Shown piece by piece: positions 1 to 64,000 of a DNA stretch of 64,000 nt (the stretch's first letter is position 1; the number at the start of each line of letters is the position of its first letter). This stretch comes from Candidatus Cloacimonadota bacterium. GTDB taxonomy: Bacteria > Cloacimonadota > Cloacimonadia > Cloacimonadales > TCS61. The notes beneath the pieces are model-generated. The model had not been told where the DNA came from. It saw nothing but the letters and a program-made list of their open reading frames with translations, and made no database searches. The DNA lies in assembly GCA_030600585.1 (NCBI GenBank), contig JAUVLU010000007.1, positions 1-64,000 of the forward strand, read 5' to 3'. A program made the translations under genes and the position numbers.

Positions 1-168
1 AAATATTTTGAATATGATTTTCTCAATACAAATACCAATATTATTGAAAATATGATCAGACAATTAAATCGAAAGTTAAAGAACTTGGATGGTTTCAAAT
101 CAGAGAAAAACCTTGCTGATTTTATGAACATCTGGTTTACGAGTTACCATGAAAAATTTAATAATTAG
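1..168 (+). CDS. C-terminal fragment of probable transposase (5' end outside window)
   Basis: Open from base 1 to TAG at 166-168: KYFEYDFLNTNTNIIENMIRQLNRKLKNLDGFKSEKNLADFMNIWFTSYHEKFNN; 'NTN.IEN..RQL.R+LK..DGFKS' resembles the C-terminus of DDE/MULE-type transposases. Confidence 0.5.
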   Translation, partial: KYFEYDFLNTNTNIIENMIRQLNRKLKNLDGFKSEKNLADFMNIWFTSYHEKFNN

Positions 169-207
169 ACACAGTTATCTTAACGCTACCAAAAAAATAA
201 AAAAACA

Positions 208-290
208 GCCGCTAAGTTCACAAAGAAGCACGAAGATAAAGAAAAGTATTCTTTGCGTTACTTAGTGTTCTTAGTGGCAAAAAAAGGAGG
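208..290 (+). repeat. dispersed 'cacgaag...cttagtgttcttagtggcaaa' repeat, copy 1
   Basis: gctaagttcacaaagaagcacgaagataaa...acttagtgttcttagtggcaaaaaaaggagg; near-copy at 761-870. Confidence 0.7.
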
Positions 291-294
291 TAAA

Positions 295-687
295 ATGCAA
301 AAAGAAAAATTGAAATCGTCATCGATCTACATTCAAGCATTTATTGCGATGTTAATTATTCAATTGGTTCATAAAATAGTTCGGGAAATACCCGGCGGTT
401 TTGAAACAGTAGGACCAGGAGCAATTACAACTTTGTTTTTTTCCGGTATGCTTATTTTAGGAATTATATTAACACTATTAAGGCATAAATCGGGATTGAT
501 CTTAGGAATGATTTGTGGAATATGGATGATACTTCAACCGATCATAGTCCATATTATTATGAGAAAACCCGATATAAATGAAATATGGTGGTATCCTGTA
601 TTTCCTTGGGTTCAGGCAGTATTGATAATCTACTTTTCATTTCTTATTTTCCGCAACGAAAATGAACTTTCTATCGATCATAAATAA
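295..687 (+). CDS. hypothetical small membrane protein
   Basis: ORF 253..687; likely start MQKEKLKSS at 295 after aaaggagg; several hydrophobic segments. Confidence 0.6.
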   Translation: MQKEKLKSSSIYIQAFIAMLIIQLVHKIVREIPGGFETVGPGAITTLFFSGMLILGIILTLLRHKSGLILGMICGIWMILQPIIVHIIMRKPDINEIWWYPVFPWVQAVLIIYFSFLIFRNENELSIDHK

Positions 688-760
688 ATGCCATAGAGAG
701 TAAAACTCTGTTTCCAAAAAGTTTAAAATAGAGTTTAAGATTAAAAGTTAAAGAATAGCC

Positions 761-870
761 ACGAAGTTCACAAAGAAGCACGAAGATAAAAAATACTTAG
801 TGAAACTTCGCCTGCCCGGTAAGGAGCTTGCGACAGTATCTGGGTGTTCTTAGTGGCAAAAAAAGAGGAG
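761..870 (+). repeat. dispersed 'cacgaag' repeat copy 2, interrupted by a 41-bp element (803-843)
   Basis: Same flanks as copy 1, with aaacttcgcctgcccggtaaggagcttgcgacagtatctgg inserted between two gtg triplets. Confidence 0.7.
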
Positions 871-875
871 GAACA

Positions 876-1775
876 ATGAAAAAAAGCATCTTAGCAGTAA
901 TGTTCATTCTGATGTCTGTTCTGATATTATCAGCAGATACCGTTGTCATCGAACCTTGTGATGATATGTACACGGATGTAGAACATCCGACTTTACCACC
1001 CACAACTACTGAACTATGGGTTGCAGAATTTCAGCCTGCTGGACATTTTGAACGGATTATGATCAAGTTTGACCTTGATCAATTTGCAGGACAAACAATT
1101 GATAGTGCGACCTTAAATCTGAATCGTTTTATGGGATGTCCACAAGGCGGAACTACCAGCACAAATTACTATGCAATTACTGAAGAGTGGGATGAAGATA
1201 CCTGGAATTCGCATACACACGCACAATTTGACAGTTATGTCTGGGCTTCTTATGGTTTCAATGTAAACGGATGGCACAATATCGACATTACTCAACTTGT
1301 TCAGACTTGGATAGATGAAGATATCGAAAATTACGGACTTCTGATCAGAGCACAAACAGGAAGTAAATTCAGTAAATTCTATTCAAAGGAACATTCAAAT
1401 TCAAATCTTCATCCTTACCTGGAAGTTGATTACACTCCGGTAAGTATTGGTGATAATTTGATTCAAGAAACTATTATCAATCTACAGAACTATCCCAATC
1501 CGTTCAAACCGTCAGGAGCCGGTCGCAGTCCGAGCACAACTATTTCTTTTTCAGTAACACAAACGTCCTCGTTTGTGACTCTTGAAATTTACAACATCGA
1601 AGGTCAGAAGGTGAAAACACTTTATACATCTCCAAGCAGGGGCTTGGAGACAAGAAGTATTGTTTGGAATGGAAAAGACGAAAATGATAAATCAGTTTCC
1701 AGCGGGATTTATTTCTACAACTTGAATATTGATGGAAAAATTGTAGCATCAAAAAAGATGATCCTGATGAAATAG
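876..1775 (+). CDS. secreted protein, DNRLRE-like domain, C-terminal T9SS-type sorting domain
   Basis: Signal peptide MKKSILAVMFILMSVLILSA; 'IMIKFDLDQFAGQTIDSATLNL'; CTD 'NYPNPF...GIYFYNLNIDGKIVASKKMILMK'; RBS gaggaggaac. Confidence 0.8.
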   Translation: MKKSILAVMFILMSVLILSADTVVIEPCDDMYTDVEHPTLPPTTTELWVAEFQPAGHFERIMIKFDLDQFAGQTIDSATLNLNRFMGCPQGGTTSTNYYAITEEWDEDTWNSHTHAQFDSYVWASYGFNVNGWHNIDITQLVQTWIDEDIENYGLLIRAQTGSKFSKFYSKEHSNSNLHPYLEVDYTPVSIGDNLIQETIINLQNYPNPFKPSGAGRSPSTTISFSVTQTSSFVTLEIYNIEGQKVKTLYTSPSRGLETRSIVWNGKDENDKSVSSGIYFYNLNIDGKIVASKKMILMK

Positions 1776-1797
1776 GCTTACGCATACCTTCGGAATG

Positions 1798-1813
1798 TCC
1801 GGCAGCTGCCGGA
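1798..1813. repeat. perfect 16-bp palindrome TCCGGCAGCTGCCGGA
   Basis: Read directly; same family at 4347-4362, 18719-18734, 20218-20233, 43835-43850. Confidence 0.8.
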
Positions 1814-1832
1814 TTCTTGCTTTTCTTGACCT

Positions 1833-2072
1833 TCCGAATGGTTTAAAAGTCTGGGGACATTTGGCACTAATGTAAATAAACCTAATGATGAAGAAGGCAA
1901 TCCTGTCTTCTTCATCATATCTTCCGATTTTTCCAAATCTATAGGATATTCTGAAAAGAAAAATATCGATATGATCACAGGTGCTACCAAAACCTGTAAA
2001 GCAGTGAAAATTTCTGTTGAAGAAGCTGTGGAGAAATTTGTTATGATAATGGAAGAATTTTATACATTCTAA
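1833..2072 (+). pseudogene. remnant of FMN-binding domain protein (C-terminal part)
   Basis: No start in this frame; SEWFKSLGTFGTNVNKPNDEEGNPVFFIISSDFSKSIGYSEKKNIDMITGATKTCKAVKISVEEAVEKFVMIMEEFYTF*; 'D.ITGATKT.KAV' is the FMN_bind signature. Confidence 0.5.
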
Positions 2073-2193
2073 TGAGTCTGCGAGAGAATGAAAGAAAAAA
2101 GATTTTGTTGAGAATGAAATAAATTTGACGAAAAGACAGCCTTTTTTCATTTTGCAGATTCCTTGACGGAATTAAAAAAAATAGGGGGAAAAT

Positions 2194-4311
2194 ATGAAAA
2201 CAATGAGAATATTTTTCGTGTTGAGTTTTCTGTGCTTTCTAATGTTATTACCTTCATTATCACATGCACAGCTCACAGGTATTAAGTATATCGGGGGAAC
2301 CTCTCCCGATTATACTACAATTGAATCCGCAATTGATGATTTGAATTCTCAAGGTGTGGGAACAGGTGGTGTAAACTTCCTGATCCGTGACGGCGTTTAC
2401 ACAGAAAATGAAAACCTGATGATTTGCGATGTTGCAGGAACAAACGATAATCCTGTTATATTCCAACCTGATGTCGATGCAAATGTAGAAATAAACATCA
2501 CTTTAACACAAACCTTCAATTATGGTCTTAGAATTCATAATTCCGATTACATAAGTTTTAATGGTGAGCCTTACGGCAGCAGTGATGAAAGCAGGAATAT
2601 GAGGATCAATGGCTGGAGATCTTCGGACGATCTTGAAGTTCAGACTATTTGGATTTCAAACGGTTCCGACCATTGCAATCTAAAGAATATGATAATTTTT
2701 AATGAAGATAACACCGAACGCACAGGCTGGTCTACTCCGGTGTACTTCTCTACCTATAATGCCGGAGCACCTCTAATTGGTATGGAAGATATTACTCTTT
2801 ATAATTGTGAAGTTATTGGAGGAAGTACTTTTGGTATCTTGATGGATGGTGATCCCGGGCAGGAATTAGTTGATTTTCAAATTGTTAAGAATGATGTTCA
2901 CGATTTTAACAAAGATGGAATATACATTTACACCGATATGATAAATTGTAATGTTGAAGGGAATGAAATCTACCAGACTATACAGGGAAACACTTCTGTT
3001 TACGGTATTAGAGCCGGTTCATCAAGTTGCAGTGGAACTAAAATCCACCATAACTACATTCATGATCTATGGTGTTCCTCAACTGCCAAGCCTTATGGAA
3101 TATTCATAACTACAAATTCACATCATAATTTAATTTACAATAATATCATATATCTTTGCCCTGAACCTACTGTGAATAAAGCTTATGGAATTTATCGTGC
3201 AAGTACCGATTATACTTATAACGAGTTCTACTATAACACAATTTATATGGGTGGAACCAGCACTATTTCCAGGTCATCATATTGCTTCAACACTATTGCA
3301 GATTTTGGTGGTGATATTTTCAAAAATAATATTCTGATAAATGAAAGAACAGGTGGTGGAAATAACCATTATGCCATTAGAATGAAAACCGAAACATTTG
3401 ATGAAAGTGATTTTAATTTCTTAACCGTAAACTCTGATGACCCTTCCGATGACCGCTTTGTAGCACAATTAGGAACTACAGACTACAACACTTTAGCAGA
3501 TTTACAAAGTGCTCCCGGATATGCTCCAAGAGATGAAAATTCTCTCTCCGGAGACCCTGATCTAATATTTCCTGGTTTACACTTAAATTCAACCAGTTCC
3601 TCCATCGGCGCAGGAATTCCAATTATTGGAATCACAACTGATTTCGATTACGATCTTCGTGATGAAACAAATCCGGATATCGGAGCAGATGAATTTATTT
3701 CTAATCAGGCACCCGTAATTACTTATTTCTTCCCGGAAGAAGAAGCATTTTCGATTGAACAAAATACTGAGCAATTATTCAGCATAGAAGCTGAAGATCC
3801 TGATGAGGATTCTCTTTCTTATTTCTGGTTTCTCGATGAAATACAGCAAGGCGAGATCAGCAATGAATTTACTTACACTTTTTCAGATTCCGGTAATTTT
3901 TTTGTTAAGGCATTGGTCTCGGACGGTGAATTGGCAGATAGCACATTATGGAACGTTACAGTGATTCCAGAAGTAGGTATCGATGATAATCCGGAATTGG
4001 TGAATATAACAAGACTTTCTCAAAACTATCCCAATCCATTTAATCCCGAGACTAAAATTAGTTTCTCAATTCCGAATGATTTTGAAAAAGCTTCGATTGA
4101 AATCTACAACACCAAAGGTCAAAAAATAAAGCAATATTCAATTTTCCCCGAACAGTCGCAAGCTCCTTACGGGGCAGGCAATAATCAATTTTCAATTATC
4201 TGGGACGGCACGAATGAAAACAACCAATCGGTAAGTTCAGGAATTTATTTGTATCGATTAAATGTAAATGGGGAAATAGTAGCATCCAGGAAAATGCTCC
4301 TCCTAAAATAA
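2194..4311 (+). CDS. secreted right-handed parallel beta-helix protein with PKD/Ig-like domain and T9SS-type CTD
   Basis: Signal peptide; beta-helix-like repeats ('YNNIIYLCPEP...', 'HHNYIHDLW'); 'PDEDSLSYFWFLD' domain; CTD ending VASRKMLLLK. Confidence 0.85.
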   Translation: MKTMRIFFVLSFLCFLMLLPSLSHAQLTGIKYIGGTSPDYTTIESAIDDLNSQGVGTGGVNFLIRDGVYTENENLMICDVAGTNDNPVIFQPDVDANVEINITLTQTFNYGLRIHNSDYISFNGEPYGSSDESRNMRINGWRSSDDLEVQTIWISNGSDHCNLKNMIIFNEDNTERTGWSTPVYFSTYNAGAPLIGMEDITLYNCEVIGGSTFGILMDGDPGQELVDFQIVKNDVHDFNKDGIYIYTDMINCNVEGNEIYQTIQGNTSVYGIRAGSSSCSGTKIHHNYIHDLWCSSTAKPYGIFITTNSHHNLIYNNIIYLCPEPTVNKAYGIYRASTDYTYNEFYYNTIYMGGTSTISRSSYCFNTIADFGGDIFKNNILINERTGGGNNHYAIRMKTETFDESDFNFLTVNSDDPSDDRFVAQLGTTDYNTLADLQSAPGYAPRDENSLSGDPDLIFPGLHLNSTSSSIGAGIPIIGITTDFDYDLRDETNPDIGADEFISNQAPVITYFFPEEEAFSIEQNTEQLFSIEAEDPDEDSLSYFWFLDEIQQGEISNEFTYTFSDSGNFFVKALVSDGELADSTLWNVTVIPEVGIDDNPELVNITRLSQNYPNPFNPETKISFSIPNDFEKASIEIYNTKGQKIKQYSIFPEQSQAPYGAGNNQFSIIWDGTNENNQSVSSGIYLYRLNVNGEIVASRKMLLLK

Positions 4312-4346
4312 TGGTGGAAAAATCCTGATGAAGTAGTTTTGGAGTG

Positions 4347-4362
4347 TCCGGCAACTGCCGGA
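4347..4362. repeat. palindrome TCCGGCAACTGCCGGA
   Basis: Read directly downstream of CTD gene. Confidence 0.7.
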
Positions 4363-4767
4363 TTGATGCCAAGCGGCCAAGTCGCTTCTAAAAGTAAGCA
4401 ACTCAAAAACAACACAGTTGCTTTACTTAGGTAGTGTAACATAATTTATGAAAGATTATGAAAAGCTATCTTAAACTTGTCACAAGTGATTTCATCATCT
4501 TGTGATAAGTTGTCTGTGCTAATCCGAAGAAATATAATACCGTTTCAACTTAACACAAGACCTTCCGGCTTCATACATTATGCCAAGACAGGTTGGCTTG
4601 TGCCAAGTCTTAGAAAGTTAGATATTATTCTAAGAAAAAAGACTATTAGTGAATTTTTTTAGACATACTCCAGAAAACAGGTTAACCGGTTTATGGGTTA
4701 AAATTAAGAGGAGATTTATTCAATGCTTTCCGTTAACTTTGTAGTTGCTAAAATTTTTTAATTAGAT

Positions 4768-5781
4768 TCATTCTGCCGCTATCACGATTCTGAAACCCAA
4801 GACAGAATTACGAAATAATGGACATTTAACCAAATACCCAAAAGGTTCATTTGAATTATCGGCATTATTATTCATAAAAAACATTTCATTACAACCGGCA
4901 CTGCACGAAATTGCAACAGGAGGAACCCCACTGGCAAGCCATTCCGAAACTCCACCTTTTACATTTTGTAATGGGAAATATCCATCTGAATCCATATAAA
5001 AGTTTCCATATATCAGATCTGATTCATAATCAGATTCCGAAAATACAGATTTAATCTGTTTTATATTCGGCAATCTGCACTCCATCCAATTGCTGAATGC
5101 GTTTGCCTCGAACCAGCGTATATCTGTAACCGGACCATATTGGAAATTGGAATCTGCTTCTTTCCAGGGCGGATCATTTTGGAGATTCCATCCATGAGGT
5201 TTTGACATTGAAAGCTTACCTTGATAATTCCAACCTACATCAATATTCGACATAATATCTTTTGCGATCTTCCAGAATTTGTAGATTTCATAACCATCTG
5301 AATTAATGAAAGCACAAAATTGTTCGTTGGTGATCTCGAATTTGCTTACATAAAAAGCTCGGGTTGAAACAGCTTCTATGACATTTTTAGCTATGAGAAT
5401 GTGATAACATCCATCTTGGATCAGTTCCATTTCATAATAAATTTTTTCATTAAAGATAAGTTTAGGAAATATTGTATATTCACCTGTGTTTTCAGGAAAA
5501 GCGTCATTCAATATCCGTAACTGATACTCAGGTTTTATTTCAATCTTACCAAAATCGCCGCTCACAAATCTCTCTTCAATTTCGATTATTTTTTTTGTCT
5601 TCGTTTCAAAACAACCTAACTCGATCCGCATATTATCTTCAGGATCATCGATTTTCCAGGAAATTGAAATCGTATCTGCAAGAATGATATGCACATTTAT
5701 CATTTTTGGAACAGCCAGAAGTTCAAGCTGAAATACAATTCCGATAAACAAAACAATACAATAAATTATCTTTCTATTCAT
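4768..5781 (-). CDS. formylglycine-generating-enzyme (SUMF1)-like domain protein, secreted
   Basis: ORF 4768..5790; 'FYVSKFEITNEQFCAFINSDGY...VTDIRWFEANAFSNWMECRLPN...GGVSEWLASG...GFRIVIA'. Confidence 0.75.
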   Translation of the reverse strand: MNRKIIYCIVLFIGIVFQLELLAVPKMINVHIILADTISISWKIDDPEDNMRIELGCFETKTKKIIEIEERFVSGDFGKIEIKPEYQLRILNDAFPENTGEYTIFPKLIFNEKIYYEMELIQDGCYHILIAKNVIEAVSTRAFYVSKFEITNEQFCAFINSDGYEIYKFWKIAKDIMSNIDVGWNYQGKLSMSKPHGWNLQNDPPWKEADSNFQYGPVTDIRWFEANAFSNWMECRLPNIKQIKSVFSESDYESDLIYGNFYMDSDGYFPLQNVKGGVSEWLASGVPPVAISCSAGCNEMFFMNNNADNSNEPFGYLVKCPLFRNSVLGFRIVIAAE

Positions 5782-5839
5782 ATTTACCAAAAAATATCTT
5801 GCATTATAAACGTAAATATATTTCTACTTATTTCGGAAT

Positions 5840-6391
5840 ATGAAAAAAATAAATATAATCATTTTAATATTGTTGTTTGTGGCAACGTTATCTTCGCATC
5901 CGCATATATTCATTGAATATATTGTAGAACCTGTGTTTTCTGATACCGGATTAGAAGGCTTGCAGATTGCATGGACTTTTGATGAAATGTTCAGTTGGCA
6001 GATCGTAATGGATTATACTGATGATCACGATTACAATATTTCAGAAGCTGAAAATAACGTAATCGAGAAAGAAGCTTTCAGCTATTTACAAGAATCAGGT
6101 TATTTTGCAGATTTTTATGTAGATGGAAAGAAAAAAGATGTGACAACAGTTACGGATTTCCGGGCAAAAGGAAAAGATGAATCGATTATTTATCACTTCT
6201 TTATTCCCTGGAAGATAAAAGCAAAAAAAGAGGCAACGCATTTAAAAATATGCTTTTTTGATGAAACGATCTTTTGTGAAGTTGTTCCCAAAAAAAATGG
6301 AATGGTGATCAAGCAAAACGATAATATCTCAGTTGAATATTCTATGCCGGACAGGATAACATATCAACTAAATTTCAATAAGGATAAATAA
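5840..6391 (+). CDS. DUF1007 family protein
   Basis: 'HPHIFIEYIVEPVFSDTGLEGLQIAWTFDEMFS' typical of DUF1007; followed directly by NicO transporter gene. Confidence 0.8.
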   Translation: MKKINIIILILLFVATLSSHPHIFIEYIVEPVFSDTGLEGLQIAWTFDEMFSWQIVMDYTDDHDYNISEAENNVIEKEAFSYLQESGYFADFYVDGKKKDVTTVTDFRAKGKDESIIYHFFIPWKIKAKKEATHLKICFFDETIFCEVVPKKNGMVIKQNDNISVEYSMPDRITYQLNFNKDK

Positions 6392-7257
6392 TGAAAATAG
6401 ACAAAATAATTTTAATACTTTTAATTCTAATGATCTGCATTTCGCTATTCGCACAAGCCAATCCTTTTTCAGGAAAGAAAAGTTCCGGAAAAGGTTCGGC
6501 AATATTACAGAAAAGTGCGCTTTGGCATACGATCGCAGAGTGGCAGAAAGACATGAATTCCAAGCTTACCTCCCTTCTCAAGGATCTCGGAGATTCATTT
6601 AATTTTACATATTTTCTTATTCTGATCGGCATATCGATAGCCTTCGGGGTGATCCACGCAATTGGACCCGGTCATGGTAAAATGATAGTCGGCGCTTATT
6701 TTCTAAAGGAGAAAGCTTCCGCCGTAAAAGCTGTGAAAATCGGATGTACAATTGCAGTTACTCATAGTGGACTTGCTATTCTATTAGGTCTCATTTTCGG
6801 ATTGATCATTAAAGGCATGAAAATGCACGGACGCTCTGATATTCAAAATTATATTGGAATTGCCGGAGGTATATTAATTACGCTTTTGGGAGTTTATTAC
6901 CTGTGGCAGAAACTAAGTAATAATGAACATCTTCATAAAATATCAAGCGGGAAAAATGAAATTTTGGTAGGTGTTTTTTCCGGATTGATTCCTTGCCCTG
7001 TCTCGATGACAATCATCCTTTTCAGTTTGTATTTTAATGTGTTTTTCTATGGTCTTATCAGTGTGATCTTCTTCTCGGTAGGAATGGCATTTACTATTTC
7101 ATTGATCGGTATTGTTATGATAAAATCACGAAGTTTCATATCTCAGATCCACGTTAAGAATAAGAAAAGAGCTGAGGTTTTCCAAAAAGTTTTTGGTATT
7201 GTAACATCCCTGATCATCATTTTGATTGGAATATCGCTGGTTGTATCAAAAGTTTAA
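6391..7257 (+). CDS. NicO/RcnA-type nickel/cobalt transporter-like membrane protein
   Basis: 'IAFGVIHAIGPGHGKMIVGAYFL' and 'GLIPCPVSMTIILFSLYFN' motifs. Confidence 0.8.
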   Translation: MKIDKIILILLILMICISLFAQANPFSGKKSSGKGSAILQKSALWHTIAEWQKDMNSKLTSLLKDLGDSFNFTYFLILIGISIAFGVIHAIGPGHGKMIVGAYFLKEKASAVKAVKIGCTIAVTHSGLAILLGLIFGLIIKGMKMHGRSDIQNYIGIAGGILITLLGVYYLWQKLSNNEHLHKISSGKNEILVGVFSGLIPCPVSMTIILFSLYFNVFFYGLISVIFFSVGMAFTISLIGIVMIKSRSFISQIHVKNKKRAEVFQKVFGIVTSLIIILIGISLVVSKV

Positions 7258-7359
7258 ATATCTTTTTTTCTTGATTAATAATTCACATTAATTAGTTTGT
7301 TTTGTAAATAGAATTCATTTATTAAAAATAGTAAATATTTTTATTTCTCAGGGGATGTT

Positions 7360-9441
7360 ATGAGCACACTGAACAGCGATATTAAATATTTAAAAGGCGT
7401 GGGAGAGTACCGCAGTAAACTGTTGAATAAACTCGACATTTACACGATCGGCGACCTGATGGAACATTTCCCGCGTGATTATATAAATCGTAGATCCGCC
7501 GTTAAGATTCGTGACCTTAAATTTACTGAGCATTGCTCTTTCGTTGGCAATATTGTATCTGTAGAAAAAAAGCACCGTCCCCGAAAAAAGGATCAACTTA
7601 ATGTAGTAATAACCGATGGAGAAGATTATCTCTTTCTTACTTGGTTCCGTTTCGGCAACTGGTTCATAGATCAGTTTAAGAATGGAAAGCAAATATGGGT
7701 GAGCGGTGTTGTTTCGGAATTCCGCGGTACTCCGCAAATACTTCATCCTCAAATAGAAATCATAGATGAAGAAGATATGAAACTGGATTTTTGGAAAACA
7801 AGATCGGTGCTTCCAGTATATCCGCTCACCGAGAGGATCAGCATGAATGTAATGCGGAACTTGATCTACAAAGCATTCGAGCTTTATGCTGATGATATTT
7901 ATGAAAATCTTCCCGCTTATATTTCAGAAAAGTTCAATTTCCCAAATCGAAAAACTGCGATGCAGAAGATCCATTTTACCCAGCACACTTCCACTATTCC
8001 TCAAGAAAAAATACGTTTTGCTTTTGAAGAACTTTTCTTCACGCAGCTTATGCTGGCTCGAAGCAAATACGGACATGAAAAAAAACTGAATGGAAACAAG
8101 TTCACCTTAGAAAAAACATTTACAACTAAATTAAAAAACTCTTTATCTTTTGAACTTACCAATGCTCAAAAAAAAGTTATTCGTGAATTTGTGGAAGACA
8201 TGACTTCCAAAAGGCAAATGAACCGGCTGCTGCAGGGTGATGTCGGTTCGGGAAAAACTATTGTTACGGTTTTTGCAATGCTTCTTGCTATTGAAAACGG
8301 ATTCCAATCCATACTCATGGCTCCAACGGAAATTTTGGTAGAACAGCATTTCAACAGTATTTCAAACCTGCTTTCCAACCAACCAAAAATAAAAATTGCG
8401 CTGCTAAAAGGCGGAGTAAGTAAAGCCAAAACAGAACTTAAACAAAAAATTAAAAATGGTGAGATCGATATAATTATTGGAACTCATGCACTTATTCAAA
8501 AAGATGTCGAATTTAATAATGCCGGCTTTGTGGCAATCGATGAGCAGCACCGTTTTGGGGTAGAACAAAGAGCTGTGTTGAGTCATAAAAATAACAACCC
8601 CGACCTGATGTATCTCTCTGCTACTCCAATTCCACGCTCGCTTGCGCTTACCGTTTATGGAGATCTCGATGTAAGTATTATCGATGAACTCCCTCCTAAC
8701 CGGAAAGAGATAAAAACCACTTACTACAATTTTAATAAAAGCTCTGTTGTTTATGAAAAAATTGAAACACAATTAAAAATGGAACGGCAAGTTTATATTG
8801 TTTGCCCGCTCATAAAAGAATCAGAAAAAATTGATCTTCTCGATGCTGAAACACTATTTGAAAAACTCAGAACGCATGTTTTTCCAAACAGGAAAATTGC
8901 GCTGCTGCATGGTAAAATGAAAACAAAAGATAAAGACTCCATCATGGAAAAATTCAAGAATGGCGAGTTTGATATTCTGGTTTCTACTACTGTGATCGAA
9001 GTTGGAATAGATGTGCCGAATGCAACTGTAATGATAGTTGAACATGCCGAGAGATTCGGGCTTAGCCAACTGCATCAATTGCGCGGCAGAGTTGGGCGTG
9101 GTTCCGATAGATCTTACTGCTATCTTATTGTTCATCCGCCAATCAGCGAAAAAGGGCGTGAAAGATTAAATATAATGATCGAGACAAATGACGGTTTTAA
9201 AATAGCTGAAAAAGACCTTGAAATAAGAGGTCCCGGAGATTTTTTCGGAACCCAGCAATCGGGAATTCCTATCTTTAAACATGCAAATATAATCCGTGAT
9301 CGTGAATTATTGAAAACAGCAAGAATCTTAGCTTTTGATATCATCGATGAAGATTATGGTCTTGACCTGACTAAAAACGAAATCCTTAATGAAGTCTATT
9401 TTAGTAAATATTTTAAGCGTGAGAAGTTATTTGATTTTTGA
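7360..9441 (+). CDS. recG: ATP-dependent DNA helicase RecG
   Basis: 'LLQGDVGSGKTIVT', 'AIDEQHRFGVEQR', 'LSATPIPRSLALTVYGDLDVSIIDELPPNRK', 'QLRGRVGRG'. Confidence 0.97.
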   Translation: MSTLNSDIKYLKGVGEYRSKLLNKLDIYTIGDLMEHFPRDYINRRSAVKIRDLKFTEHCSFVGNIVSVEKKHRPRKKDQLNVVITDGEDYLFLTWFRFGNWFIDQFKNGKQIWVSGVVSEFRGTPQILHPQIEIIDEEDMKLDFWKTRSVLPVYPLTERISMNVMRNLIYKAFELYADDIYENLPAYISEKFNFPNRKTAMQKIHFTQHTSTIPQEKIRFAFEELFFTQLMLARSKYGHEKKLNGNKFTLEKTFTTKLKNSLSFELTNAQKKVIREFVEDMTSKRQMNRLLQGDVGSGKTIVTVFAMLLAIENGFQSILMAPTEILVEQHFNSISNLLSNQPKIKIALLKGGVSKAKTELKQKIKNGEIDIIIGTHALIQKDVEFNNAGFVAIDEQHRFGVEQRAVLSHKNNNPDLMYLSATPIPRSLALTVYGDLDVSIIDELPPNRKEIKTTYYNFNKSSVVYEKIETQLKMERQVYIVCPLIKESEKIDLLDAETLFEKLRTHVFPNRKIALLHGKMKTKDKDSIMEKFKNGEFDILVSTTVIEVGIDVPNATVMIVEHAERFGLSQLHQLRGRVGRGSDRSYCYLIVHPPISEKGRERLNIMIETNDGFKIAEKDLEIRGPGDFFGTQQSGIPIFKHANIIRDRELLKTARILAFDIIDEDYGLDLTKNEILNEVYFSKYFKREKLFDF

Positions 9442-9447
9442 TTCTGC

Positions 9448-9470
9448 CACGAAGATTTATACGCCTTTGG
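9448..9470 (+). repeat. repeat segment cacgaagatttatacgcctttgg, inverted relative to 34767-34792
   Basis: Reverse complement closely matches tgccaaaggcgtataaatctttgtgg downstream. Confidence 0.6.
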
Positions 9471-9670
9471 AGTACACAAAGATGCAAAGAGAATTGAAAA
9501 AGAAAAACAACGAACCTGTCTTCGTCCCGATCTTTGGGACTACGCCAAGGCAGGCTAAAGCGAACAAAGGAAAGTGAAAACACTGTCTGTCACCCTGAAT
9601 CCGGAGTCTTTGCGAGTAATTTTCTTGCTGTTTCAAACGACCTGTCTCGCCGAAGCTTTAGCGTAGGAGG

Positions 9671-9722
9671 AAGCAATCTCGTTTAAGAAAAAGATCTAGA
9701 TTGCTTTCCCGATGAATCGGGA
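9671..9722. repeat. intergenic palindromic repeat module (two hairpins)
   Basis: AAGCAATCT (9671-9679)/AGATTGCTT (9698-9706) and TCCCGAT-GA-ATCGGGA (9707-9722). Confidence 0.65.
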
Positions 9723-9731
9723 CAATGACAA

Positions 9732-9956
9732 TTATGAATTGTGCAGAATCCTTTTGCTAATAAATCTTACAGGATCTTCTTTGAAATCTTGAATACATTT
9801 AAGGCAAATGCAAGCCTTTTGATTTGGACTTATATCTAATAACTCTTCTGGAATCTCTATATTATTACACCAACATGGCTCATTACTGTGAGCCATACAA
9901 TTATTATCTTCCCCACAAATTGGACAAATGGATTTATTAAGCTTTTTCATAGTCAC
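9732..9956 (-). CDS. cysteine-rich CWC family protein
   Basis: 'CPICGEDNNCMAHSNEPCWCNNIEIPEELL...KACICLKCI'. Confidence 0.75.
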   Translation of the reverse strand: MTMKKLNKSICPICGEDNNCMAHSNEPCWCNNIEIPEELLDISPNQKACICLKCIQDFKEDPVRFISKRILHNS

Positions 9957-10023
9957 GCATAACCCCGTGAATCATGCTTCGGTGCGCCTGCAACGATAGT
10001 TTACATTCATCTTGTTCAATCTA

Positions 10024-10506
10024 CTATCTCGGTTCCTTCTGGGTGAATGAGCGCAACACTCGAAATGCAACGATGTTACCGACCAAACAAATCGGGATCA
10101 TAACCAATAGTGCAATCAGTCCAATCAGGAATCCTCCGTTTATATTGTCAAATGGCTGAGGAAGAGGTTGTGGGAACCAGACAGTGATGACCATGATCCA
10201 GAAGTATAATTGGACAAGGAAGTTCAAGAAAAAGATGGGAAGATACATATATCCACGCCTCCACAGGGCGACGATGCCGCATATTTGGCGGAATGCTTTT
10301 GCCGGCACAGGTGCGCCCTGACCGAGAACAAGAATCCAGAGAATCCCGAGAATGATATTGTGATCGGTTGTCCACCCAAGGATCGGAATACGTCCTTTGA
10401 CAAACGTGGTGAAGATACCATATAGCCACCATCCACAAACAACTAAGAAGAATATATCCGCATGGAAGACAAGATTAGAATTATTGGGTTTATATTTTCG
10501 TGTCAT
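10024..10506 (-). CDS. hypothetical membrane protein
   Basis: Multiple hydrophobic segments; no family recognised. Confidence 0.6.
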   Translation of the reverse strand: MTRKYKPNNSNLVFHADIFFLVVCGWWLYGIFTTFVKGRIPILGWTTDHNIILGILWILVLGQGAPVPAKAFRQICGIVALWRRGYMYLPIFFLNFLVQLYFWIMVITVWFPQPLPQPFDNINGGFLIGLIALLVMIPICLVGNIVAFRVLRSFTQKEPR

Positions 10507-10727
10507 TATTCTTTCCTTTTACAGTATTTTTTTATACAGAAATCTTACACAGTATATCACTGGATTATAATAATTTAATTTTCATTTTTCAAATCCTCTA
10601 ATTGATATTATCATTCAATCCATAAAACAAGGACTCCAAAATTTTCTTTTTCTGTCAAACAGATATTTTCTTGCTAAATTAAGCAGAAAATACTATTCGG
10701 TATTTCAAGCAGTATAAGGAGATAAAT

Positions 10728-11828
10728 ATGCCGGAAACAAAAAGAATCCCTGTAGAAAAAATCTACAATTTAATGGTTGAAGTTTTCGCAAAACTCGGAG
10801 TCCCCGAAGATGAAGCAAAGATTTGCGCAGATGTGCTGATCGAGAGTGATCTAAGTGGTATCGAATCGCATGGAGTAGGTCGCCTGAAAATGTATTACGA
10901 CCGCTTAAAGGCAGGAATTCAATTTGCCAACACGAAAATAGATGTGATCAAAGATTTTAACGCCATTGCTGTTTGGGATGGTAATCACGGAATGGGACAG
11001 GTGATATCCAAACTGGCAATGCAGAATGCGATAGACAAGGCAAAAGAATTCGGAATTGGATGTGTTACCATCCGCAATTCAACTCATTACGGGATCTGCG
11101 GATATTATGCTAAAATGGCTTGTGAGCAAAATATGGTTGGAATCACAATGACAAATGCGCGTCCTTCTATTGCTCCTCTTTTTGGTGTAAGCCCGATGCT
11201 TGGCACAAATCCTATCTGTTTTGGCGCACCGTCAGATAAAGAATACGACTTTATTTATGATGCTGCAACTTCCATTTCTCAACGCGGGAAAGTAGAAGTT
11301 TATGACCGTGCCGGTAAACCAACTCCACAAGGCTGGGCAATTGATGATGAAGGGAAATCTTACACAGACACGAAACAACTCTTGATCGATCTGGTTGGTG
11401 GAAATGCTTCGATGATAGGATTGGGAGGCATGGAAGAAGAAACCGGTGGGCACAAAGGTTACAGTCTTGCCGTTATGGTTGAGATCCTTTCTGCTGCTTT
11501 GCAGGCAGGCAGTTTCATGCATCAACTTCATGGCTGGGAAGACGGCAAGCGAGTTCCATATAAACTTGGTCATATTTTTATTGCTATGGACATCGAAAAA
11601 TTTACTGATATTACTGATTTTAAACGTATCACCGGAGAGATAATGACCCAATTGCAAAATTCTAAAAAACGCCCTGATAAAGAACGTATCTGGGTTGCCG
11701 GAGAAAAAGAGTATTATAGGGAAATGAAAATAAGAGAACATGGAATTCCGATAAATCCGGGTTTACAGAAAAATATAATGACGATGATAAATGAACTGAA
11801 TTTAGGAGGATATAATAATTTATTTTAA
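10728..11828 (+). CDS. Ldh family oxidoreductase (malate/L-lactate dehydrogenase type 2)
   Basis: 'ADVLIESDLSGIESHGVGRLKMYY', 'NSTHYGICGYYAKMA', 'LGTNPICFGAPS', 'GGHKGYSLAVMVEIL'. Confidence 0.93.
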   Translation: MPETKRIPVEKIYNLMVEVFAKLGVPEDEAKICADVLIESDLSGIESHGVGRLKMYYDRLKAGIQFANTKIDVIKDFNAIAVWDGNHGMGQVISKLAMQNAIDKAKEFGIGCVTIRNSTHYGICGYYAKMACEQNMVGITMTNARPSIAPLFGVSPMLGTNPICFGAPSDKEYDFIYDAATSISQRGKVEVYDRAGKPTPQGWAIDDEGKSYTDTKQLLIDLVGGNASMIGLGGMEEETGGHKGYSLAVMVEILSAALQAGSFMHQLHGWEDGKRVPYKLGHIFIAMDIEKFTDITDFKRITGEIMTQLQNSKKRPDKERIWVAGEKEYYREMKIREHGIPINPGLQKNIMTMINELNLGGYNNLF

Positions 11829-11910
11829 CTATTATTATGACTTGACAGAACAATATCATTTAAAATTAAGTTTGCAACAATTGATTGATACTGGATTTTT
11901 TGGAGGGTAG

Positions 11911-12948
11911 ATGTTTTTAAATAATTTAACCGGACTTTTTTCTAATGATATAGCAATAGATCTGGGAACGGCAAATACATTGGTTTATAAAAAGGGAATC
12001 GGCATTGTGATCGATGAACCATCTGTAGTAGCAATTTCAACTGATAATAAAAAAATTATCGCCATAGGTGAAGATGCTAAAAACATGCTTGGTAAAAATC
12101 CTGAAGAAGTAAATATTATCAAACCACTTAAAGATGGTGTTATTGCTGATTTTCAGGTAACGGAGCTCATGCTGAGAAACTTGATCCTGCGAGCTCAGAA
12201 AAAACGTCTGCTTATTAAACCAAGAGTAATAGTGTGCGTTCCTTCAGGAATTACAGAGGTGGAAAAAAGAGCTGTTAGAGACAGCGCCCTTCATGCCGGA
12301 GCTCGCGAAGTACATCTTGTTTCCGAACCAATCGCAGCAGCTATCGGTGCCGATCTGCCAATTCATAAACCTCAAGGTAACCTCATTATGGATATTGGCG
12401 GAGGAACTACCGAGATTGCAATTATTTCACTTTCTCATATTGTTGTACATTCTTCCATTCGCGTAGGCGGCGATAAAATGGATGATGCGATTGTAACATA
12501 TTTGCGAAAAAGAAATAACATTTTAGTAGGTATTCAAACTGCTGAAAAGATCAAAAAAGAGATCGGTTCTGCCTATCCACTCGAAAAAGAACTAAAAACA
12601 GAAGTACGTGGACGTGATATTATAACCGGTTATCCGATCACGGTTGAAGTAACATCCGAAGAAATTCGAGAAGCTCTTTCCGAAACTATTCAATCCATGA
12701 TAGATGCGATAAAACGCCTTTTTGAAAAAACAGCACCGGAACTTGCTGCTGATATTGCAGAACGGGGATTGATCCTTACCGGCGGCGGAGCAAATCTTAA
12801 AGGACTTGATAAAAAAATCCAGGAGACTGTTGACTTACCTGTTCATGTCATGTCGGAAGCTCTTACTTGCGTTCTTAAAGGATGTGGCCGCGTACTTGAT
12901 AACATGGAAGAATACAGGGAAGTTCTTGTTAAGAAAATAGAAGATTAA
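11911..12948 (+). CDS. mreB: rod shape-determining protein MreB
   Basis: 'DIAIDLGTANTLVY', 'SEPIAAAIGADLPIHKPQGNLIMDIGGGTTEIA'. Confidence 0.98.
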   Translation: MFLNNLTGLFSNDIAIDLGTANTLVYKKGIGIVIDEPSVVAISTDNKKIIAIGEDAKNMLGKNPEEVNIIKPLKDGVIADFQVTELMLRNLILRAQKKRLLIKPRVIVCVPSGITEVEKRAVRDSALHAGAREVHLVSEPIAAAIGADLPIHKPQGNLIMDIGGGTTEIAIISLSHIVVHSSIRVGGDKMDDAIVTYLRKRNNILVGIQTAEKIKKEIGSAYPLEKELKTEVRGRDIITGYPITVEVTSEEIREALSETIQSMIDAIKRLFEKTAPELAADIAERGLILTGGGANLKGLDKKIQETVDLPVHVMSEALTCVLKGCGRVLDNMEEYREVLVKKIED

Positions 12949-12952
12949 TACC

Positions 12953-13735
12953 GTGAAGAGAGAGTTTCATTTTCTTATCTATCTGCTTTTAGCGATCCTC
13001 CTTTTTCTGGGAAATAATGAAGATAGACTGAAGAAAGCTCAATTTCTAAGTAAAACGATATATCTCCCTTTAGTGAATTCCATACAAAAATTTAATTCTC
13101 TATTAGATCTTAAAGAAAAAAATCAAATACTCTCTGAAAAACTATCTGAACATACAATTAGAATTACTGAACTGGAAAACAAACTGCAGGAAATTGAAAA
13201 CTATAGAATAGATTATGAAACCGGCAGTTACAAACATCTCTTGGCAGATATTGTTGGATTCAAAGGAGAATTTAAAGAGAGATGCCTTATTATTAATAAA
13301 GGCAAGATGGATGATATAAAATTAAATTATCCTGTTATATCCAATGACGGAATCGTGGGAAAGATCGTTTCTGTTTCTCATAACTATTCAATCGTGTTAC
13401 CTCTTGATCATTCAAGATTTAAGTTAGGCGTTATGTCAAAAAGAAATCACCTGCAGGGTATCATGAAATCAGATATTTTTGGCAACTCATACATGACGTT
13501 AATTAAACCCGGTTCCGATATTAAGGTTGGAGATATTATCGTTACTTCACAAATTTCATCGGTTTTCCCAAAAGAATTTCCCGTTGGAAAGGTTATTAAA
13601 CTTATTGAAAATCCCACTGAAGTTTTCATGAGTGCAAAAATACAAACATTTATTAATCCATCTCAGCTTGATCAGACAATTGTATTATTATATGAAAAGG
13701 ACAAAAGCTATGAAGAAGAACTCAAAAATAATTAA
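12953..13735 (+). CDS. mreC: rod shape-determining protein MreC (GTG start)
   Basis: Position after mreB, N-terminal TM plus coiled coil, 'VISNDGIVGKIVSVSHNYSIVLPLDH'. Confidence 0.93.
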   Translation: MKREFHFLIYLLLAILLFLGNNEDRLKKAQFLSKTIYLPLVNSIQKFNSLLDLKEKNQILSEKLSEHTIRITELENKLQEIENYRIDYETGSYKHLLADIVGFKGEFKERCLIINKGKMDDIKLNYPVISNDGIVGKIVSVSHNYSIVLPLDHSRFKLGVMSKRNHLQGIMKSDIFGNSYMTLIKPGSDIKVGDIIVTSQISSVFPKEFPVGKVIKLIENPTEVFMSAKIQTFINPSQLDQTIVLLYEKDKSYEEELKNN

Positions 13736-14396
13736 TATTAACGAGATTGAATATCTTCGGATTCCACTGAAAACCAAAATTTTAACTGCTGACGATAATA
13801 TTTTATCTATCGTGAAAAAATGCATTAAAGGAAAAATTAAAGAATACGATATAATTAGTATAAGTGAAAGTCCACTCGCAATAACACAGGGCAGAGCGAT
13901 ACCTGTTAGTGAATTGAAAATAGGGTGGCTGGCAAAATTCTTGTGGCGTTTTGTTTCCAACGTAGAATACGGAATAGGTTTGCGCGCTCCGGAAAGTATG
14001 CAATGCGCCATTGATGAATGTGGTGCCCCCAGAATTCTTTTTGCAGCAATAATTGGAGGAATTGGAAGATTTATCGGTCGGCGTGGAAAGGGAGATTTTT
14101 ATCGTCTTGCAGGAATGCAGGCTGCTCTCATTGACGCAGCTACGACTTCTCCTGTTCCGCCTTATGAAAACTGCGTAATAAAGGGTCCTAAAGACCCTGA
14201 AAAAGAAGCTCAGAATATCAAAGATAATACCGGATTTGAATGCTGCGTGATGGATATAAATGATATTGGCGGATGCTGGATGATAGGTGGAAGTGATGGC
14301 ATTGATAAAGAATTTATGGAAAAAGTGATGAAAGATAACCCGCAGGGACAAGGTGACGAACTCACTCCAATTTGTATTATAAGAAAGGTGTTATGA
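13710..14396 (+). CDS. coenzyme F420-0:L-glutamate ligase-like protein (PF01996-type)
   Basis: 'LKTKILTADDNILSIV...DIISISESPLAITQGRAIP', 'GKGDFYRLAGMQAALIDAA...YENCVIKGPKDP'; overlaps mreC end, ATGA overlap with mreD. Confidence 0.8.
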   Translation: MKKNSKIININEIEYLRIPLKTKILTADDNILSIVKKCIKGKIKEYDIISISESPLAITQGRAIPVSELKIGWLAKFLWRFVSNVEYGIGLRAPESMQCAIDECGAPRILFAAIIGGIGRFIGRRGKGDFYRLAGMQAALIDAATTSPVPPYENCVIKGPKDPEKEAQNIKDNTGFECCVMDINDIGGCWMIGGSDGIDKEFMEKVMKDNPQGQGDELTPICIIRKVL

Positions 14397-14878
14397 AATT
14401 TATCAAGTATCTTTTATTAGGAATTTTTACACTATATTTTCAATTGATGGTTGCTCATTATTTTGCTTTACATTCAATTATACCCAATTTTTTTATTGGA
14501 TATTTTACATTTGTCAGTATTCAGCTAAAATCAAGATTACTATTGCCGCTTGCTTTTTTTCTGGGTCTTGCTTTGGACATCATGTACCCTACTCTGCTCG
14601 GGCTTAATACAATTTCATTTATCATCATTTCTTTTATTGTTAATAAATTTCATATGAACGTAAATAAACAAAGATTGATGATTGTTAGTGTAAGTATTTT
14701 ATTCTTAAATTTTGTTTATTATTCTATTCTAATTATTTATCATATTCTGGCAGTTCAATTAGTAGAAGGCTTCTTTTTTCTTTTTCTTTTTTCAATTTGT
14801 TTTAATACAATAATTTCAATATTAGTAGTATATGTTTTAGCTCTTTTGGGAAAAATTAAGATAACGTTAAATGTATAG
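14393..14878 (+). CDS. mreD: rod shape-determining protein MreD
   Basis: Hydrophobic protein, 'FFLGLALDIMYPTLLGLNTISFIIISF', located before PBP2. Confidence 0.85.
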   Translation: MKFIKYLLLGIFTLYFQLMVAHYFALHSIIPNFFIGYFTFVSIQLKSRLLLPLAFFLGLALDIMYPTLLGLNTISFIIISFIVNKFHMNVNKQRLMIVSVSILFLNFVYYSILIIYHILAVQLVEGFFFLFLFSICFNTIISILVVYVLALLGKIKITLNV

Positions 14879-16622
14879 AAAATTTACAATTTCGGATTAC
14901 ATAAGATATGTGATCGTATTAATCTTTTTTATCCTGATTATTTTTGTTTTTAAATTACAGATAATAGAGGGTGAAAAATATAAGAATATTGCCGAGAAAA
15001 ATATTGTTCGAATACAAACAATTTATCCTACACGCGGAGAAATTTACGACTGCAAATATCGTCCCATTGTACTGAATAAACCATCGTATAATCTATATAT
15101 TACACCGGGGGAAATAGTAAATAAAGAAAAAGTATCGAAATTTGTAAGTACCAATTTTAATAAAGACATCGATGAAATTAAAAAGATAATTCATGATAAC
15201 AGATATAGATCTTATCAAGATATCTTGCTCATACAAAACATCCCATTTGAAAAAATGGTTATTACCTCCGAACAATTAAATTATTATCCTTCACTCCTTT
15301 TAAAAGCCGAAAAAGTACGAGAATACTACTTTTCCAATCATTTTACCGGTTATACAGGACATATCACTAAAGATGAATATAACAAACTCAGTAGAAAAGG
15401 ATATTCCATAAATAGCAATATTGGCAAAGCGGGATTAGAAAAATATTATGAAGATATATTACATGGAAAGAATGGCCAGCAAGTACTTCAGATAGATGCA
15501 AGCGGCAAGAACCTGGAATTTTTCAAACATAATCTTCAAACAGCTCCTCAAAATGGAGCTGATCTGATACTGACGATCGACAACGATCTCCAAGAATACA
15601 TTTCATCAATTTTTCCAAAAAATAGAAAAGGTTCTATTGTGGTTATGGATATCAAAACCGGTGGAATTCTTGCCTATGTGAGTAAACCGGATTTTGACCC
15701 TAATATTTTTACCGGAGGAATATCTGCAAAACAATGGGACAATATTATTACCGATCCTGATAAACCATTGTTAGATAGAATAATACATGGAACTTATCCG
15801 CCCGGATCAGTTTACAAACCTATACTGGCAAGCCTTGGACTGGAAGAAAAGGTAATTGACTCTAATACTAAACTCACAAAATGTGAAGGAGGTATGTGGT
15901 TTGGGAACAGGTACTTTAAGTGCTGGTTGAAAGAAGGTCACGGACGTCTATCTGTGGTAGATGCCATTAAATATTCCTGCGATGTTTTTTTCTATGATCT
16001 TTCTACACGATTTTCTCTGGAACAGATCAATAGATACACTAAACAGAATTATCTCTCAACCCGTACAGGTATTGATCTTCCCGGTGAACGCAAAGGTTTT
16101 TTCCCTTCCCGAAAATGGTATATTGACAATTATGGAAAATATGTAGGGATATTGGGTCATAAAGTGAATCTATCTATCGGGCAGGGAGAGGTTTTGGTAA
16201 CACCATTACAAATCTGTGCATATTATTCTGCATTGGGAAACGATGGAATTTGGAGACGACCTCATTTACTGGCTAAACGAATAGAAGCAGAACATACATA
16301 TAAGGATTTTGTTGAGCAAAAGCATCTGCCAATATCTGAAGCAACACTTAAGTTAATACAAAATTCACTTTACAAAACGGTAAATGAAAGCTATGGGACA
16401 GGAACGGCAGCCAGTATTAATGGTATAGATGTTTATGGTAAGACAGGGTCTGCTGAGAATCACATGGGGGAAATAACCCATGCCTGGTTTAGTGGTTATG
16501 CCAAATGTGATAAATTTGAGATTGGTTTTACCGTATTTATAGAAAATGGTGGACATGGTGGTAGTGTTAGTGCACCAATTGCAAGAAAATTCATAAATTA
16601 TTATTATGGGATTATGGAATGA
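14871..16622 (+). CDS. mrdA: penicillin-binding protein 2
   Basis: 'YPTRGEIYDCKYRPIVLNKPSYNLY', 'GTYPPGSVYKPI' (SxxK), 'YGKTGSAEN' (KTG). Confidence 0.96.
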   Translation: MYRKFTISDYIRYVIVLIFFILIIFVFKLQIIEGEKYKNIAEKNIVRIQTIYPTRGEIYDCKYRPIVLNKPSYNLYITPGEIVNKEKVSKFVSTNFNKDIDEIKKIIHDNRYRSYQDILLIQNIPFEKMVITSEQLNYYPSLLLKAEKVREYYFSNHFTGYTGHITKDEYNKLSRKGYSINSNIGKAGLEKYYEDILHGKNGQQVLQIDASGKNLEFFKHNLQTAPQNGADLILTIDNDLQEYISSIFPKNRKGSIVVMDIKTGGILAYVSKPDFDPNIFTGGISAKQWDNIITDPDKPLLDRIIHGTYPPGSVYKPILASLGLEEKVIDSNTKLTKCEGGMWFGNRYFKCWLKEGHGRLSVVDAIKYSCDVFFYDLSTRFSLEQINRYTKQNYLSTRTGIDLPGERKGFFPSRKWYIDNYGKYVGILGHKVNLSIGQGEVLVTPLQICAYYSALGNDGIWRRPHLLAKRIEAEHTYKDFVEQKHLPISEATLKLIQNSLYKTVNESYGTGTAASINGIDVYGKTGSAENHMGEITHAWFSGYAKCDKFEIGFTVFIENGGHGGSVSAPIARKFINYYYGIME

Positions 16623-17827
16623 AAAAATTTGAATGGATGATTTTTAGCTTATTGCTTCTTCTTTTGATTATTGGAATAATCTCGATCTATACTGCATCCT
16701 CAAGCAAAATCGGAGATGATTTCCTATTTACCAACTACTATATTAAACAGTTTATCTGGATCATTATTTCCATGTTTATTTTATTCTTACTATTAAAAGC
16801 TCCCAGTGCAATAATTGAAATATCTATCTTCCCAATATATATTTTTACAATACTCTCATTGATACTTGTCTTGTTTTTACCGGAAATCAAAGGTTCTCAT
16901 AGATGGATAAGTTTAGGTCCGGTTAATTTTCAGCCTTCTGAACTTGCAAAGTTATTCACAATTATGGCTATCTCCAAATTTATCTCCAAACAATTTCTTA
17001 ATGATGGACAGATACTTCTTCGTTCTTTTATTATTACATTAATTCCAATTACACTCATTCTGCTTGAACCTGATCTGGGAACAGCTTTAACCTTTTTTGT
17101 GATTTTATTTTCCATCCTTCTTGTTTCCGATCTTCCTAAATTTTATCTTATCCTTATAATCAGCCCGATGTTAAGTATCATCACTTCCATCTCGATCTGG
17201 ATATTTATTGCATATATTTTATTATTAGTTTATATTCTTTATCGAAGTAATTTAGATAAAGTGATAATTGGTTTTGTGGTTACAATAAACACATTCATTT
17301 TTTTTATTACACCTATATTCTGGAACAGCTTGAAAGATTATCAGCAAAATAGGATATTAACTTTCATAAATCCGATGCGTGATCCTTTTGGCGCAGGTTA
17401 CCAGATCATCCAATCAAAGATAGCAATAGGTTCAGGTGGAATCTTTGGAAAAGGCTTCTTATTGGGTACTCAGAAAAATATGAATTTCCTGCCTGAACAT
17501 CATACAGATTTTATTTTTTCTGTTATTGGAGAAGAATTTGGATTTTTTGGTTGCACATTTATCTTGCTTATATATTTTTTGTTTCTATATAAAATAGCGA
17601 AGAGCATTAGAAAAATAAAATGGAAAGAATATCGATATGTATCCGTTGGAATATTAGCATGTATTACTTTCCAGATCTTTATAAATATCGGAATGAATTT
17701 GGGCATTGTACCAACAACGGGGATTCCTCTGCCATTCATAAGTTACGGTGGCTCTAATCTTTTGGTCAATGTTGCTGCAATTGGTTTTATTTTGAAGTAT
17801 CTAAACGAACGAAGCATATTTGCTTAA
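16619..17827 (+). CDS. rodA: rod shape-determining protein RodA
   Basis: SEDS family: 'GSHRWISLGPVNFQPSELAKL', 'FLPEHHTDFIFSVIGEEFGF', 'GIPLPFISYGGSNLLVN'. Confidence 0.97.
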   Translation: MKKFEWMIFSLLLLLLIIGIISIYTASSSKIGDDFLFTNYYIKQFIWIIISMFILFLLLKAPSAIIEISIFPIYIFTILSLILVLFLPEIKGSHRWISLGPVNFQPSELAKLFTIMAISKFISKQFLNDGQILLRSFIITLIPITLILLEPDLGTALTFFVILFSILLVSDLPKFYLILIISPMLSIITSISIWIFIAYILLLVYILYRSNLDKVIIGFVVTINTFIFFITPIFWNSLKDYQQNRILTFINPMRDPFGAGYQIIQSKIAIGSGGIFGKGFLLGTQKNMNFLPEHHTDFIFSVIGEEFGFFGCTFILLIYFLFLYKIAKSIRKIKWKEYRYVSVGILACITFQIFINIGMNLGIVPTTGIPLPFISYGGSNLLVNVAAIGFILKYLNERSIFA

Positions 17828-17837
17828 GGATGTTATT

Positions 17838-18413
17838 ATGGAAAAAATTATTATCGCTTTATTAGTTATGTTATCCAGTTGTTTTTTTGGATCTGTAATG
17901 GATTTCTCAGAAAAAGACATTAAGGATAAAGAAAATGAAGTTTACAATACCAGTTTTGAAAACGGAGAATATAAACCACAAGGATTACCAGATGGCTGGT
18001 TTTTATTGGAAGATACATCAGATTATATAATATGGGATAATGAAAATCCTCATACAGGTTCAAAGAGCCTAAAAATACAAAATCCCAAAGATAATATAAA
18101 TATTATTTCTGATGCTTTCCCAATTGATGCTGATCATGTATATTATTCACGATTATTCATTAAAACAAATTACAATTCAAATCAATCGATCACTATTCGC
18201 TTCCTCGCCTTCGATTCAAAAGGAAAAAGAGTTAGTAAATTCAGCAAGAAAGGGCTTCCAAAACAAGATTGGACTCAAATAGATATTACCAGTGGTTTCT
18301 TAAAAAGCACTGCGAGATTCGGCAGAATAATTATTTCAATACCCAAAAAATCAGATAAGATATACTGGTTGGATGATATTGAAAGCTATGCTGTTTACAA
18401 AATTCAAAAATAG
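17838..18413 (+). CDS. hypothetical secreted protein with carbohydrate-binding-module-like fold
   Basis: 'NTSFENGEYKPQGLPDGWFLLED...HTGSKSLKI' CBM-like pattern. Confidence 0.55.
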   Translation: MEKIIIALLVMLSSCFFGSVMDFSEKDIKDKENEVYNTSFENGEYKPQGLPDGWFLLEDTSDYIIWDNENPHTGSKSLKIQNPKDNINIISDAFPIDADHVYYSRLFIKTNYNSNQSITIRFLAFDSKGKRVSKFSKKGLPKQDWTQIDITSGFLKSTARFGRIIISIPKKSDKIYWLDDIESYAVYKIQK

Positions 18414-18425
18414 CTGGAGGAGTTA

Positions 18426-18692
18426 ATGACAAAGGGGAAATACGTTTACGACAGAAAAAAGTTCTGCATTCCGGTTACAAAAGCCGAGCCGCTTTCTGCA
18501 ATTCAATTTATTGTTGATAATTTTATCGTTAAGAAAATCACATTTTGTATTGATGGCAAAGGTGAATCATGGGAAATTTGGCGATATGCAGAAAATGCTG
18601 ACAGCGATAAGATCAAGAAAAACTGTCCCCCTGAAAATCCAAAATATTTATATGTTGATGGAGAAGAAATAATAGATTTTATTTCAGCTTAA
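18426..18692 (+). CDS. hypothetical protein
   Basis: ORF with RBS-like ggagg upstream. Confidence 0.55.
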   Translation: MTKGKYVYDRKKFCIPVTKAEPLSAIQFIVDNFIVKKITFCIDGKGESWEIWRYAENADSDKIKKNCPPENPKYLYVDGEEIIDFISA

Positions 18693-18744
18693 TTTTTTAT
18701 TTGCAATAAAAAAAGGCATCCGGCAACAGCCGGATGCCTTTTTT
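18676..18744 (+). repeat. 69-bp direct repeat, copy 1
   Basis: attttatttcagcttaattttttatttgcaataaaaaaaggcatccggcaacagccggatgcctttttt identical at 20175-20243. Confidence 0.9.
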
Positions 18745-18746
18745 TT
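18715..18746 (+). terminator. rho-independent terminator (GGCATCCGGC-AACA-GCCGGATGCC + T8)
   Basis: Perfect stem and T tract. Confidence 0.9.
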
Positions 18747-19128
18747 GTAATAATTTCATATTATAAGAAACCTCGTTTCATAGCTCCTGCTATAAAACGT
18801 AACCTTTAATTAAACATCACACAATTGCACCTATTCAATGAGAAGAAAAAAATGTAGGCAAAAGTAAACTTATCTTGTATTTGTAAATTCAAGCATTAAT
18901 AGATAATCTTGCAGATGGATAGTAATAGCGTTTTTAGTTGCAAAATATCAGAATATTAAAATATTTAAAATTTAAAAAAATTGACAAACTTATTCCAAAA
19001 ATTGTTTTTTGCTTTAATTCAAATTCGAAAAAGAAAACATTAGATTTTATGCTCAGATAAAAAAAGAAATAAGAATATGAAAACTTATAAAGTCATGAAA
19101 AATTAAATAAAATTTTACTGAAGGTAAA

Positions 19129-20166
19129 ATGAAAAAATGTTTATCAATTCTCATGCTGCTGTCTTTTATTATTCAATTAAGTTCACAAGATAAAATTGAT
19201 CTACCTTCGCTTCGTAGATCAGAAACCTATCCTGACTATGAACTGGTAGAAAAAACACCTATTGAAAAACTACTTAGTAAAAAAGAAAATTATCATATTG
19301 GATATGAAGAAAAACATATAAGAACACTCTATGGTGCAGGTAATAATAAAATATTACGCTTAAAACCAGATATCTATAAATTTGACGAAATAGCACAGTT
19401 CGCTGTATCTGAGAATGGAATTACCGTTTTTAACAGTTACGAAAACCATTTTACACCTGAATATAAGACTATGATGAAATGGGTAGATAAAAAAGGAAAT
19501 GTGATCAATACTTTCGAATTAAAAAAAGAACAAGCGATCAATCCATATTATCTTCCTGACAAAGAGCGTTGGCTAATTTTTACAAGTTTTAATAATTTCG
19601 ATGACGATATGCCTTCAGATACATCTATTAGTTATGGAGGTATATTAGTATTTGATGAATATGGTAATAAAACATTCCATGTTGACATCCCTGTTGAATA
19701 TGATGAATTTATGGGATATTCAACTAATAAAACAGGTGAGTTGATAGTTGCTTCTTTTTACGATTTAAATTTCAAATATAATTATAAAAATCCTATACCT
19801 TCCTATACAATAGTGTTTAATATTAATAGTGGATTGTCACAAGAATTGCAACAAATAGGTCATCAGGGTATATTTTCAGAAAATAATGAATTGTTTCATA
19901 GTCTGAGAACTCTTGATGATGTGACATCAGGAGAAGTAGTTTTCAGATCAACAAATGCATATCATGCATTCCCTGCTTCTAAAGAATCGGGCATTATTGC
20001 ACTAATTAGGTATTCATATTTTAAAATAATAGACTATAGTAATAAAAAATTACTATTTTTGGCATCTGATAAAAAAAATGCAAAAATCTACTCTGTTTCT
20101 CCCGACGCAAGTGAAATTGTAATTCATCATAAAGGTTATGCCTATAAATATAAGAGAAAGAAATAA
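19129..20166 (+). CDS. hypothetical secreted protein
   Basis: Signal peptide MKKCLSILMLLSFIIQLSS; no family recognised. Confidence 0.7.
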   Translation: MKKCLSILMLLSFIIQLSSQDKIDLPSLRRSETYPDYELVEKTPIEKLLSKKENYHIGYEEKHIRTLYGAGNNKILRLKPDIYKFDEIAQFAVSENGITVFNSYENHFTPEYKTMMKWVDKKGNVINTFELKKEQAINPYYLPDKERWLIFTSFNNFDDDMPSDTSISYGGILVFDEYGNKTFHVDIPVEYDEFMGYSTNKTGELIVASFYDLNFKYNYKNPIPSYTIVFNINSGLSQELQQIGHQGIFSENNELFHSLRTLDDVTSGEVVFRSTNAYHAFPASKESGIIALIRYSYFKIIDYSNKKLLFLASDKKNAKIYSVSPDASEIVIHHKGYAYKYKRKK

Positions 20167-20174
20167 TATAGATA

Positions 20175-20243
20175 ATTTTATTTCAGCTTAATTTTTTATT
20201 TGCAATAAAAAAAGGCATCCGGCAACAGCCGGATGCCTTTTTT
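20175..20243 (+). repeat. 69-bp direct repeat, copy 2
   Basis: Identical to 18676-18744. Confidence 0.9.
20214..20243 (+). terminator. rho-independent terminator, duplicate copy
   Basis: GGCATCCGGC-AACA-GCCGGATGCC followed by T6. Confidence 0.9.
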
Positions 20244-20259
20244 GTTAAGAACTCTTCAT

Positions 20260-21210
20260 TTAGAATTTATCTTTATTTTCTTCGATCCATTTTTCCGCAG
20301 AAAACGCAGCAGTTGCCCCATCTGATGCAGCTGTAACAACCTGCCTTAATACCTTATGTACCACATCTCCCGCAGCATATAATCCGGAATTTTTCGTACA
20401 CATTGCCTCATCAGTTATAATAAAACCCTGCGAGTCTAATTCTACAACTGATTTCACTAATTCATTATTAGGGATTATTCCCACATAAATAAATATACCG
20501 TCCAGTTCAAGCTCACTAATTTCCTTTGTTTTTTTATTATACAACTCAACTTTCTCAATAAAATCTCCACCTTTAATTTCTTTGACAATTGAATCCCAAA
20601 CAATTTCGATCTTTTCATTTTCAAATGCTCTCTGCCGGATTAATTTAACTGCACGTAGTTCATCTCTTCGATGAATTATATACACTTTTTTTGCAAACTT
20701 GGTTAAGAATATTGCCTCTTCTACGGCTGAATCTCCCCCGCCAACCACAGCTATGGTTTTATTCCTATAAAGTGCGCCGTCACATGTTGCACAATAGGAA
20801 ACACCACGTCCTGTATATTTCGCTTCTCCTTGAACTCCAAGTTTGCTCGGATTTGCTCCGGTAGCCAAAATAACAGTTTTCGTATTATATTTATCAGAGT
20901 CTGTTTCAACTAATTTACCAAAGTTTTCCGATTGGATAGATATAATATTTTCCTGTTTTATTTCAGTTCCAAATTTCTCTGCTTGTTTCCTCATTTTATC
21001 TGCTATATCAAATCCGGACATATTATCTTCAAATCCGGGATAATTTTCCACATCGGCTGTTGTAGTGATTTGACCGCCAATTAGTGCTTTTTCAAAAACA
21101 ACTGTTTTCATCCCACCACGAGAAGCATATACTGCAGCTGCGAGTCCGGCTGGTCCGCCGCCAATTATTGCCACATCAAATTCAATTTTATTTTCCACTA
21201 TTTCCTCCAT
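20260..21210 (-). CDS. trxB: thioredoxin reductase
   Basis: 'DVAIIGGGPAGLAAAVYASRGG', 'CATCDGALYRNKTIAVVGGGDSA', 'GLYAAGDVVHKVLRQVVTAASDGATAA'. Confidence 0.96.
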   Translation of the reverse strand: MEEIVENKIEFDVAIIGGGPAGLAAAVYASRGGMKTVVFEKALIGGQITTTADVENYPGFEDNMSGFDIADKMRKQAEKFGTEIKQENIISIQSENFGKLVETDSDKYNTKTVILATGANPSKLGVQGEAKYTGRGVSYCATCDGALYRNKTIAVVGGGDSAVEEAIFLTKFAKKVYIIHRRDELRAVKLIRQRAFENEKIEIVWDSIVKEIKGGDFIEKVELYNKKTKEISELELDGIFIYVGIIPNNELVKSVVELDSQGFIITDEAMCTKNSGLYAAGDVVHKVLRQVVTAASDGATAAFSAEKWIEENKDKF

Positions 21211-21300
21211 TTTTTTGTTTAAAACTTATTTAATCTACAACAAAAAGCAACTTTTATTTTATAGTGTTAAATATTACTCTTACTTAAATAATCATGAAAA

Positions 21301-21681
21301 TCAGTAATGATATTTTTTACCTTTGATGATCGTGAATGAACGATATAATTGTTCTATTAATAGAAAACGGATCATCTGATGTGTAAAAGTAAATCTTGAA
21401 AAGCTTAATAAAAGATCTGCTATTTCTAATATTCTGTTAGAAAGACCGTAAATTCCGCCAATTACAAATATCATATCTTTCCCGATAATTAATTTATCTT
21501 CCAATATCTTAGCTTCTTGATCTTTAACAATTTCTATCGTTTTGCTTCCTGTTAATTTTACATCGGGTAATATCTGCCAATCTAATTTTATATATTTGGT
21601 TATTCTCTTTTGATATTCCTTAATTCCTTCTTCTATAAATTTTTGCTTAGTTTTTCCTAAACAAATAATTTTAATTTTCAT
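21301..21681 (-). CDS. rlmH: RlmH-like SPOUT methyltransferase, apparently internally shortened
   Basis: 'MKIKIICLGKTK...EYQKRITKY...FVIGGIYGLS...FTHQMIRFLLIEQLYRSFTIIKGKKYHY'. Confidence 0.85.
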   Translation of the reverse strand: MKIKIICLGKTKQKFIEEGIKEYQKRITKYIKLDWQILPDVKLTGSKTIEIVKDQEAKILEDKLIIGKDMIFVIGGIYGLSNRILEIADLLLSFSRFTFTHQMIRFLLIEQLYRSFTIIKGKKYHY

Positions 21682-21696
21682 AACTATTATTTATAA

Positions 21697-22608
21697 TTAT
21701 TGTGCACTTAATACACCTAAAGCCATTGAGAGCATTTTCGTTTCTGCCTCAGCAACCCGAGATGCAATTATGATCGGTACTTTAGCGCCCATAACAATAT
21801 GTGCGCTCCTGTAATTACAATAATAAGTGAGTGCCTTACCAAAAATATTTCCCACTTCAATATTGGGAACAATAAGTATATCTGCATTTCCTGCAACTTC
21901 CGATTTTATCCCTTTTGCTTTTGCTGCCATTTTACTTACGGCACCATCAAAAGCAAGCGGACCATCAACTATGCAGTCCTGAACCTGATTTTTGTTATAT
22001 ATTTCTTTAATTGTATTTGCCTCGACCGTAGCCGGCATTTTGATATTTACAATTTCAATTGCTGCGAGAAGCGCAACTTTAGGTTTATTATTTTCTAAAG
22101 CATGGGCAACCTTAACAGCATTATTAATAATGGAAATTTTTTCATCCACGCCGGGATAAAGGTTAATCCCGCCATCACTCAACAAAACTAATTTTTCGGG
22201 ATGTTCATAAACAAGTACATCACTAAGATTTTCACCGGTTCTCAATCCATTTTTTTTATCTAATACAGCTTTGATAAGAATTGCTGTGGAGCATTTACCT
22301 TTTAGCAAAATATCCGCTTTCCCTTCCCGGATAGCTTTCACGGATTTTACTGCTGCCAATTCCAGATCATCACCTGTATCAATGATCGAGAAATCGTTCG
22401 CAAATTCAGGAGCATTCTCCTGCAAGTATTTATCTATATATAGTTTATCTCCAACAAACAAACTATCGGCAATATTCTCTTTCTTGGCCATTACAGCAGC
22501 ATCTATCGCTGATGAGGTATGAGCGGCAGCAATTATAACTGTTTTGTTTTTCATTTCTTTAACTTTTGTCATTAATTGTTCAAAATTCTTGATCATATCA
22601 TCTCCCAA
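21697..22608 (-). CDS. phosphate butyryltransferase-like (phosphate acetyl/butyryltransferase family)
   Basis: 'DILLKGKCSTAILIKAVLDKKNGLRTG', 'VDGPLAFDGAVS', 'ADILIVPNIEVGNIFGKAL'. Confidence 0.85.
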   Translation of the reverse strand: MGDDMIKNFEQLMTKVKEMKNKTVIIAAAHTSSAIDAAVMAKKENIADSLFVGDKLYIDKYLQENAPEFANDFSIIDTGDDLELAAVKSVKAIREGKADILLKGKCSTAILIKAVLDKKNGLRTGENLSDVLVYEHPEKLVLLSDGGINLYPGVDEKISIINNAVKVAHALENNKPKVALLAAIEIVNIKMPATVEANTIKEIYNKNQVQDCIVDGPLAFDGAVSKMAAKAKGIKSEVAGNADILIVPNIEVGNIFGKALTYYCNYRSAHIVMGAKVPIIIASRVAEAETKMLSMALGVLSAQ

Positions 22609-22785
22609 ATATTATATTTATTAAAGAATTTTTAGAAAATGATACTGTATTAGGTCAAGAAATATTATGAAAACATGTAATATGATTATTGAAATAATTG
22701 TGACTATATTTTGAATAAATATAGAATAAATGTTAATTTAAAAAACAGCCGCAAAAAGTTTAGCTGCTGTCATTGAATTACAAAA

Positions 22786-24234
22786 CTATTTTAAAAGAAT
22801 CATTTTTTTTATTGGTGAATTTTTCAAATTTAATTTATAAAGATAGATTCCTGAAGAAAAATCTTCGGCATTCCAGTTTATTGAAGTTTCGCTGTTGCTG
22901 ATTTGCAATTCATTGACTAATTGACCTTTAAGATTATAAATTTCAATTATTGCTTCTGTTTTATTTTCAGGTAAATTGAAACTAATTTTCGTCGATGGAT
23001 TAAATGGATTTGGATAGTTATTTAATTCGTAATTTGTAATTTTTAATTCGTCATTATCTGCTTCGCTTCCGTCTGTTACATGAATAAAATCTTCTCGCAG
23101 AAATTCATCAGTACAATCCTGATCGTGAATTATTAATTTTACCGAAAAATAACCGGTCTCCTGATAGGTATATTCAGGTTGTAATTCATAAGAATCAATA
23201 GTTCCATCGTTATCGAAATCCCATTCATAAGACATTATTTCTCCAACTGAATAATTAGAGAACTGGGCTGTAAAAGGTGCTTCTCCTTCTGTTAATGAAG
23301 AAGAAAAATTAGCTACGAGAGGTTCTTCCCCTTTTGAGAAAGAATGATAAACAGTAAAGGTTCTACCATAATCTGTTGAATGAAAAATGTAAGTATGTTC
23401 TATTGTGTGCATAAGTGCATTATAAGTTACTAATACATAAACTTCTCCTAACTGCCTTCCACCAACAAAATCAGTGTAACTAAGCCCTAGATTGAATTGA
23501 TTAATGTATTGCCAATTCAAACCATAATTATTACTATAAAATATTGTTCGCGGTGAACTAGTAATATTGTACAATTCACCATATTCCATACCACGGCTTA
23601 AATCAGTATATGGATATTCATATCTATTAACAACATTTTGAATTTCTAAAGTCTCAAAGTTATCGTAAGTAATCAAAATCCATAAAGAATCAATAATTGG
23701 GTAATTACTTACGAGCATGTGTCCTATATTATTTTCATTATCAATTTCAGTGCATATGCTACTACCAAAAAAACCGTTTGCTGAATGTTGAATAAAATTT
23801 ACTCCGTAATCTTCACTGTGTTTAGAAAAACTATCATAGATTTCTCCTTCGTTTCTTCCGCTGTTAATACACCAATGTGCTGTGTCTCTAAATTGCCAAC
23901 TGCCTTCTTGCCCGTAATCATAAGAAATATATAGAGCTTCAGACATAGTCTGCCCGTATACTACACCAGAAGTAAGATCAGCAGTAATACTAAAGAAGTT
24001 TATATTAGTATTTAATGTGCTGTCCATACAGGTTGCAGTTTCACCAAAGTCTATTGAGCGGTAGATTGCTGCAGGTTCGGTTACTGTTGGTCCAATATAA
24101 TAAATTTCACCTACTTCGGGTCCTCTTGTTATTCTGTAGTCAGAAAATACAAGTGATGTTGTAAAAAGTATCACTATTACAATAATACTGATCTTTTTCC
24201 CTGCCATTACGGGATTAAACAAAGTTTTTAACAT
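22786..24234 (-). CDS. secreted protein with sortilin/BNR-like repeats, PKD domain and T9SS-type CTD
   Basis: 'SSLTEGEAPFTAQFSNYSVGEIMSYEWDFDNDGTID' PKD; CTD ending IKKMILLK. Confidence 0.85.
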   Translation of the reverse strand: MLKTLFNPVMAGKKISIIVIVILFTTSLVFSDYRITRGPEVGEIYYIGPTVTEPAAIYRSIDFGETATCMDSTLNTNINFFSITADLTSGVVYGQTMSEALYISYDYGQEGSWQFRDTAHWCINSGRNEGEIYDSFSKHSEDYGVNFIQHSANGFFGSSICTEIDNENNIGHMLVSNYPIIDSLWILITYDNFETLEIQNVVNRYEYPYTDLSRGMEYGELYNITSSPRTIFYSNNYGLNWQYINQFNLGLSYTDFVGGRQLGEVYVLVTYNALMHTIEHTYIFHSTDYGRTFTVYHSFSKGEEPLVANFSSSLTEGEAPFTAQFSNYSVGEIMSYEWDFDNDGTIDSYELQPEYTYQETGYFSVKLIIHDQDCTDEFLREDFIHVTDGSEADNDELKITNYELNNYPNPFNPSTKISFNLPENKTEAIIEIYNLKGQLVNELQISNSETSINWNAEDFSSGIYLYKLNLKNSPIKKMILLK

Positions 24235-24252
24235 CTTTCAATCCTCCTTAGA

Positions 24253-24309
24253 TTATTTTAATAAAAGCATTTTTCTTATTGGTGAATTTTCTAAATTCAA
24301 TTTATGATG
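24253..24309 (-). pseudogene. orphan T9SS-type CTD tail
   Basis: Minus-strand HHKLNLENSPIRKMLLLK*, matching the C-terminus of the 22786 gene (YKLNLKNSPIKKMILLK*). Confidence 0.7.
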
Positions 24310-24338
24310 ACGAATCGAAAACGCTGTACTCACGCAAT

Positions 24339-24506
24339 TTATTTCGTTGACCTTATTATTGCTCGAAACAATAGTGAAATGCCTTGGATAAAAAATACAC
24401 CCGCTACTCCATAATAAAGCAATTCAGGATGAAATATTATCAGCAATCCAACTGCGAGATAGACGATACCTGTAAATATTAAACTGACTTTTTCATAGAT
24501 TTTCAT
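24339..24506 (-). CDS. small hypothetical membrane protein
   Basis: MKIYEKVSLIFTGIVYLAVGLLIIFHPELLYYG... Confidence 0.5.
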   Translation of the reverse strand: MKIYEKVSLIFTGIVYLAVGLLIIFHPELLYYGVAGVFFIQGISLLFRAIIRSTK

Positions 24507-24513
24507 AAATTTA

Positions 24514-25224
24514 TCATTCTCCCTTATTTCCATTTTTGAAAACACGAACAAAACAGGTGACTGCATGTAGAATAAATGTTATACTTACCCAGTATCTGAC
24601 AAATTTTGTATATTTGAAAATAACTACTGAAACAAGAATATACAAAATACCGGAAAACACCAGAACTGTATTATCGGTTTTGCCGGTTGCCTTACTTACC
24701 TTATCTATAAAATTTATCACAATATTATTTCTAAAAAACTTATTCCAAACAAGATGACTGGATTTTACATTTGTGAAATTTATTTTTACACTTTCCCAAA
24801 AATTGCTAAAGAAAACAATACTCAAAAATACACCAAGTGTAAGCATACCAATTAGATAAGAAAGGGAACTGTAATAATCACCCCAAGTCAAGAGTAATCC
24901 AATTTCGTCAAGCAACAAACCCAATCCACTCCCATACATAACTGCAAGATTTTTCTTGGTTAAGTGTTTAGAGCCAACGATTGCCAGCCAACCTGCGACA
25001 CAAACAAGAAAAATCCCAATATAAAAATGATGGATATGATATCCAAATAGAATTATATTTTTCCCGAGATAAAATTCAACATCCGGGAGTAATCCTTCTT
25101 TGGTAGCATCTGCAAACCTTGTATGTGCTGAGCCGGCTATAAATACCAATAAGCGAATAGAAACGAGTGTTACAAGATACGAAATGGTTATTATAAAAGG
25201 TAAACTTTTTTCTTGTTTGATCAT
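24514..25224 (-). CDS. hypothetical multi-pass membrane protein
   Basis: Several hydrophobic helices; 'GYHIHHFYIGIFLVCVAGWLAIVG'. Confidence 0.65.
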   Translation of the reverse strand: MIKQEKSLPFIITISYLVTLVSIRLLVFIAGSAHTRFADATKEGLLPDVEFYLGKNIILFGYHIHHFYIGIFLVCVAGWLAIVGSKHLTKKNLAVMYGSGLGLLLDEIGLLLTWGDYYSSLSYLIGMLTLGVFLSIVFFSNFWESVKINFTNVKSSHLVWNKFFRNNIVINFIDKVSKATGKTDNTVLVFSGILYILVSVVIFKYTKFVRYWVSITFILHAVTCFVRVFKNGNKGE

Positions 25225-25232
25225 ATTAATCT

Positions 25233-25460
25233 TTACCTATCGAATTCTATTAGATAACGAAACCCGAGAATTTCATATTCACCACTAATTACATATCCAC
25301 CATCCTGCGCAACTATCACATCTTCTACAGTATAGCTGTCAGTCCACCATTGCCGTTGGAAGGGGCGATAAGTTTGTACCCAAGTATCTTCGGCTGCAAG
25401 CCGAATGCAAAATGTAAAAAGTAAAATTAAAAATGTAAGAATTAATATTTTTCGGTTTAT
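25233..25460 (-). pseudogene. truncated secreted-protein gene with ATA in place of ATG start
   Basis: Minus strand: ggagg-aaact-ATA AAC CGA AAA...: (I)NRKILILTFLILLFTFCIRLAAEDTWVQTYRPFQRQWWTDSYTVEDVIVAQDGGYVISGEYEILGFRYLIEFDR*. Confidence 0.5.
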
Positions 25461-25680
25461 AGTTTCCTCCGTCTAATTTAAACTTAGCAAAATCATTATT
25501 GTATAATCTACATTTTCAAGAAAATAATTGTTATTAAAAAATATTTTTTATAAAAGATGTCAAATTATTTTCCTATAATAACAGGGATATTCATTGATAT
25601 AAAAGTAATTACAAAGCTGAATTAACTTGACATTTTATCCGCTTTTTTTTGATTTGAAAAAAAAATATTTATGAGGAAAT

Positions 25681-26619
25681 ATGGCAGTATCAAAAAGATG
25701 GCACATAGCATTATCGACAACAGAGTCTTCCAGACCTATTAATATAAGTCTGCCCAAAAAGACTGGGTTATTCTTATGTGTGTTGTCGGTAATATTTTTG
25801 CTGTTTTTTGCCGGATCTATTTTCTTCATAATCCATAATCAATCCCAAATAGCTCAAGCAAATGAGATATTTAATGAAAATATCATACTTAAAGATAAAC
25901 TTGTAATTCTATCTTCTGAGATCGACTCCATTATGACAAAATTAAAATTGATGGAAAACTGGGAAGATAAGGTTCGATCCGATAAGAATTTTAAAGCAAT
26001 TAATAAAGAGATCCGCGAGATGGGTATAGGTGGATTACCTATAATAGACACCACTTTTATGTACTCTGATATTAATTTGAGTGATAATTATTCTCTTACA
26101 TTAAATAAGATCATCCAACTTAAGGGAAAGATCGATTTTGATTATGACACACATAAAGAATTAAAAGATCTGGTTCAATTAAAGGACGAATTATATTTAA
26201 ATACTCCTTCGATCTATCCTGCTTATGGAAGAATATCTGATCCCTACGGATGGCGAACTCATCCTATTACAGGCAAAAGAAGTTTTCATAATGGGTTGGA
26301 TATTGGAAATAAAACAGGAACACCAATATATGCTGTAGCCGATGGTAAAGTGTCTTCAACCGGTCAGCAAAAATACTTTGGAAAGTTCATTGGAATATCT
26401 CATAAGTTTGGATACCAGACAAACTATGCTCATCTTCATAAAATACATGTTAAAAAAGGTGAGGAAGTTAAAAGAGGACAGATCATTGCGGAAATGGGAG
26501 ATTCAGGACGTTCAACCGGAAGTCATTTACACTTTGAAGTCTTGAGATATAACAAGTACAGAAACCCTTACAAATATTTAAACAAACTTGAAGATGACAT
26601 TATTATCACAAAAAAATAA
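25681..26619 (+). CDS. M23 family metallopeptidase
   Basis: 'DPYGWRTHPITGKRSFHNGLDIGNKTGTPIYAVADG...GSHLHFEV'. Confidence 0.93.
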   Translation: MAVSKRWHIALSTTESSRPINISLPKKTGLFLCVLSVIFLLFFAGSIFFIIHNQSQIAQANEIFNENIILKDKLVILSSEIDSIMTKLKLMENWEDKVRSDKNFKAINKEIREMGIGGLPIIDTTFMYSDINLSDNYSLTLNKIIQLKGKIDFDYDTHKELKDLVQLKDELYLNTPSIYPAYGRISDPYGWRTHPITGKRSFHNGLDIGNKTGTPIYAVADGKVSSTGQQKYFGKFIGISHKFGYQTNYAHLHKIHVKKGEEVKRGQIIAEMGDSGRSTGSHLHFEVLRYNKYRNPYKYLNKLEDDIIITKK

Positions 26620-26645
26620 ACCGGAATTGAACTTAACTATTATAT

Positions 26646-26867
26646 ATGAAAGGTAAAATAAAATTCGAATCAGCTTTAATAAGATTAGAAGAGATCGTTC
26701 ACGCATTGGAAGAAGGCGTGGATGAACTGGATAAGATAGTTGATCTTTTTGAAGAAGGCTCGGAGCTGGCTGATTTTTGCAATAAAAAACTTGAGAGAAT
26801 TGAGAATAAAATTGAAGTCATAACAAATAAAATACATAAATCAGAAAACATCACCGAGGAAATATGA
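26646..26867 (+). CDS. xseB: exodeoxyribonuclease VII small subunit
   Basis: 'FESALIRLEEIVHALEEGVDELDKIVDLFEEG'; overlaps ispA. Confidence 0.9.
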   Translation: MKGKIKFESALIRLEEIVHALEEGVDELDKIVDLFEEGSELADFCNKKLERIENKIEVITNKIHKSENITEEI

Positions 26868-27760
26868 GCACTAAAAATATGGTCTTAAAAAAAGACATGA
26901 AAGAAAAACGCGAATTAGTCAATATTGCAATAGATCGTTTCCTACCAAGAAAAGATGAATATCCAAAACAAATACACAAAGCGATTCGGCACACCTTATT
27001 TGCAGGTGGAAAGAGGTTGCGACCATATTTTTTAATAAATACCTACAAACTTTTCAAAGATGATATTGAAAAAACACTTTTGGTAGCAGGTGCGATTGAA
27101 ATGCTGCACACATACACATTGATCCATGACGATCTACCTGAAATTGATAATGATGAATATAGACGTGGTAAAAAAACCTGTCATGTCATTTTTGGTTCCG
27201 ATATTGCCTTGCTCGCCGGCGATGCACTTCTTATTTATGCTTTCCAGGCAATTGCAAATGCAGAGGATGTTGACGAAAAACTCAGACTGGATTTTATTAG
27301 AGATCTCTCTATTGAAGCCGGACACACCGGTCTTATCGCAGGACAGATGATAGATATTCAAAGTGAAGGGAAAAAGATTTCAAAAGAGACACTCGAGTAT
27401 ATTCACAACAATAAAACCGGTAAATTAATAAACCTGCCTATTCGTTTTGGCTGTATGCTTGCAGAAGCATCTGAAGAAGATCAAGAGCGTATGGAAAGTT
27501 TCGGTCAGAAGATCGGACTTGCCTTCCAGATCGTAGATGACATCCTTGATATTGAAGGCTCTATTGAGGATCTTGGGAAAAGCATTGGTAAAGATTCAAA
27601 AGCTAAAAAAGCTACTTTCCCTGCTGTATATGGATTAGAAAAGTCTAAACAAATGGCAGAAGAATTAATAACTGAAGCAAAAGCTCTTTTAGAACCATAC
27701 GGTGAAAAAGCTGAATTACTCTTTATGCTCTGTGATTTTATCCATACAAGAAAATTTTAA
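26864..27760 (+). CDS. ispA: polyprenyl (farnesyl/geranylgeranyl) diphosphate synthase
   Basis: 'GGKRLRPYF', 'LIHDDLPEIDND', 'AFQIVDDILDIEG'. Confidence 0.93.
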   Translation: MSTKNMVLKKDMKEKRELVNIAIDRFLPRKDEYPKQIHKAIRHTLFAGGKRLRPYFLINTYKLFKDDIEKTLLVAGAIEMLHTYTLIHDDLPEIDNDEYRRGKKTCHVIFGSDIALLAGDALLIYAFQAIANAEDVDEKLRLDFIRDLSIEAGHTGLIAGQMIDIQSEGKKISKETLEYIHNNKTGKLINLPIRFGCMLAEASEEDQERMESFGQKIGLAFQIVDDILDIEGSIEDLGKSIGKDSKAKKATFPAVYGLEKSKQMAEELITEAKALLEPYGEKAELLFMLCDFIHTRKF

Positions 27761-27782
27761 TTTAATAATAAAATTTAATTAT

Positions 27783-27803
27783 CAGGGCTTCGATGAAGCC
27801 CTG
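27783..27803 (+). terminator. putative terminator/hairpin CAGGGCTTC-GAT-GAAGCCCTG
   Basis: Perfect 9-bp stem between ispA and dut; weak T tract. Confidence 0.5.
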
Positions 27804-27826
27804 TTTCATTATTAAGGTGAGGTACA

Positions 27827-28264
27827 ATGTTAAAAGTTAATATCCAAAAAATAAATGAACACGCTAAACTTCCCAAACGTATGACCGAACACGCTGCCGG
27901 CTATGATCTTTATTCCTGTAATGAAGAAGATATTATTATAAGATCCGGAGAAGTTATTCTTATTCCAACCGGAATAGCCGTTTCTTTACCGGTAGGATAC
28001 GAGGCGCAGATTCGCCCCCGAAGCGGACTTGCCATCAAACATCAAATTGGAGTTCTTAATTCTCCCGGAACTATCGATGCTGATTATCGTGGTGAGATCA
28101 AGATCATCTTATTTAACTTTGGGAAAAAGGATTTTGTTGTTGCTCATCATACTCGAATTGCCCAAATGGTAGTTTCCCGTCATGAATCTGTTGATTTTGT
28201 AATTACCGGTCAGCTTGACGAGACAGGTCGCGGAAGCGGTGGATTTGGGCATACCGAACATTAA
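27827..28264 (+). CDS. dut: dUTP diphosphatase
   Basis: 'AAGYDLYS', 'RPRSGLAIKHQIGVLNSPGTIDADYRGEIKI', 'GRGSGGFGHTE'. Confidence 0.97.
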   Translation: MLKVNIQKINEHAKLPKRMTEHAAGYDLYSCNEEDIIIRSGEVILIPTGIAVSLPVGYEAQIRPRSGLAIKHQIGVLNSPGTIDADYRGEIKIILFNFGKKDFVVAHHTRIAQMVVSRHESVDFVITGQLDETGRGSGGFGHTEH

Positions 28265-28276
28265 TTAAGAGAGCTT

Positions 28277-28888
28277 ATGCTTGTCCCCGTACAACTCCCA
28301 TTTGGCAAAACCATTAATCAAACTACAGACGGGCATTCAATAACTTCCGACTCAGCTTTTCTTGTAGAAACCATTTCAAATCAGGTATTATGGGAAAATA
28401 TTAAGTTGCTTGAGCTTGGCAGCGGGAATGGAATTATTTCTATTATGTTATCTCATTATCATCCTAAATGGGTAATTCTGGGAATTGAAATTCAGAACCA
28501 TCTGGTAAAACTTAGCAAAGCTAACGTAAAACTATCCGAGACATGTCCATCCTTTATGGAAGCTGATCTTCGGGAATTTACATCTTCACTTAAGTACGAT
28601 CTGATAGTTTCCAACCCGCCGTATTTTCCAAAAGATAGGGGCAGGATCAGTCCAATACAGGAGCGGGCAATTTCCCGGCATGAAATAACCTGCAATATGA
28701 TGGATATTTTGGAATGTGTGAAACGAAATTTAAAGGAAGACGGCAGTGCATTTATTCTTTACCCGCAGAATAGGTGGAAGGATCTTGATAATTTTGCAAA
28801 AAAGGTTGACCTGAAAGCAGTGAAAAAATTTGTTTTAGATTCGGAAGAGAATAAAAAGAAGGTTATTGTGGAGCTTGTTCATGCTTAA
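28277..28888 (+). CDS. tRNA1(Val) (adenine-N6)-methyltransferase-like (TrmN6/YfiC family)
   Basis: 'LELGSGNGIISIML', 'DLIVSNPPYF'. Confidence 0.8.
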   Translation: MLVPVQLPFGKTINQTTDGHSITSDSAFLVETISNQVLWENIKLLELGSGNGIISIMLSHYHPKWVILGIEIQNHLVKLSKANVKLSETCPSFMEADLREFTSSLKYDLIVSNPPYFPKDRGRISPIQERAISRHEITCNMMDILECVKRNLKEDGSAFILYPQNRWKDLDNFAKKVDLKAVKKFVLDSEENKKKVIVELVHA

Positions 28889-29498
28889 GATAGAAGGATT
28901 TTCCTTATCCAGAGAAAACGAAAAATTTATGCTGATAAACGAGATGCTTATCGGAAGCGGCATGAAAATAAATATATTTGGAAATAATGATACAGGAAGA
29001 TCATTGTTATTGAGAGCGATACATGGAGATTATTACAATTTTGGCGGACAAATCCTGATTAAAGATAAACCATTATTGTTCTATAAAAAAAAGAAAAAAA
29101 CACTACTTTTAGATAACACATCTCACCTTCTTATGAACGAATCTGTTTGGAAGAATATTATTATTCCTCTGCCAAAGGTAACTGCCAGACAAAAGCAGAA
29201 GATCATGGAATTATGCATGATCTCTCAGCTTGGTGATAAGATCGGCACTAAAGTTAAAAACCTTTCATCTTCATCAAAGAAATTCATCGAATTGATCCGG
29301 GCAGTTATTCAGCTTCCGCAGATCATTCTTATCGATGATCTTGAAAATTACTTCGATGATAAAAATATGATCACAGCTTTAGAAATTTGCAATTTTGCGT
29401 TAAATAGCGGAGCTTCATTGATTGCTACATCCAAACGAAAACTTGATAATTTTGATAGTTATTACAGAATTCAAAACAACAAAGTGGTGAAATTGTGA
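28881..29498 (+). CDS. degenerate FtsE-like ABC ATPase
   Basis: ABC ATPase layout with altered motifs: Walker A GNNDTGRS, signature LSSSS, Walker B ILIDDLE, H-loop IATSKRK; overlaps an FtsX-like gene. Confidence 0.7.
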   Translation: MLKIEGFSLSRENEKFMLINEMLIGSGMKINIFGNNDTGRSLLLRAIHGDYYNFGGQILIKDKPLLFYKKKKKTLLLDNTSHLLMNESVWKNIIIPLPKVTARQKQKIMELCMISQLGDKIGTKVKNLSSSSKKFIELIRAVIQLPQIILIDDLENYFDDKNMITALEICNFALNSGASLIATSKRKLDNFDSYYRIQNNKVVKL

Positions 29499-30277
29499 AA
29501 AAGGGAATATTCTTTCAGATCATTATTATTTTCATAGTTTTTCTTGGATGGAATCTGCTTCATTTGGGATATGAACTTCAGAGAGATGTTCTTGAAGACA
29601 GCATTTCCGCCTCTCCAATGATGCTCCTTTCGATGCACGAAGACACACTTGATCAACTTAGATCAAAGATCGAGAAAGATCCTTATATTAAAGAGATAGC
29701 AATAATTCAAGATTCTGTAATTGCCAAAACACTTATTACAAGCTACGAATTGGAAGACAGCAGTGAAATTCTAAGATCATACCTGTTTCCCACTGCAATG
29801 CAAATAAACTTTGCGGGCGAGAAATTCCAAATTGAACAGAAACAAAAATTGGAAAGAACGCTCTTAGAATATTCTCCTGCTGTTATCTATTATTTTGATA
29901 GTGCTCAATGGCAAATAGATCAAAATAAGATAACACTTCTTACAAAAGGTTATTATATCGGCTTTGGTTTATTTGTAGTTTTCATGTTATTCATTTCAAT
30001 TTTCCTCCGAATTCATTTTGAGATAAAAAGTAATATTTTTTGGAAGATATATTACTCTTCCGGCGGTTATATTGGAAAACGAAGAAAGCAGTTTTTTATT
30101 AATTCGTTATATATTTGTTTTATTCCGCTCATTCTTAATGTAGCTATTTATTATGCTCTACAGTATTTTCAATTACTTTCGGTCGAGATAGACTATCGTT
30201 TCTTTGGCATTGAATTGTTAACTGTTCTCATCAGTTCATTATTTGCCGGAATAGCTTTAGGAAAAAACCTGAAATGA
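29495..30277 (+). CDS. FtsX-like permease
   Basis: N-terminal TM, ~120-aa soluble domain, then three C-terminal TMs; directly follows FtsE-like gene. Confidence 0.65.
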   Translation: MKKGIFFQIIIIFIVFLGWNLLHLGYELQRDVLEDSISASPMMLLSMHEDTLDQLRSKIEKDPYIKEIAIIQDSVIAKTLITSYELEDSSEILRSYLFPTAMQINFAGEKFQIEQKQKLERTLLEYSPAVIYYFDSAQWQIDQNKITLLTKGYYIGFGLFVVFMLFISIFLRIHFEIKSNIFWKIYYSSGGYIGKRRKQFFINSLYICFIPLILNVAIYYALQYFQLLSVEIDYRFFGIELLTVLISSLFAGIALGKNLK

Positions 30278-30849
30278 AAAAATATATTCCAAATTCATTA
30301 ACTTTTTTCAGAGTATTAATGGTTCCGGTTTTCTTCTGGCTTATTCATCATTCTCATTTACCAAACAATTATTTATGGGCTACATTTGTTTTTATCATTG
30401 CAAGTATCACAGATATTTTTGATGGTCTGCTTGCCCGTAAATTTGGTGTTGTTACCAATTTTGGGAAGATAATGGACCCGCTTGCCGATAAACTGTTAAC
30501 CTTATTGGCGCTGTATGTTTTAGTTTCCGAACCAATGAAAATGATGAGCATTTATGTGTTCTATATTATTTTATTTAGGGAAGTAATGATAACATTATTA
30601 AGACAGTATTATTCGAGAAAGAAAATCTACATTCCCGCAAATATCTGGGGAAAAGTTAAAACAACTTTCCAGATGACCGGTATTATTGCGGCTTTGGTCT
30701 ATTATTCTCTGCCATATCAATTTATGCCGATCATTCAAACATATCATTCAAAATTTCAATTTGGATTCAATATCTTTTTCTGGGTTATAGCCATTGTAAC
30801 TATTCTTTCCGGAATAACTTATCTCTTTCCAAGTGAACGTAAAGGTTAA
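30274..30849 (+). CDS. pgsA: CDP-diacylglycerol--glycerol-3-phosphate 3-phosphatidyltransferase
   Basis: 'SITDIFDGLLARKFGVVTNFGKIMDPLADKLL' CDP-alcohol phosphatidyltransferase motif. Confidence 0.93.
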   Translation: MKKYIPNSLTFFRVLMVPVFFWLIHHSHLPNNYLWATFVFIIASITDIFDGLLARKFGVVTNFGKIMDPLADKLLTLLALYVLVSEPMKMMSIYVFYIILFREVMITLLRQYYSRKKIYIPANIWGKVKTTFQMTGIIAALVYYSLPYQFMPIIQTYHSKFQFGFNIFFWVIAIVTILSGITYLFPSERKG

Positions 30850-30852
30850 CCA

Positions 30853-31917
30853 ATGAAAACAATGAACAAAAAAATTGTGATATTGGGAATTGGCCTGCTT
30901 CTAATTCTTGGATGTTCCTCCAAAGATAATATTCATAAAACTAAAAGTAAACGAATCGATCCGCATAAACCGATGTCTTGGGGGCATAAACAGACTGTAT
31001 ATGTTTTTGCCGATGATAATGTATGGAAATATGCCAAAGGGCATTTAAAAAAAACACTGGAAAGAGTACAATTTACAACAGAAAATGAAAAAGTATTCAT
31101 TGTTAAAAGAGTTCCCATCGATAATATAGATAATTTCTATAAATTTAATAATTTGATCTTTTTCTGTGATCTTGAATCAAATGACAATGTATCAACTTAT
31201 ATTAAAGAGATCATGGGATCCAAGGTAGAAGCCGAAGTTAACGAAAATCTGGTTGGGATGTACACGAAAGATAATGTGTGGGCAAATGACCAGTTTATAC
31301 TTTTTATTCTTGGAAGTAATGAGCGGGATCTGTTGAAATTCAATATCCTGCAATCACATAATATCTTTGATCTATTTAAAGATAAATTATTCGATAGGAT
31401 CGAAGGACAGCTATATAAAACTTCGATTTATTCCGACAATAGATTTGCTGCATTTCGGTGGTCGTTAAAACTTCCAAAAAAATATATCCTTTACAAAAAT
31501 GATACTGCAAATAATTTTATTTCGTTCATTGCTCGGTTAAGAAATAAACCGGACAGATATATTTCCGTGTATTCTCAGAAAATTCCAAAAGAAGAATTTG
31601 ATCGAGATTGGTTTAGGGAAACCCGCAAGAATATCAGTTGGAAATATTACGATGAAGATGAGTTCTTTGATAGAGATGTGAGAATGGAGAAATACAAACT
31701 TGCCGGACATCAGGGCTGGCGTTTGTCTGGTAGATGGCAGAATAAGAAACATTCTGTGGGAGGTGCTTTCCAAAGTTTTGCTTTCTATGACGAAGCAAGC
31801 GGGTTAGTTTATCTTGTAGATAATTCTGTATATTATCCCGATGGAGAAAAACTGGAAGCTCTCTATGAATTAGAAATTATCAGTAATACGTTAAAACTTA
31901 AAGAAAAAAATAATTAA
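30853..31917 (+). CDS. DUF4837-like lipoprotein
   Basis: Lipobox LLILGCSS; 'VYVFADDNVWKYAKGHLKKTLE', 'DNVWANDQFILFILG'. Confidence 0.7.
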   Translation: MKTMNKKIVILGIGLLLILGCSSKDNIHKTKSKRIDPHKPMSWGHKQTVYVFADDNVWKYAKGHLKKTLERVQFTTENEKVFIVKRVPIDNIDNFYKFNNLIFFCDLESNDNVSTYIKEIMGSKVEAEVNENLVGMYTKDNVWANDQFILFILGSNERDLLKFNILQSHNIFDLFKDKLFDRIEGQLYKTSIYSDNRFAAFRWSLKLPKKYILYKNDTANNFISFIARLRNKPDRYISVYSQKIPKEEFDRDWFRETRKNISWKYYDEDEFFDRDVRMEKYKLAGHQGWRLSGRWQNKKHSVGGAFQSFAFYDEASGLVYLVDNSVYYPDGEKLEALYELEIISNTLKLKEKNN

Positions 31918-31927
31918 GGAGACCTAT

Positions 31928-32671
31928 ATGAGAAAATTAAGTGTCTTATTTATCCTTTTAATAATTTCAATGAGCATCTTTGCATTCGAGCTTAACACAT
32001 TAATAGATACACCAACTGCCGGTATTTTACAGCAAGGCGAAGCAGAGATGTCTGCCAAAATTTACAAAGATAACGGCTTGTTGATCGGAACAAAAGTTGG
32101 ATTATTCCCGCGTTTTATGTTCGGTGTTAATTATGGTGCCGAACAAATAGTCGGTGATGCTGATCCTCAATGGCATGAAAGAGTTGAATTCAATGCAAAG
32201 ATCAGAGTTCTGGATGAGAATAACCAGCTTCCGGCTATAGCTATCGGCTATGATTCTCAGGGGCATGGAAGATATGATAAAACTCAAAAACGATATGATA
32301 TAAAATCCAAAGGCGTTTATCTTACCGTCAGCAAAAATTTCTTCCTACTTGGAAATCTTGGTATTCACGGTGGAATTAATTACAGTTTGGAAACCGAAGA
32401 CAAAGATGATGAACCAAATCTTTTTATCGGCTTCGATAAAACAATTGGAGATATGGTAGTTTTATTAGCTGAATATGATACCGGCTGGAATGACAATGCT
32501 GATTTCAAAAGTGATATTGTAAAAGGCAGAGGATTTTTCAATGCTGCTGTAGATCTGCATTTCACAGAAGCACTTATTCTTAAAATATCGTTTTATGATC
32601 TGCTTCTGAATCACCCCGATACTAAAGGATGTGATAGATCGATCATTCTCCTATATAATATGACTTTCTAA
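31928..32671 (+). CDS. outer-membrane beta-barrel-like protein (YjbH-like)
   Basis: Signal peptide; 'NTLIDTPTAGILQQGEAEMSAKIYKDNGLLIGTKVGLFPRFMFGVNYG'. Confidence 0.55.
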   Translation: MRKLSVLFILLIISMSIFAFELNTLIDTPTAGILQQGEAEMSAKIYKDNGLLIGTKVGLFPRFMFGVNYGAEQIVGDADPQWHERVEFNAKIRVLDENNQLPAIAIGYDSQGHGRYDKTQKRYDIKSKGVYLTVSKNFFLLGNLGIHGGINYSLETEDKDDEPNLFIGFDKTIGDMVVLLAEYDTGWNDNADFKSDIVKGRGFFNAAVDLHFTEALILKISFYDLLLNHPDTKGCDRSIILLYNMTF

Positions 32672-32676
32672 ATTTC

Positions 32677-34554
32677 ATGAAGTTTTTTTACAAATTTTTG
32701 CTCATCACGATATTTTTTACAGGATGCGCAGTTAATAAAAATATTTCTTACCAGCCGAATTTTGTTGCTGAAAATTATTTTCTTTTTGCTGAGACTGCAA
32801 TGCAGCAGCGTGATATTGATAGTGCAGTTAAATTATATAGAAAAGCTGCAGAATCCGATTCCAACAATGTTTATCTAAAAGAAACATTAATGCAGGCTTT
32901 AGTATTGAAAGCTTATTTTGATAAATCTGCAAATTCCGAAATAATAGAAACTGGGAAAATATTCTGTGAGAATAATGTTAAATCGGAAAAGATATATTCC
33001 ATCATGGCTGAATCTTACCGCATTGAACATCAGAATGAAATGGCTGAAAAATGTTTTAAAAAAGCTGTTAAAATACAACCAACCATGCGGAACCTTACCG
33101 CATATTATATTTTCCAACAAAACACCAAACCACCAGCAAATATCAAACTTTTAAAAAAAGCAATAAAACTTAGCTGGGAAGATGAAAAACTGGTGTTGAC
33201 AATAGCCGAATTATACAGCAAGATAGATTCATTAAAAAGCTTTGAAATACTTATGCATGCTTACGGAAAATGGGCTGATGAAGCAAGCTTAATGCCGCTG
33301 CTCACAGCTTATGAAAAACAAGGTTCACAAGATAAAGTTTTAGAGATGATCCAACTTCATATTGATGAAAACAGATTGCTCTCGGCTCCAATAAAGACCT
33401 ATCTTATTGGAAGATATTTCTTATTTGAACAGTATGATAAGATATTGGATAATAAAGATCTGTGTTTTGAAGTTGGAACTCAAGATATATTAAAATACCT
33501 CTTTCTATCAGCAATTAAAAAACATGATCTTGATATCGGAGTAATGGCTGGGCTTGCTATCGAGGAATCCGGAGAATTAACAGAAGAATTTACTTCATCT
33601 TTCTACACTTATTTTACCGATCTTTACCTGTCTGAAAATAATTTCACGGAAGCAGCAAATTACCTTATCAAAGCTGATGACATCAATACAATTCACAGTT
33701 ACATTTTCGAGGTTGATCTTTCTAAAAACACTGAACGGAAAGAGAAAATATATGAACTTTTAATACAATATTTGAATCTCTCAAAAGATAAATCCAAAGC
33801 AAATTACCTTTTGGGAATTTTTCATACGGAATTTGAAGAAAAAGAAACTGCGCTCGGATATCTTGATAAACTTCCCGATAGCTTTATCAACGAAAATGAA
33901 CTCAATCTTCTGGTAGCACTTGCCTATATCCAAAGTGCAACTGACATCGCAAAAGCAAGATCACTTCTAACTGATATTGAAGGAATCAATGTTTCTCCGA
34001 ACGAACTTATTGCCAGTTTGCTGTTTGGAACCGAACAAGATTCGATTGCTTATTACATCTTAAAAGAAGAGATTAAAACAAATCCCCAACCAGATGTTTC
34101 TACATTTGCTACCTGTTCAATTCTTGGTGAGTTATACGATAAGCCTGATAGTTTACTGATCATTCTGGAAAAGGGAGTTGTTCTTTATCCTGAAAATTCC
34201 GATTTGCTCAATGCTGCCGGTTATTTTATTGCAAAATATGAATTCAAAGAAAAATATAATGAAGCTGCTGTATATTTGGAAAAAGCTGTTTTATTGCAAC
34301 CGGAAAGTGAAATGATCTGGGACAGTCTTGCCTGGCTTTATTTCAAACAGAAAAAATATGATAAGGCAATTGAGGCGATGAAAATTCCCTTATCTAAAGA
34401 GATCAGCCATAGCGAAATTGCTTATCATATCGGTGAGATATATCTAAGTTTAAATAATAATAAAAAAGCTAAATATTATTTTAATTTGGCTATTGAATTG
34501 AACAATGAAAAACGATCCGTTCAGTTTTCTAAAGAAATATTACGTGAGTATTAA
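32677..34554 (+). CDS. TPR-repeat lipoprotein
   Basis: Lipobox FFTGCAV; TPR units e.g. 'AMQQRDIDSAVKLYRKAAESDSNNVYL'. Confidence 0.85.
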   Translation: MKFFYKFLLITIFFTGCAVNKNISYQPNFVAENYFLFAETAMQQRDIDSAVKLYRKAAESDSNNVYLKETLMQALVLKAYFDKSANSEIIETGKIFCENNVKSEKIYSIMAESYRIEHQNEMAEKCFKKAVKIQPTMRNLTAYYIFQQNTKPPANIKLLKKAIKLSWEDEKLVLTIAELYSKIDSLKSFEILMHAYGKWADEASLMPLLTAYEKQGSQDKVLEMIQLHIDENRLLSAPIKTYLIGRYFLFEQYDKILDNKDLCFEVGTQDILKYLFLSAIKKHDLDIGVMAGLAIEESGELTEEFTSSFYTYFTDLYLSENNFTEAANYLIKADDINTIHSYIFEVDLSKNTERKEKIYELLIQYLNLSKDKSKANYLLGIFHTEFEEKETALGYLDKLPDSFINENELNLLVALAYIQSATDIAKARSLLTDIEGINVSPNELIASLLFGTEQDSIAYYILKEEIKTNPQPDVSTFATCSILGELYDKPDSLLIILEKGVVLYPENSDLLNAAGYFIAKYEFKEKYNEAAVYLEKAVLLQPESEMIWDSLAWLYFKQKKYDKAIEAMKIPLSKEISHSEIAYHIGEIYLSLNNNKKAKYYFNLAIELNNEKRSVQFSKEILREY

Positions 34555-34766
34555 GAAAAGAATAAACACAGAGACACAAAGGCACAGAGAACACAGAGTA
34601 GTGTCTGTGTTAAAAAAAAGGTTCTCATGAAAGAAAATAAAGAACATAGAAAAGAATAAACACCAGCCTTCGCTAAGCTTCAGTCTTCACGATGTTACGC
34701 CCAGACAAGTCGGCTTGGCAGGCAGAAAACATTTAAGATTTTTTTTCTTTGCTTTTTTTCGTGTAT

Positions 34767-34792
34767 GCCAAAGGCGTATAAATCTTTGTGGC
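34767..34792 (+). repeat. repeat segment ccaaaggcgtataaatctttgtggct
   Basis: Inverse of 9448-9470. Confidence 0.6.
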
Positions 34793-34813
34793 TATATTTT
34801 AAAAGGAGATAAT

Positions 34814-34999
34814 ATGAAATTTGTATTTAATAAAACCAACATTATTCTATTGGTAATAGCTATTATTATAACTGTTGCAGGATACATTATTATGGGAACC
34901 GGAGATAACACGATTTCACCTGTTCTATTGATAATTGCTTATGTAATTCTATTCCCAGCAGCTATTATTGTCGGAACGAAGAAGAAAAAAAAGGAATAA
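34814..34999 (+). CDS. small hypothetical membrane protein
   Basis: RBS aaaggagat; two hydrophobic helices. Confidence 0.55.
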   Translation: MKFVFNKTNIILLVIAIIITVAGYIIMGTGDNTISPVLLIIAYVILFPAAIIVGTKKKKKE

Positions 35000-35101
35000 A
35001 TTATAACTGATATACGCGACATTTATCTGCCTGTGGAAGATTTGTCGTATATAACACCAAATCAGGGGGTGTTCGCGACAAAATTGACGGGGATACATAC
35101 A

Positions 35102-35113
35102 TTAGCTGTCATT
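35102..35113. repeat. left arm of 12-bp inverted repeat TTAGCTGTCATT
   Basis: Perfect reverse complement at 38898-38909, flanking one ORF. Confidence 0.7.
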
Positions 35114-35129
35114 AAGTTGGAGGATAAAT

Positions 35130-38100
35130 ATGAAATGGATAGATACCTTAGAAATTAGATATTGGGCTGGTAGAAGAGATTGCCAAGATACATTACCTCA
35201 TTTATTAAGAAAATTGATTAGAGCTAATTCAAATTCAATTCGTTCAATAAAATTTCCCTCAGGCGACAACGTTTTACTTGGTGGTTGGGATGGTGTGCTT
35301 GAAGTATCAGAAGAAACAGAATACTTACCTTTAGGCATTTCTTTATGGGAATTTGGTGCGAATAAAGATATTAAAGGAAAAGCTAATAGCGATTACGAAA
35401 AAAGAACTAAGAATCCATTAGGATATAATCCCAAAGATTGCACATTTATTTTTGTTACACCTAGATTATTTTCTAAAGCAGATGAATGGATTAGAGATAA
35501 AATGAAAGAAGGAATCTGGAAAGATGTTAGAGTGGTAAATGCCGAGATTCTTGAAGAATGGTTAGAGAAATGTCCGTCAGTATCTTCTTGGTTATCTATA
35601 AAACATCTTAGAAAATATCCCGAAGGAGTTCAATCTACCAATGATTTTTGGGATGAATGGTCAATTGGTCCAAATCTAAAATTAACTCCGGAATTAATTT
35701 TAGGAGGTAGACAAGAAGAAGTAAAACAATTATTTGAATCTGCATCAACTCCATCTATAATATCAATACAAGGCTCTTCAAGAGAAGAAGCGTTAGCTTT
35801 TATCATTGCCGTATTTAAGGCTTCAAAAAAAGAAGAAGACTTTTTTTCCCGAAGTATTATTGTAGACAATCAAGAACATTATAGACAATTATCAATTCAT
35901 AACAAACCATTGATTTTATTACCTAGATTCGAAGATTGTGGTATTTTAAATCGAGCAATTGAATTTGGCCATAATGTGATTGTTCCATTAGGTGCAGACT
36001 CATCCAACAATTGGGGTAACAAAATCATTCTCCCCAAGTTAGATAGAGAGCTCTTTGTTAAATCTTTAAGTGAAAGTGGATTATCAAAAGAGAAAGCTGA
36101 ACAGCACTCGAGAGAATCTGCGAGGAATATTACTATTTTAAGAAGACAACTTGAATTTGTAAGAAATATACCAGAATGGGCAAAACCTGATAATGTTAGA
36201 GATATAATTCCTGCATTGATTATTGGACGATGGAATGAAGGTTTTGAAAGTGATAAAGAAATTGTATCATTGGTTGCTAATGAATCTTATGATGATTATT
36301 TGAAGAAACTTAAGAAGTGGCTCTATTGTTCTGATTCTCCAATAATAAAAATTGGTAATAATTGGAGATTAGCATCACCTTTGGATGCTTGGTCAAATGC
36401 TTCTTGTTTTTTAATTCAAAAGGACTTTGATTTACTAAAATCTTCTTTTAATAAAATTATGAGTGAGATTGATCCTGCTTTCGAGCTCAAATCAGAAGAA
36501 CGATCAATGGCTTCTTTGCACGGAAAAGTAAAAAGATATTCGGACTGGATTCGAGAAGGAATAACTCAATCACTAATATTGACTTCTTTTTATGGAGATG
36601 AATTATCTTTTGATTTACCAATACCTAGTACAATTTGGGTGAATAATATTATAAAGGAATTATTGAATAATAACAACCATGATTTTTGGAAGTCAATAAA
36701 TGATCAACTCCCAATAATATCTGAAGCATCACCTGAATCTTTTATATATTCAATTGAGCAGCATATCAAAAATGAAAACTCTCCAATTATTAATATGTTC
36801 TTTGAAGATCCAGGTATTATCTCTGGAATTAGTTATCACACAGGTTTATTATGGGCTCTTGAAAACGTTGCTTGGATTCCAGAATATTTACCCAGAGTAT
36901 CATTAATTCTTGTCTATCTATCTGCTAATGATCATGGTGGTAGTACAGCAAATAGACCTTTTAATAGTCTTGATAATATATTTAAACCTTGGTATGTGCA
37001 AACTTTAGCTGACTTTAAAACAAGAATTGAAGTTTTAGAACTTTTAGCACATAGAGAAAAAGATGTAACTTGGAAGTTATTAATAGGAATGTTACCTGAT
37101 TCTACTACTGGTTTTGCTATGCCCTCACATAAGTTTAGATGGAGAATGTTCAACCAGCAATCAAAGAAACCTATTACATATGCTGATATATACCAAACAT
37201 ATTCAGCAACGGTTGATTTGCTTCTGAATATTTGCGATAAATCCGAAGTAAAGATATCGCAATTAATCAAAAGTTCAATACATTTAAGTGAAAATGATAG
37301 AAACAAAATAATAGAATTCATAGAATTAAATATTGATACCATAATTAACAGAGATTTTTCTGCTTGGAATTCATTAAGAGATTTAATCAGTAATCATAGA
37401 TCGTTCCCAGATGCTAAATGGTCAGTTTCAGAAGAAACTCTTAAGCCATATGAAGCTTTATTTGATAAACTCCAACCTTCAGATATAATCAATAAATCAA
37501 TATGGCTATTTGATGATCATTTTCCAAAATTTATTGAAGGTTTTAAATATAAGGCAATGTCGCACGAAGAAAGAAGTAAGTTGATACATGAAGCGAGACA
37601 AGAAGCTTTAGAGAAGATTTATAAAACAGGGGGAGTAGATATAATTTTAGAGATGGCTCAAAAAGTAAATCAACAAAGAATATTGGGTGATATTTTAGCA
37701 AATATTATAACTGATAGAGGTGAGATTATTACTCTTTGCAACCTTCTTAATGATGAAGAAAATCAAATGATACACGGATTTATTTTTCGAAAATCGATGT
37801 TGTATGATTTAGAATGGATATTTAAATTGTATAAAGATTTAAAAGAAAATGGATTTTCTGATGAAATTCTTGTTCGTGTTTTCTATTTATTAAATCAGAA
37901 TAAAATATTATGGGATTTCATTAATTCTACAACTGATCAAATTAGAAATACATATTGGGAAAATGTATATCCACAATTTTACCATAGTTGTGTTGATGAT
38001 CAAATTCTTGGTATTAAATACCTTCTTGAATATAAAAGATTCTTTAGTGCTATTGATTTCTGCTCTCATTCAGTAAAAAAATTACCAACAGATTTGATTG

Positions 38101-38894
38101 TAGATTTACTCGAAAAAACTGCAACCATCAAATCTAATGAGAAGAATAATTTACAGGGATATCAATTTAATCAATTATTTGAAGAACTTGGGAAAAGAGA
38201 TGATATAAATGACAAAACTCTTTTGAAATTGGAATGGTATTACATACCTGTATTAACATCCTATGGGAATACTATAAAGCCAACCTTACTTCATGCAGAG
38301 TTATCATCAGATCCAGAATTCTTCATCGATATAATCAAATATATTTACAAACCAGACAAAGATGAAGTTGAAGAAGATACATTAGATTTATCAGAAGAAA
38401 TTATTGTTAATAGAGCAAGGCAAGCACATAATTTATTAGAATCTTGGAAAAAAATCCCAGGAATGGATGAAGAATTTAATATAAATTTCGAAAAATTAAA
38501 TGAGTGGGTAAATACTGCTAAAGAACTTTCAGTTAAATGCAATAGAACCAAAGTTACAGATGTACACATTGGGAAGATACTTACTAAGATTCCCTTGAAG
38601 ATAAGCCCCTGGCCTCCTACCGAAATATGTAAAATTATAGAATCCTATAATTCCGAAATATTAAATAGTAATTTCATTATTGAAGTGCGTAATAATAGAG
38701 GAACAACAACAAGAGGTGCCTTTGAAGGTGGAAATCAAGAACGGGAATTAGCAAGATTTTTTATTGAACAATCGGATTATTATCGCACAAAATTTCCAAC
38801 AGTTTCAACTATTTTGAAGAAGATTTCTGAAAGATATGAATATGATGCAAAAGATGAAGATCAAAGGGCTGAATTAGATAGACTCGAGTACTGA
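35130..38894 (+). CDS. 1254-aa protein of unknown function, putative defence/STAND-like protein with nuclease-like N-terminus
   Basis: N-term 'GGWDGVLEV...LGISLWEFGANKDIKGKANSDYEKRT...FIFVTPRLF'; 'LILGGRQEEVKQLFE...IISIQGSSREEALAFIIAVF' resembles a STAND domain start lacking the P-loop Lys; next to an R-M system. Confidence 0.55.
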   Translation: MKWIDTLEIRYWAGRRDCQDTLPHLLRKLIRANSNSIRSIKFPSGDNVLLGGWDGVLEVSEETEYLPLGISLWEFGANKDIKGKANSDYEKRTKNPLGYNPKDCTFIFVTPRLFSKADEWIRDKMKEGIWKDVRVVNAEILEEWLEKCPSVSSWLSIKHLRKYPEGVQSTNDFWDEWSIGPNLKLTPELILGGRQEEVKQLFESASTPSIISIQGSSREEALAFIIAVFKASKKEEDFFSRSIIVDNQEHYRQLSIHNKPLILLPRFEDCGILNRAIEFGHNVIVPLGADSSNNWGNKIILPKLDRELFVKSLSESGLSKEKAEQHSRESARNITILRRQLEFVRNIPEWAKPDNVRDIIPALIIGRWNEGFESDKEIVSLVANESYDDYLKKLKKWLYCSDSPIIKIGNNWRLASPLDAWSNASCFLIQKDFDLLKSSFNKIMSEIDPAFELKSEERSMASLHGKVKRYSDWIREGITQSLILTSFYGDELSFDLPIPSTIWVNNIIKELLNNNNHDFWKSINDQLPIISEASPESFIYSIEQHIKNENSPIINMFFEDPGIISGISYHTGLLWALENVAWIPEYLPRVSLILVYLSANDHGGSTANRPFNSLDNIFKPWYVQTLADFKTRIEVLELLAHREKDVTWKLLIGMLPDSTTGFAMPSHKFRWRMFNQQSKKPITYADIYQTYSATVDLLLNICDKSEVKISQLIKSSIHLSENDRNKIIEFIELNIDTIINRDFSAWNSLRDLISNHRSFPDAKWSVSEETLKPYEALFDKLQPSDIINKSIWLFDDHFPKFIEGFKYKAMSHEERSKLIHEARQEALEKIYKTGGVDIILEMAQKVNQQRILGDILANIITDRGEIITLCNLLNDEENQMIHGFIFRKSMLYDLEWIFKLYKDLKENGFSDEILVRVFYLLNQNKILWDFINSTTDQIRNTYWENVYPQFYHSCVDDQILGIKYLLEYKRFFSAIDFCSHSVKKLPTDLIVDLLEKTATIKSNEKNNLQGYQFNQLFEELGKRDDINDKTLLKLEWYYIPVLTSYGNTIKPTLLHAELSSDPEFFIDIIKYIYKPDKDEVEEDTLDLSEEIIVNRARQAHNLLESWKKIPGMDEEFNINFEKLNEWVNTAKELSVKCNRTKVTDVHIGKILTKIPLKISPWPPTEICKIIESYNSEILNSNFIIEVRNNRGTTTRGAFEGGNQERELARFFIEQSDYYRTKFPTVSTILKKISERYEYDAKDEDQRAELDRLEY

Positions 38895-38897
38895 TCG

Positions 38898-38909
38898 AAT
38901 GACAGCTAA
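38898..38909. repeat. right arm of 12-bp inverted repeat AATGACAGCTAA
   Basis: See 35102-35113. Confidence 0.7.
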
Positions 38910-39057
38910 CAACACACAGGTCCACTCTCAGATTGAAAGAAAAACGAGAAGAGCGTGGCAGCTGCCAAACATTAAACAACGAATAATAAAATATCTTGAT
39001 TAAATTTATTGCATAATAGAAATTGTAAAAGTAAATTTTAGTAATGAAGGGAGTATT

Positions 39058-39891
39058 ATGAGTTACAAAAAAGAATTTGAAAAACAGTTGAAAGAATTTG
39101 TTTTAGGTTTAAATGATTACGTGAGTTCAAAAGACGGACAATGGACTATTAAAGGTTTTATTGATATTTTTAAGAATGTTTACACTATTTCATCAGATAC
39201 AAAAATAGTATCAAAAATTATTGAAATTCATCTTTTCCCAAAAATTCTTCAATTTGCAAAAAAGTATGGTTATCACATCGTTCTTCCTGAACATCAAAAT
39301 TATTATCCTGATATCTCCTTTGTAAAATCTGACAATGAAAAAATTAAATTCGCATTAGACTTTAAAACAACTTATCGAAAACCAAATAATTCGTCTTTAT
39401 GTAATGGTTTTACTTTAGGCTCACATGGCAAATATTTTGAAGATCGAAAAAGCACAAAAAACATACAATTTCCATACAGCTCATATTTAGCACATTTTTG
39501 CTTGGGTATAATCTATAGTCGTAATGTTGGAACATCTATCGATGAGACTAAACATTATAAATTAAATGAACTTCAATCTATTACTTCAGTTGTTAAAGAT
39601 TTTGAGTTTTTTGTACAAGAGAAATGGCGTATTGCAAGTGACAAAGGTGGAAGTGGAAATACTGCTAATATCGGAAGTATTAATAATATTAAAGATATTA
39701 TTAAGGGTCGTGGAATGTTCTCAAAACTCGGAGAGAAATGGTTCGATGATTATTGGATGAATTACAATAAGATTACAATTCCGGATGGGAAAAAAGGAAC
39801 GAAGAAAATAACTTCATTAAAGGAATTTGTAGAATATAGAAAAGGAGATGTATCGCTAATTGTTCCAAAGAGAAACAAAAAAGTGAAGTAG
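39058..39891 (+). CDS. EcoRV-family type II restriction endonuclease
   Basis: 'SSDTKIVSKIIEI...YPDISF...FALDFKTTY' and 'GGSGNTANIGSI...WFDDYWMNY' parallel EcoRV 'GSDTKVLSTIFEL...YPDF...AIDIKTTY' and 'AGSGNTTNIGSI...FLDYWRNY'. Confidence 0.93.
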   Translation: MSYKKEFEKQLKEFVLGLNDYVSSKDGQWTIKGFIDIFKNVYTISSDTKIVSKIIEIHLFPKILQFAKKYGYHIVLPEHQNYYPDISFVKSDNEKIKFALDFKTTYRKPNNSSLCNGFTLGSHGKYFEDRKSTKNIQFPYSSYLAHFCLGIIYSRNVGTSIDETKHYKLNELQSITSVVKDFEFFVQEKWRIASDKGGSGNTANIGSINNIKDIIKGRGMFSKLGEKWFDDYWMNYNKITIPDGKKGTKKITSLKEFVEYRKGDVSLIVPKRNKKVK

Positions 39892-39901
39892 AGATTTTAT
39901 T

Positions 39902-40804
39902 ATGAAAATTCATGTTCCGCCGATTAAAACACAAGGCATAAAAACAAAACTTGTGCAATGGATAAAAAGCATCATTCCTGATGATTTCAATGGTGTTTGG
40001 ATTGAGCCATTTATGGGTTCGGGTGTTGTTGCATTTAATATAATGCCTAAAAAAGCAATATTGGGTGATACAAATCCTCACCTTATTAATTTTTATAACT
40101 CAATCTTAAAAAAAGAAATTACTCCACAAATCGCAAGATTATACTTACAAGAAGAAGGAAAAAAATTATTTGAAAATGGAGAAGAACATTACTACTTAAT
40201 AAGAGAAAGATTTAATAAAGAAAAAGACCCGTTAGATTTTTTATTCTTAAATAGATCATGTTTTAACGGAATGATTAGATTTAATAGAAAGGGTGGGTTT
40301 AATGTTCCCTTTTGCCGCAAACCTGAAAGATTTGCAAAAGCATATATAACAAAAATTGTTAACCAAATTGAATATGTCTATAATCTATTACAATTAAAGG
40401 ATGTTACATTTGTTTGTCAGGATTTTTCTGAAACAATACAAAATGGGAAAAGTGGAGATATTATTTATTGCGATCCTCCTTACATTGGAAGACATACTGA
40501 ATATTTTAATGGCTGGGATGAACATAAAGAACTTGAATTAAACAGACAGCTTTCCAATACATCGAGTAATTTCATTCTATCAACATGGCACAGTAATATT
40601 TATAGAGAAAACGAATATCTTAAAACCATTTGGAAAAATTATAATCTAATTACCAGAGAACATTTTTACCATCTCGGCGGTAAAGAAAAAAACAGGAATT
40701 CAATGTTGGAAGCATTGATTACGAATTATGATGCTATTTCTATTGTAGAAGAACCAATGAAGAAAGCTCAACTTACTCTTTTTGAACATTATTATGCAAC
40801 ATAA
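39902..40804 (+). CDS. adenine-specific DNA methyltransferase, D12 class, M.EcoRV-like
   Basis: 'VPPIKTQGIKTKLVQWIK...GVWIEPFMGSGVVAFN', 'DPLDFLFLNRSCFNGMIRFNRKGGFNVPFCRKP', 'IYCDPPYIGRH'. Confidence 0.96.
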   Translation: MKIHVPPIKTQGIKTKLVQWIKSIIPDDFNGVWIEPFMGSGVVAFNIMPKKAILGDTNPHLINFYNSILKKEITPQIARLYLQEEGKKLFENGEEHYYLIRERFNKEKDPLDFLFLNRSCFNGMIRFNRKGGFNVPFCRKPERFAKAYITKIVNQIEYVYNLLQLKDVTFVCQDFSETIQNGKSGDIIYCDPPYIGRHTEYFNGWDEHKELELNRQLSNTSSNFILSTWHSNIYRENEYLKTIWKNYNLITREHFYHLGGKEKNRNSMLEALITNYDAISIVEEPMKKAQLTLFEHYYAT

Positions 40805-40875
40805 TTTTCAAACTTCTAATAAATCTCTATGAAAGCAATCATGAAACATAAATTCAGAAAAATCCTTAGAGTATC

Positions 40876-41265
40876 ATGAAAAACATAATACTTATAATTA
40901 TTGTATTCTACTTAATTGGTTGTAGTTTAAATCAAAGTACACAAAAAATTGATATTTCTGATCAATATTACAAAGCTCAAGTTGTTATTATTAATAAAGA
41001 GACTTATGAAAAGAAACTTGAAACATTTGAAACACCTTATTCCCCACCAACCTTAATAGCATTTGAAATCGAAAATGAAAGTAAGGTGCAAATAGAACTT
41101 TTTGATATGAAAGAAAATCTGATTTCAACCATATTTGACGGAGAGTTGAAACCGGAATCCTATAGAGTTATTATGACTGAAACAAATTTGGATTCAGGTT
41201 TATATTTTTTTAGAATACACATTAATGATAAAGTTAAAATGGAAAAATTTATACTGTTGTATTAA
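40876..41265 (+). CDS. lipoprotein resembling a stand-alone T9SS-type CTD
   Basis: Lipobox YLIGCSL; 'SKVQIELFDMKENLISTIFDGELKPESYRVIM...LDSGLYFFRIHINDKVKMEKFILLY'. Confidence 0.6.
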   Translation: MKNIILIIIVFYLIGCSLNQSTQKIDISDQYYKAQVVIINKETYEKKLETFETPYSPPTLIAFEIENESKVQIELFDMKENLISTIFDGELKPESYRVIMTETNLDSGLYFFRIHINDKVKMEKFILLY

Positions 41266-41274
41266 GGTAAATAA

Positions 41275-42168
41275 ATGGCAAATAATAAGCAATATCTCAC
41301 AGAAGAATTCATCGCTAAGATAGATAAATTCAATCTTCGCGCACGGTTAATTGTAGAAGGTTTCATTACCGGATTGCATAAATCTCCCTATCACGGATTC
41401 AGCATAGAATTCTCAGATCACCGGCAATATAATCCGGGAGATCCAATAAAAAATGTCGATTGGAAAATTTACGGTAAAACTAACCGTTATTACATCAAAC
41501 GCTACGAAGAAGAAACCAACCTTAAGTGCTACATTATTGTCGATCACAGTGCTTCAATGGGCTTCTCATCGGCAAACACTTCCAAATTGGAATACACCAA
41601 AGCTCTGGCATCAGCTCTTTCCTATTTAATGATCTCGCAACAAGATGCTGTGGGCTTGCTTACATTCACAGATAAAATAACAAATCTTATTCCACCGCGT
41701 TCAATGAGATCATATTTGAATATTATCTTTAAGGAACTCCATAATTTAAAAGCGGAAGATAAAACCAGCACTGTGAGTGTTCTGCATTCTCTGGCTGATA
41801 GAGTAAAAAAACGCGGACTTATTATCCTTATTTCCGATATGATAGATGATCCTGAAAAGATCATGCAGGGACTTATGCATTTCCGTCACCAAAAGCATGA
41901 GGTTATTTTATTCCATATTCAGGATAAACAGGAAACTGATTTTGATTATAAACGTGATACTGAATTCATAGATTCTGAAACCGGCGAGAAAATCACAGTT
42001 TCACCATGGCAGATCAGGAAAGATTACCTGCAAGCGTATGAAAAAAATGTTCAATTCCTAAAAGATAAATGCCATGAATCACGAATTGAGTATAATGCAA
42101 TAACTACCGACACGCCATTTGATGACAATCTGCTTCAATATCTAATTAAACGCTCGAAGATGATGTAA
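41275..42168 (+). CDS. DUF58 domain-containing protein
   Basis: 'FSDHRQYNPGDPIKNVDWKIYGKTNRYYIKRYEEETN' DUF58 signature. Confidence 0.93.
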   Translation: MANNKQYLTEEFIAKIDKFNLRARLIVEGFITGLHKSPYHGFSIEFSDHRQYNPGDPIKNVDWKIYGKTNRYYIKRYEEETNLKCYIIVDHSASMGFSSANTSKLEYTKALASALSYLMISQQDAVGLLTFTDKITNLIPPRSMRSYLNIIFKELHNLKAEDKTSTVSVLHSLADRVKKRGLIILISDMIDDPEKIMQGLMHFRHQKHEVILFHIQDKQETDFDYKRDTEFIDSETGEKITVSPWQIRKDYLQAYEKNVQFLKDKCHESRIEYNAITTDTPFDDNLLQYLIKRSKMM

Positions 42169-42194
42169 TAGATTTTCACAAATATTTATTTTTA

Positions 42195-42455
42195 ATAAGT
42201 TGAACTTATCAACACAATTGATTTAGCAAGTTCAACTTGCTAACGAGAAGAGATGTCAACTTTCTCAAAGCTTCAATCAAAGGAACTCACTCAGCTAAGA
42301 TTCGGAAAGTTTTGAAGCTGGGTATATCAACACAGAGACACAGCGGCACAGGGAAAGGGAAAGGGAAATGGAAAAACAGTAATAAAACTGGATATATCAT
42401 TTGCACGTTCAAGGTGAACGTGTTACATTAAAAAAGCATGTTCAAGATGAACGTG
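42195..42455. repeat. cluster of four short palindromes
   Basis: ATAAGTTGAACTTAT (42195), TAGCAAGTTCAACTTGCTA (42224), CACGTTCAAGGTGAACGTG (42404), CATGTTCAAGATGAACGTG (42437). Confidence 0.75.
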
Positions 42456-42471
42456 TTACATCAAAAAAATT

Positions 42472-42498
42472 AGCCCCGGATAACCGGGGCTAATTTTT
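42472..42498. terminator. hairpin terminator AGCCCCGG-ATAA-CCGGGGCT + AATTTTT
   Basis: Perfect stem with T tract. Confidence 0.8.
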
Positions 42499-42542
42499 AA
42501 CTGCTAACATTAACCGTTGCGAAGGTATTATGGAGCTTTGTG

Positions 42543-42590
42543 TTACTTCATAAGGATCATTTTCTTTGTTGAAGAATAGTTACTCAAAAC
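42543..42590 (-). pseudogene. orphan T9SS-type CTD tail
   Basis: Minus strand VLSNYSSTKKMILMK*, a typical CTD end with no ORF upstream. Confidence 0.65.
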
Positions 42591-42658
42591 TTCATTTTCA
42601 TGCAGGCTGCAAACTTCGTAACAAGGTATTTTTGTATATAAAACAGGGGAGTTGAATA

Positions 42659-42997
42659 TCACACATCAATTATCTTAATCGGTTTTTTAAGCTGCTTTGC
42701 ATAACTCATTGTGTATTTTGTACCTTCACATTTTCCATCCCAAAAAGCAATAAGCTGATCACAATTTTCTACGATCAGGCGATCTCTGACATGTTTAGTT
42801 TCAGCACCATATTTATTATACTCCGGCGTAAATTCCAAAAGTCTGATATTGTGTTCGTTTGCATATCGGGCTGCCAATGAATCCGTTCCTGCTGCTGCCC
42901 CGCTCACAATTACCGTAATTCCCAAATAAATATCCAAAATGGATTTCAGCTTTTGATGATCGTGGAATTCTTTGCTGCCTATAACTGCTAATCTCAT
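42659..42997 (-). CDS. SLOG/YspA-type Rossmann protein
   Basis: 'MRLAVIGSKEF...ITVIVSGAAAGTDSLAARYANEHNI...CDQLIAFWDGKCEGTKYTMSYAKQ'. Confidence 0.8.
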   Translation of the reverse strand: MRLAVIGSKEFHDHQKLKSILDIYLGITVIVSGAAAGTDSLAARYANEHNIRLLEFTPEYNKYGAETKHVRDRLIVENCDQLIAFWDGKCEGTKYTMSYAKQLKKPIKIIDV

Positions 42998-43545
42998 ATA
43001 TCCGGTAAAAACTTTTTTAAATTTTCATCCGTTACTTTTTGATGAGCGGATTTGATTAACTCTGCCGCATCATTATTATCAAGTTTATCAAAAACTTCCG
43101 CCTGTAAGCCCATTTCCAATTTGTCTAATTGCCTAACGAATTTGCCTTCTTCCGAAGTTTCAAATTCAAATTCTTTCCACAATCCAATCAATCGTTTACC
43201 ATCAGGGAGTTTTCTTAGAATATCATCTACAGCTTCCAATTCCATCCTGCTTTTTTCCTCGTCTGTAAAATTATCTGCCGGTGTTAAATCACCGATGATA
43301 CTTTCCCCCGTTTCGTGCAATAATGCGATTTCCAGCACTTTCAATTTATCGAGATGCGCAGGACAAAGCAACAAAGCCAGCATGGCAATTCCAAAAGAAT
43401 GATCCGCTACCGATTCGTTTTTATCTTCAGGAACTTCACGCTGCAGTCAGCCTTGCCGATAAAGTGATTTAAGACGCAGAAAGGATTGGAAAACATTGAT
43501 CACTGTTTCATCATTGTTTGGTTTAATATCATATTTCCATTTCAT
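42994..43545 (-). pseudogene. HD-domain phosphohydrolase interrupted by one in-frame TGA (43447-43449)
   Basis: MKWKYDIKPNNDETVINVFQSFLRLKSLYRQG*LQREVPEDKNESVADHSFGIAMLALLL...LLHETGESIIGDLTP; one frame across the stop. Confidence 0.8.
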
Positions 43546-43667
43546 AGTTTTGAATCAATAAGATGTGATTTGAGAGTCAAGTAGAATAATGTGTGGGAGA
43601 AAATAAATACCGTTGCTTAATAGTTCCTGAGTGTTCAGAATAAGTTGTTGAAACAATTTACCATCTA

Positions 43668-43850
43668 ACCATTTCGAAGGTTAAGTTAACCTTCGGAACG
43701 GTCAGTTTCTTGCGTTTAATCTTTCAGACCTTCCGAACGGTGAGATAAGATCAACCATTGCGAAGGTCTCGTTCCTCAACCATTCGCAAGGTTTGAAATC
43801 AACTTGAGTCAAGATTATTCGTAACCGTTCGGAATCCGGTAGCTACCGGA
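43668..43850. repeat. cluster of ~15-bp AACCrTTsvGAAGGTT-type imperfect palindromes plus TCCGGTAGCTACCGGA
   Basis: Units near 43668, 43688, 43728, 43753, 43778, 43823; TCCGG palindrome at 43835-43850. Confidence 0.75.
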
Positions 43851-43860
43851 GTTCCTAAGG

Positions 43861-45471
43861 TTATTTCAACAGCATCATTTTCTTGGTTTTTATTGTTTTA
43901 CCATCTACTTTTAATTGAAAAAAATACACTCCCGTGCCAACTTGTTTGTTGGAATCATTTGCACCATCCCAAACAACTGTGTTTATGCCTTTCTCGCAAT
44001 GTGCATTAACAAGTGTTTTAACTTTTTGTCCTTTGATGTTGTAAATTTCAAGATTCACAAAATCGGAATTTTGTGTTACAAAAAACTCAATTGTTGTTGT
44101 TGGATTGAAGGGATTGGGATAATTTTGTAATTCGTAATTAGTAACTGGTAATTCGTTTTCTTCTGCTGAAACCTGAATTTCTCCATCCAGAACATAGACA
44201 TCGTAGCCAGCTTCATCCTCCTGTTCTACGAAGAAGAGAAGTTCCCCATCGGATTTGAGTTTAATTGTGAAAGGTGAAATGGAAGAGTTCTGATGATGTA
44301 CAATATCACCATCAATCCTGTTGCGTATTTCTAATTGATTTTCACGAAAATACATTACATAATGATCTTCATTGTTAACTGAAACACACGTGGAAGATAT
44401 TATCTGATCATCTCCAATAAAACTATCCTCTTTAACCCAAAGTGAATCTACAAAATCTGAAGAGAAATTAATAAAATGCATAGATGTACCAAAATCAGTA
44501 TCATATTCTTTGTAATAAACTATTAAACCAAAATCAAGGAAATTTAAATCATTATTAGTTAATATTTTAAAATGGTGAGGATAGTGCTCATATAAATCTT
44601 CTCCATACCAATTATTGTAGCTTCCATTAATATGATAAACTTCCTGAACTTGACTTTGCAACTCAGGTGTTACTAAATTAATTCGATAATGCCAGCTTTT
44701 GTATTCTTCCGGCCATACTTCTGACCATTCGTGGAAATAATAAACTCCTGTACTAATAATACAATCATAAGTATCATAAACAATTATCCTTTCTCCAGCA
44801 TTCTCTATCTCTTCCAAAAAATTGATATTATTATTTGATAAGAGAAATTTATATATCATGGATTTATCGTGGTCAGTATATTCATCAACTTGAGTTGTAT
44901 GTGTATATTTATGGTGTTTTGCCCCAATATAAAATATGATTTCATCTATAGGCAACATTTGATGTGTAATCGCGGAAGTATTAATTGAATAGCTGATAAA
45001 AGTATCATCGCTAGCAGATTGACCCACTCCAATAAGGTGATCTTGTTCACAAATTAATGATCCTATATTAAAATCGAAAACTTTTATACGCAGATATACT
45101 TCTTCCAGAAATACTCCTGACCTGTAAATAAAAGTGGTAAGAAGATAAGTAATATCATTATTTTTTAGGAGGTAACCTTTTTGAAAAAATTCATTTTCGC
45201 TATTTTCTTGAAAAAAAATTTCTAATATTGAACCTGTCTGAGAGTAACAGATAATCCTCCAGCAATTATTATAAATATCACTTTTGTAACTGATTACTAC
45301 GTCTTCAAGCCCGTTATTATCATAATCAAACAGTTGAAGATTTGTAAGTTCATCATCAGAATCGATCTTTTCAAAGCTAAAATCAAGTTCAAAATTGACT
45401 TGAGAAAAAAGTAAAGTACTGCAAAAAACAAGGATAAGAATAAATATAAGGTTTTTCATATTAACCTCCAT
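43861..45471 (-). CDS. secreted protein with T9SS-type CTD
   Basis: Signal peptide; 'LFDYDNNGLEDVVISY' FG-GAP-like; CTD 'NYPNPFNPTTTIEF...KTKKMMLLK'. Confidence 0.85.
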   Translation of the reverse strand: MEVNMKNLIFILILVFCSTLLFSQVNFELDFSFEKIDSDDELTNLQLFDYDNNGLEDVVISYKSDIYNNCWRIICYSQTGSILEIFFQENSENEFFQKGYLLKNNDITYLLTTFIYRSGVFLEEVYLRIKVFDFNIGSLICEQDHLIGVGQSASDDTFISYSINTSAITHQMLPIDEIIFYIGAKHHKYTHTTQVDEYTDHDKSMIYKFLLSNNNINFLEEIENAGERIIVYDTYDCIISTGVYYFHEWSEVWPEEYKSWHYRINLVTPELQSQVQEVYHINGSYNNWYGEDLYEHYPHHFKILTNNDLNFLDFGLIVYYKEYDTDFGTSMHFINFSSDFVDSLWVKEDSFIGDDQIISSTCVSVNNEDHYVMYFRENQLEIRNRIDGDIVHHQNSSISPFTIKLKSDGELLFFVEQEDEAGYDVYVLDGEIQVSAEENELPVTNYELQNYPNPFNPTTTIEFFVTQNSDFVNLEIYNIKGQKVKTLVNAHCEKGINTVVWDGANDSNKQVGTGVYFFQLKVDGKTIKTKKMMLLK

Positions 45472-45475
45472 TGTT

Positions 45476-45549
45476 AACCGTTCGGAAGGTCTATGACCGT
45501 TCCGAAGGTTAAATCAGCCTTTATAAGCTATATAACCATTTGCAATGTT
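45476..45549. repeat. further AACCgTTcgGAAGGT-type palindromes upstream of the 43861 gene
   Basis: aaccgttcggaaggt, accgttccgaaggtt, aaccatttgcaatgtt. Confidence 0.7.
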
Positions 45550-45595
45550 GAAACAACTTAAGCCAAGACAGGCTGAAGCCTGCTTAACTCAAGTT

Positions 45596-46663
45596 TTACA
45601 ACAACTCTTCTTTTCCGTCTTTTTTCAATTTTTCAACTATTTTTTTCACGTCTTCTGATTTACTTTTTGAGGAAATTAGAAGAACATCTTTTGTTTCTAT
45701 TACAACTAAATTTTTCACTCCTATAAGTGCGACTGGTTTTGAAGAACTTACATAACAGCTTCCACTATCAATATTTTGTACTTCCGCTCTAAAAACATTA
45801 TTATTATTATCTTTATCAGAAATATCGTAAAGTGCTTTCCAACTGCCAACATCGCTCCAGCCGTAATCCACAGGAATTACGACTCTCTTTTCAGCCTGTT
45901 CCATAATTCCAATATCAACCGGTATTCTTGGCATTAATTTATATTCTGAAGAGATGTCGGCTAAAAGTCCATCTTCGTTCCATCTAACATTTATTTTTTC
46001 CAATATTTGTGCAACTTTAGGAAGATATTCTTTGTAGGCATCGAGAATAGTTTCGATCTTCCACATGAACATTCCGCTGTTCCAAAAGAAATTCCCGGAA
46101 CTTAAAAATTGTTCAGCAGTTTTAATATCCGGTTTTTCTTTGAATTGCTTCACAAGAAAACTCTGTTCATCGATCTTCTCACCCGCTTCGATGTAGCCAT
46201 AACCGGTAGCCGGATAGTCCGGTTTTATTCCAAATGTAACCAAATTATCCTTATCAGCAGAATCAGAGCCAAGTTCCAGAGAAGTCAGAAAATCATCTTT
46301 GTAAGCAATTAAATGGTCAGCCGGCAATACTATCATTTTTTCATTTTTATTGTATTTACGGGCGAGATATTGAGCACTGAGGGCAATACATGGCGCAGTG
46401 TTCATACCAAAAGGTTCTATGATTATATTCTCTTGCGGAAGACACGGCAAATGTTTACCGGTAAGCTCAACTTGAGAACTTGCTGTAACGATATAAATAT
46501 CTTCAACTTTAATTTTAGGCTGAAGACGTTTAACAGTCATTTGAAGCATAGAATCTTCTGAAATAATATTCAAAAATTGTTTCGGATTAGTTCTTCTGCT
46601 TAGCGGCCAGAAACGGGTTCCAATTCCACCAGCCATAATTAGCGCAATCATAATATCCTCCAA
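45596..46663 (-). CDS. mannose-1-phosphate guanylyltransferase
   Basis: 'MAGGIGTRFWPLSRRTNPKQFL', 'GFGYIEAG', 'DYGWSDVGSWKALY'. Confidence 0.94.
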   Translation of the reverse strand: MEDIMIALIMAGGIGTRFWPLSRRTNPKQFLNIISEDSMLQMTVKRLQPKIKVEDIYIVTASSQVELTGKHLPCLPQENIIIEPFGMNTAPCIALSAQYLARKYNKNEKMIVLPADHLIAYKDDFLTSLELGSDSADKDNLVTFGIKPDYPATGYGYIEAGEKIDEQSFLVKQFKEKPDIKTAEQFLSSGNFFWNSGMFMWKIETILDAYKEYLPKVAQILEKINVRWNEDGLLADISSEYKLMPRIPVDIGIMEQAEKRVVIPVDYGWSDVGSWKALYDISDKDNNNNVFRAEVQNIDSGSCYVSSSKPVALIGVKNLVVIETKDVLLISSKSKSEDVKKIVEKLKKDGKEELL

Positions 46664-46695
46664 AGAATAATATAATCTTAATTTCTTATTTTAGT

Positions 46696-47313
46696 TTATT
46701 TATTACTTCGCGTGTCGATAATGCTTGTGTCATCCGGTAAAGTCAATTCAAAAATTTTATCGGGTAATGTCTTATTAATCTGAATACCAGAGAATTTATA
46801 GATAACAAAGTTCTCGCTTTTATCTATAATATTAAATTCCGTAACCATTTTATTTGAGATAGTAATAAATATTTTCTCTTCTCCCGGTGTTTGCAACCGG
46901 ATCTTGATCGTATCTCCAAATTGCTCAACAAGTTCTTTTTCAGACACATCCCAATAATGAGAGATGAGTTTATCGGGTTTAAGTTCTATTTCAACTTTAT
47001 CAGAAATGATCGCTTGCTTTGCAACCGGATCATACATTGTCATAAAATTTTCATTCATTAGAAGTTTCTGTCCTACCGGCTGGGAATATTCCATGAGCAG
47101 ATTTTTTTTATTATAATATAGTTTACCTGTAGAACTTTTATAAACATCTATCTCTGCCCAGTAATTTTCCTGTACGTAAGAAGCTTCATAAGTATAAACA
47201 GTAGAATAAGTTAGAAGCATTTCTTCGTATATTTGTTCCAATACTTGATCATTTGCAAATAACAAGGTTGGAAGCAAAAGAAAGAGTAAAATTTTATTCA
47301 GGTAAGTAGCCAT
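46696..47313 (-). CDS. lolA: outer-membrane lipoprotein carrier protein LolA
   Basis: 'YEASYVQENYW...STGKLYYNKKNLLMEYSQPVGQKLLMN...FMTMYDP'. Confidence 0.85.
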   Translation of the reverse strand: MATYLNKILLFLLLPTLLFANDQVLEQIYEEMLLTYSTVYTYEASYVQENYWAEIDVYKSSTGKLYYNKKNLLMEYSQPVGQKLLMNENFMTMYDPVAKQAIISDKVEIELKPDKLISHYWDVSEKELVEQFGDTIKIRLQTPGEEKIFITISNKMVTEFNIIDKSENFVIYKFSGIQINKTLPDKIFELTLPDDTSIIDTRSNK

Positions 47314-49564
47314 AGATCTTCAAATCCTCCTCTGTAGCAAAAACTTCTCTTGATTTACTTCCTACATGCGGACCTACAATACCGGCTTTTTCCAGCATAT
47401 CGATAAGTCTTCCGGCACGAGCATAACCTATCTTGAAATGTCTTTGCAGCATTGAAACAGATGCAGATCCGGCGAAAACGATTGCTGCCGCTGCATCCGG
47501 GAAAAGTTCATCATCATAATCAAAGCTTCCCTTGAATATTTCTTCATCATTTATAATATTTATTTGTTTTTCCGGTTTAGGCTGAGTAAGAAGATATTTT
47601 ACAATATCGAGAATTTCTGAGGGTTCAATATATGCTCCATGAATTCTCTGTAATCCGCCAATACCTGTTGAGATGTAAAGGCTGTCACCATTCCCCAACA
47701 GTTTATCAGCTCCATTAGCATCAAGAATAACTCTGGAATCAATTTTAGTTGGAACTTTAAATGCAATTCGGGATGGAATATTCGCCTTAATAATTCCTGT
47801 GAGAACTTGTGTTGAAGGACGCTGTGTAGCAAGGATAAGATGAATTCCAATTGCTCGTGCCATTTGAGCAAGTCTTGTGATCAGCCTTTCCACATCTTTA
47901 CCAACCGTCATTATCAGATCTGCAAGTTCGTCAACAATGATAACAATAAACGGAAGATGTTTGTCTATAATTTCAGATTCATCCATTTTCGTATTCTTTT
48001 TGAGTAATTCATCAATATGTTTATTATATGAAACAATATTTTTTACTTTATATTTCTGCAGAAGTTCATAGCGGCTTTCCATTTCTGTAATAGCCCACTG
48101 TAAAACCTTTAGCGCATCTTCGTTATCGGTTACCACATTCTGGATCAAATGGGGAATTCCTTCATAAATAGAAAGCTCGATCCTTTTTGGGTCGATCAAA
48201 ATAAACCGAATCTCTTCGGGTGTCATTCGGAATATAATACTGTTTATAATTGTATTTATGCACACACTTTTCCCTGTTCCGGTTGCACCTGCAATAAGCA
48301 GGTGAGGCATTTTAACAAGATCGGCTATTACGGGATATCCGGCAATATCTTTTCCAAGTGCGATTGCAATATCTCCTTTAAAAGATTTCATTTCATCAGA
48401 TTCAAGAATATCTTTTAAATATATCGTTTCTCGGTTGTTATTTGGGATTTCAATACCTACCAGTCCGCGACCGGGAATTGGAGCCTGAATACGAATGCTT
48501 CTTGCTTTGATAGCAAGAGCCAGATCATCGGCAAGAGCATGAAATTTACTAACTTTAACGCCCGGGGCAGGTTCAATTTCATATTGTGTAATTATAGGTC
48601 CTATATTTACATTTTTTACTTCTGCATTAACTCCAAATTCAGAAAGCTTATCAATAAGGATCTCGCTAATGTTATTGATATTATTTTGAATTTCTTCTTT
48701 ATCTTTTTCAGATGATTGCACACCTGAAAGAAAACGAATAGCATCAGGAACCATGTATTGTTTAGGTGTATCGCTGACTTCATCTTTATTTTGAGTTAAT
48801 TTTTGTGGAAGGATCACAGGTTTTTTAAATTCTTCTTGTTTCTCTTTCTTAGAAGCATGGTCAGTGATCTTCGGTGTTTTTCTCTTTTTTGTTTTTTTAG
48901 ATTTTTCCAATTTTTTAACCTTCTCTTTCTTAGGTTTTTTAGAGAAGATCATTGAGAATATTGCCTTGATCCCGCTGAATATCTTAACTGCTATAAAAAC
49001 AAAGAATTTTTGAATATTTTCCATGTCGAATATGAAGATAAGCGAAATCAATACAACAGCTACAGAAATAATTCCGGTTCCAATAGGATTAAAAATATCT
49101 TCAAGAAATTCATGAAAACCACTTGGAATAATTCCAGCAGTATTCTTTTTTTCTGAAATTATTACAAATGAACCAATATTTGCAAAGAAGGCAAAAATAA
49201 TAAAACTGATTACTCGTAAATATGGATGTCTTTCTTTTTTAAGAAAGATCATAAAGAACCCCAAAAACAAGCTACCAATAAGTAATGAGATGCTAAAAAA
49301 CTTACCGAATATTGTAGAAAACCAGAAGGCAAAAAAAGCGCCAAAAGGTCCGATTGGGTTTAATACTGCTGGAAAATCTAATTTGATGAACTTGAAAATA
49401 TTCAGATTAGCAGCTTCCATTTTTTTGTAATCATCTATTATCTCTTGGAGCGAACCTGAAAGAGCTACCAGAAACAATACTGAAAATAATAATATAATTA
49501 TTCCAAAAAATATTTGTAAGAATTTTTTCTTTCCTTCTTTATCCATTTTTACCTCGCTAAACAC
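47294..49564 (-). CDS. ftsK: DNA translocase FtsK/SpoIIIE
   Basis: 'HLLIAGATGTGKSVCINTII', 'RLAQMARAIGIHLILATQRPSTQVLTGIIKANIPSRIAF', gamma domain 'SMLQRHFKIGYARAGRLIDMLE'. Confidence 0.96.
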   Translation of the reverse strand: MFSEVKMDKEGKKKFLQIFFGIIILLFSVLFLVALSGSLQEIIDDYKKMEAANLNIFKFIKLDFPAVLNPIGPFGAFFAFWFSTIFGKFFSISLLIGSLFLGFFMIFLKKERHPYLRVISFIIFAFFANIGSFVIISEKKNTAGIIPSGFHEFLEDIFNPIGTGIISVAVVLISLIFIFDMENIQKFFVFIAVKIFSGIKAIFSMIFSKKPKKEKVKKLEKSKKTKKRKTPKITDHASKKEKQEEFKKPVILPQKLTQNKDEVSDTPKQYMVPDAIRFLSGVQSSEKDKEEIQNNINNISEILIDKLSEFGVNAEVKNVNIGPIITQYEIEPAPGVKVSKFHALADDLALAIKARSIRIQAPIPGRGLVGIEIPNNNRETIYLKDILESDEMKSFKGDIAIALGKDIAGYPVIADLVKMPHLLIAGATGTGKSVCINTIINSIIFRMTPEEIRFILIDPKRIELSIYEGIPHLIQNVVTDNEDALKVLQWAITEMESRYELLQKYKVKNIVSYNKHIDELLKKNTKMDESEIIDKHLPFIVIIVDELADLIMTVGKDVERLITRLAQMARAIGIHLILATQRPSTQVLTGIIKANIPSRIAFKVPTKIDSRVILDANGADKLLGNGDSLYISTGIGGLQRIHGAYIEPSEILDIVKYLLTQPKPEKQINIINDEEIFKGSFDYDDELFPDAAAAIVFAGSASVSMLQRHFKIGYARAGRLIDMLEKAGIVGPHVGSKSREVFATEEDLKIYGYLPE

Positions 49565-50627
49565 TGAACCGAATATTCAATATGTCTCCATCTTGAACAA
49601 TATATTTTTTTCCTTCAAGCCTGAACAATCCCTTTTCTCTCACAATTTTTTCGCTGCCGCATTGTATTAGATCGTTGTATGAAAAGCATTCAGCCCGAAT
49701 AAAGCCTCGTGCCAGATCAGAATGTATCTTTCCAGCAGCTTCAACCGCATCATCACCTTTTGTTATTGTCCATGCTCTAACTTCATCCTCGCCTACCGTA
49801 AAGAAACTGCAATAACCAAGAAGTTCATAAGAAAATTTTGTAAGCCTGTCTCTTGCAGATTCGTTAATATTCATATCCTGCATAAATTCAACAGCTTCTT
49901 CTACTTCTAATTTATTCAATTCCATTTCAAATGTTCCGGCAAATTCAATTACCTTATATTTTTTTTGTAATTCACTGATTACAGAATCATTATTTCCAAA
50001 GTTATCTTCGTCAGAATTAAAGATTATCATTAAAGGTTTTTGGGTAATAAATTGGAATCCACGCACAGCTTTTTCTTCATCGCCGGCAAGGTTGAGAGTG
50101 CGAATAGGATTTGAATCTTCAAGATGCTCGATGATCTTATGTAATGCTTTCTCTTCTATCTGCAATGATGCTTCTTTGATTCCTCTTTTTTTGCTCAATT
50201 CAACTTTTTCCAATCTCTTTTCTGCAATTATCAAATCTGATATCAGCATATCAGATTCTATCGAATCCACATTGGATACGGCATCCGGCATATCTCCTGA
50301 AGTGGGATCATCAAAATTACGAACGACTAAAGCCAATGCATCAGCAGTTTTAACTAATCCCATTCCCGAGCCACTAAACGCATCATTTTTATCCTTATTA
50401 CCGGTAAGCCCGACAAAATCGATATATTCAATTGTTGCATAAATCGTTTTTTTAGGGTTATACATTTCCGATAGTTTTTCCACTCTTTCATCCTCAACCT
50501 GAACAATTCCATGATTGGGTTCTATTTTCTGAGTGGAATAGGAAGTCACTTCAACTTCCAATCCTGTAAGTGTATTAAAGATAGTTGTTTTCCCCGAGTT
50601 TTGTAATCCAATTAATCCGATTTTCAT
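49557..50627 (-). CDS. ychF: YchF-family P-loop ATPase
   Basis: 'IGLIGLQNSGKTTIFNTLTG', 'DFVGLTGNKDK', C-terminal TGS-like 'YNDLIQCGSEKIVREKGLFRLEGKKYIVQDGDILNIRF'. Confidence 0.9.
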   Translation of the reverse strand: MKIGLIGLQNSGKTTIFNTLTGLEVEVTSYSTQKIEPNHGIVQVEDERVEKLSEMYNPKKTIYATIEYIDFVGLTGNKDKNDAFSGSGMGLVKTADALALVVRNFDDPTSGDMPDAVSNVDSIESDMLISDLIIAEKRLEKVELSKKRGIKEASLQIEEKALHKIIEHLEDSNPIRTLNLAGDEEKAVRGFQFITQKPLMIIFNSDEDNFGNNDSVISELQKKYKVIEFAGTFEMELNKLEVEEAVEFMQDMNINESARDRLTKFSYELLGYCSFFTVGEDEVRAWTITKGDDAVEAAGKIHSDLARGFIRAECFSYNDLIQCGSEKIVREKGLFRLEGKKYIVQDGDILNIRFSV

Positions 50628-50628
50628 T

Positions 50629-51363
50629 TTATTTCCTTTTAGTATTTGTTTTGCTTATAACTAACAGAGATGTAACCTCGGAAGGTTTGAGCATTCGCCA
50701 CATACCTACCGGCAGTTTATTTAATTTCACGTTTCCAATCTGCAAACGTTTGAGTTCCAATACTTCGGATCCTACACTTTTAAGCATATAACGAATTTGT
50801 CTTTTTCTTCCTTCGAAGATAGTGATCTTAAGGGTTGTTGTATTATTTTTCACATTATTCACAAAGACAATGGCGGGTTTAGTTTTTTTCCCGTTTATCA
50901 CAATTCCCTTTCTGAGCTTATCTACATCCTCATCAGAGATATTACCCTTTATTTTAACTTTATATACTTTTTGTAATTTATACTTCGGATGAATTATTTT
51001 TTCTGCAAAATCGCCGTCATTAGTAAGAAGCAGAAGTCCTTCGGACATATAATCTAATCTTCCAATATAAAATAAATTAGTTCCAAAATCAGGCAGAAGA
51101 TCGTAGATAAGTTTTCTATCGAAATCATCTTTTTTTGAAACCAGGTATTTCTTAGGTTTATTCAGCATTAAATAGATCTTTTCTGATTTAGGAATAATTT
51201 TCTTTCCTTCATATTTAATAACATCGATATTCGGATCAATCTGCACTGAAAGGTTAAATTCAACTTTATCATTAATTGATATTTTACCATCTAATATCAG
51301 CTTTTCTACTGATCTTCGAGATCCCAGATTACATTGAGCTAAATATTTATTAATTCTTACCAT
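50629..51363 (-). CDS. 23S rRNA pseudouridine synthase, RsuA/RluB family
   Basis: S4 domain 'RINKYLAQCNLGSRRSVEKLI'; 'IGRLDYMSEGLLLLTNDGDFAEKIIHP'. Confidence 0.93.
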   Translation of the reverse strand: MVRINKYLAQCNLGSRRSVEKLILDGKISINDKVEFNLSVQIDPNIDVIKYEGKKIIPKSEKIYLMLNKPKKYLVSKKDDFDRKLIYDLLPDFGTNLFYIGRLDYMSEGLLLLTNDGDFAEKIIHPKYKLQKVYKVKIKGNISDEDVDKLRKGIVINGKKTKPAIVFVNNVKNNTTTLKITIFEGRKRQIRYMLKSVGSEVLELKRLQIGNVKLNKLPVGMWRMLKPSEVTSLLVISKTNTKRK

Positions 51364-51845
51364 TCTTCTAACGTATTTTTCATTATTGTATCAAAAAGTT
51401 TATTTGTGATCTCTTCTTGAGCTTCTTCTTCACTGGCAAATTGACTGTTTTCATCTGAAAGCGAATATCTTTCCGAGAGCATTAGAGAGTTATTCTCCCA
51501 AAGAACCTGATTTTTCTTAAGATCGGTAAAAACCACATTAAATAATATCCTGACTTCATATTCATCAACCGAAGATCCTGAATAGGTTGCGATCTTATTT
51601 GAATAATCCATAATGGTGCACTCTATCTGGCAATCAGGCGACAAACCAACTAATTTAAGCCGTCCATCAGATTCATAGGCATTCACCAAAGAATTAAAAA
51701 CCATGTCTCTTAGATTATAATTACTGGTTTGATTTTCGACCGGGAAAATAAGGACAGTTTTAAGATGCGGGTAGCCAGTGGTATAGACTGAATAACTACA
51801 ACCCGTGATCAACAATACAAATAATAACATTTTTATTAATTTCAT
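51357..51845 (-). CDS. LptE-family LPS assembly lipoprotein
   Basis: Lipobox LLITGCSYS; 'LKTVLIFPVENQTSNYNLRDMV...ESDGRLKLV'. Confidence 0.8.
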   Translation of the reverse strand: MKLIKMLLFVLLITGCSYSVYTTGYPHLKTVLIFPVENQTSNYNLRDMVFNSLVNAYESDGRLKLVGLSPDCQIECTIMDYSNKIATYSGSSVDEYEVRILFNVVFTDLKKNQVLWENNSLMLSERYSLSDENSQFASEEEAQEEITNKLFDTIMKNTLEEW

Positions 51846-51961
51846 AAATTTAGCAATCTTTCATTAGATTATCTGTCAAGAAAATACTCTCTAATACTTG
51901 ACAGAATAAATTAACAACAAGATAAGACATTAAAATTAAATTAAATACATTGGAGGCATAA

Positions 51962-52627
51962 ATGGTGAAAGAGTATCTAACGTTGCGACAGGCTGCAACA
52001 TACTTAAAGGTTACAGATTCGGTCATTAAGGAAATGACAAAAAGCAAAGTTTTCAAAGCAAAAAAAGTCGGTAATACTTATAAGGTAGGTAAAGCGGAAG
52101 TAGATGAATGGTTAGCGAATCTCAATGAAAGAGAAGTTGAACATTTAGCACTTAAAAGATCTGTGTGTAAATTTTCAGATTATCTTAAACCAAAGAATGT
52201 ATATTTAGATTTTGCGGCGGATAACAAATATGAAGCAATTGGCGAGATGTCAAAGAAGGCAAAGGATCTAAAAATTGTTCGTGACCATCGGTGGCTTTAT
52301 CAGGTAGTAGTTGCAAGAGAAGAACTGGTTTCTACTGCTATTGGCAAGGGAGTAGCATTATTGCATCCGAGACATTTTCATCCTTCAAAAGTGAAGAAGC
52401 CCAGTATTATTTTTGGACGTTCTGCCGAAGGCATCGAGTTTGACGCAATAGATAACAAATCTGTAAATTTATTTTTCATGCTGCTGCTGCACGATGATAT
52501 TCAACACCTGTTCTCAATATCTTATATTTCGAAATTATTAATGAGCGAAAGCATTTTAAATACATTAAGTAATGCGAAAACCAGCGAGGAAATAGTTAAA
52601 GTTTTAACAAAGAGTGTATTGAAATAG
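51962..52627 (+). CDS. excisionase-like HTH fused to PTS EIIA (PtsN-like) domain
   Basis: N-term 'YLTLRQAATYLKVTDSVIKEM...KVGKAEVDEWL'; C-term 'REELVSTAIGKGVALLHPRHF' EIIA active-site region. Confidence 0.8.
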   Translation: MVKEYLTLRQAATYLKVTDSVIKEMTKSKVFKAKKVGNTYKVGKAEVDEWLANLNEREVEHLALKRSVCKFSDYLKPKNVYLDFAADNKYEAIGEMSKKAKDLKIVRDHRWLYQVVVAREELVSTAIGKGVALLHPRHFHPSKVKKPSIIFGRSAEGIEFDAIDNKSVNLFFMLLLHDDIQHLFSISYISKLLMSESILNTLSNAKTSEEIVKVLTKSVLK

Positions 52628-52633
52628 ATTTGT

Positions 52634-52649
52634 GGTTTCACGTGAAACA
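52634..52649. promoter_or_regulatory. parS-like ParB-binding site
   Basis: gGTTTCACGTGAAACA, 15/16 match to TGTTTCACGTGAAACA, in the gap between convergent genes. Confidence 0.7.
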
Positions 52650-53867
52650 TTAATTCATATTATCAAATTCTCTGATCCATCTAAGAGTTTGATAATATTT
52701 ATTTGATGCATTCCAAAGAATATAACCATCAGAATTGGAATCCATAACCGCTTGGATTTGCGCAGTAATATAATCATATCCATAGTTCACTTTCCATGTA
52801 TTAGATTGAATATAAGGAATTACTCTACATTTACCATTTATGTATTTTTTAGCTAAGGCGCTTCCTTTATAGACGATATAATAAGGCTCGTTATGCAAGT
52901 TCTCTCTAAATCCAAAGTCATCAGCAAAATGTGATGAATAGATCATTGGATGAATTGCATCAAGATTTTTTGTCATCTTTTGTATATCTTGTCCGGTCGC
53001 ACTAATGTCCACATTTCTTTGCCATGATACAATAGCAAAAATATCAGCAGTTAATGTAACATTATATTTATCACAAATCTCTTTTGCACCTGAAACAAAA
53101 TTCTCAATAATATCTTCTTTTTGCCTGAAAATATATGTTGAATCATTTTTTACTTTTAAAGAATCTTCTTTTTGGAAGGCAAAAATTGCTTCGGAAATTT
53201 TTCCCTGTGTCGGAAATCTTACATAATCCATCTGGATTTCATCAATACCTTTTTGGGCAACAATTTCAATAATATCCAGCAATGTACTTTGAACTTGAGG
53301 ATTTGATGAATCTAACCAAGAAGCTTTTTTCCTTCTGCTTTCCTGCCAAACCCCACCATTAATACTATTTGGCCGTAACGTCGAATCTCGTTGAGCAGTC
53401 ATTTGATCATGAAACATCACCAATCTGGCAACGGCTCTCATATCTCGTTCGTGAGCCGCATTAATCACCCTATCTATATTAACTATCGGTTTTATATTTT
53501 CACTTCTTAAAAAGCCTTTTTGGGACATTTTAAAGAATATATGCCCATTCATGTTCTTTAGGTCGAAAACCAGGGTGTTTATCCCGGCAGCTTCAGCACT
53601 ATCTAATATTGTGTAAAATTTCGGGGTGTTAATAGTATATGCCGTCAAATATATACCTTTTGTAAACTTTTTATATTTTATTTTTTTTTTGATATTTTGT
53701 TTTGGTTGTTTTATTTTAATTTTTTGTTTTTCTGGTCGAACTACTTTTTTCAACGTATCAGTTTTTATTATTTTTGGTTCTATCTCATTTTTAATTTCAT
53801 TGTCTTTTTTCTCCACACAAGAAATTGTAATTGCAAGTAAAAAAAATAAGAAGTATTTGATCTTCAT
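52650..53867 (-). CDS. DUF4015-type putative glycoside hydrolase, lipoprotein
   Basis: 'KGIYLTAYTINTPKFYTILDSAEAAGINTLVFDLKNMNGHIFF', 'EIQMDYVRFPTQG'. Confidence 0.85.
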   Translation of the reverse strand: MKIKYFLFFLLAITISCVEKKDNEIKNEIEPKIIKTDTLKKVVRPEKQKIKIKQPKQNIKKKIKYKKFTKGIYLTAYTINTPKFYTILDSAEAAGINTLVFDLKNMNGHIFFKMSQKGFLRSENIKPIVNIDRVINAAHERDMRAVARLVMFHDQMTAQRDSTLRPNSINGGVWQESRRKKASWLDSSNPQVQSTLLDIIEIVAQKGIDEIQMDYVRFPTQGKISEAIFAFQKEDSLKVKNDSTYIFRQKEDIIENFVSGAKEICDKYNVTLTADIFAIVSWQRNVDISATGQDIQKMTKNLDAIHPMIYSSHFADDFGFRENLHNEPYYIVYKGSALAKKYINGKCRVIPYIQSNTWKVNYGYDYITAQIQAVMDSNSDGYILWNASNKYYQTLRWIREFDNMN

Positions 53868-53894
53868 TTTTTTAATCCTAATACCTTTTATTAT

Positions 53895-54293
53895 TTATTT
53901 TGAATTCAATTCCAACCGGACCAGAGCTTTTTTCAATGAAGCCTCAGCACGCCTGAAATTTATATTTTCCTCTGAACTCTTCAGTCGTTTTTCCGCACGT
54001 TCTTTAGATGCTTTTGCTCGTGCGGCATCTATTTCATCTTTTTTCTCAATAGTATCACAGACTATTTTAACAATATTATTTTCTACCGTAACAAACCCAT
54101 CATGAATTGCATACTCTTCACTTTTATCATTTTGGAAAAGCTGAAGAACACCGGTCCTGATCTTTGTAATAAACGGTGTGTGATCAAAATATATTCCAAA
54201 ATCACCATCCACACCGGGAACTATAATATGATCATATTCTCCATCTATCCGGATCTGAGTTGGTTGAATAACCGTAATATGAATTTTACTCAT
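53895..54293 (-). CDS. atpC: ATP synthase epsilon subunit
   Basis: 'IIVPGVDGDFGIYFDHTPFITKIRTGVL'. Confidence 0.93.
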   Translation of the reverse strand: MSKIHITVIQPTQIRIDGEYDHIIVPGVDGDFGIYFDHTPFITKIRTGVLQLFQNDKSEEYAIHDGFVTVENNIVKIVCDTIEKKDEIDAARAKASKERAEKRLKSSEENINFRRAEASLKKALVRLELNSK

Positions 54294-54301
54294 ACGTTAC
54301 A

Positions 54302-55738
<1,437 letters not shown>

Positions 55739-56593
55739 TTATTGCTGGATAGCTTCTGCTCCGGATGCTATCTCAATTATTTCTGTTGTAATAGCCGCCT
55801 GCCTTGCCCTATTGTAATGAAGAACAAGTTTATCGATAAGTTCGGCAGCATTTTCAGTTGCAGAATCCATAGCGGTCATTCTGGCACCCTGTTCAGCGGC
55901 AGAGGATTCCAACATTATTCTCCAAATATCAACATGAATATATTTTTTTCCAAGTTCATAAATTATTGTCTCTTCATCAGGCTCATAAACATAATCCAGT
56001 TTGGAAATTTCATCGGATTCAATGGGAACGATAGGCAGGAGTTGTTTTACAATAATATCCTGCTGGATGGCAGATTTGAATTCATTATAAATAACATCGA
56101 TCTTATCGTAATTTTCATCTAAAAACAAACTTAATATCTTTTCTGCTACTTCTGTAGAAATACTAAAATCCATCTCGTTGAAAAGATTGATATAATTTTC
56201 GGTTACATTTGTAGAATGTTTTCTGAAGTAATCATACCCTTTTTTCCCAATACAGATCAAATCGGCATCAGGGTTTTTCTCAAGATGTATAATTGCTTTT
56301 TTTATTATGTGCGTATTAAAAGAACCGCAAAGACCTCTATCGGAAGTTACAACTATATAAACTGTTTTTCCTTTGCCTGTTACTTCGGCTAACAAGGGAT
56401 GATCTGTTGAAATATTTTTATTCTTCAGTGTTCGAAGCATATTGTTTACATGGTCTGCATAAGGTCTTGCATTAATGATATTATCTTGAGTTTTCCGCAA
56501 CTTGGAAGCAGCTACCATTTTCATGGCATTTGTGATCTGCTTCGTGCTCTTAATACTTTCAATTCGTGTTTTAATTTCCCTTAAATTAGCCAT
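55739..56593 (-). CDS. atpG: ATP synthase gamma subunit
   Basis: 'REIKTRIESIKSTKQITNAMKMVAASKLRK', 'SDRGLCGSFN', 'ENAAELIDKLVLHYNRARQAAITTEIIEIASGAEA'. Confidence 0.98.
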   Translation of the reverse strand: MANLREIKTRIESIKSTKQITNAMKMVAASKLRKTQDNIINARPYADHVNNMLRTLKNKNISTDHPLLAEVTGKGKTVYIVVTSDRGLCGSFNTHIIKKAIIHLEKNPDADLICIGKKGYDYFRKHSTNVTENYINLFNEMDFSISTEVAEKILSLFLDENYDKIDVIYNEFKSAIQQDIIVKQLLPIVPIESDEISKLDYVYEPDEETIIYELGKKYIHVDIWRIMLESSAAEQGARMTAMDSATENAAELIDKLVLHYNRARQAAITTEIIEIASGAEAIQQ

Positions 56594-56599
56594 AATTTC

Positions 56600-58099
56600 C
56601 TAAAATTTTGATAATACTTTTTCACAAATTTTGCGCATTGCATCTTTTATTTCGTCGTTCAGCTTTTCTTTTATCATGCTCTCTATAAATTCTTTATATT
56701 CGGAATCAAGTGTTGAATAAAGTTCTTCTTCAACTTTCTGCACATTTTCCACTTCAATTTCATCAAGGTAGCCTTCATTTGCCATAAATATAATGAACGT
56801 TTGTTTTGCTACAGAAAGTGGTGAATACTGTGCTTGCTTCAGAATTTCGATCAATCGTTTACCTCGTGTAAGTTGCGCTTGAGTTGCTTTATCGAGGTCT
56901 GAACCAAATTTCGCAAAAGCTTCAAGTTCAGTGTATTGAGCTAATGTAACACGAAGTTGTCCCGAAACACTTTTCATCGATTTCCGCTGTGCACTTCCTC
57001 CCACACGCGAAACCGAAAGTCCGGCATTAATAGCAGGACGGATACCGGAGTAAAACAAGCGGCTGTTCAGGAATATCTGCCCATCGGTAATTGAAATAAC
57101 GTTCGTAGGAATATATGCCGTAAGGTCATCTGCCTGTGTTTCTATAATTGGAAGAGCAGTAAGTGAACCGCCACCAAGCTCATCATTAAGTTTAGAAGCT
57201 CTTTCTAAAAGACGTGAATGAAGATAAAAGACATCTCCGGGATATGCTTCACGTCCGGGAGGTCTTCTAAGAAGTAATGAAAGTTCTCTGTAAGATACTG
57301 CATGTTTAGAAAGATCATCATAAATTATAAGTGCGTGTTTCCCGTTATCGCGGAAATATTCTCCCATTGTGCAACCTGCATATGGTGAGAGATACTGCAA
57401 AGAAGCTGATTCGGCAGCAGAGGCAACAACTATGATAGTATATTTCATGGCTCCGCTTGCCTCAAGTATATTTACAATTTTTGCTACAGATGATTTTTTC
57501 TGCCCGATAGCTACATAAACACAAATCACATCGGTATCTTTCTGATTTAAGATAGTATCAATGGCGATTGCTGTTTTACCTGTTTGACGATCGCCAATGA
57601 TCAATTCACGTTGACCTCTACCGATTGGGATCATTGAGTCAATGGCTTTGAGACCTGTTTGAAGTGGTTCTTTCACTGGCTGCCTTTCTATAACACCAAG
57701 TGCCTTTCTCTCTACCGGCTGATAAGCTTTTGCCTTGATCTCACCTTTGCCGTCCAGGGGTTCTCCAAGCGCATTCACAACACGTCCCAACATTGCCTCA
57801 CCAACCGGAACCTGCAAGATCTTCTTGGTTCTTTTTGCTATATCACCTTCTTTTATCTTTTGCGCTTCACCAAAAATAATACATCCGACATTATCTTCTT
57901 CCAGGTTTAATGCCATTCCCATAACATCACCGGGAAATTCGATCATCTCACCAGCCATTACATTGTCCATTCCGTAAATACGGGCAATGCCGTCTCCCAC
58001 CTGAACAACTTTTCCGGTTTCGGAAATATCAATATCAAATTTTAATCCTTTGATCTTATCTCTAAGAATCGAACTTATTTCATCTGGTTGTATTTTCAT
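56600..58099 (-). CDS. atpA: ATP synthase alpha subunit
   Basis: '[18 protein letters not shown]', '[16 protein letters not shown]'. Confidence 0.99.
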
Positions 58100-58106
58100 A
58101 CCGACC

Positions 58107-58652
58107 TCATTTCTTTTTTTTTGACTTAACTTTTAACAGTTTTACTAAATTATTTTTTATTGATCCGTCAATTAACAGGGAATCCGTAGTTGCTACAAAT
58201 CCGCCCAAAATTTCAGGATCGATCTTTGTTTCTAAAATAATATCTTTTCCAAGAATATCTTTTAATTTTGCAGATATGGAATCAAGCACGGTTTCGGGTA
58301 AATTATGAGCAATGGTTAATTCAACTTTGATCTGGTTCTTTTTATCTAAGATCATATTTTCCATATCCTGCAGAATATCAGCGATAATGTTGAATCTATG
58401 TTTTTTAATAAGAATACCGAATAAATTTTTCCACATATTTGTGTTCTTAAGATTCTGTGTCATATCCAATGCTATTTTCATACGTTTATTCATTGGAAAT
58501 AAATATGAATTAACAGCATTCACAAGTTCCGGTTCGGCTTTTATTGAGCTGTTCATTATATGAATATCAGCTAATATTGAATTGATCTCTTTATCATCGA
58601 GTTCATAAATAATAGCATGAGAATATCGTTGAGCAGCGAGAATATCTTTCAC
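58107..58652 (-). CDS. atpH: ATP synthase delta subunit
   Basis: '[11 protein letters not shown]...', C-term '[29 protein letters not shown]'. Confidence 0.92.
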
Positions 58653-59131
58653 TTATTTTCCCTTTCAGAGACGATTTTTTTTATCAGTTCTTTATCTTTT
58701 TTCTCATCGAGTTTTTCTGAGAGGAATTTAGAAGAAAGTTCGGCAACCATTTCTGCCAGTTCATCTTCAATTTTTTCCATAACTTTTACTTTCTCGGTTT
58801 CGAGTTGTTCTTCCGTATCCTGTAATATCCGTTTTTCCTGTTCTTTTGCATTCTTCATGATCTCTCTGGCTTTGCCTTCAGCATCACCGGCAGCAGCACT
58901 TTTCATCTTCCTGATATCTTCTGCAGATTGTTTTAACTCGGTGCTTTTTTCTTTGACAAGCTTCTCAGCTTTTACACGAGATGACTTTGCCTCATCAAGA
59001 TCAGAAGCTATTTTTTGCTGCCTCTCACTTAAGAATTTTTTAATCGGCTTATACAGGATCTTATTCAGAACGATCAGTAAAAGTACGAAATTCAGGATCA
59101 CGATAATGAGAGAATAATCTATACTAATCAT
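58649..59131 (-). CDS. atpF: ATP synthase b subunit
   Basis: N-terminal TM, long charged coiled coil, 'LLIVLNKILYKPIKKFLSERQQKIASDLDEAK'. Confidence 0.92.
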   Translation of the reverse strand: MISIDYSLIIVILNFVLLLIVLNKILYKPIKKFLSERQQKIASDLDEAKSSRVKAEKLVKEKSTELKQSAEDIRKMKSAAAGDAEGKAREIMKNAKEQEKRILQDTEEQLETEKVKVMEKIEDELAEMVAELSSKFLSEKLDEKKDKELIKKIVSERENK

Positions 59132-59204
59132 AAGATCTCCAAATTAAATATTTCGCTGTTGGAAGTTAAAACCTCCAACCGGCGTTCAATGTTCAGTTCT
59201 TTCC

Positions 59205-59456
59205 TTAAGTTGAGAATATCAACAGAAGAGCTATAACTAATGAATAAATACCTGTTGACTCGGACACAGCCTGACCAACAAGCATTGTACGTGTGATAAG
59301 ACTTGCGTTTTCCGGTGAACGCGCGATTCCCTCACAAGCTTTTCCTGCAACAAATCCTTCACCGATTCCGGGTCCTAAAGCACCCATTCCCATACACATT
59401 CCTGCACCTAAAAGCGCAGCAGCTTTCACGATTCCTTGTGCTAATGTTAATTCCAT
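59205..59456 (-). CDS. atpE: ATP synthase c subunit, single hairpin
   Basis: 'GALGPGIGEGFVAGKACEGIARSPENASLITRTMLVGQAVSESTGIYSLVIALLLIF'. Confidence 0.96.
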   Translation of the reverse strand: MELTLAQGIVKAAALLGAGMCMGMGALGPGIGEGFVAGKACEGIARSPENASLITRTMLVGQAVSESTGIYSLVIALLLIFST

Positions 59457-59486
59457 TTTTCCTCCAATATCCTCATATCAAATTAT

Positions 59487-60239
59487 TTATACTGCAAAGA
59501 TCAGCAGAAAAGCAATTACCAGCGAATATATAGCTGTCGATTCCGATACTGCTGCTCCCAAAAACATCGTTCTCATTATCATTGATCTTTCTTTTGGAAA
59601 TCTCCCCATCATATCATTTGCCTTACCGGCAACATAGCCAATGCCCGCTCCGGGTCCTATCGTTCCAAGCCCGATTGCCATTCCGGCACCGATCAATGAA
59701 ATTGATTTTAATAAAATCTTACCGACATTAAGACCTGCTGGTTGATTTGGAACAGAATACAAAAGCAGCAGTGAAACAACCAGTGCAAATATTGCAGAAG
59801 TTTGCGATAGTGCCTGACCAATGAGCATATTTCCCATTATCGCATTACCATGTTTGGGCATTCTTGCTACAGATTTGCATGCTTCTCCGCCGGAATATCC
59901 GGCTCCCAGAGATGGACCCAATGCACCGATTCCCATAGCGAGCCCTGCAGAAAGTAAAGCCGCTGCCCTGAACCAACCGCCTTCAGTAATATCAAAGCCG
60001 CCATATATCAGCAGCATGGAAATTACTAATGCAAAGATCCCTGCAGTTTGCGCTGCTGCCTGCCCAATAAGCATAGTTCTGAATAATTGATCATTAGCTT
60101 TGGGTTGCTTCATTATGCCGATAGCACCCTCTCCGGCAATTATTCCCGATCCAATACCTGTAGTAATAGCACCGAGACCCACACTTATTCCTGCTCCCAA
60201 ATATGCTGCGATCCTAATATATTCTACAGATAAAATCAT
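59487..60239 (-). CDS. triple-hairpin ATP synthase c subunit paralogue
   Basis: Three tandem c-type hairpins; helix-2 sites GQAAAQTAGIFALV, GQALSQTSAIFALV, GAAVSESTAIYSLV. Confidence 0.93.
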   Translation of the reverse strand: MILSVEYIRIAAYLGAGISVGLGAITTGIGSGIIAGEGAIGIMKQPKANDQLFRTMLIGQAAAQTAGIFALVISMLLIYGGFDITEGGWFRAAALLSAGLAMGIGALGPSLGAGYSGGEACKSVARMPKHGNAIMGNMLIGQALSQTSAIFALVVSLLLLYSVPNQPAGLNVGKILLKSISLIGAGMAIGLGTIGPGAGIGYVAGKANDMMGRFPKERSMIMRTMFLGAAVSESTAIYSLVIAFLLIFAV

Positions 60240-60242
60240 TTT

Positions 60243-61154
60243 CTACTCCGAGATCTCAACGCCAATATAAGTAAGTGCCAGCATTGTGAAAACAAACGCC
60301 TGTATAGTTCCAACGAACATTCCAAAGAAAAGATTTAAACCAACCGGAAAAACTACGTAGCTAACGAGAGAAGAAACAACGAGAATAATTATCGCTCCAC
60401 CCAAAATATTTCCGAATAAACGAAAAGAAATTGAAACAACTTTAGAAAGTTCGCCAATAATATCCAAAAGGAAAAGAGGATTTTTTACAGGATTTACATA
60501 ATTTTGTAAATGACCCCAGACACCTTTTACTTTAATGGCAGTTATATGAACTATTGCTACTGCGAAAAGTCCAAGTCCAAGCGGAACATTAAGATTTCTG
60601 GTTGGTTCCATAAACCCGGGAATCGGGATCATTCCAACCATATTGCAGACCCAGATGAATAAAAAAAGCGTTACGATATAAGGTGTAAAATGAATTCTCT
60701 CTTTACCGAGTGTTTCTACAACAAATTGTTCTAAGGTAGAATATATCATTTCAAATAATATCTGAGGTTGAGAAGGTCTTTTCAAAAGTTGTTTTTTTAT
60801 CAGGAATGCAATTAACAAGAGCAGAATATCTACAATAAGCAGCATACGCAAAAGTTGAAATGTTCCCATTGCACTTGCTTCACCAAATGCACTTTTAAAG
60901 AATTCATATGTTTTATTGCTACCGTAAATCTCTGGTGTTTCGCCGGTTTGACGATAATATTCATCGATCTGGAATTCTTCTGTTATTTTTTCTTGTAGGT
61001 TATAATGACTTTGAATATTTCTAAAGACAATTTTTCCACCATCAAATCCAATTTGAAGTTCTTTATTAAATCCATTTGAAACAAAAACTAATGCTGTTTC
61101 AATGAGAATAAATAAAATAAAAATCTTTAAAATTGGACTTTTCTTTCTCGCCAT
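60243..61154 (-). CDS. atpB: ATP synthase a subunit
   Basis: 'ISFRLFGNILGGAIII' with conserved Arg; 'FVFTMLALTYIGVEI'. Confidence 0.96.
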   Translation of the reverse strand: MARKKSPILKIFILFILIETALVFVSNGFNKELQIGFDGGKIVFRNIQSHYNLQEKITEEFQIDEYYRQTGETPEIYGSNKTYEFFKSAFGEASAMGTFQLLRMLLIVDILLLLIAFLIKKQLLKRPSQPQILFEMIYSTLEQFVVETLGKERIHFTPYIVTLFLFIWVCNMVGMIPIPGFMEPTRNLNVPLGLGLFAVAIVHITAIKVKGVWGHLQNYVNPVKNPLFLLDIIGELSKVVSISFRLFGNILGGAIIILVVSSLVSYVVFPVGLNLFFGMFVGTIQAFVFTMLALTYIGVEISE

Positions 61155-61155
61155 T

Positions 61156-61548
61156 CTATCCTCTAAAATATTTATTATCTCTCAAATTCCTTACAATCTC
61201 AACTATATAGATCACAATTTGTGCAGAGAGAAGACCTATACCAAAAATTATAATATTCGGCTTTATCAAAAAGAATATTGCAAGTGCAAATATCATTAAT
61301 GCGGCATATCTTATTAGTGAGCCTTTAGCTGCACTTACACGTGATTTCGTTGGCAAAAGTCCGATTCTTTTCTTCAAATTATGAGCTAACCATAAAAAAT
61401 TTCCTGCACTGCCTATCGTGCCCATGATCCAGCTTATAGACTGTTCAAAAAACCACGGTAAGGACAAGATCGCGGGTATGTTTGTCAAGAGAATAATCAT
61501 CAAAATTTTTTTAATGTATTTATTATTATCTTCCATACTTTTTATCAT
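61156..61548 (-). CDS. AtpI-like (ATP synthase I) membrane protein
   Basis: Four hydrophobic helices, directly upstream of atpB. Confidence 0.65.
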   Translation of the reverse strand: MIKSMEDNNKYIKKILMIILLTNIPAILSLPWFFEQSISWIMGTIGSAGNFLWLAHNLKKRIGLLPTKSRVSAAKGSLIRYAALMIFALAIFFLIKPNIIIFGIGLLSAQIVIYIVEIVRNLRDNKYFRG

Positions 61549-61777
61549 CTTTTTCTAAAATTTTTTTTAATAATTTATATGCTGCAAAAACTCCAGCAAC
61601 TGCACCAATTAGAACTCCAACCAATATTAATATTCCATCTGTTTGGAATTTTTTTTCCAGATACAATGCCCCAACTAAAAATATAAGGATCGAGCTGATT
61701 ACGGTAAGTCCTAACTGTGTTACCAGACTTATATATTTCAATAATTCACTATTCAGTTGGTTCTTTCTTTTCCACAT
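61526..61777 (-). CDS. AtpZ/AtpI-type putative F0F1-ATPase subunit
   Basis: 'QLGLTVISSILIFLVGALYLEKKFQTDGILILVGVLIGAVAGVFAAYKLLKKI' two-TM AtpZ-like. Confidence 0.75.
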   Translation of the reverse strand: MWKRKNQLNSELLKYISLVTQLGLTVISSILIFLVGALYLEKKFQTDGILILVGVLIGAVAGVFAAYKLLKKILEKDDKKYGR

Positions 61778-62147
61778 TTTCTGTTATTATCGGCTTTCTT
61801 ATTGTTTTAGAATCCGAAGTCATTGAACTGTTTCCGTTAAATACCGCACCGGTATGAATCTTTAGGATTTTCGCAACAATATCGCCATTCATTCTGGCAC
61901 TTCTATCTAATTCGATAGCATCTTTACAGATCACGTTTCCTATTACTTTACCGGAGATAAGACATTCATCTGCCTTAATATTCGCTTTGGCAACACCGGA
62001 AGATCCAATAGTTACAAATCCGTCAGATTCAATTGTGCCCTCTACCTCGCCATCTACTCTAATACCGCCTTGAACATAAATCGTTCCCTTTATTTTACTT
62101 CCTTTTCCAATAATGGTTGAAAGTTCGACTTTTCTATTCTTGTTCAT
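61749..62147 (-). CDS. bactofilin
   Basis: 'STIIGKGSKIKGTIYVQGGIRVDGEVEGTIESDGFVTIGSSGVAKANIKADECLISGKVIGNV'. Confidence 0.95.
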   Translation of the reverse strand: MNKNRKVELSTIIGKGSKIKGTIYVQGGIRVDGEVEGTIESDGFVTIGSSGVAKANIKADECLISGKVIGNVICKDAIELDRSARMNGDIVAKILKIHTGAVFNGNSSMTSDSKTIRKPIITENVEKKEPTE

Positions 62148-62214
62148 ATCTTATCCTCCTATTTTTTAATCTCGGCGTAATTCAGTGAAATGAAGCCGGA
62201 TCATTTCAATAACA

Positions 62215-62775
62215 TTACTTTTTTTTGCAATTAATCTGGTTAACGAGATTGCCAAAATTATCATCTCTAATTTCATCATCACCAATTAAACATACCCATG
62301 TATGATCATCATGCCAATCGCCATGATCGAATGTCCAAATTGTTAAGAAATCGTCTTCCTGAAGCTGTGGTATATTTTCTTGTGGATTTCCGTAAGCTAA
62401 TCCTTCCAAAACCATTACAACATTTGCTAAATCTGCTTGGTAGTCGGTCAGTGAACCTAATGTGTCAGGAATGACATATCTTAAACCTTCAAGGATATAA
62501 TCTCCTTCAAAATCATTTCCATCAGCAAAAAGAACAAAAATATTATCATTTTCATATCCTTTTTCAATCAACATTTCCCACATTAAAAAAGTATCATGCC
62601 AGAATTCTTCCATCGGGTCATCTCTATCACGCTCATTTGCAATTGCCCAACTTCCTTCAAAATCACCGCGTTCATCCGCATAATCACCGGTAATTAAAAC
62701 CGCATACTTTTCCGCTCCGAAAAGGATACTGTTTATTAAAATAAGCCCGATTAAAATCATTACTTTTTTACTCAT
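62215..62775 (-). CDS. caspase-like/C13-type peptidase-like secreted protein, apparently 3'-truncated
   Basis: ORF 62215..62895, likely start MMSKKVMILIGL; 'KYAVLITGDYADE...DDFLTIWTFDHGDWHDDHTW...NQINCKKK*'. Confidence 0.55.
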   Translation of the reverse strand: MSKKVMILIGLILINSILFGAEKYAVLITGDYADERGDFEGSWAIANERDRDDPMEEFWHDTFLMWEMLIEKGYENDNIFVLFADGNDFEGDYILEGLRYVIPDTLGSLTDYQADLANVVMVLEGLAYGNPQENIPQLQEDDFLTIWTFDHGDWHDDHTWVCLIGDDEIRDDNFGNLVNQINCKKK

Positions 62776-62975
62776 CATTTCCTCCTTTTGAGTTTGTAAA
62801 AGTTGACTTCTTTGATCTTTTTGTAAATTTGATTTTAGAGGATTTGTAGAGTCAGTAGAGTCGATACCGCTTTGCCGGCTCTCTTTTCCTCTCATTTTTC
62901 ATTTATTACAACGCAATGTTGAATAATTATCCGTAATCGATTTTCATCATCATCGTCATCTCCTCTAAAAAAAAG

Positions 62976-63998
62976 TTATTTCACTAAAATAAGTGATTTT
63001 GTTTTTACGCGATTATCTACTTGCAAACGATAATAATAAACACCACTAGAAACAGATTTTTTGTTATTGTCAGTTCCATCCCATATTACTGAATAATCAC
63101 CTTTTTGTTTATGTTCATTAACAAGTAGTTTTACTAATTGCCCTTTAATATTTAGAATTTTAAGTGTTGTTGAACCACCTTTATTTAGTGAGTAATTTAT
63201 TTGAGTTTCGGGATTGAAAGGATTGGGATAATTCTGTGATAAAGTTATAGAATGAAAACTACTTATAGTATGTTCTTCTATTGAATTTATTAATAAATCT
63301 TTTTTCATAAAATAAATATTAACTCTACCAATGCTATATTTTAAATAGACAAGATAAAGCATTTGATTTCTATAAATTAATCTAGGTTTACCTACGAAAT
63401 TGGTTTCACACTCATCAATAATCTCACCTTCAGGATTTCCATTTTGAAAAAAATAATATACTAATTTCCAACCGTTTTCTGTTTTCTCTCTTTCCACAAT
63501 ATGTTTATTATCGTTGTCATCAATTACTAAAACTTGTTCATAAGGATCTTCCACCAGAATTTCCGGTTCAGAGAAGGAAGTTCCATTAAAATAAGAATAC
63601 ATAGTCCCATCATTAGGTGGTATCAAATCATTTGTATATTCCCGCCAAACCAGATGAGGATATTCATTATTGTCCAAATTTACATCTTTGCCAGACCAAC
63701 ATGTCCTTATCCCTAAAATTATCGGTTCTTCCCAAATATCTGACGCATAATCATATTTTATATATGAGGTTCTTGAGCCAATATCTTCAGGATGATGATC
63801 AATTATGCAATGAAGATTATTGTTATTATCGCTAACACATTCTACCAAACAATATTGATCACTATTATTTTCATAAGGACAAATAATGTCACTCCATTCA
63901 TCATTTTCCAAAAAACGATAGTAAATTTCACCTTCGGGACCTCCCCAATGCCAGAAAACATAAACTCTATCATTATTATCAATAACCACATCACTCAT
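62976..63998 (-). CDS. secreted protein with T9SS-type CTD (N-terminus beyond window)
   Basis: CTD 'LSQNYPNPFNPETQINYSLNKGGSTTLKILNIKGQLVKLLVNEHKQKGDYSVIWDGTDNNKKSVSSGVYYYRLQVDNRVKTKSLILVK'; reading frame reaches window edge. Confidence 0.85.
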   Translation of the reverse strand: MSDVVIDNNDRVYVFWHWGGPEGEIYYRFLENDEWSDIICPYENNSDQYCLVECVSDNNNNLHCIIDHHPEDIGSRTSYIKYDYASDIWEEPIILGIRTCWSGKDVNLDNNEYPHLVWREYTNDLIPPNDGTMYSYFNGTSFSEPEILVEDPYEQVLVIDDNDNKHIVEREKTENGWKLVYYFFQNGNPEGEIIDECETNFVGKPRLIYRNQMLYLVYLKYSIGRVNIYFMKKDLLINSIEEHTISSFHSITLSQNYPNPFNPETQINYSLNKGGSTTLKILNIKGQLVKLLVNEHKQKGDYSVIWDGTDNNKKSVSSGVYYYRLQVDNRVKTKSLILVK

Positions 63999-64000
63999 TC

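What the first reader, a model, noticed from the sequence alone, without database searches (positions are those of the whole stretch)
59487..60239. Triple-hairpin F-type c subunit with only one of three ion-binding carboxylates, next to a normal c subunit
Sequence: the 250-aa ORF between atpB and atpE is three tandem c-subunit hairpins. At the helix-2 ion-binding position the residues are Gln (GQAAAQTAGIF, CAA at 60048-60050), Gln (GQALSQTSAIF, CAA at 59802-59804) and Glu (GAAVSESTAIY, GAA at 59541-59543). The adjacent 83-aa c subunit has the Glu (VSESTGIYSLV). Established: Acetobacterium woodii makes a hybrid rotor from single-hairpin F-type c and one V-type-like duplicated c lacking one carboxylate, and some archaeal c subunits are multi-hairpin. 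Inference: this operon may build a heteromeric c-ring with silent positions, changing the ion/ATP ratio, perhaps to favour ATP-driven ion pumping. I know of no described triple-hairpin bacterial F-type c with two Glu-to-Gln changes.
Basis: partly seen in the sequence, partly recalled or inferred. Interest (0 to 1): 0.9.

Follow-up and report, generated by a model that had tools for sequence, protein, structure and literature searches.

The report
Three-hairpin, mostly silent ATP-synthase rotor subunit
This bacterium's only ATP synthase appears to use two kinds of rotor subunit, an ordinary one and a fused three-unit one that has lost two of its three ion-binding acids; such fused, partly ion-blind subunits turn out to be conserved in several anaerobic phyla and may set how many ions are spent per ATP.

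Summary
ORF 59487-60239(-) is an intact 250-aa protein made of three F-type c hairpins with Gln/Gln/Glu at the ion site, between atpB and a normal 83-aa c. It is not a local oddity. In Cloacimonadota the large c is conserved outside one family, always in the order a, large c, small c (67/67 loci), under strong purifying selection (omega about 0.05). The small c keeps its Glu in 72/72. The large c toggles almost only between Glu and Gln: EQE, EEE, EQQ, QQE, and QQQ in two genomes, one from the window's genus. Middle Gln is ancestral; loss of Glu in hairpin 1 happened once, in the window's clade. Its F1-facing loop motifs are kept in all hairpins. Similar 2- to 6-hairpin large c's, some with one Glu in six hairpins, occur beside a normal c in Desulfobacterota and Planctomycetota. 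The closest solved relative is the Acetobacterium woodii hybrid-rotor c1, but its duplication looks independent. Best reading: a heteromeric Na+ rotor with a silent sector that lowers ions per ATP. Ring membership and stoichiometry are inferred, not shown. It is a new variant of a known kind; fully silent forms challenge current coupling models.

The parts
59487..60239 (-). large (three-hairpin) c subunit gene, 250 aa
   Evidence: orthologues
60003..60227 (-). hairpin 1 of the large c (aa 5-79); site residue Gln64 (CAA 60048-60050), helix-1 position Ser instead of Glu/Gln
59754..59987 (-). hairpin 2 of the large c (aa 85-162); site residue Gln146 (CAA 59802-59804), helix-1 position Ala
59493..59726 (-). 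hairpin 3 of the large c (aa 172-249); site residue Glu233 (GAA 59541-59543), helix-1 position Ile, so not a complete Na+ site
59205..59456 (-). normal single-hairpin c (atpE), 83 aa; Glu33 (GAA 59358-59360) and Glu66 (GAG 59259-59261): two-carboxylate Na+ motif
   Evidence: motif PMC3692424
59461..59465 (-). GGAGG ribosome-binding site of the small c (stronger than that of the large c in most loci)
60246..60249 (-). GGAG ribosome-binding site of the large c, inside the end of atpB
60243..61154 (-). atpB, stator a subunit, with the conserved Arg (SFRLFGN)
58649..59131 (-). atpF, b subunit
   Evidence: position and orthologues
58107..58652 (-). atpH, delta subunit
56600..58099 (-). atpA, alpha subunit
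55739..56593 (-). atpG, gamma subunit
54302..55702 (-). atpD, beta subunit
53895..54293 (-). atpC, epsilon subunit (by position and sequence)
61156..61777 (-). two small membrane proteins upstream of atpB (AtpI/AtpZ-like by position; not tested)

Best explanation
The operon builds a Na+-type F1Fo enzyme whose c-ring is heteromeric: several copies of the small two-carboxylate c plus one (or few) copies of the three-hairpin c. Because the hairpins of the large c are covalently linked, they bring a fixed sector of neutral (Gln) positions into the ring. Each turn still makes three ATP but carries fewer ions. If the ring has 11 hairpins like known Na+ rings (an assumption), one large c gives 11, 10, 9 or 8 sites for EEE, EQE, QQE or QQQ, that is 3.67 to 2.67 ions per ATP; Glu/Gln point mutations then act as a gear shift. 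Gln mimics a neutral loaded Glu and can pass the hydrophobic a/c interface without carrying an ion. A lower ratio costs fewer ions per ATP made but needs a higher ion-motive force, or lets ATP hydrolysis pump against a higher one. Shown: sequence, architecture, conservation, E/Q toggling, operon position. Inferred: co-assembly in one ring, copy number, Na+ use, effect on the ratio.
For: Operon order a, large c, small c in 67/67 loci, with a stronger Shine-Dalgarno on the small c. Omega 0.05 for the large c against 0.034 (small c) and 0.067 (a); silent hairpins 1 and 2 are as constrained as the rest. Site residues almost only E or Q in 63 proteins (one G in that set), while the small c has E in 72/72. 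The F1-facing loop is kept in each hairpin: Gln-Pro 63/63, Arg..Pro 63/63, Arg/Lys 62/63 with Pro 57/63. a-subunit Arg 75/75. Closest solved protein by sequence and by fold is A. woodii c1 (4bem_J, E 1e-26 and 3e-8), part of a solved heteromeric F-type ring. The same arrangement with 2-6 hairpins occurs in two more phyla, with an intact small c, E 51/51. No other ATPase c in the genome; complete rnf operon.
Against: No direct evidence of the large c in a ring. In a fused Bacillus PS3 c10 ring a single E56Q abolished ATP synthesis (Mitome 2004, cited in PMC8809890), so two to three neighbouring silent hairpins here, and five in some Desulfobacterota, are hard to reconcile with tight coupling. 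Hairpin 3 keeps Glu but has Ile at the helix-1 ligand position in 59 of 63, so even that site may not bind Na+. Ring size is unknown.
Confidence: 0.7

Rival explanations
1. The large c is in the ring, but its job is structural: it nucleates assembly, fixes ring size or seals the ring. Its ion sites are dispensable passengers, and the change in ion/ATP ratio is a by-product.
For: Carboxylates are lost repeatedly (hairpin 3 at least five times) while the rest of the protein stays under strong purifying selection. Two genomes have no carboxylate left, with intact ORFs.
Against: Drift at dispensable sites should give many residues; here they stay E or Q, and Q goes to E about four times in hairpin 2. 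Hairpin number itself varies from 2 to 6, which does not fit a fixed template.
Confidence: 0.17
2. Two alternative rotors: the cell makes small-c-only rings or mixed rings according to conditions, switching between synthesis and pumping.
For: Two separately translated c genes with different Shine-Dalgarno strength. In 20 of 20 Desulfobacterota genomes examined the mixed operon is an extra ATPase beside another c locus, so a special role is plausible.
Against: Same operon and a 30-nt gap; no separate promoter was demonstrated.
Confidence: 0.07
3. The large c is not a rotor part but an assembly chaperone or regulator in the membrane.
For: Fully silent QQQ forms and 6-hairpin EQQQQQ forms; strong inhibition by one engineered Gln in PS3.
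Against: Helix-packing glycines, the F1-binding loop and the site position are kept in every hairpin; a close analogue is a solved ring member.
Confidence: 0.05
4. Decaying duplicate without function.
For: Loss of active-site carboxylates.
Against: Omega about 0.05, conserved phylum-wide, ORF intact in nearly all genomes.
Confidence: 0.01

Closest known systems
Acetobacterium woodii / Clostridium aceticum F/V-hybrid rotor (c1 with two hairpins plus c2/c3; PDB 4bem; Brandt & Mueller 2015; described in PMC7911925)
   Same: F-type operon; a multi-hairpin c gene beside a normal c gene; Glu-to-Gln in the multi-hairpin c; Na+-type small c; anaerobes with Rnf
   Different: Three hairpins instead of two; two (elsewhere three) neighbouring silent hairpins instead of one; no complete Na+ site in the window's large c; hairpins of A. 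woodii c1 group with A. woodii's own c2 (SH-aLRT 99), so the duplication looks independent
Fusobacterium nucleatum two-carboxylate Na+ c11 ring (PMC3692424)
   Same: Small c has Glu at both positions 32 and 65, with Ser66, Thr67, Tyr70
   Different: F. nucleatum's c11 ring is made of one kind of c; no large c
Archaeal A-type multi-hairpin c (Methanocaldococcus jannaschii triplication; Methanopyrus kandleri 13 hairpins; PMC2359735)
   Same: Tandem hairpins in one c protein, some lacking ion ligands
   Different: A-type enzymes; the window's protein scores far below V/A-type cut-offs and above F-type cut-offs, and it has a separate single-hairpin partner
Eukaryotic and bacterial V-type c/K (two hairpins, one Glu)
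   Same: Silent hairpins lower the ion/ATP ratio; fold similar
   Different: Silent and active hairpins alternate; here neighbouring hairpins are silent, in an F-type operon

Membership tests
F-type ATP synthase c subunit | scores above curated F-type c models | tested here: met
   PRK07159 156.7 (cut-off 122), PRK13471 146.3 (124), TIGR01260 105.1 (43.95)
F-type ATP synthase c subunit | complete F-type operon around it | tested here: met
   a, c, c, b, delta, alpha, gamma, beta, epsilon at 53895-61154
F/V-hybrid rotor (A. woodii type) | multi-hairpin c and single-hairpin c in one F-type operon | tested here: met
F/V-hybrid rotor (A. woodii type) | at least one hairpin of the multi-hairpin c without the carboxylate | tested here: met
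   Gln64, Gln146
F/V-hybrid rotor (A. woodii type) | multi-hairpin c has two hairpins | tested here: not met
   three
F/V-hybrid rotor (A. woodii type) | remaining site of the multi-hairpin c is a complete Na+ site (Q/E ... ET/ES) | tested here: not met
   hairpin 3 has Ile at the helix-1 position
F/V-hybrid rotor (A. woodii type) | common ancestry with A. woodii c1 | tested here: not met
   A. woodii hairpins group with its own c2, SH-aLRT 99; only 75 columns, so moderate weight
F/V-hybrid rotor (A. woodii type) | both c types in one ring | not testable with these tools
   needs purification or cryo-EM
Two-carboxylate Na+ rotor (F. nucleatum type) | Glu32, Glu65, Ser66, Tyr70 in the small c | tested here: met
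   GEGF / VSESTGIY
Two-carboxylate Na+ rotor (F. nucleatum type) | Na+ dependence of ATP synthesis/hydrolysis | not testable with these tools
   biochemistry needed
V/A-type c (K) subunit | scores above V-type K models | tested here: not met
   PRK06271 64.1 against cut-off 211, PRK14893 56.3 against 188
N-ATPase (alternate F1F0) | scores above alt_F1F0 models of a and c | tested here: not met
   TIGR03322 124.5 (large c) and 67.3 (small c) against 130.85; TIGR03306 94.4 against 302.1

The most novel reading that the evidence does not exclude
A natural series of geared F-type rotors: a fused c subunit of 2-6 hairpins inserts a contiguous ion-silent sector (up to three consecutive hairpins in Cloacimonadota, five in Desulfobacterota) into an otherwise Na+-driven c-ring that still couples, and evolution shifts the ion/ATP ratio in steps of one third by Glu/Gln switches. 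This would break the assumption that every c position must carry an ion and that one silent c stops synthesis.
Probability: 0.4. Interest if true: 0.85.

Novelty: new variant of a known kind. Interest (0 to 1): 0.68.

Why it matters
The ion/ATP ratio of a rotary ATPase is thought to be set by ring size, one ion per c hairpin. Here is a widespread, ancient family in which the ratio seems to be set by covalently linked silent hairpins, with natural variants carrying 3, 2, 1 or 0 carboxylates at otherwise similar sequence. That makes two open questions directly testable: how many neighbouring silent positions an F-type motor tolerates before it uncouples, and whether anaerobes tune the ratio by point mutation. 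It also means that ATP yields computed from ring size alone may be wrong for many anaerobes.

Tried and rejected
Pseudogene or assembly error: rejected by intact ORFs, omega about 0.05 and phylum-wide synteny. V-type subunit captured by an F operon: rejected by model scores. Second ATPase in this genome supplying a separate ring: not found. Common origin with A. woodii c1: not supported. Reading EEE as ancestral and the silent sites as progressive loss, my first guess: corrected by parsimony with outgroups, hairpin-2 Gln is ancestral. Na+ pyrophosphatase in this genome: none found, although the genus description lists HppA. The Nat Commun 2014 paper on the A. woodii ring is not held and Brandt & Mueller 2015 did not turn up among held papers; what is said of them rests on PMC7911925 and the PDB match. 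Open-access literature searches found no triple-hairpin bacterial F-type c; [quoted passage not shown]

Full report
OBSERVATION. The 250-aa ORF at 59487-60239 (minus strand) is real and exactly as described, including the three codons. The ion-site residues are Gln64, Gln146 and Glu233. It lies 3 nt after atpB and 30 nt before an 83-aa c gene, in a complete F-type operon. These are the only ATP-synt_C matches in the 96.8%-complete genome, so this is the cell's only detectable rotary ATPase.

ANATOMY. AlphaFold2 with 38 orthologues gives three hairpins at mean pLDDT 94.1. The best solved match by sequence and fold is c1 of the A. woodii F-type hybrid ring, 4bem_J. The small c carries Glu at both the helix-1 and helix-2 positions, the two-carboxylate Na+ motif of F. 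nucleatum (PMC3692424). In that structure Glu32 and Glu65 come from one subunit and Ser66 and Val63 from its neighbour. In the window's large c the helix-1 position is Ser, Ala and Ile in hairpins 1-3, so none of the three is a complete Na+ site, even hairpin 3 with its Glu.

CONSERVATION. 50 of 60 relatives matched the large c query. All 125 held genomes of the phylum were searched. It is present across the phylum except for one family. The genomes checked of that family have a V/A-type two-hairpin c, plus a distant extra F-type-like c in two of them. Named records place the window among Candidatus Cloacimonadota, next to Ca. Tenebribacter. In all 67 loci that hold the three genes the order is a, large c, small c. 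Within the genus, omega is 0.05 for the large c, 0.034 for the small c, 0.067 for a, 0.10 for b and 0.16 for delta; silent hairpins 1 and 2 have 0.043 and 0.040.

THE SITES TOGGLE. Of 68 distinct large c's, the states are EQE 25, QQE 22, EEE 8, EQQ 6, QQQ 2, GQE 2; one is a two-hairpin form (EE) and two are cut or frameshifted. The two QQQ cases are intact; one is in the window's genus (L103/L013, codon CAA). On a tree of a, alpha, delta and b with outgroups, hairpin-1 Glu was lost once, in a clade of 26 genomes including the window, and once to Gly. Hairpin-2 Gln is ancestral and changed to Glu about four times (a fifth event in the count is the misaligned two-hairpin protein). Hairpin-3 Glu became Gln at least five times. 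In hairpin 1 the helix-1 Glu is lost together with the helix-2 Glu (S with Q in 24, E with E in 32). The small c has Glu in 72/72. Each large-c hairpin keeps the F1-facing loop motif (Gln-Pro 63/63; Arg..Pro 63/63; Arg/Lys 62/63 and Pro 57/63), and the a subunit keeps its Arg in 75/75. A protein outside the rotor would have no obvious reason to keep these; I take this as the main evidence for ring membership.

BEYOND THE PHYLUM. Large c's beside a normal c also occur in 43 of 395 sampled genomes of the phylum of a Desulfobacteraceae MAG and in 23 of 392 of the phylum of a Phycisphaerae MAG (matches at E <= 1e-25). Among the sequences read they have 2-6 hairpins: in the first phylum EQQQ 9, EQQE 8, EQQQQQ 5, EQQQE 5, EQEE 2, EQQQQ 1; in the second mostly three hairpins, with Q, T or S at silent sites; the small c has Glu in 51/51. 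In 20 of 20 Desulfobacterota genomes examined a further c locus exists elsewhere, so there the geared enzyme is an additional ATPase. In the hairpin tree, first, middle and last hairpins of Cloacimonadota each form one group, first hairpins of the three phyla lie together, and the A. woodii hairpins join A. woodii's own c2. This suggests one old family with later change of hairpin number, and a separate origin in acetogens. The alignment has only 75 columns, so this is moderate evidence.

MECHANISM. Inferred: one large c plus about eight small c's in an 11-hairpin ring (size assumed from known Na+ rings) would give 9 sites, or 8 if hairpin 3 is dead; 3.0 or 2.67 ions per ATP instead of 3.67. 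At a phosphorylation potential of 50 kJ/mol the required ion-motive force rises from 141 mV to 173 or 194 mV (arithmetic). The genome has a complete rnfCDGEAB operon as a likely ion pump; the genus paper assigns a Na+ cycle with Rnf and a Na+ F-type synthase (PMC8542988). [quoted passage not shown] Whether this enzyme mainly makes ATP or pumps cannot be told from sequence.

THE PUZZLE. In an engineered single-chain PS3 ring one E56Q stopped synthesis (PMC8809890). Here nature keeps two or three, and in other phyla up to five, neighbouring silent hairpins. Either such rings couple by a mechanism that engineered H+ rings lack, or the silent sector makes the machine slip or serve only as a pump. 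This is what makes the finding worth an experiment.

NOVELTY. Hybrid F-type rotors with a two-hairpin c are known; three or more hairpins with several silent sites in bacterial F-type rotors were not found in the held literature. The 2015 survey of hybrid rotors is not held and could list some carriers. I file it as a new variant of a known kind.

Noticed in passing
window 59358-59360: The small c has Glu, not Gln, at the helix-1 Na+ position: a two-carboxylate motif, conserved in 72 of 74 scored small c's (Gln in two).
   Followed up: yes
L167, L168, L170, L171, L173: Six-hairpin F-type c subunits in the phylum of a Desulfobacteraceae MAG with a single Glu (hairpin 1) and five Gln, next to a normal c.
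   Followed up: partly
genomes G044, G051, G054, G056-G059 and others of family f10: One Cloacimonadota family lacks this F-type rotor; the genomes checked have a V/A-type two-hairpin c; two (L077, L078) also hold a distant N-ATPase-like c.
   Followed up: partly
L072/L075 (G122) and L058/L059 (G107): The operon is split here: large c and a on one contig, small c on another; in L058 alpha follows the large c directly.
   Followed up: no
L073 (G124), 164-aa ORF: A Cloacimonadota large c with only two hairpins, both with Glu: change of hairpin number within the phylum.
   Followed up: partly
L061/L137 (G109), L025 (G023): Large c broken by an apparent frameshift in one MAG each; likely sequencing error, not tested.
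   Followed up: no
L141 and L143 (Ruminococcus MAGs): Two tandem single-hairpin c genes, the first with Ile at the helix-1 position as in hairpin 3 of the large c, the second with Glu: possibly another mixed rotor.
   Followed up: no
L124: A MAG named Armatimonadetes carries a typical Cloacimonadota operon and groups with them: probably mislabelled.
   Followed up: no
window 62976-63998: Protein ending in a NPFNPETQINYSL...-type C-terminal domain typical of secreted, sorted proteins.
   Followed up: no
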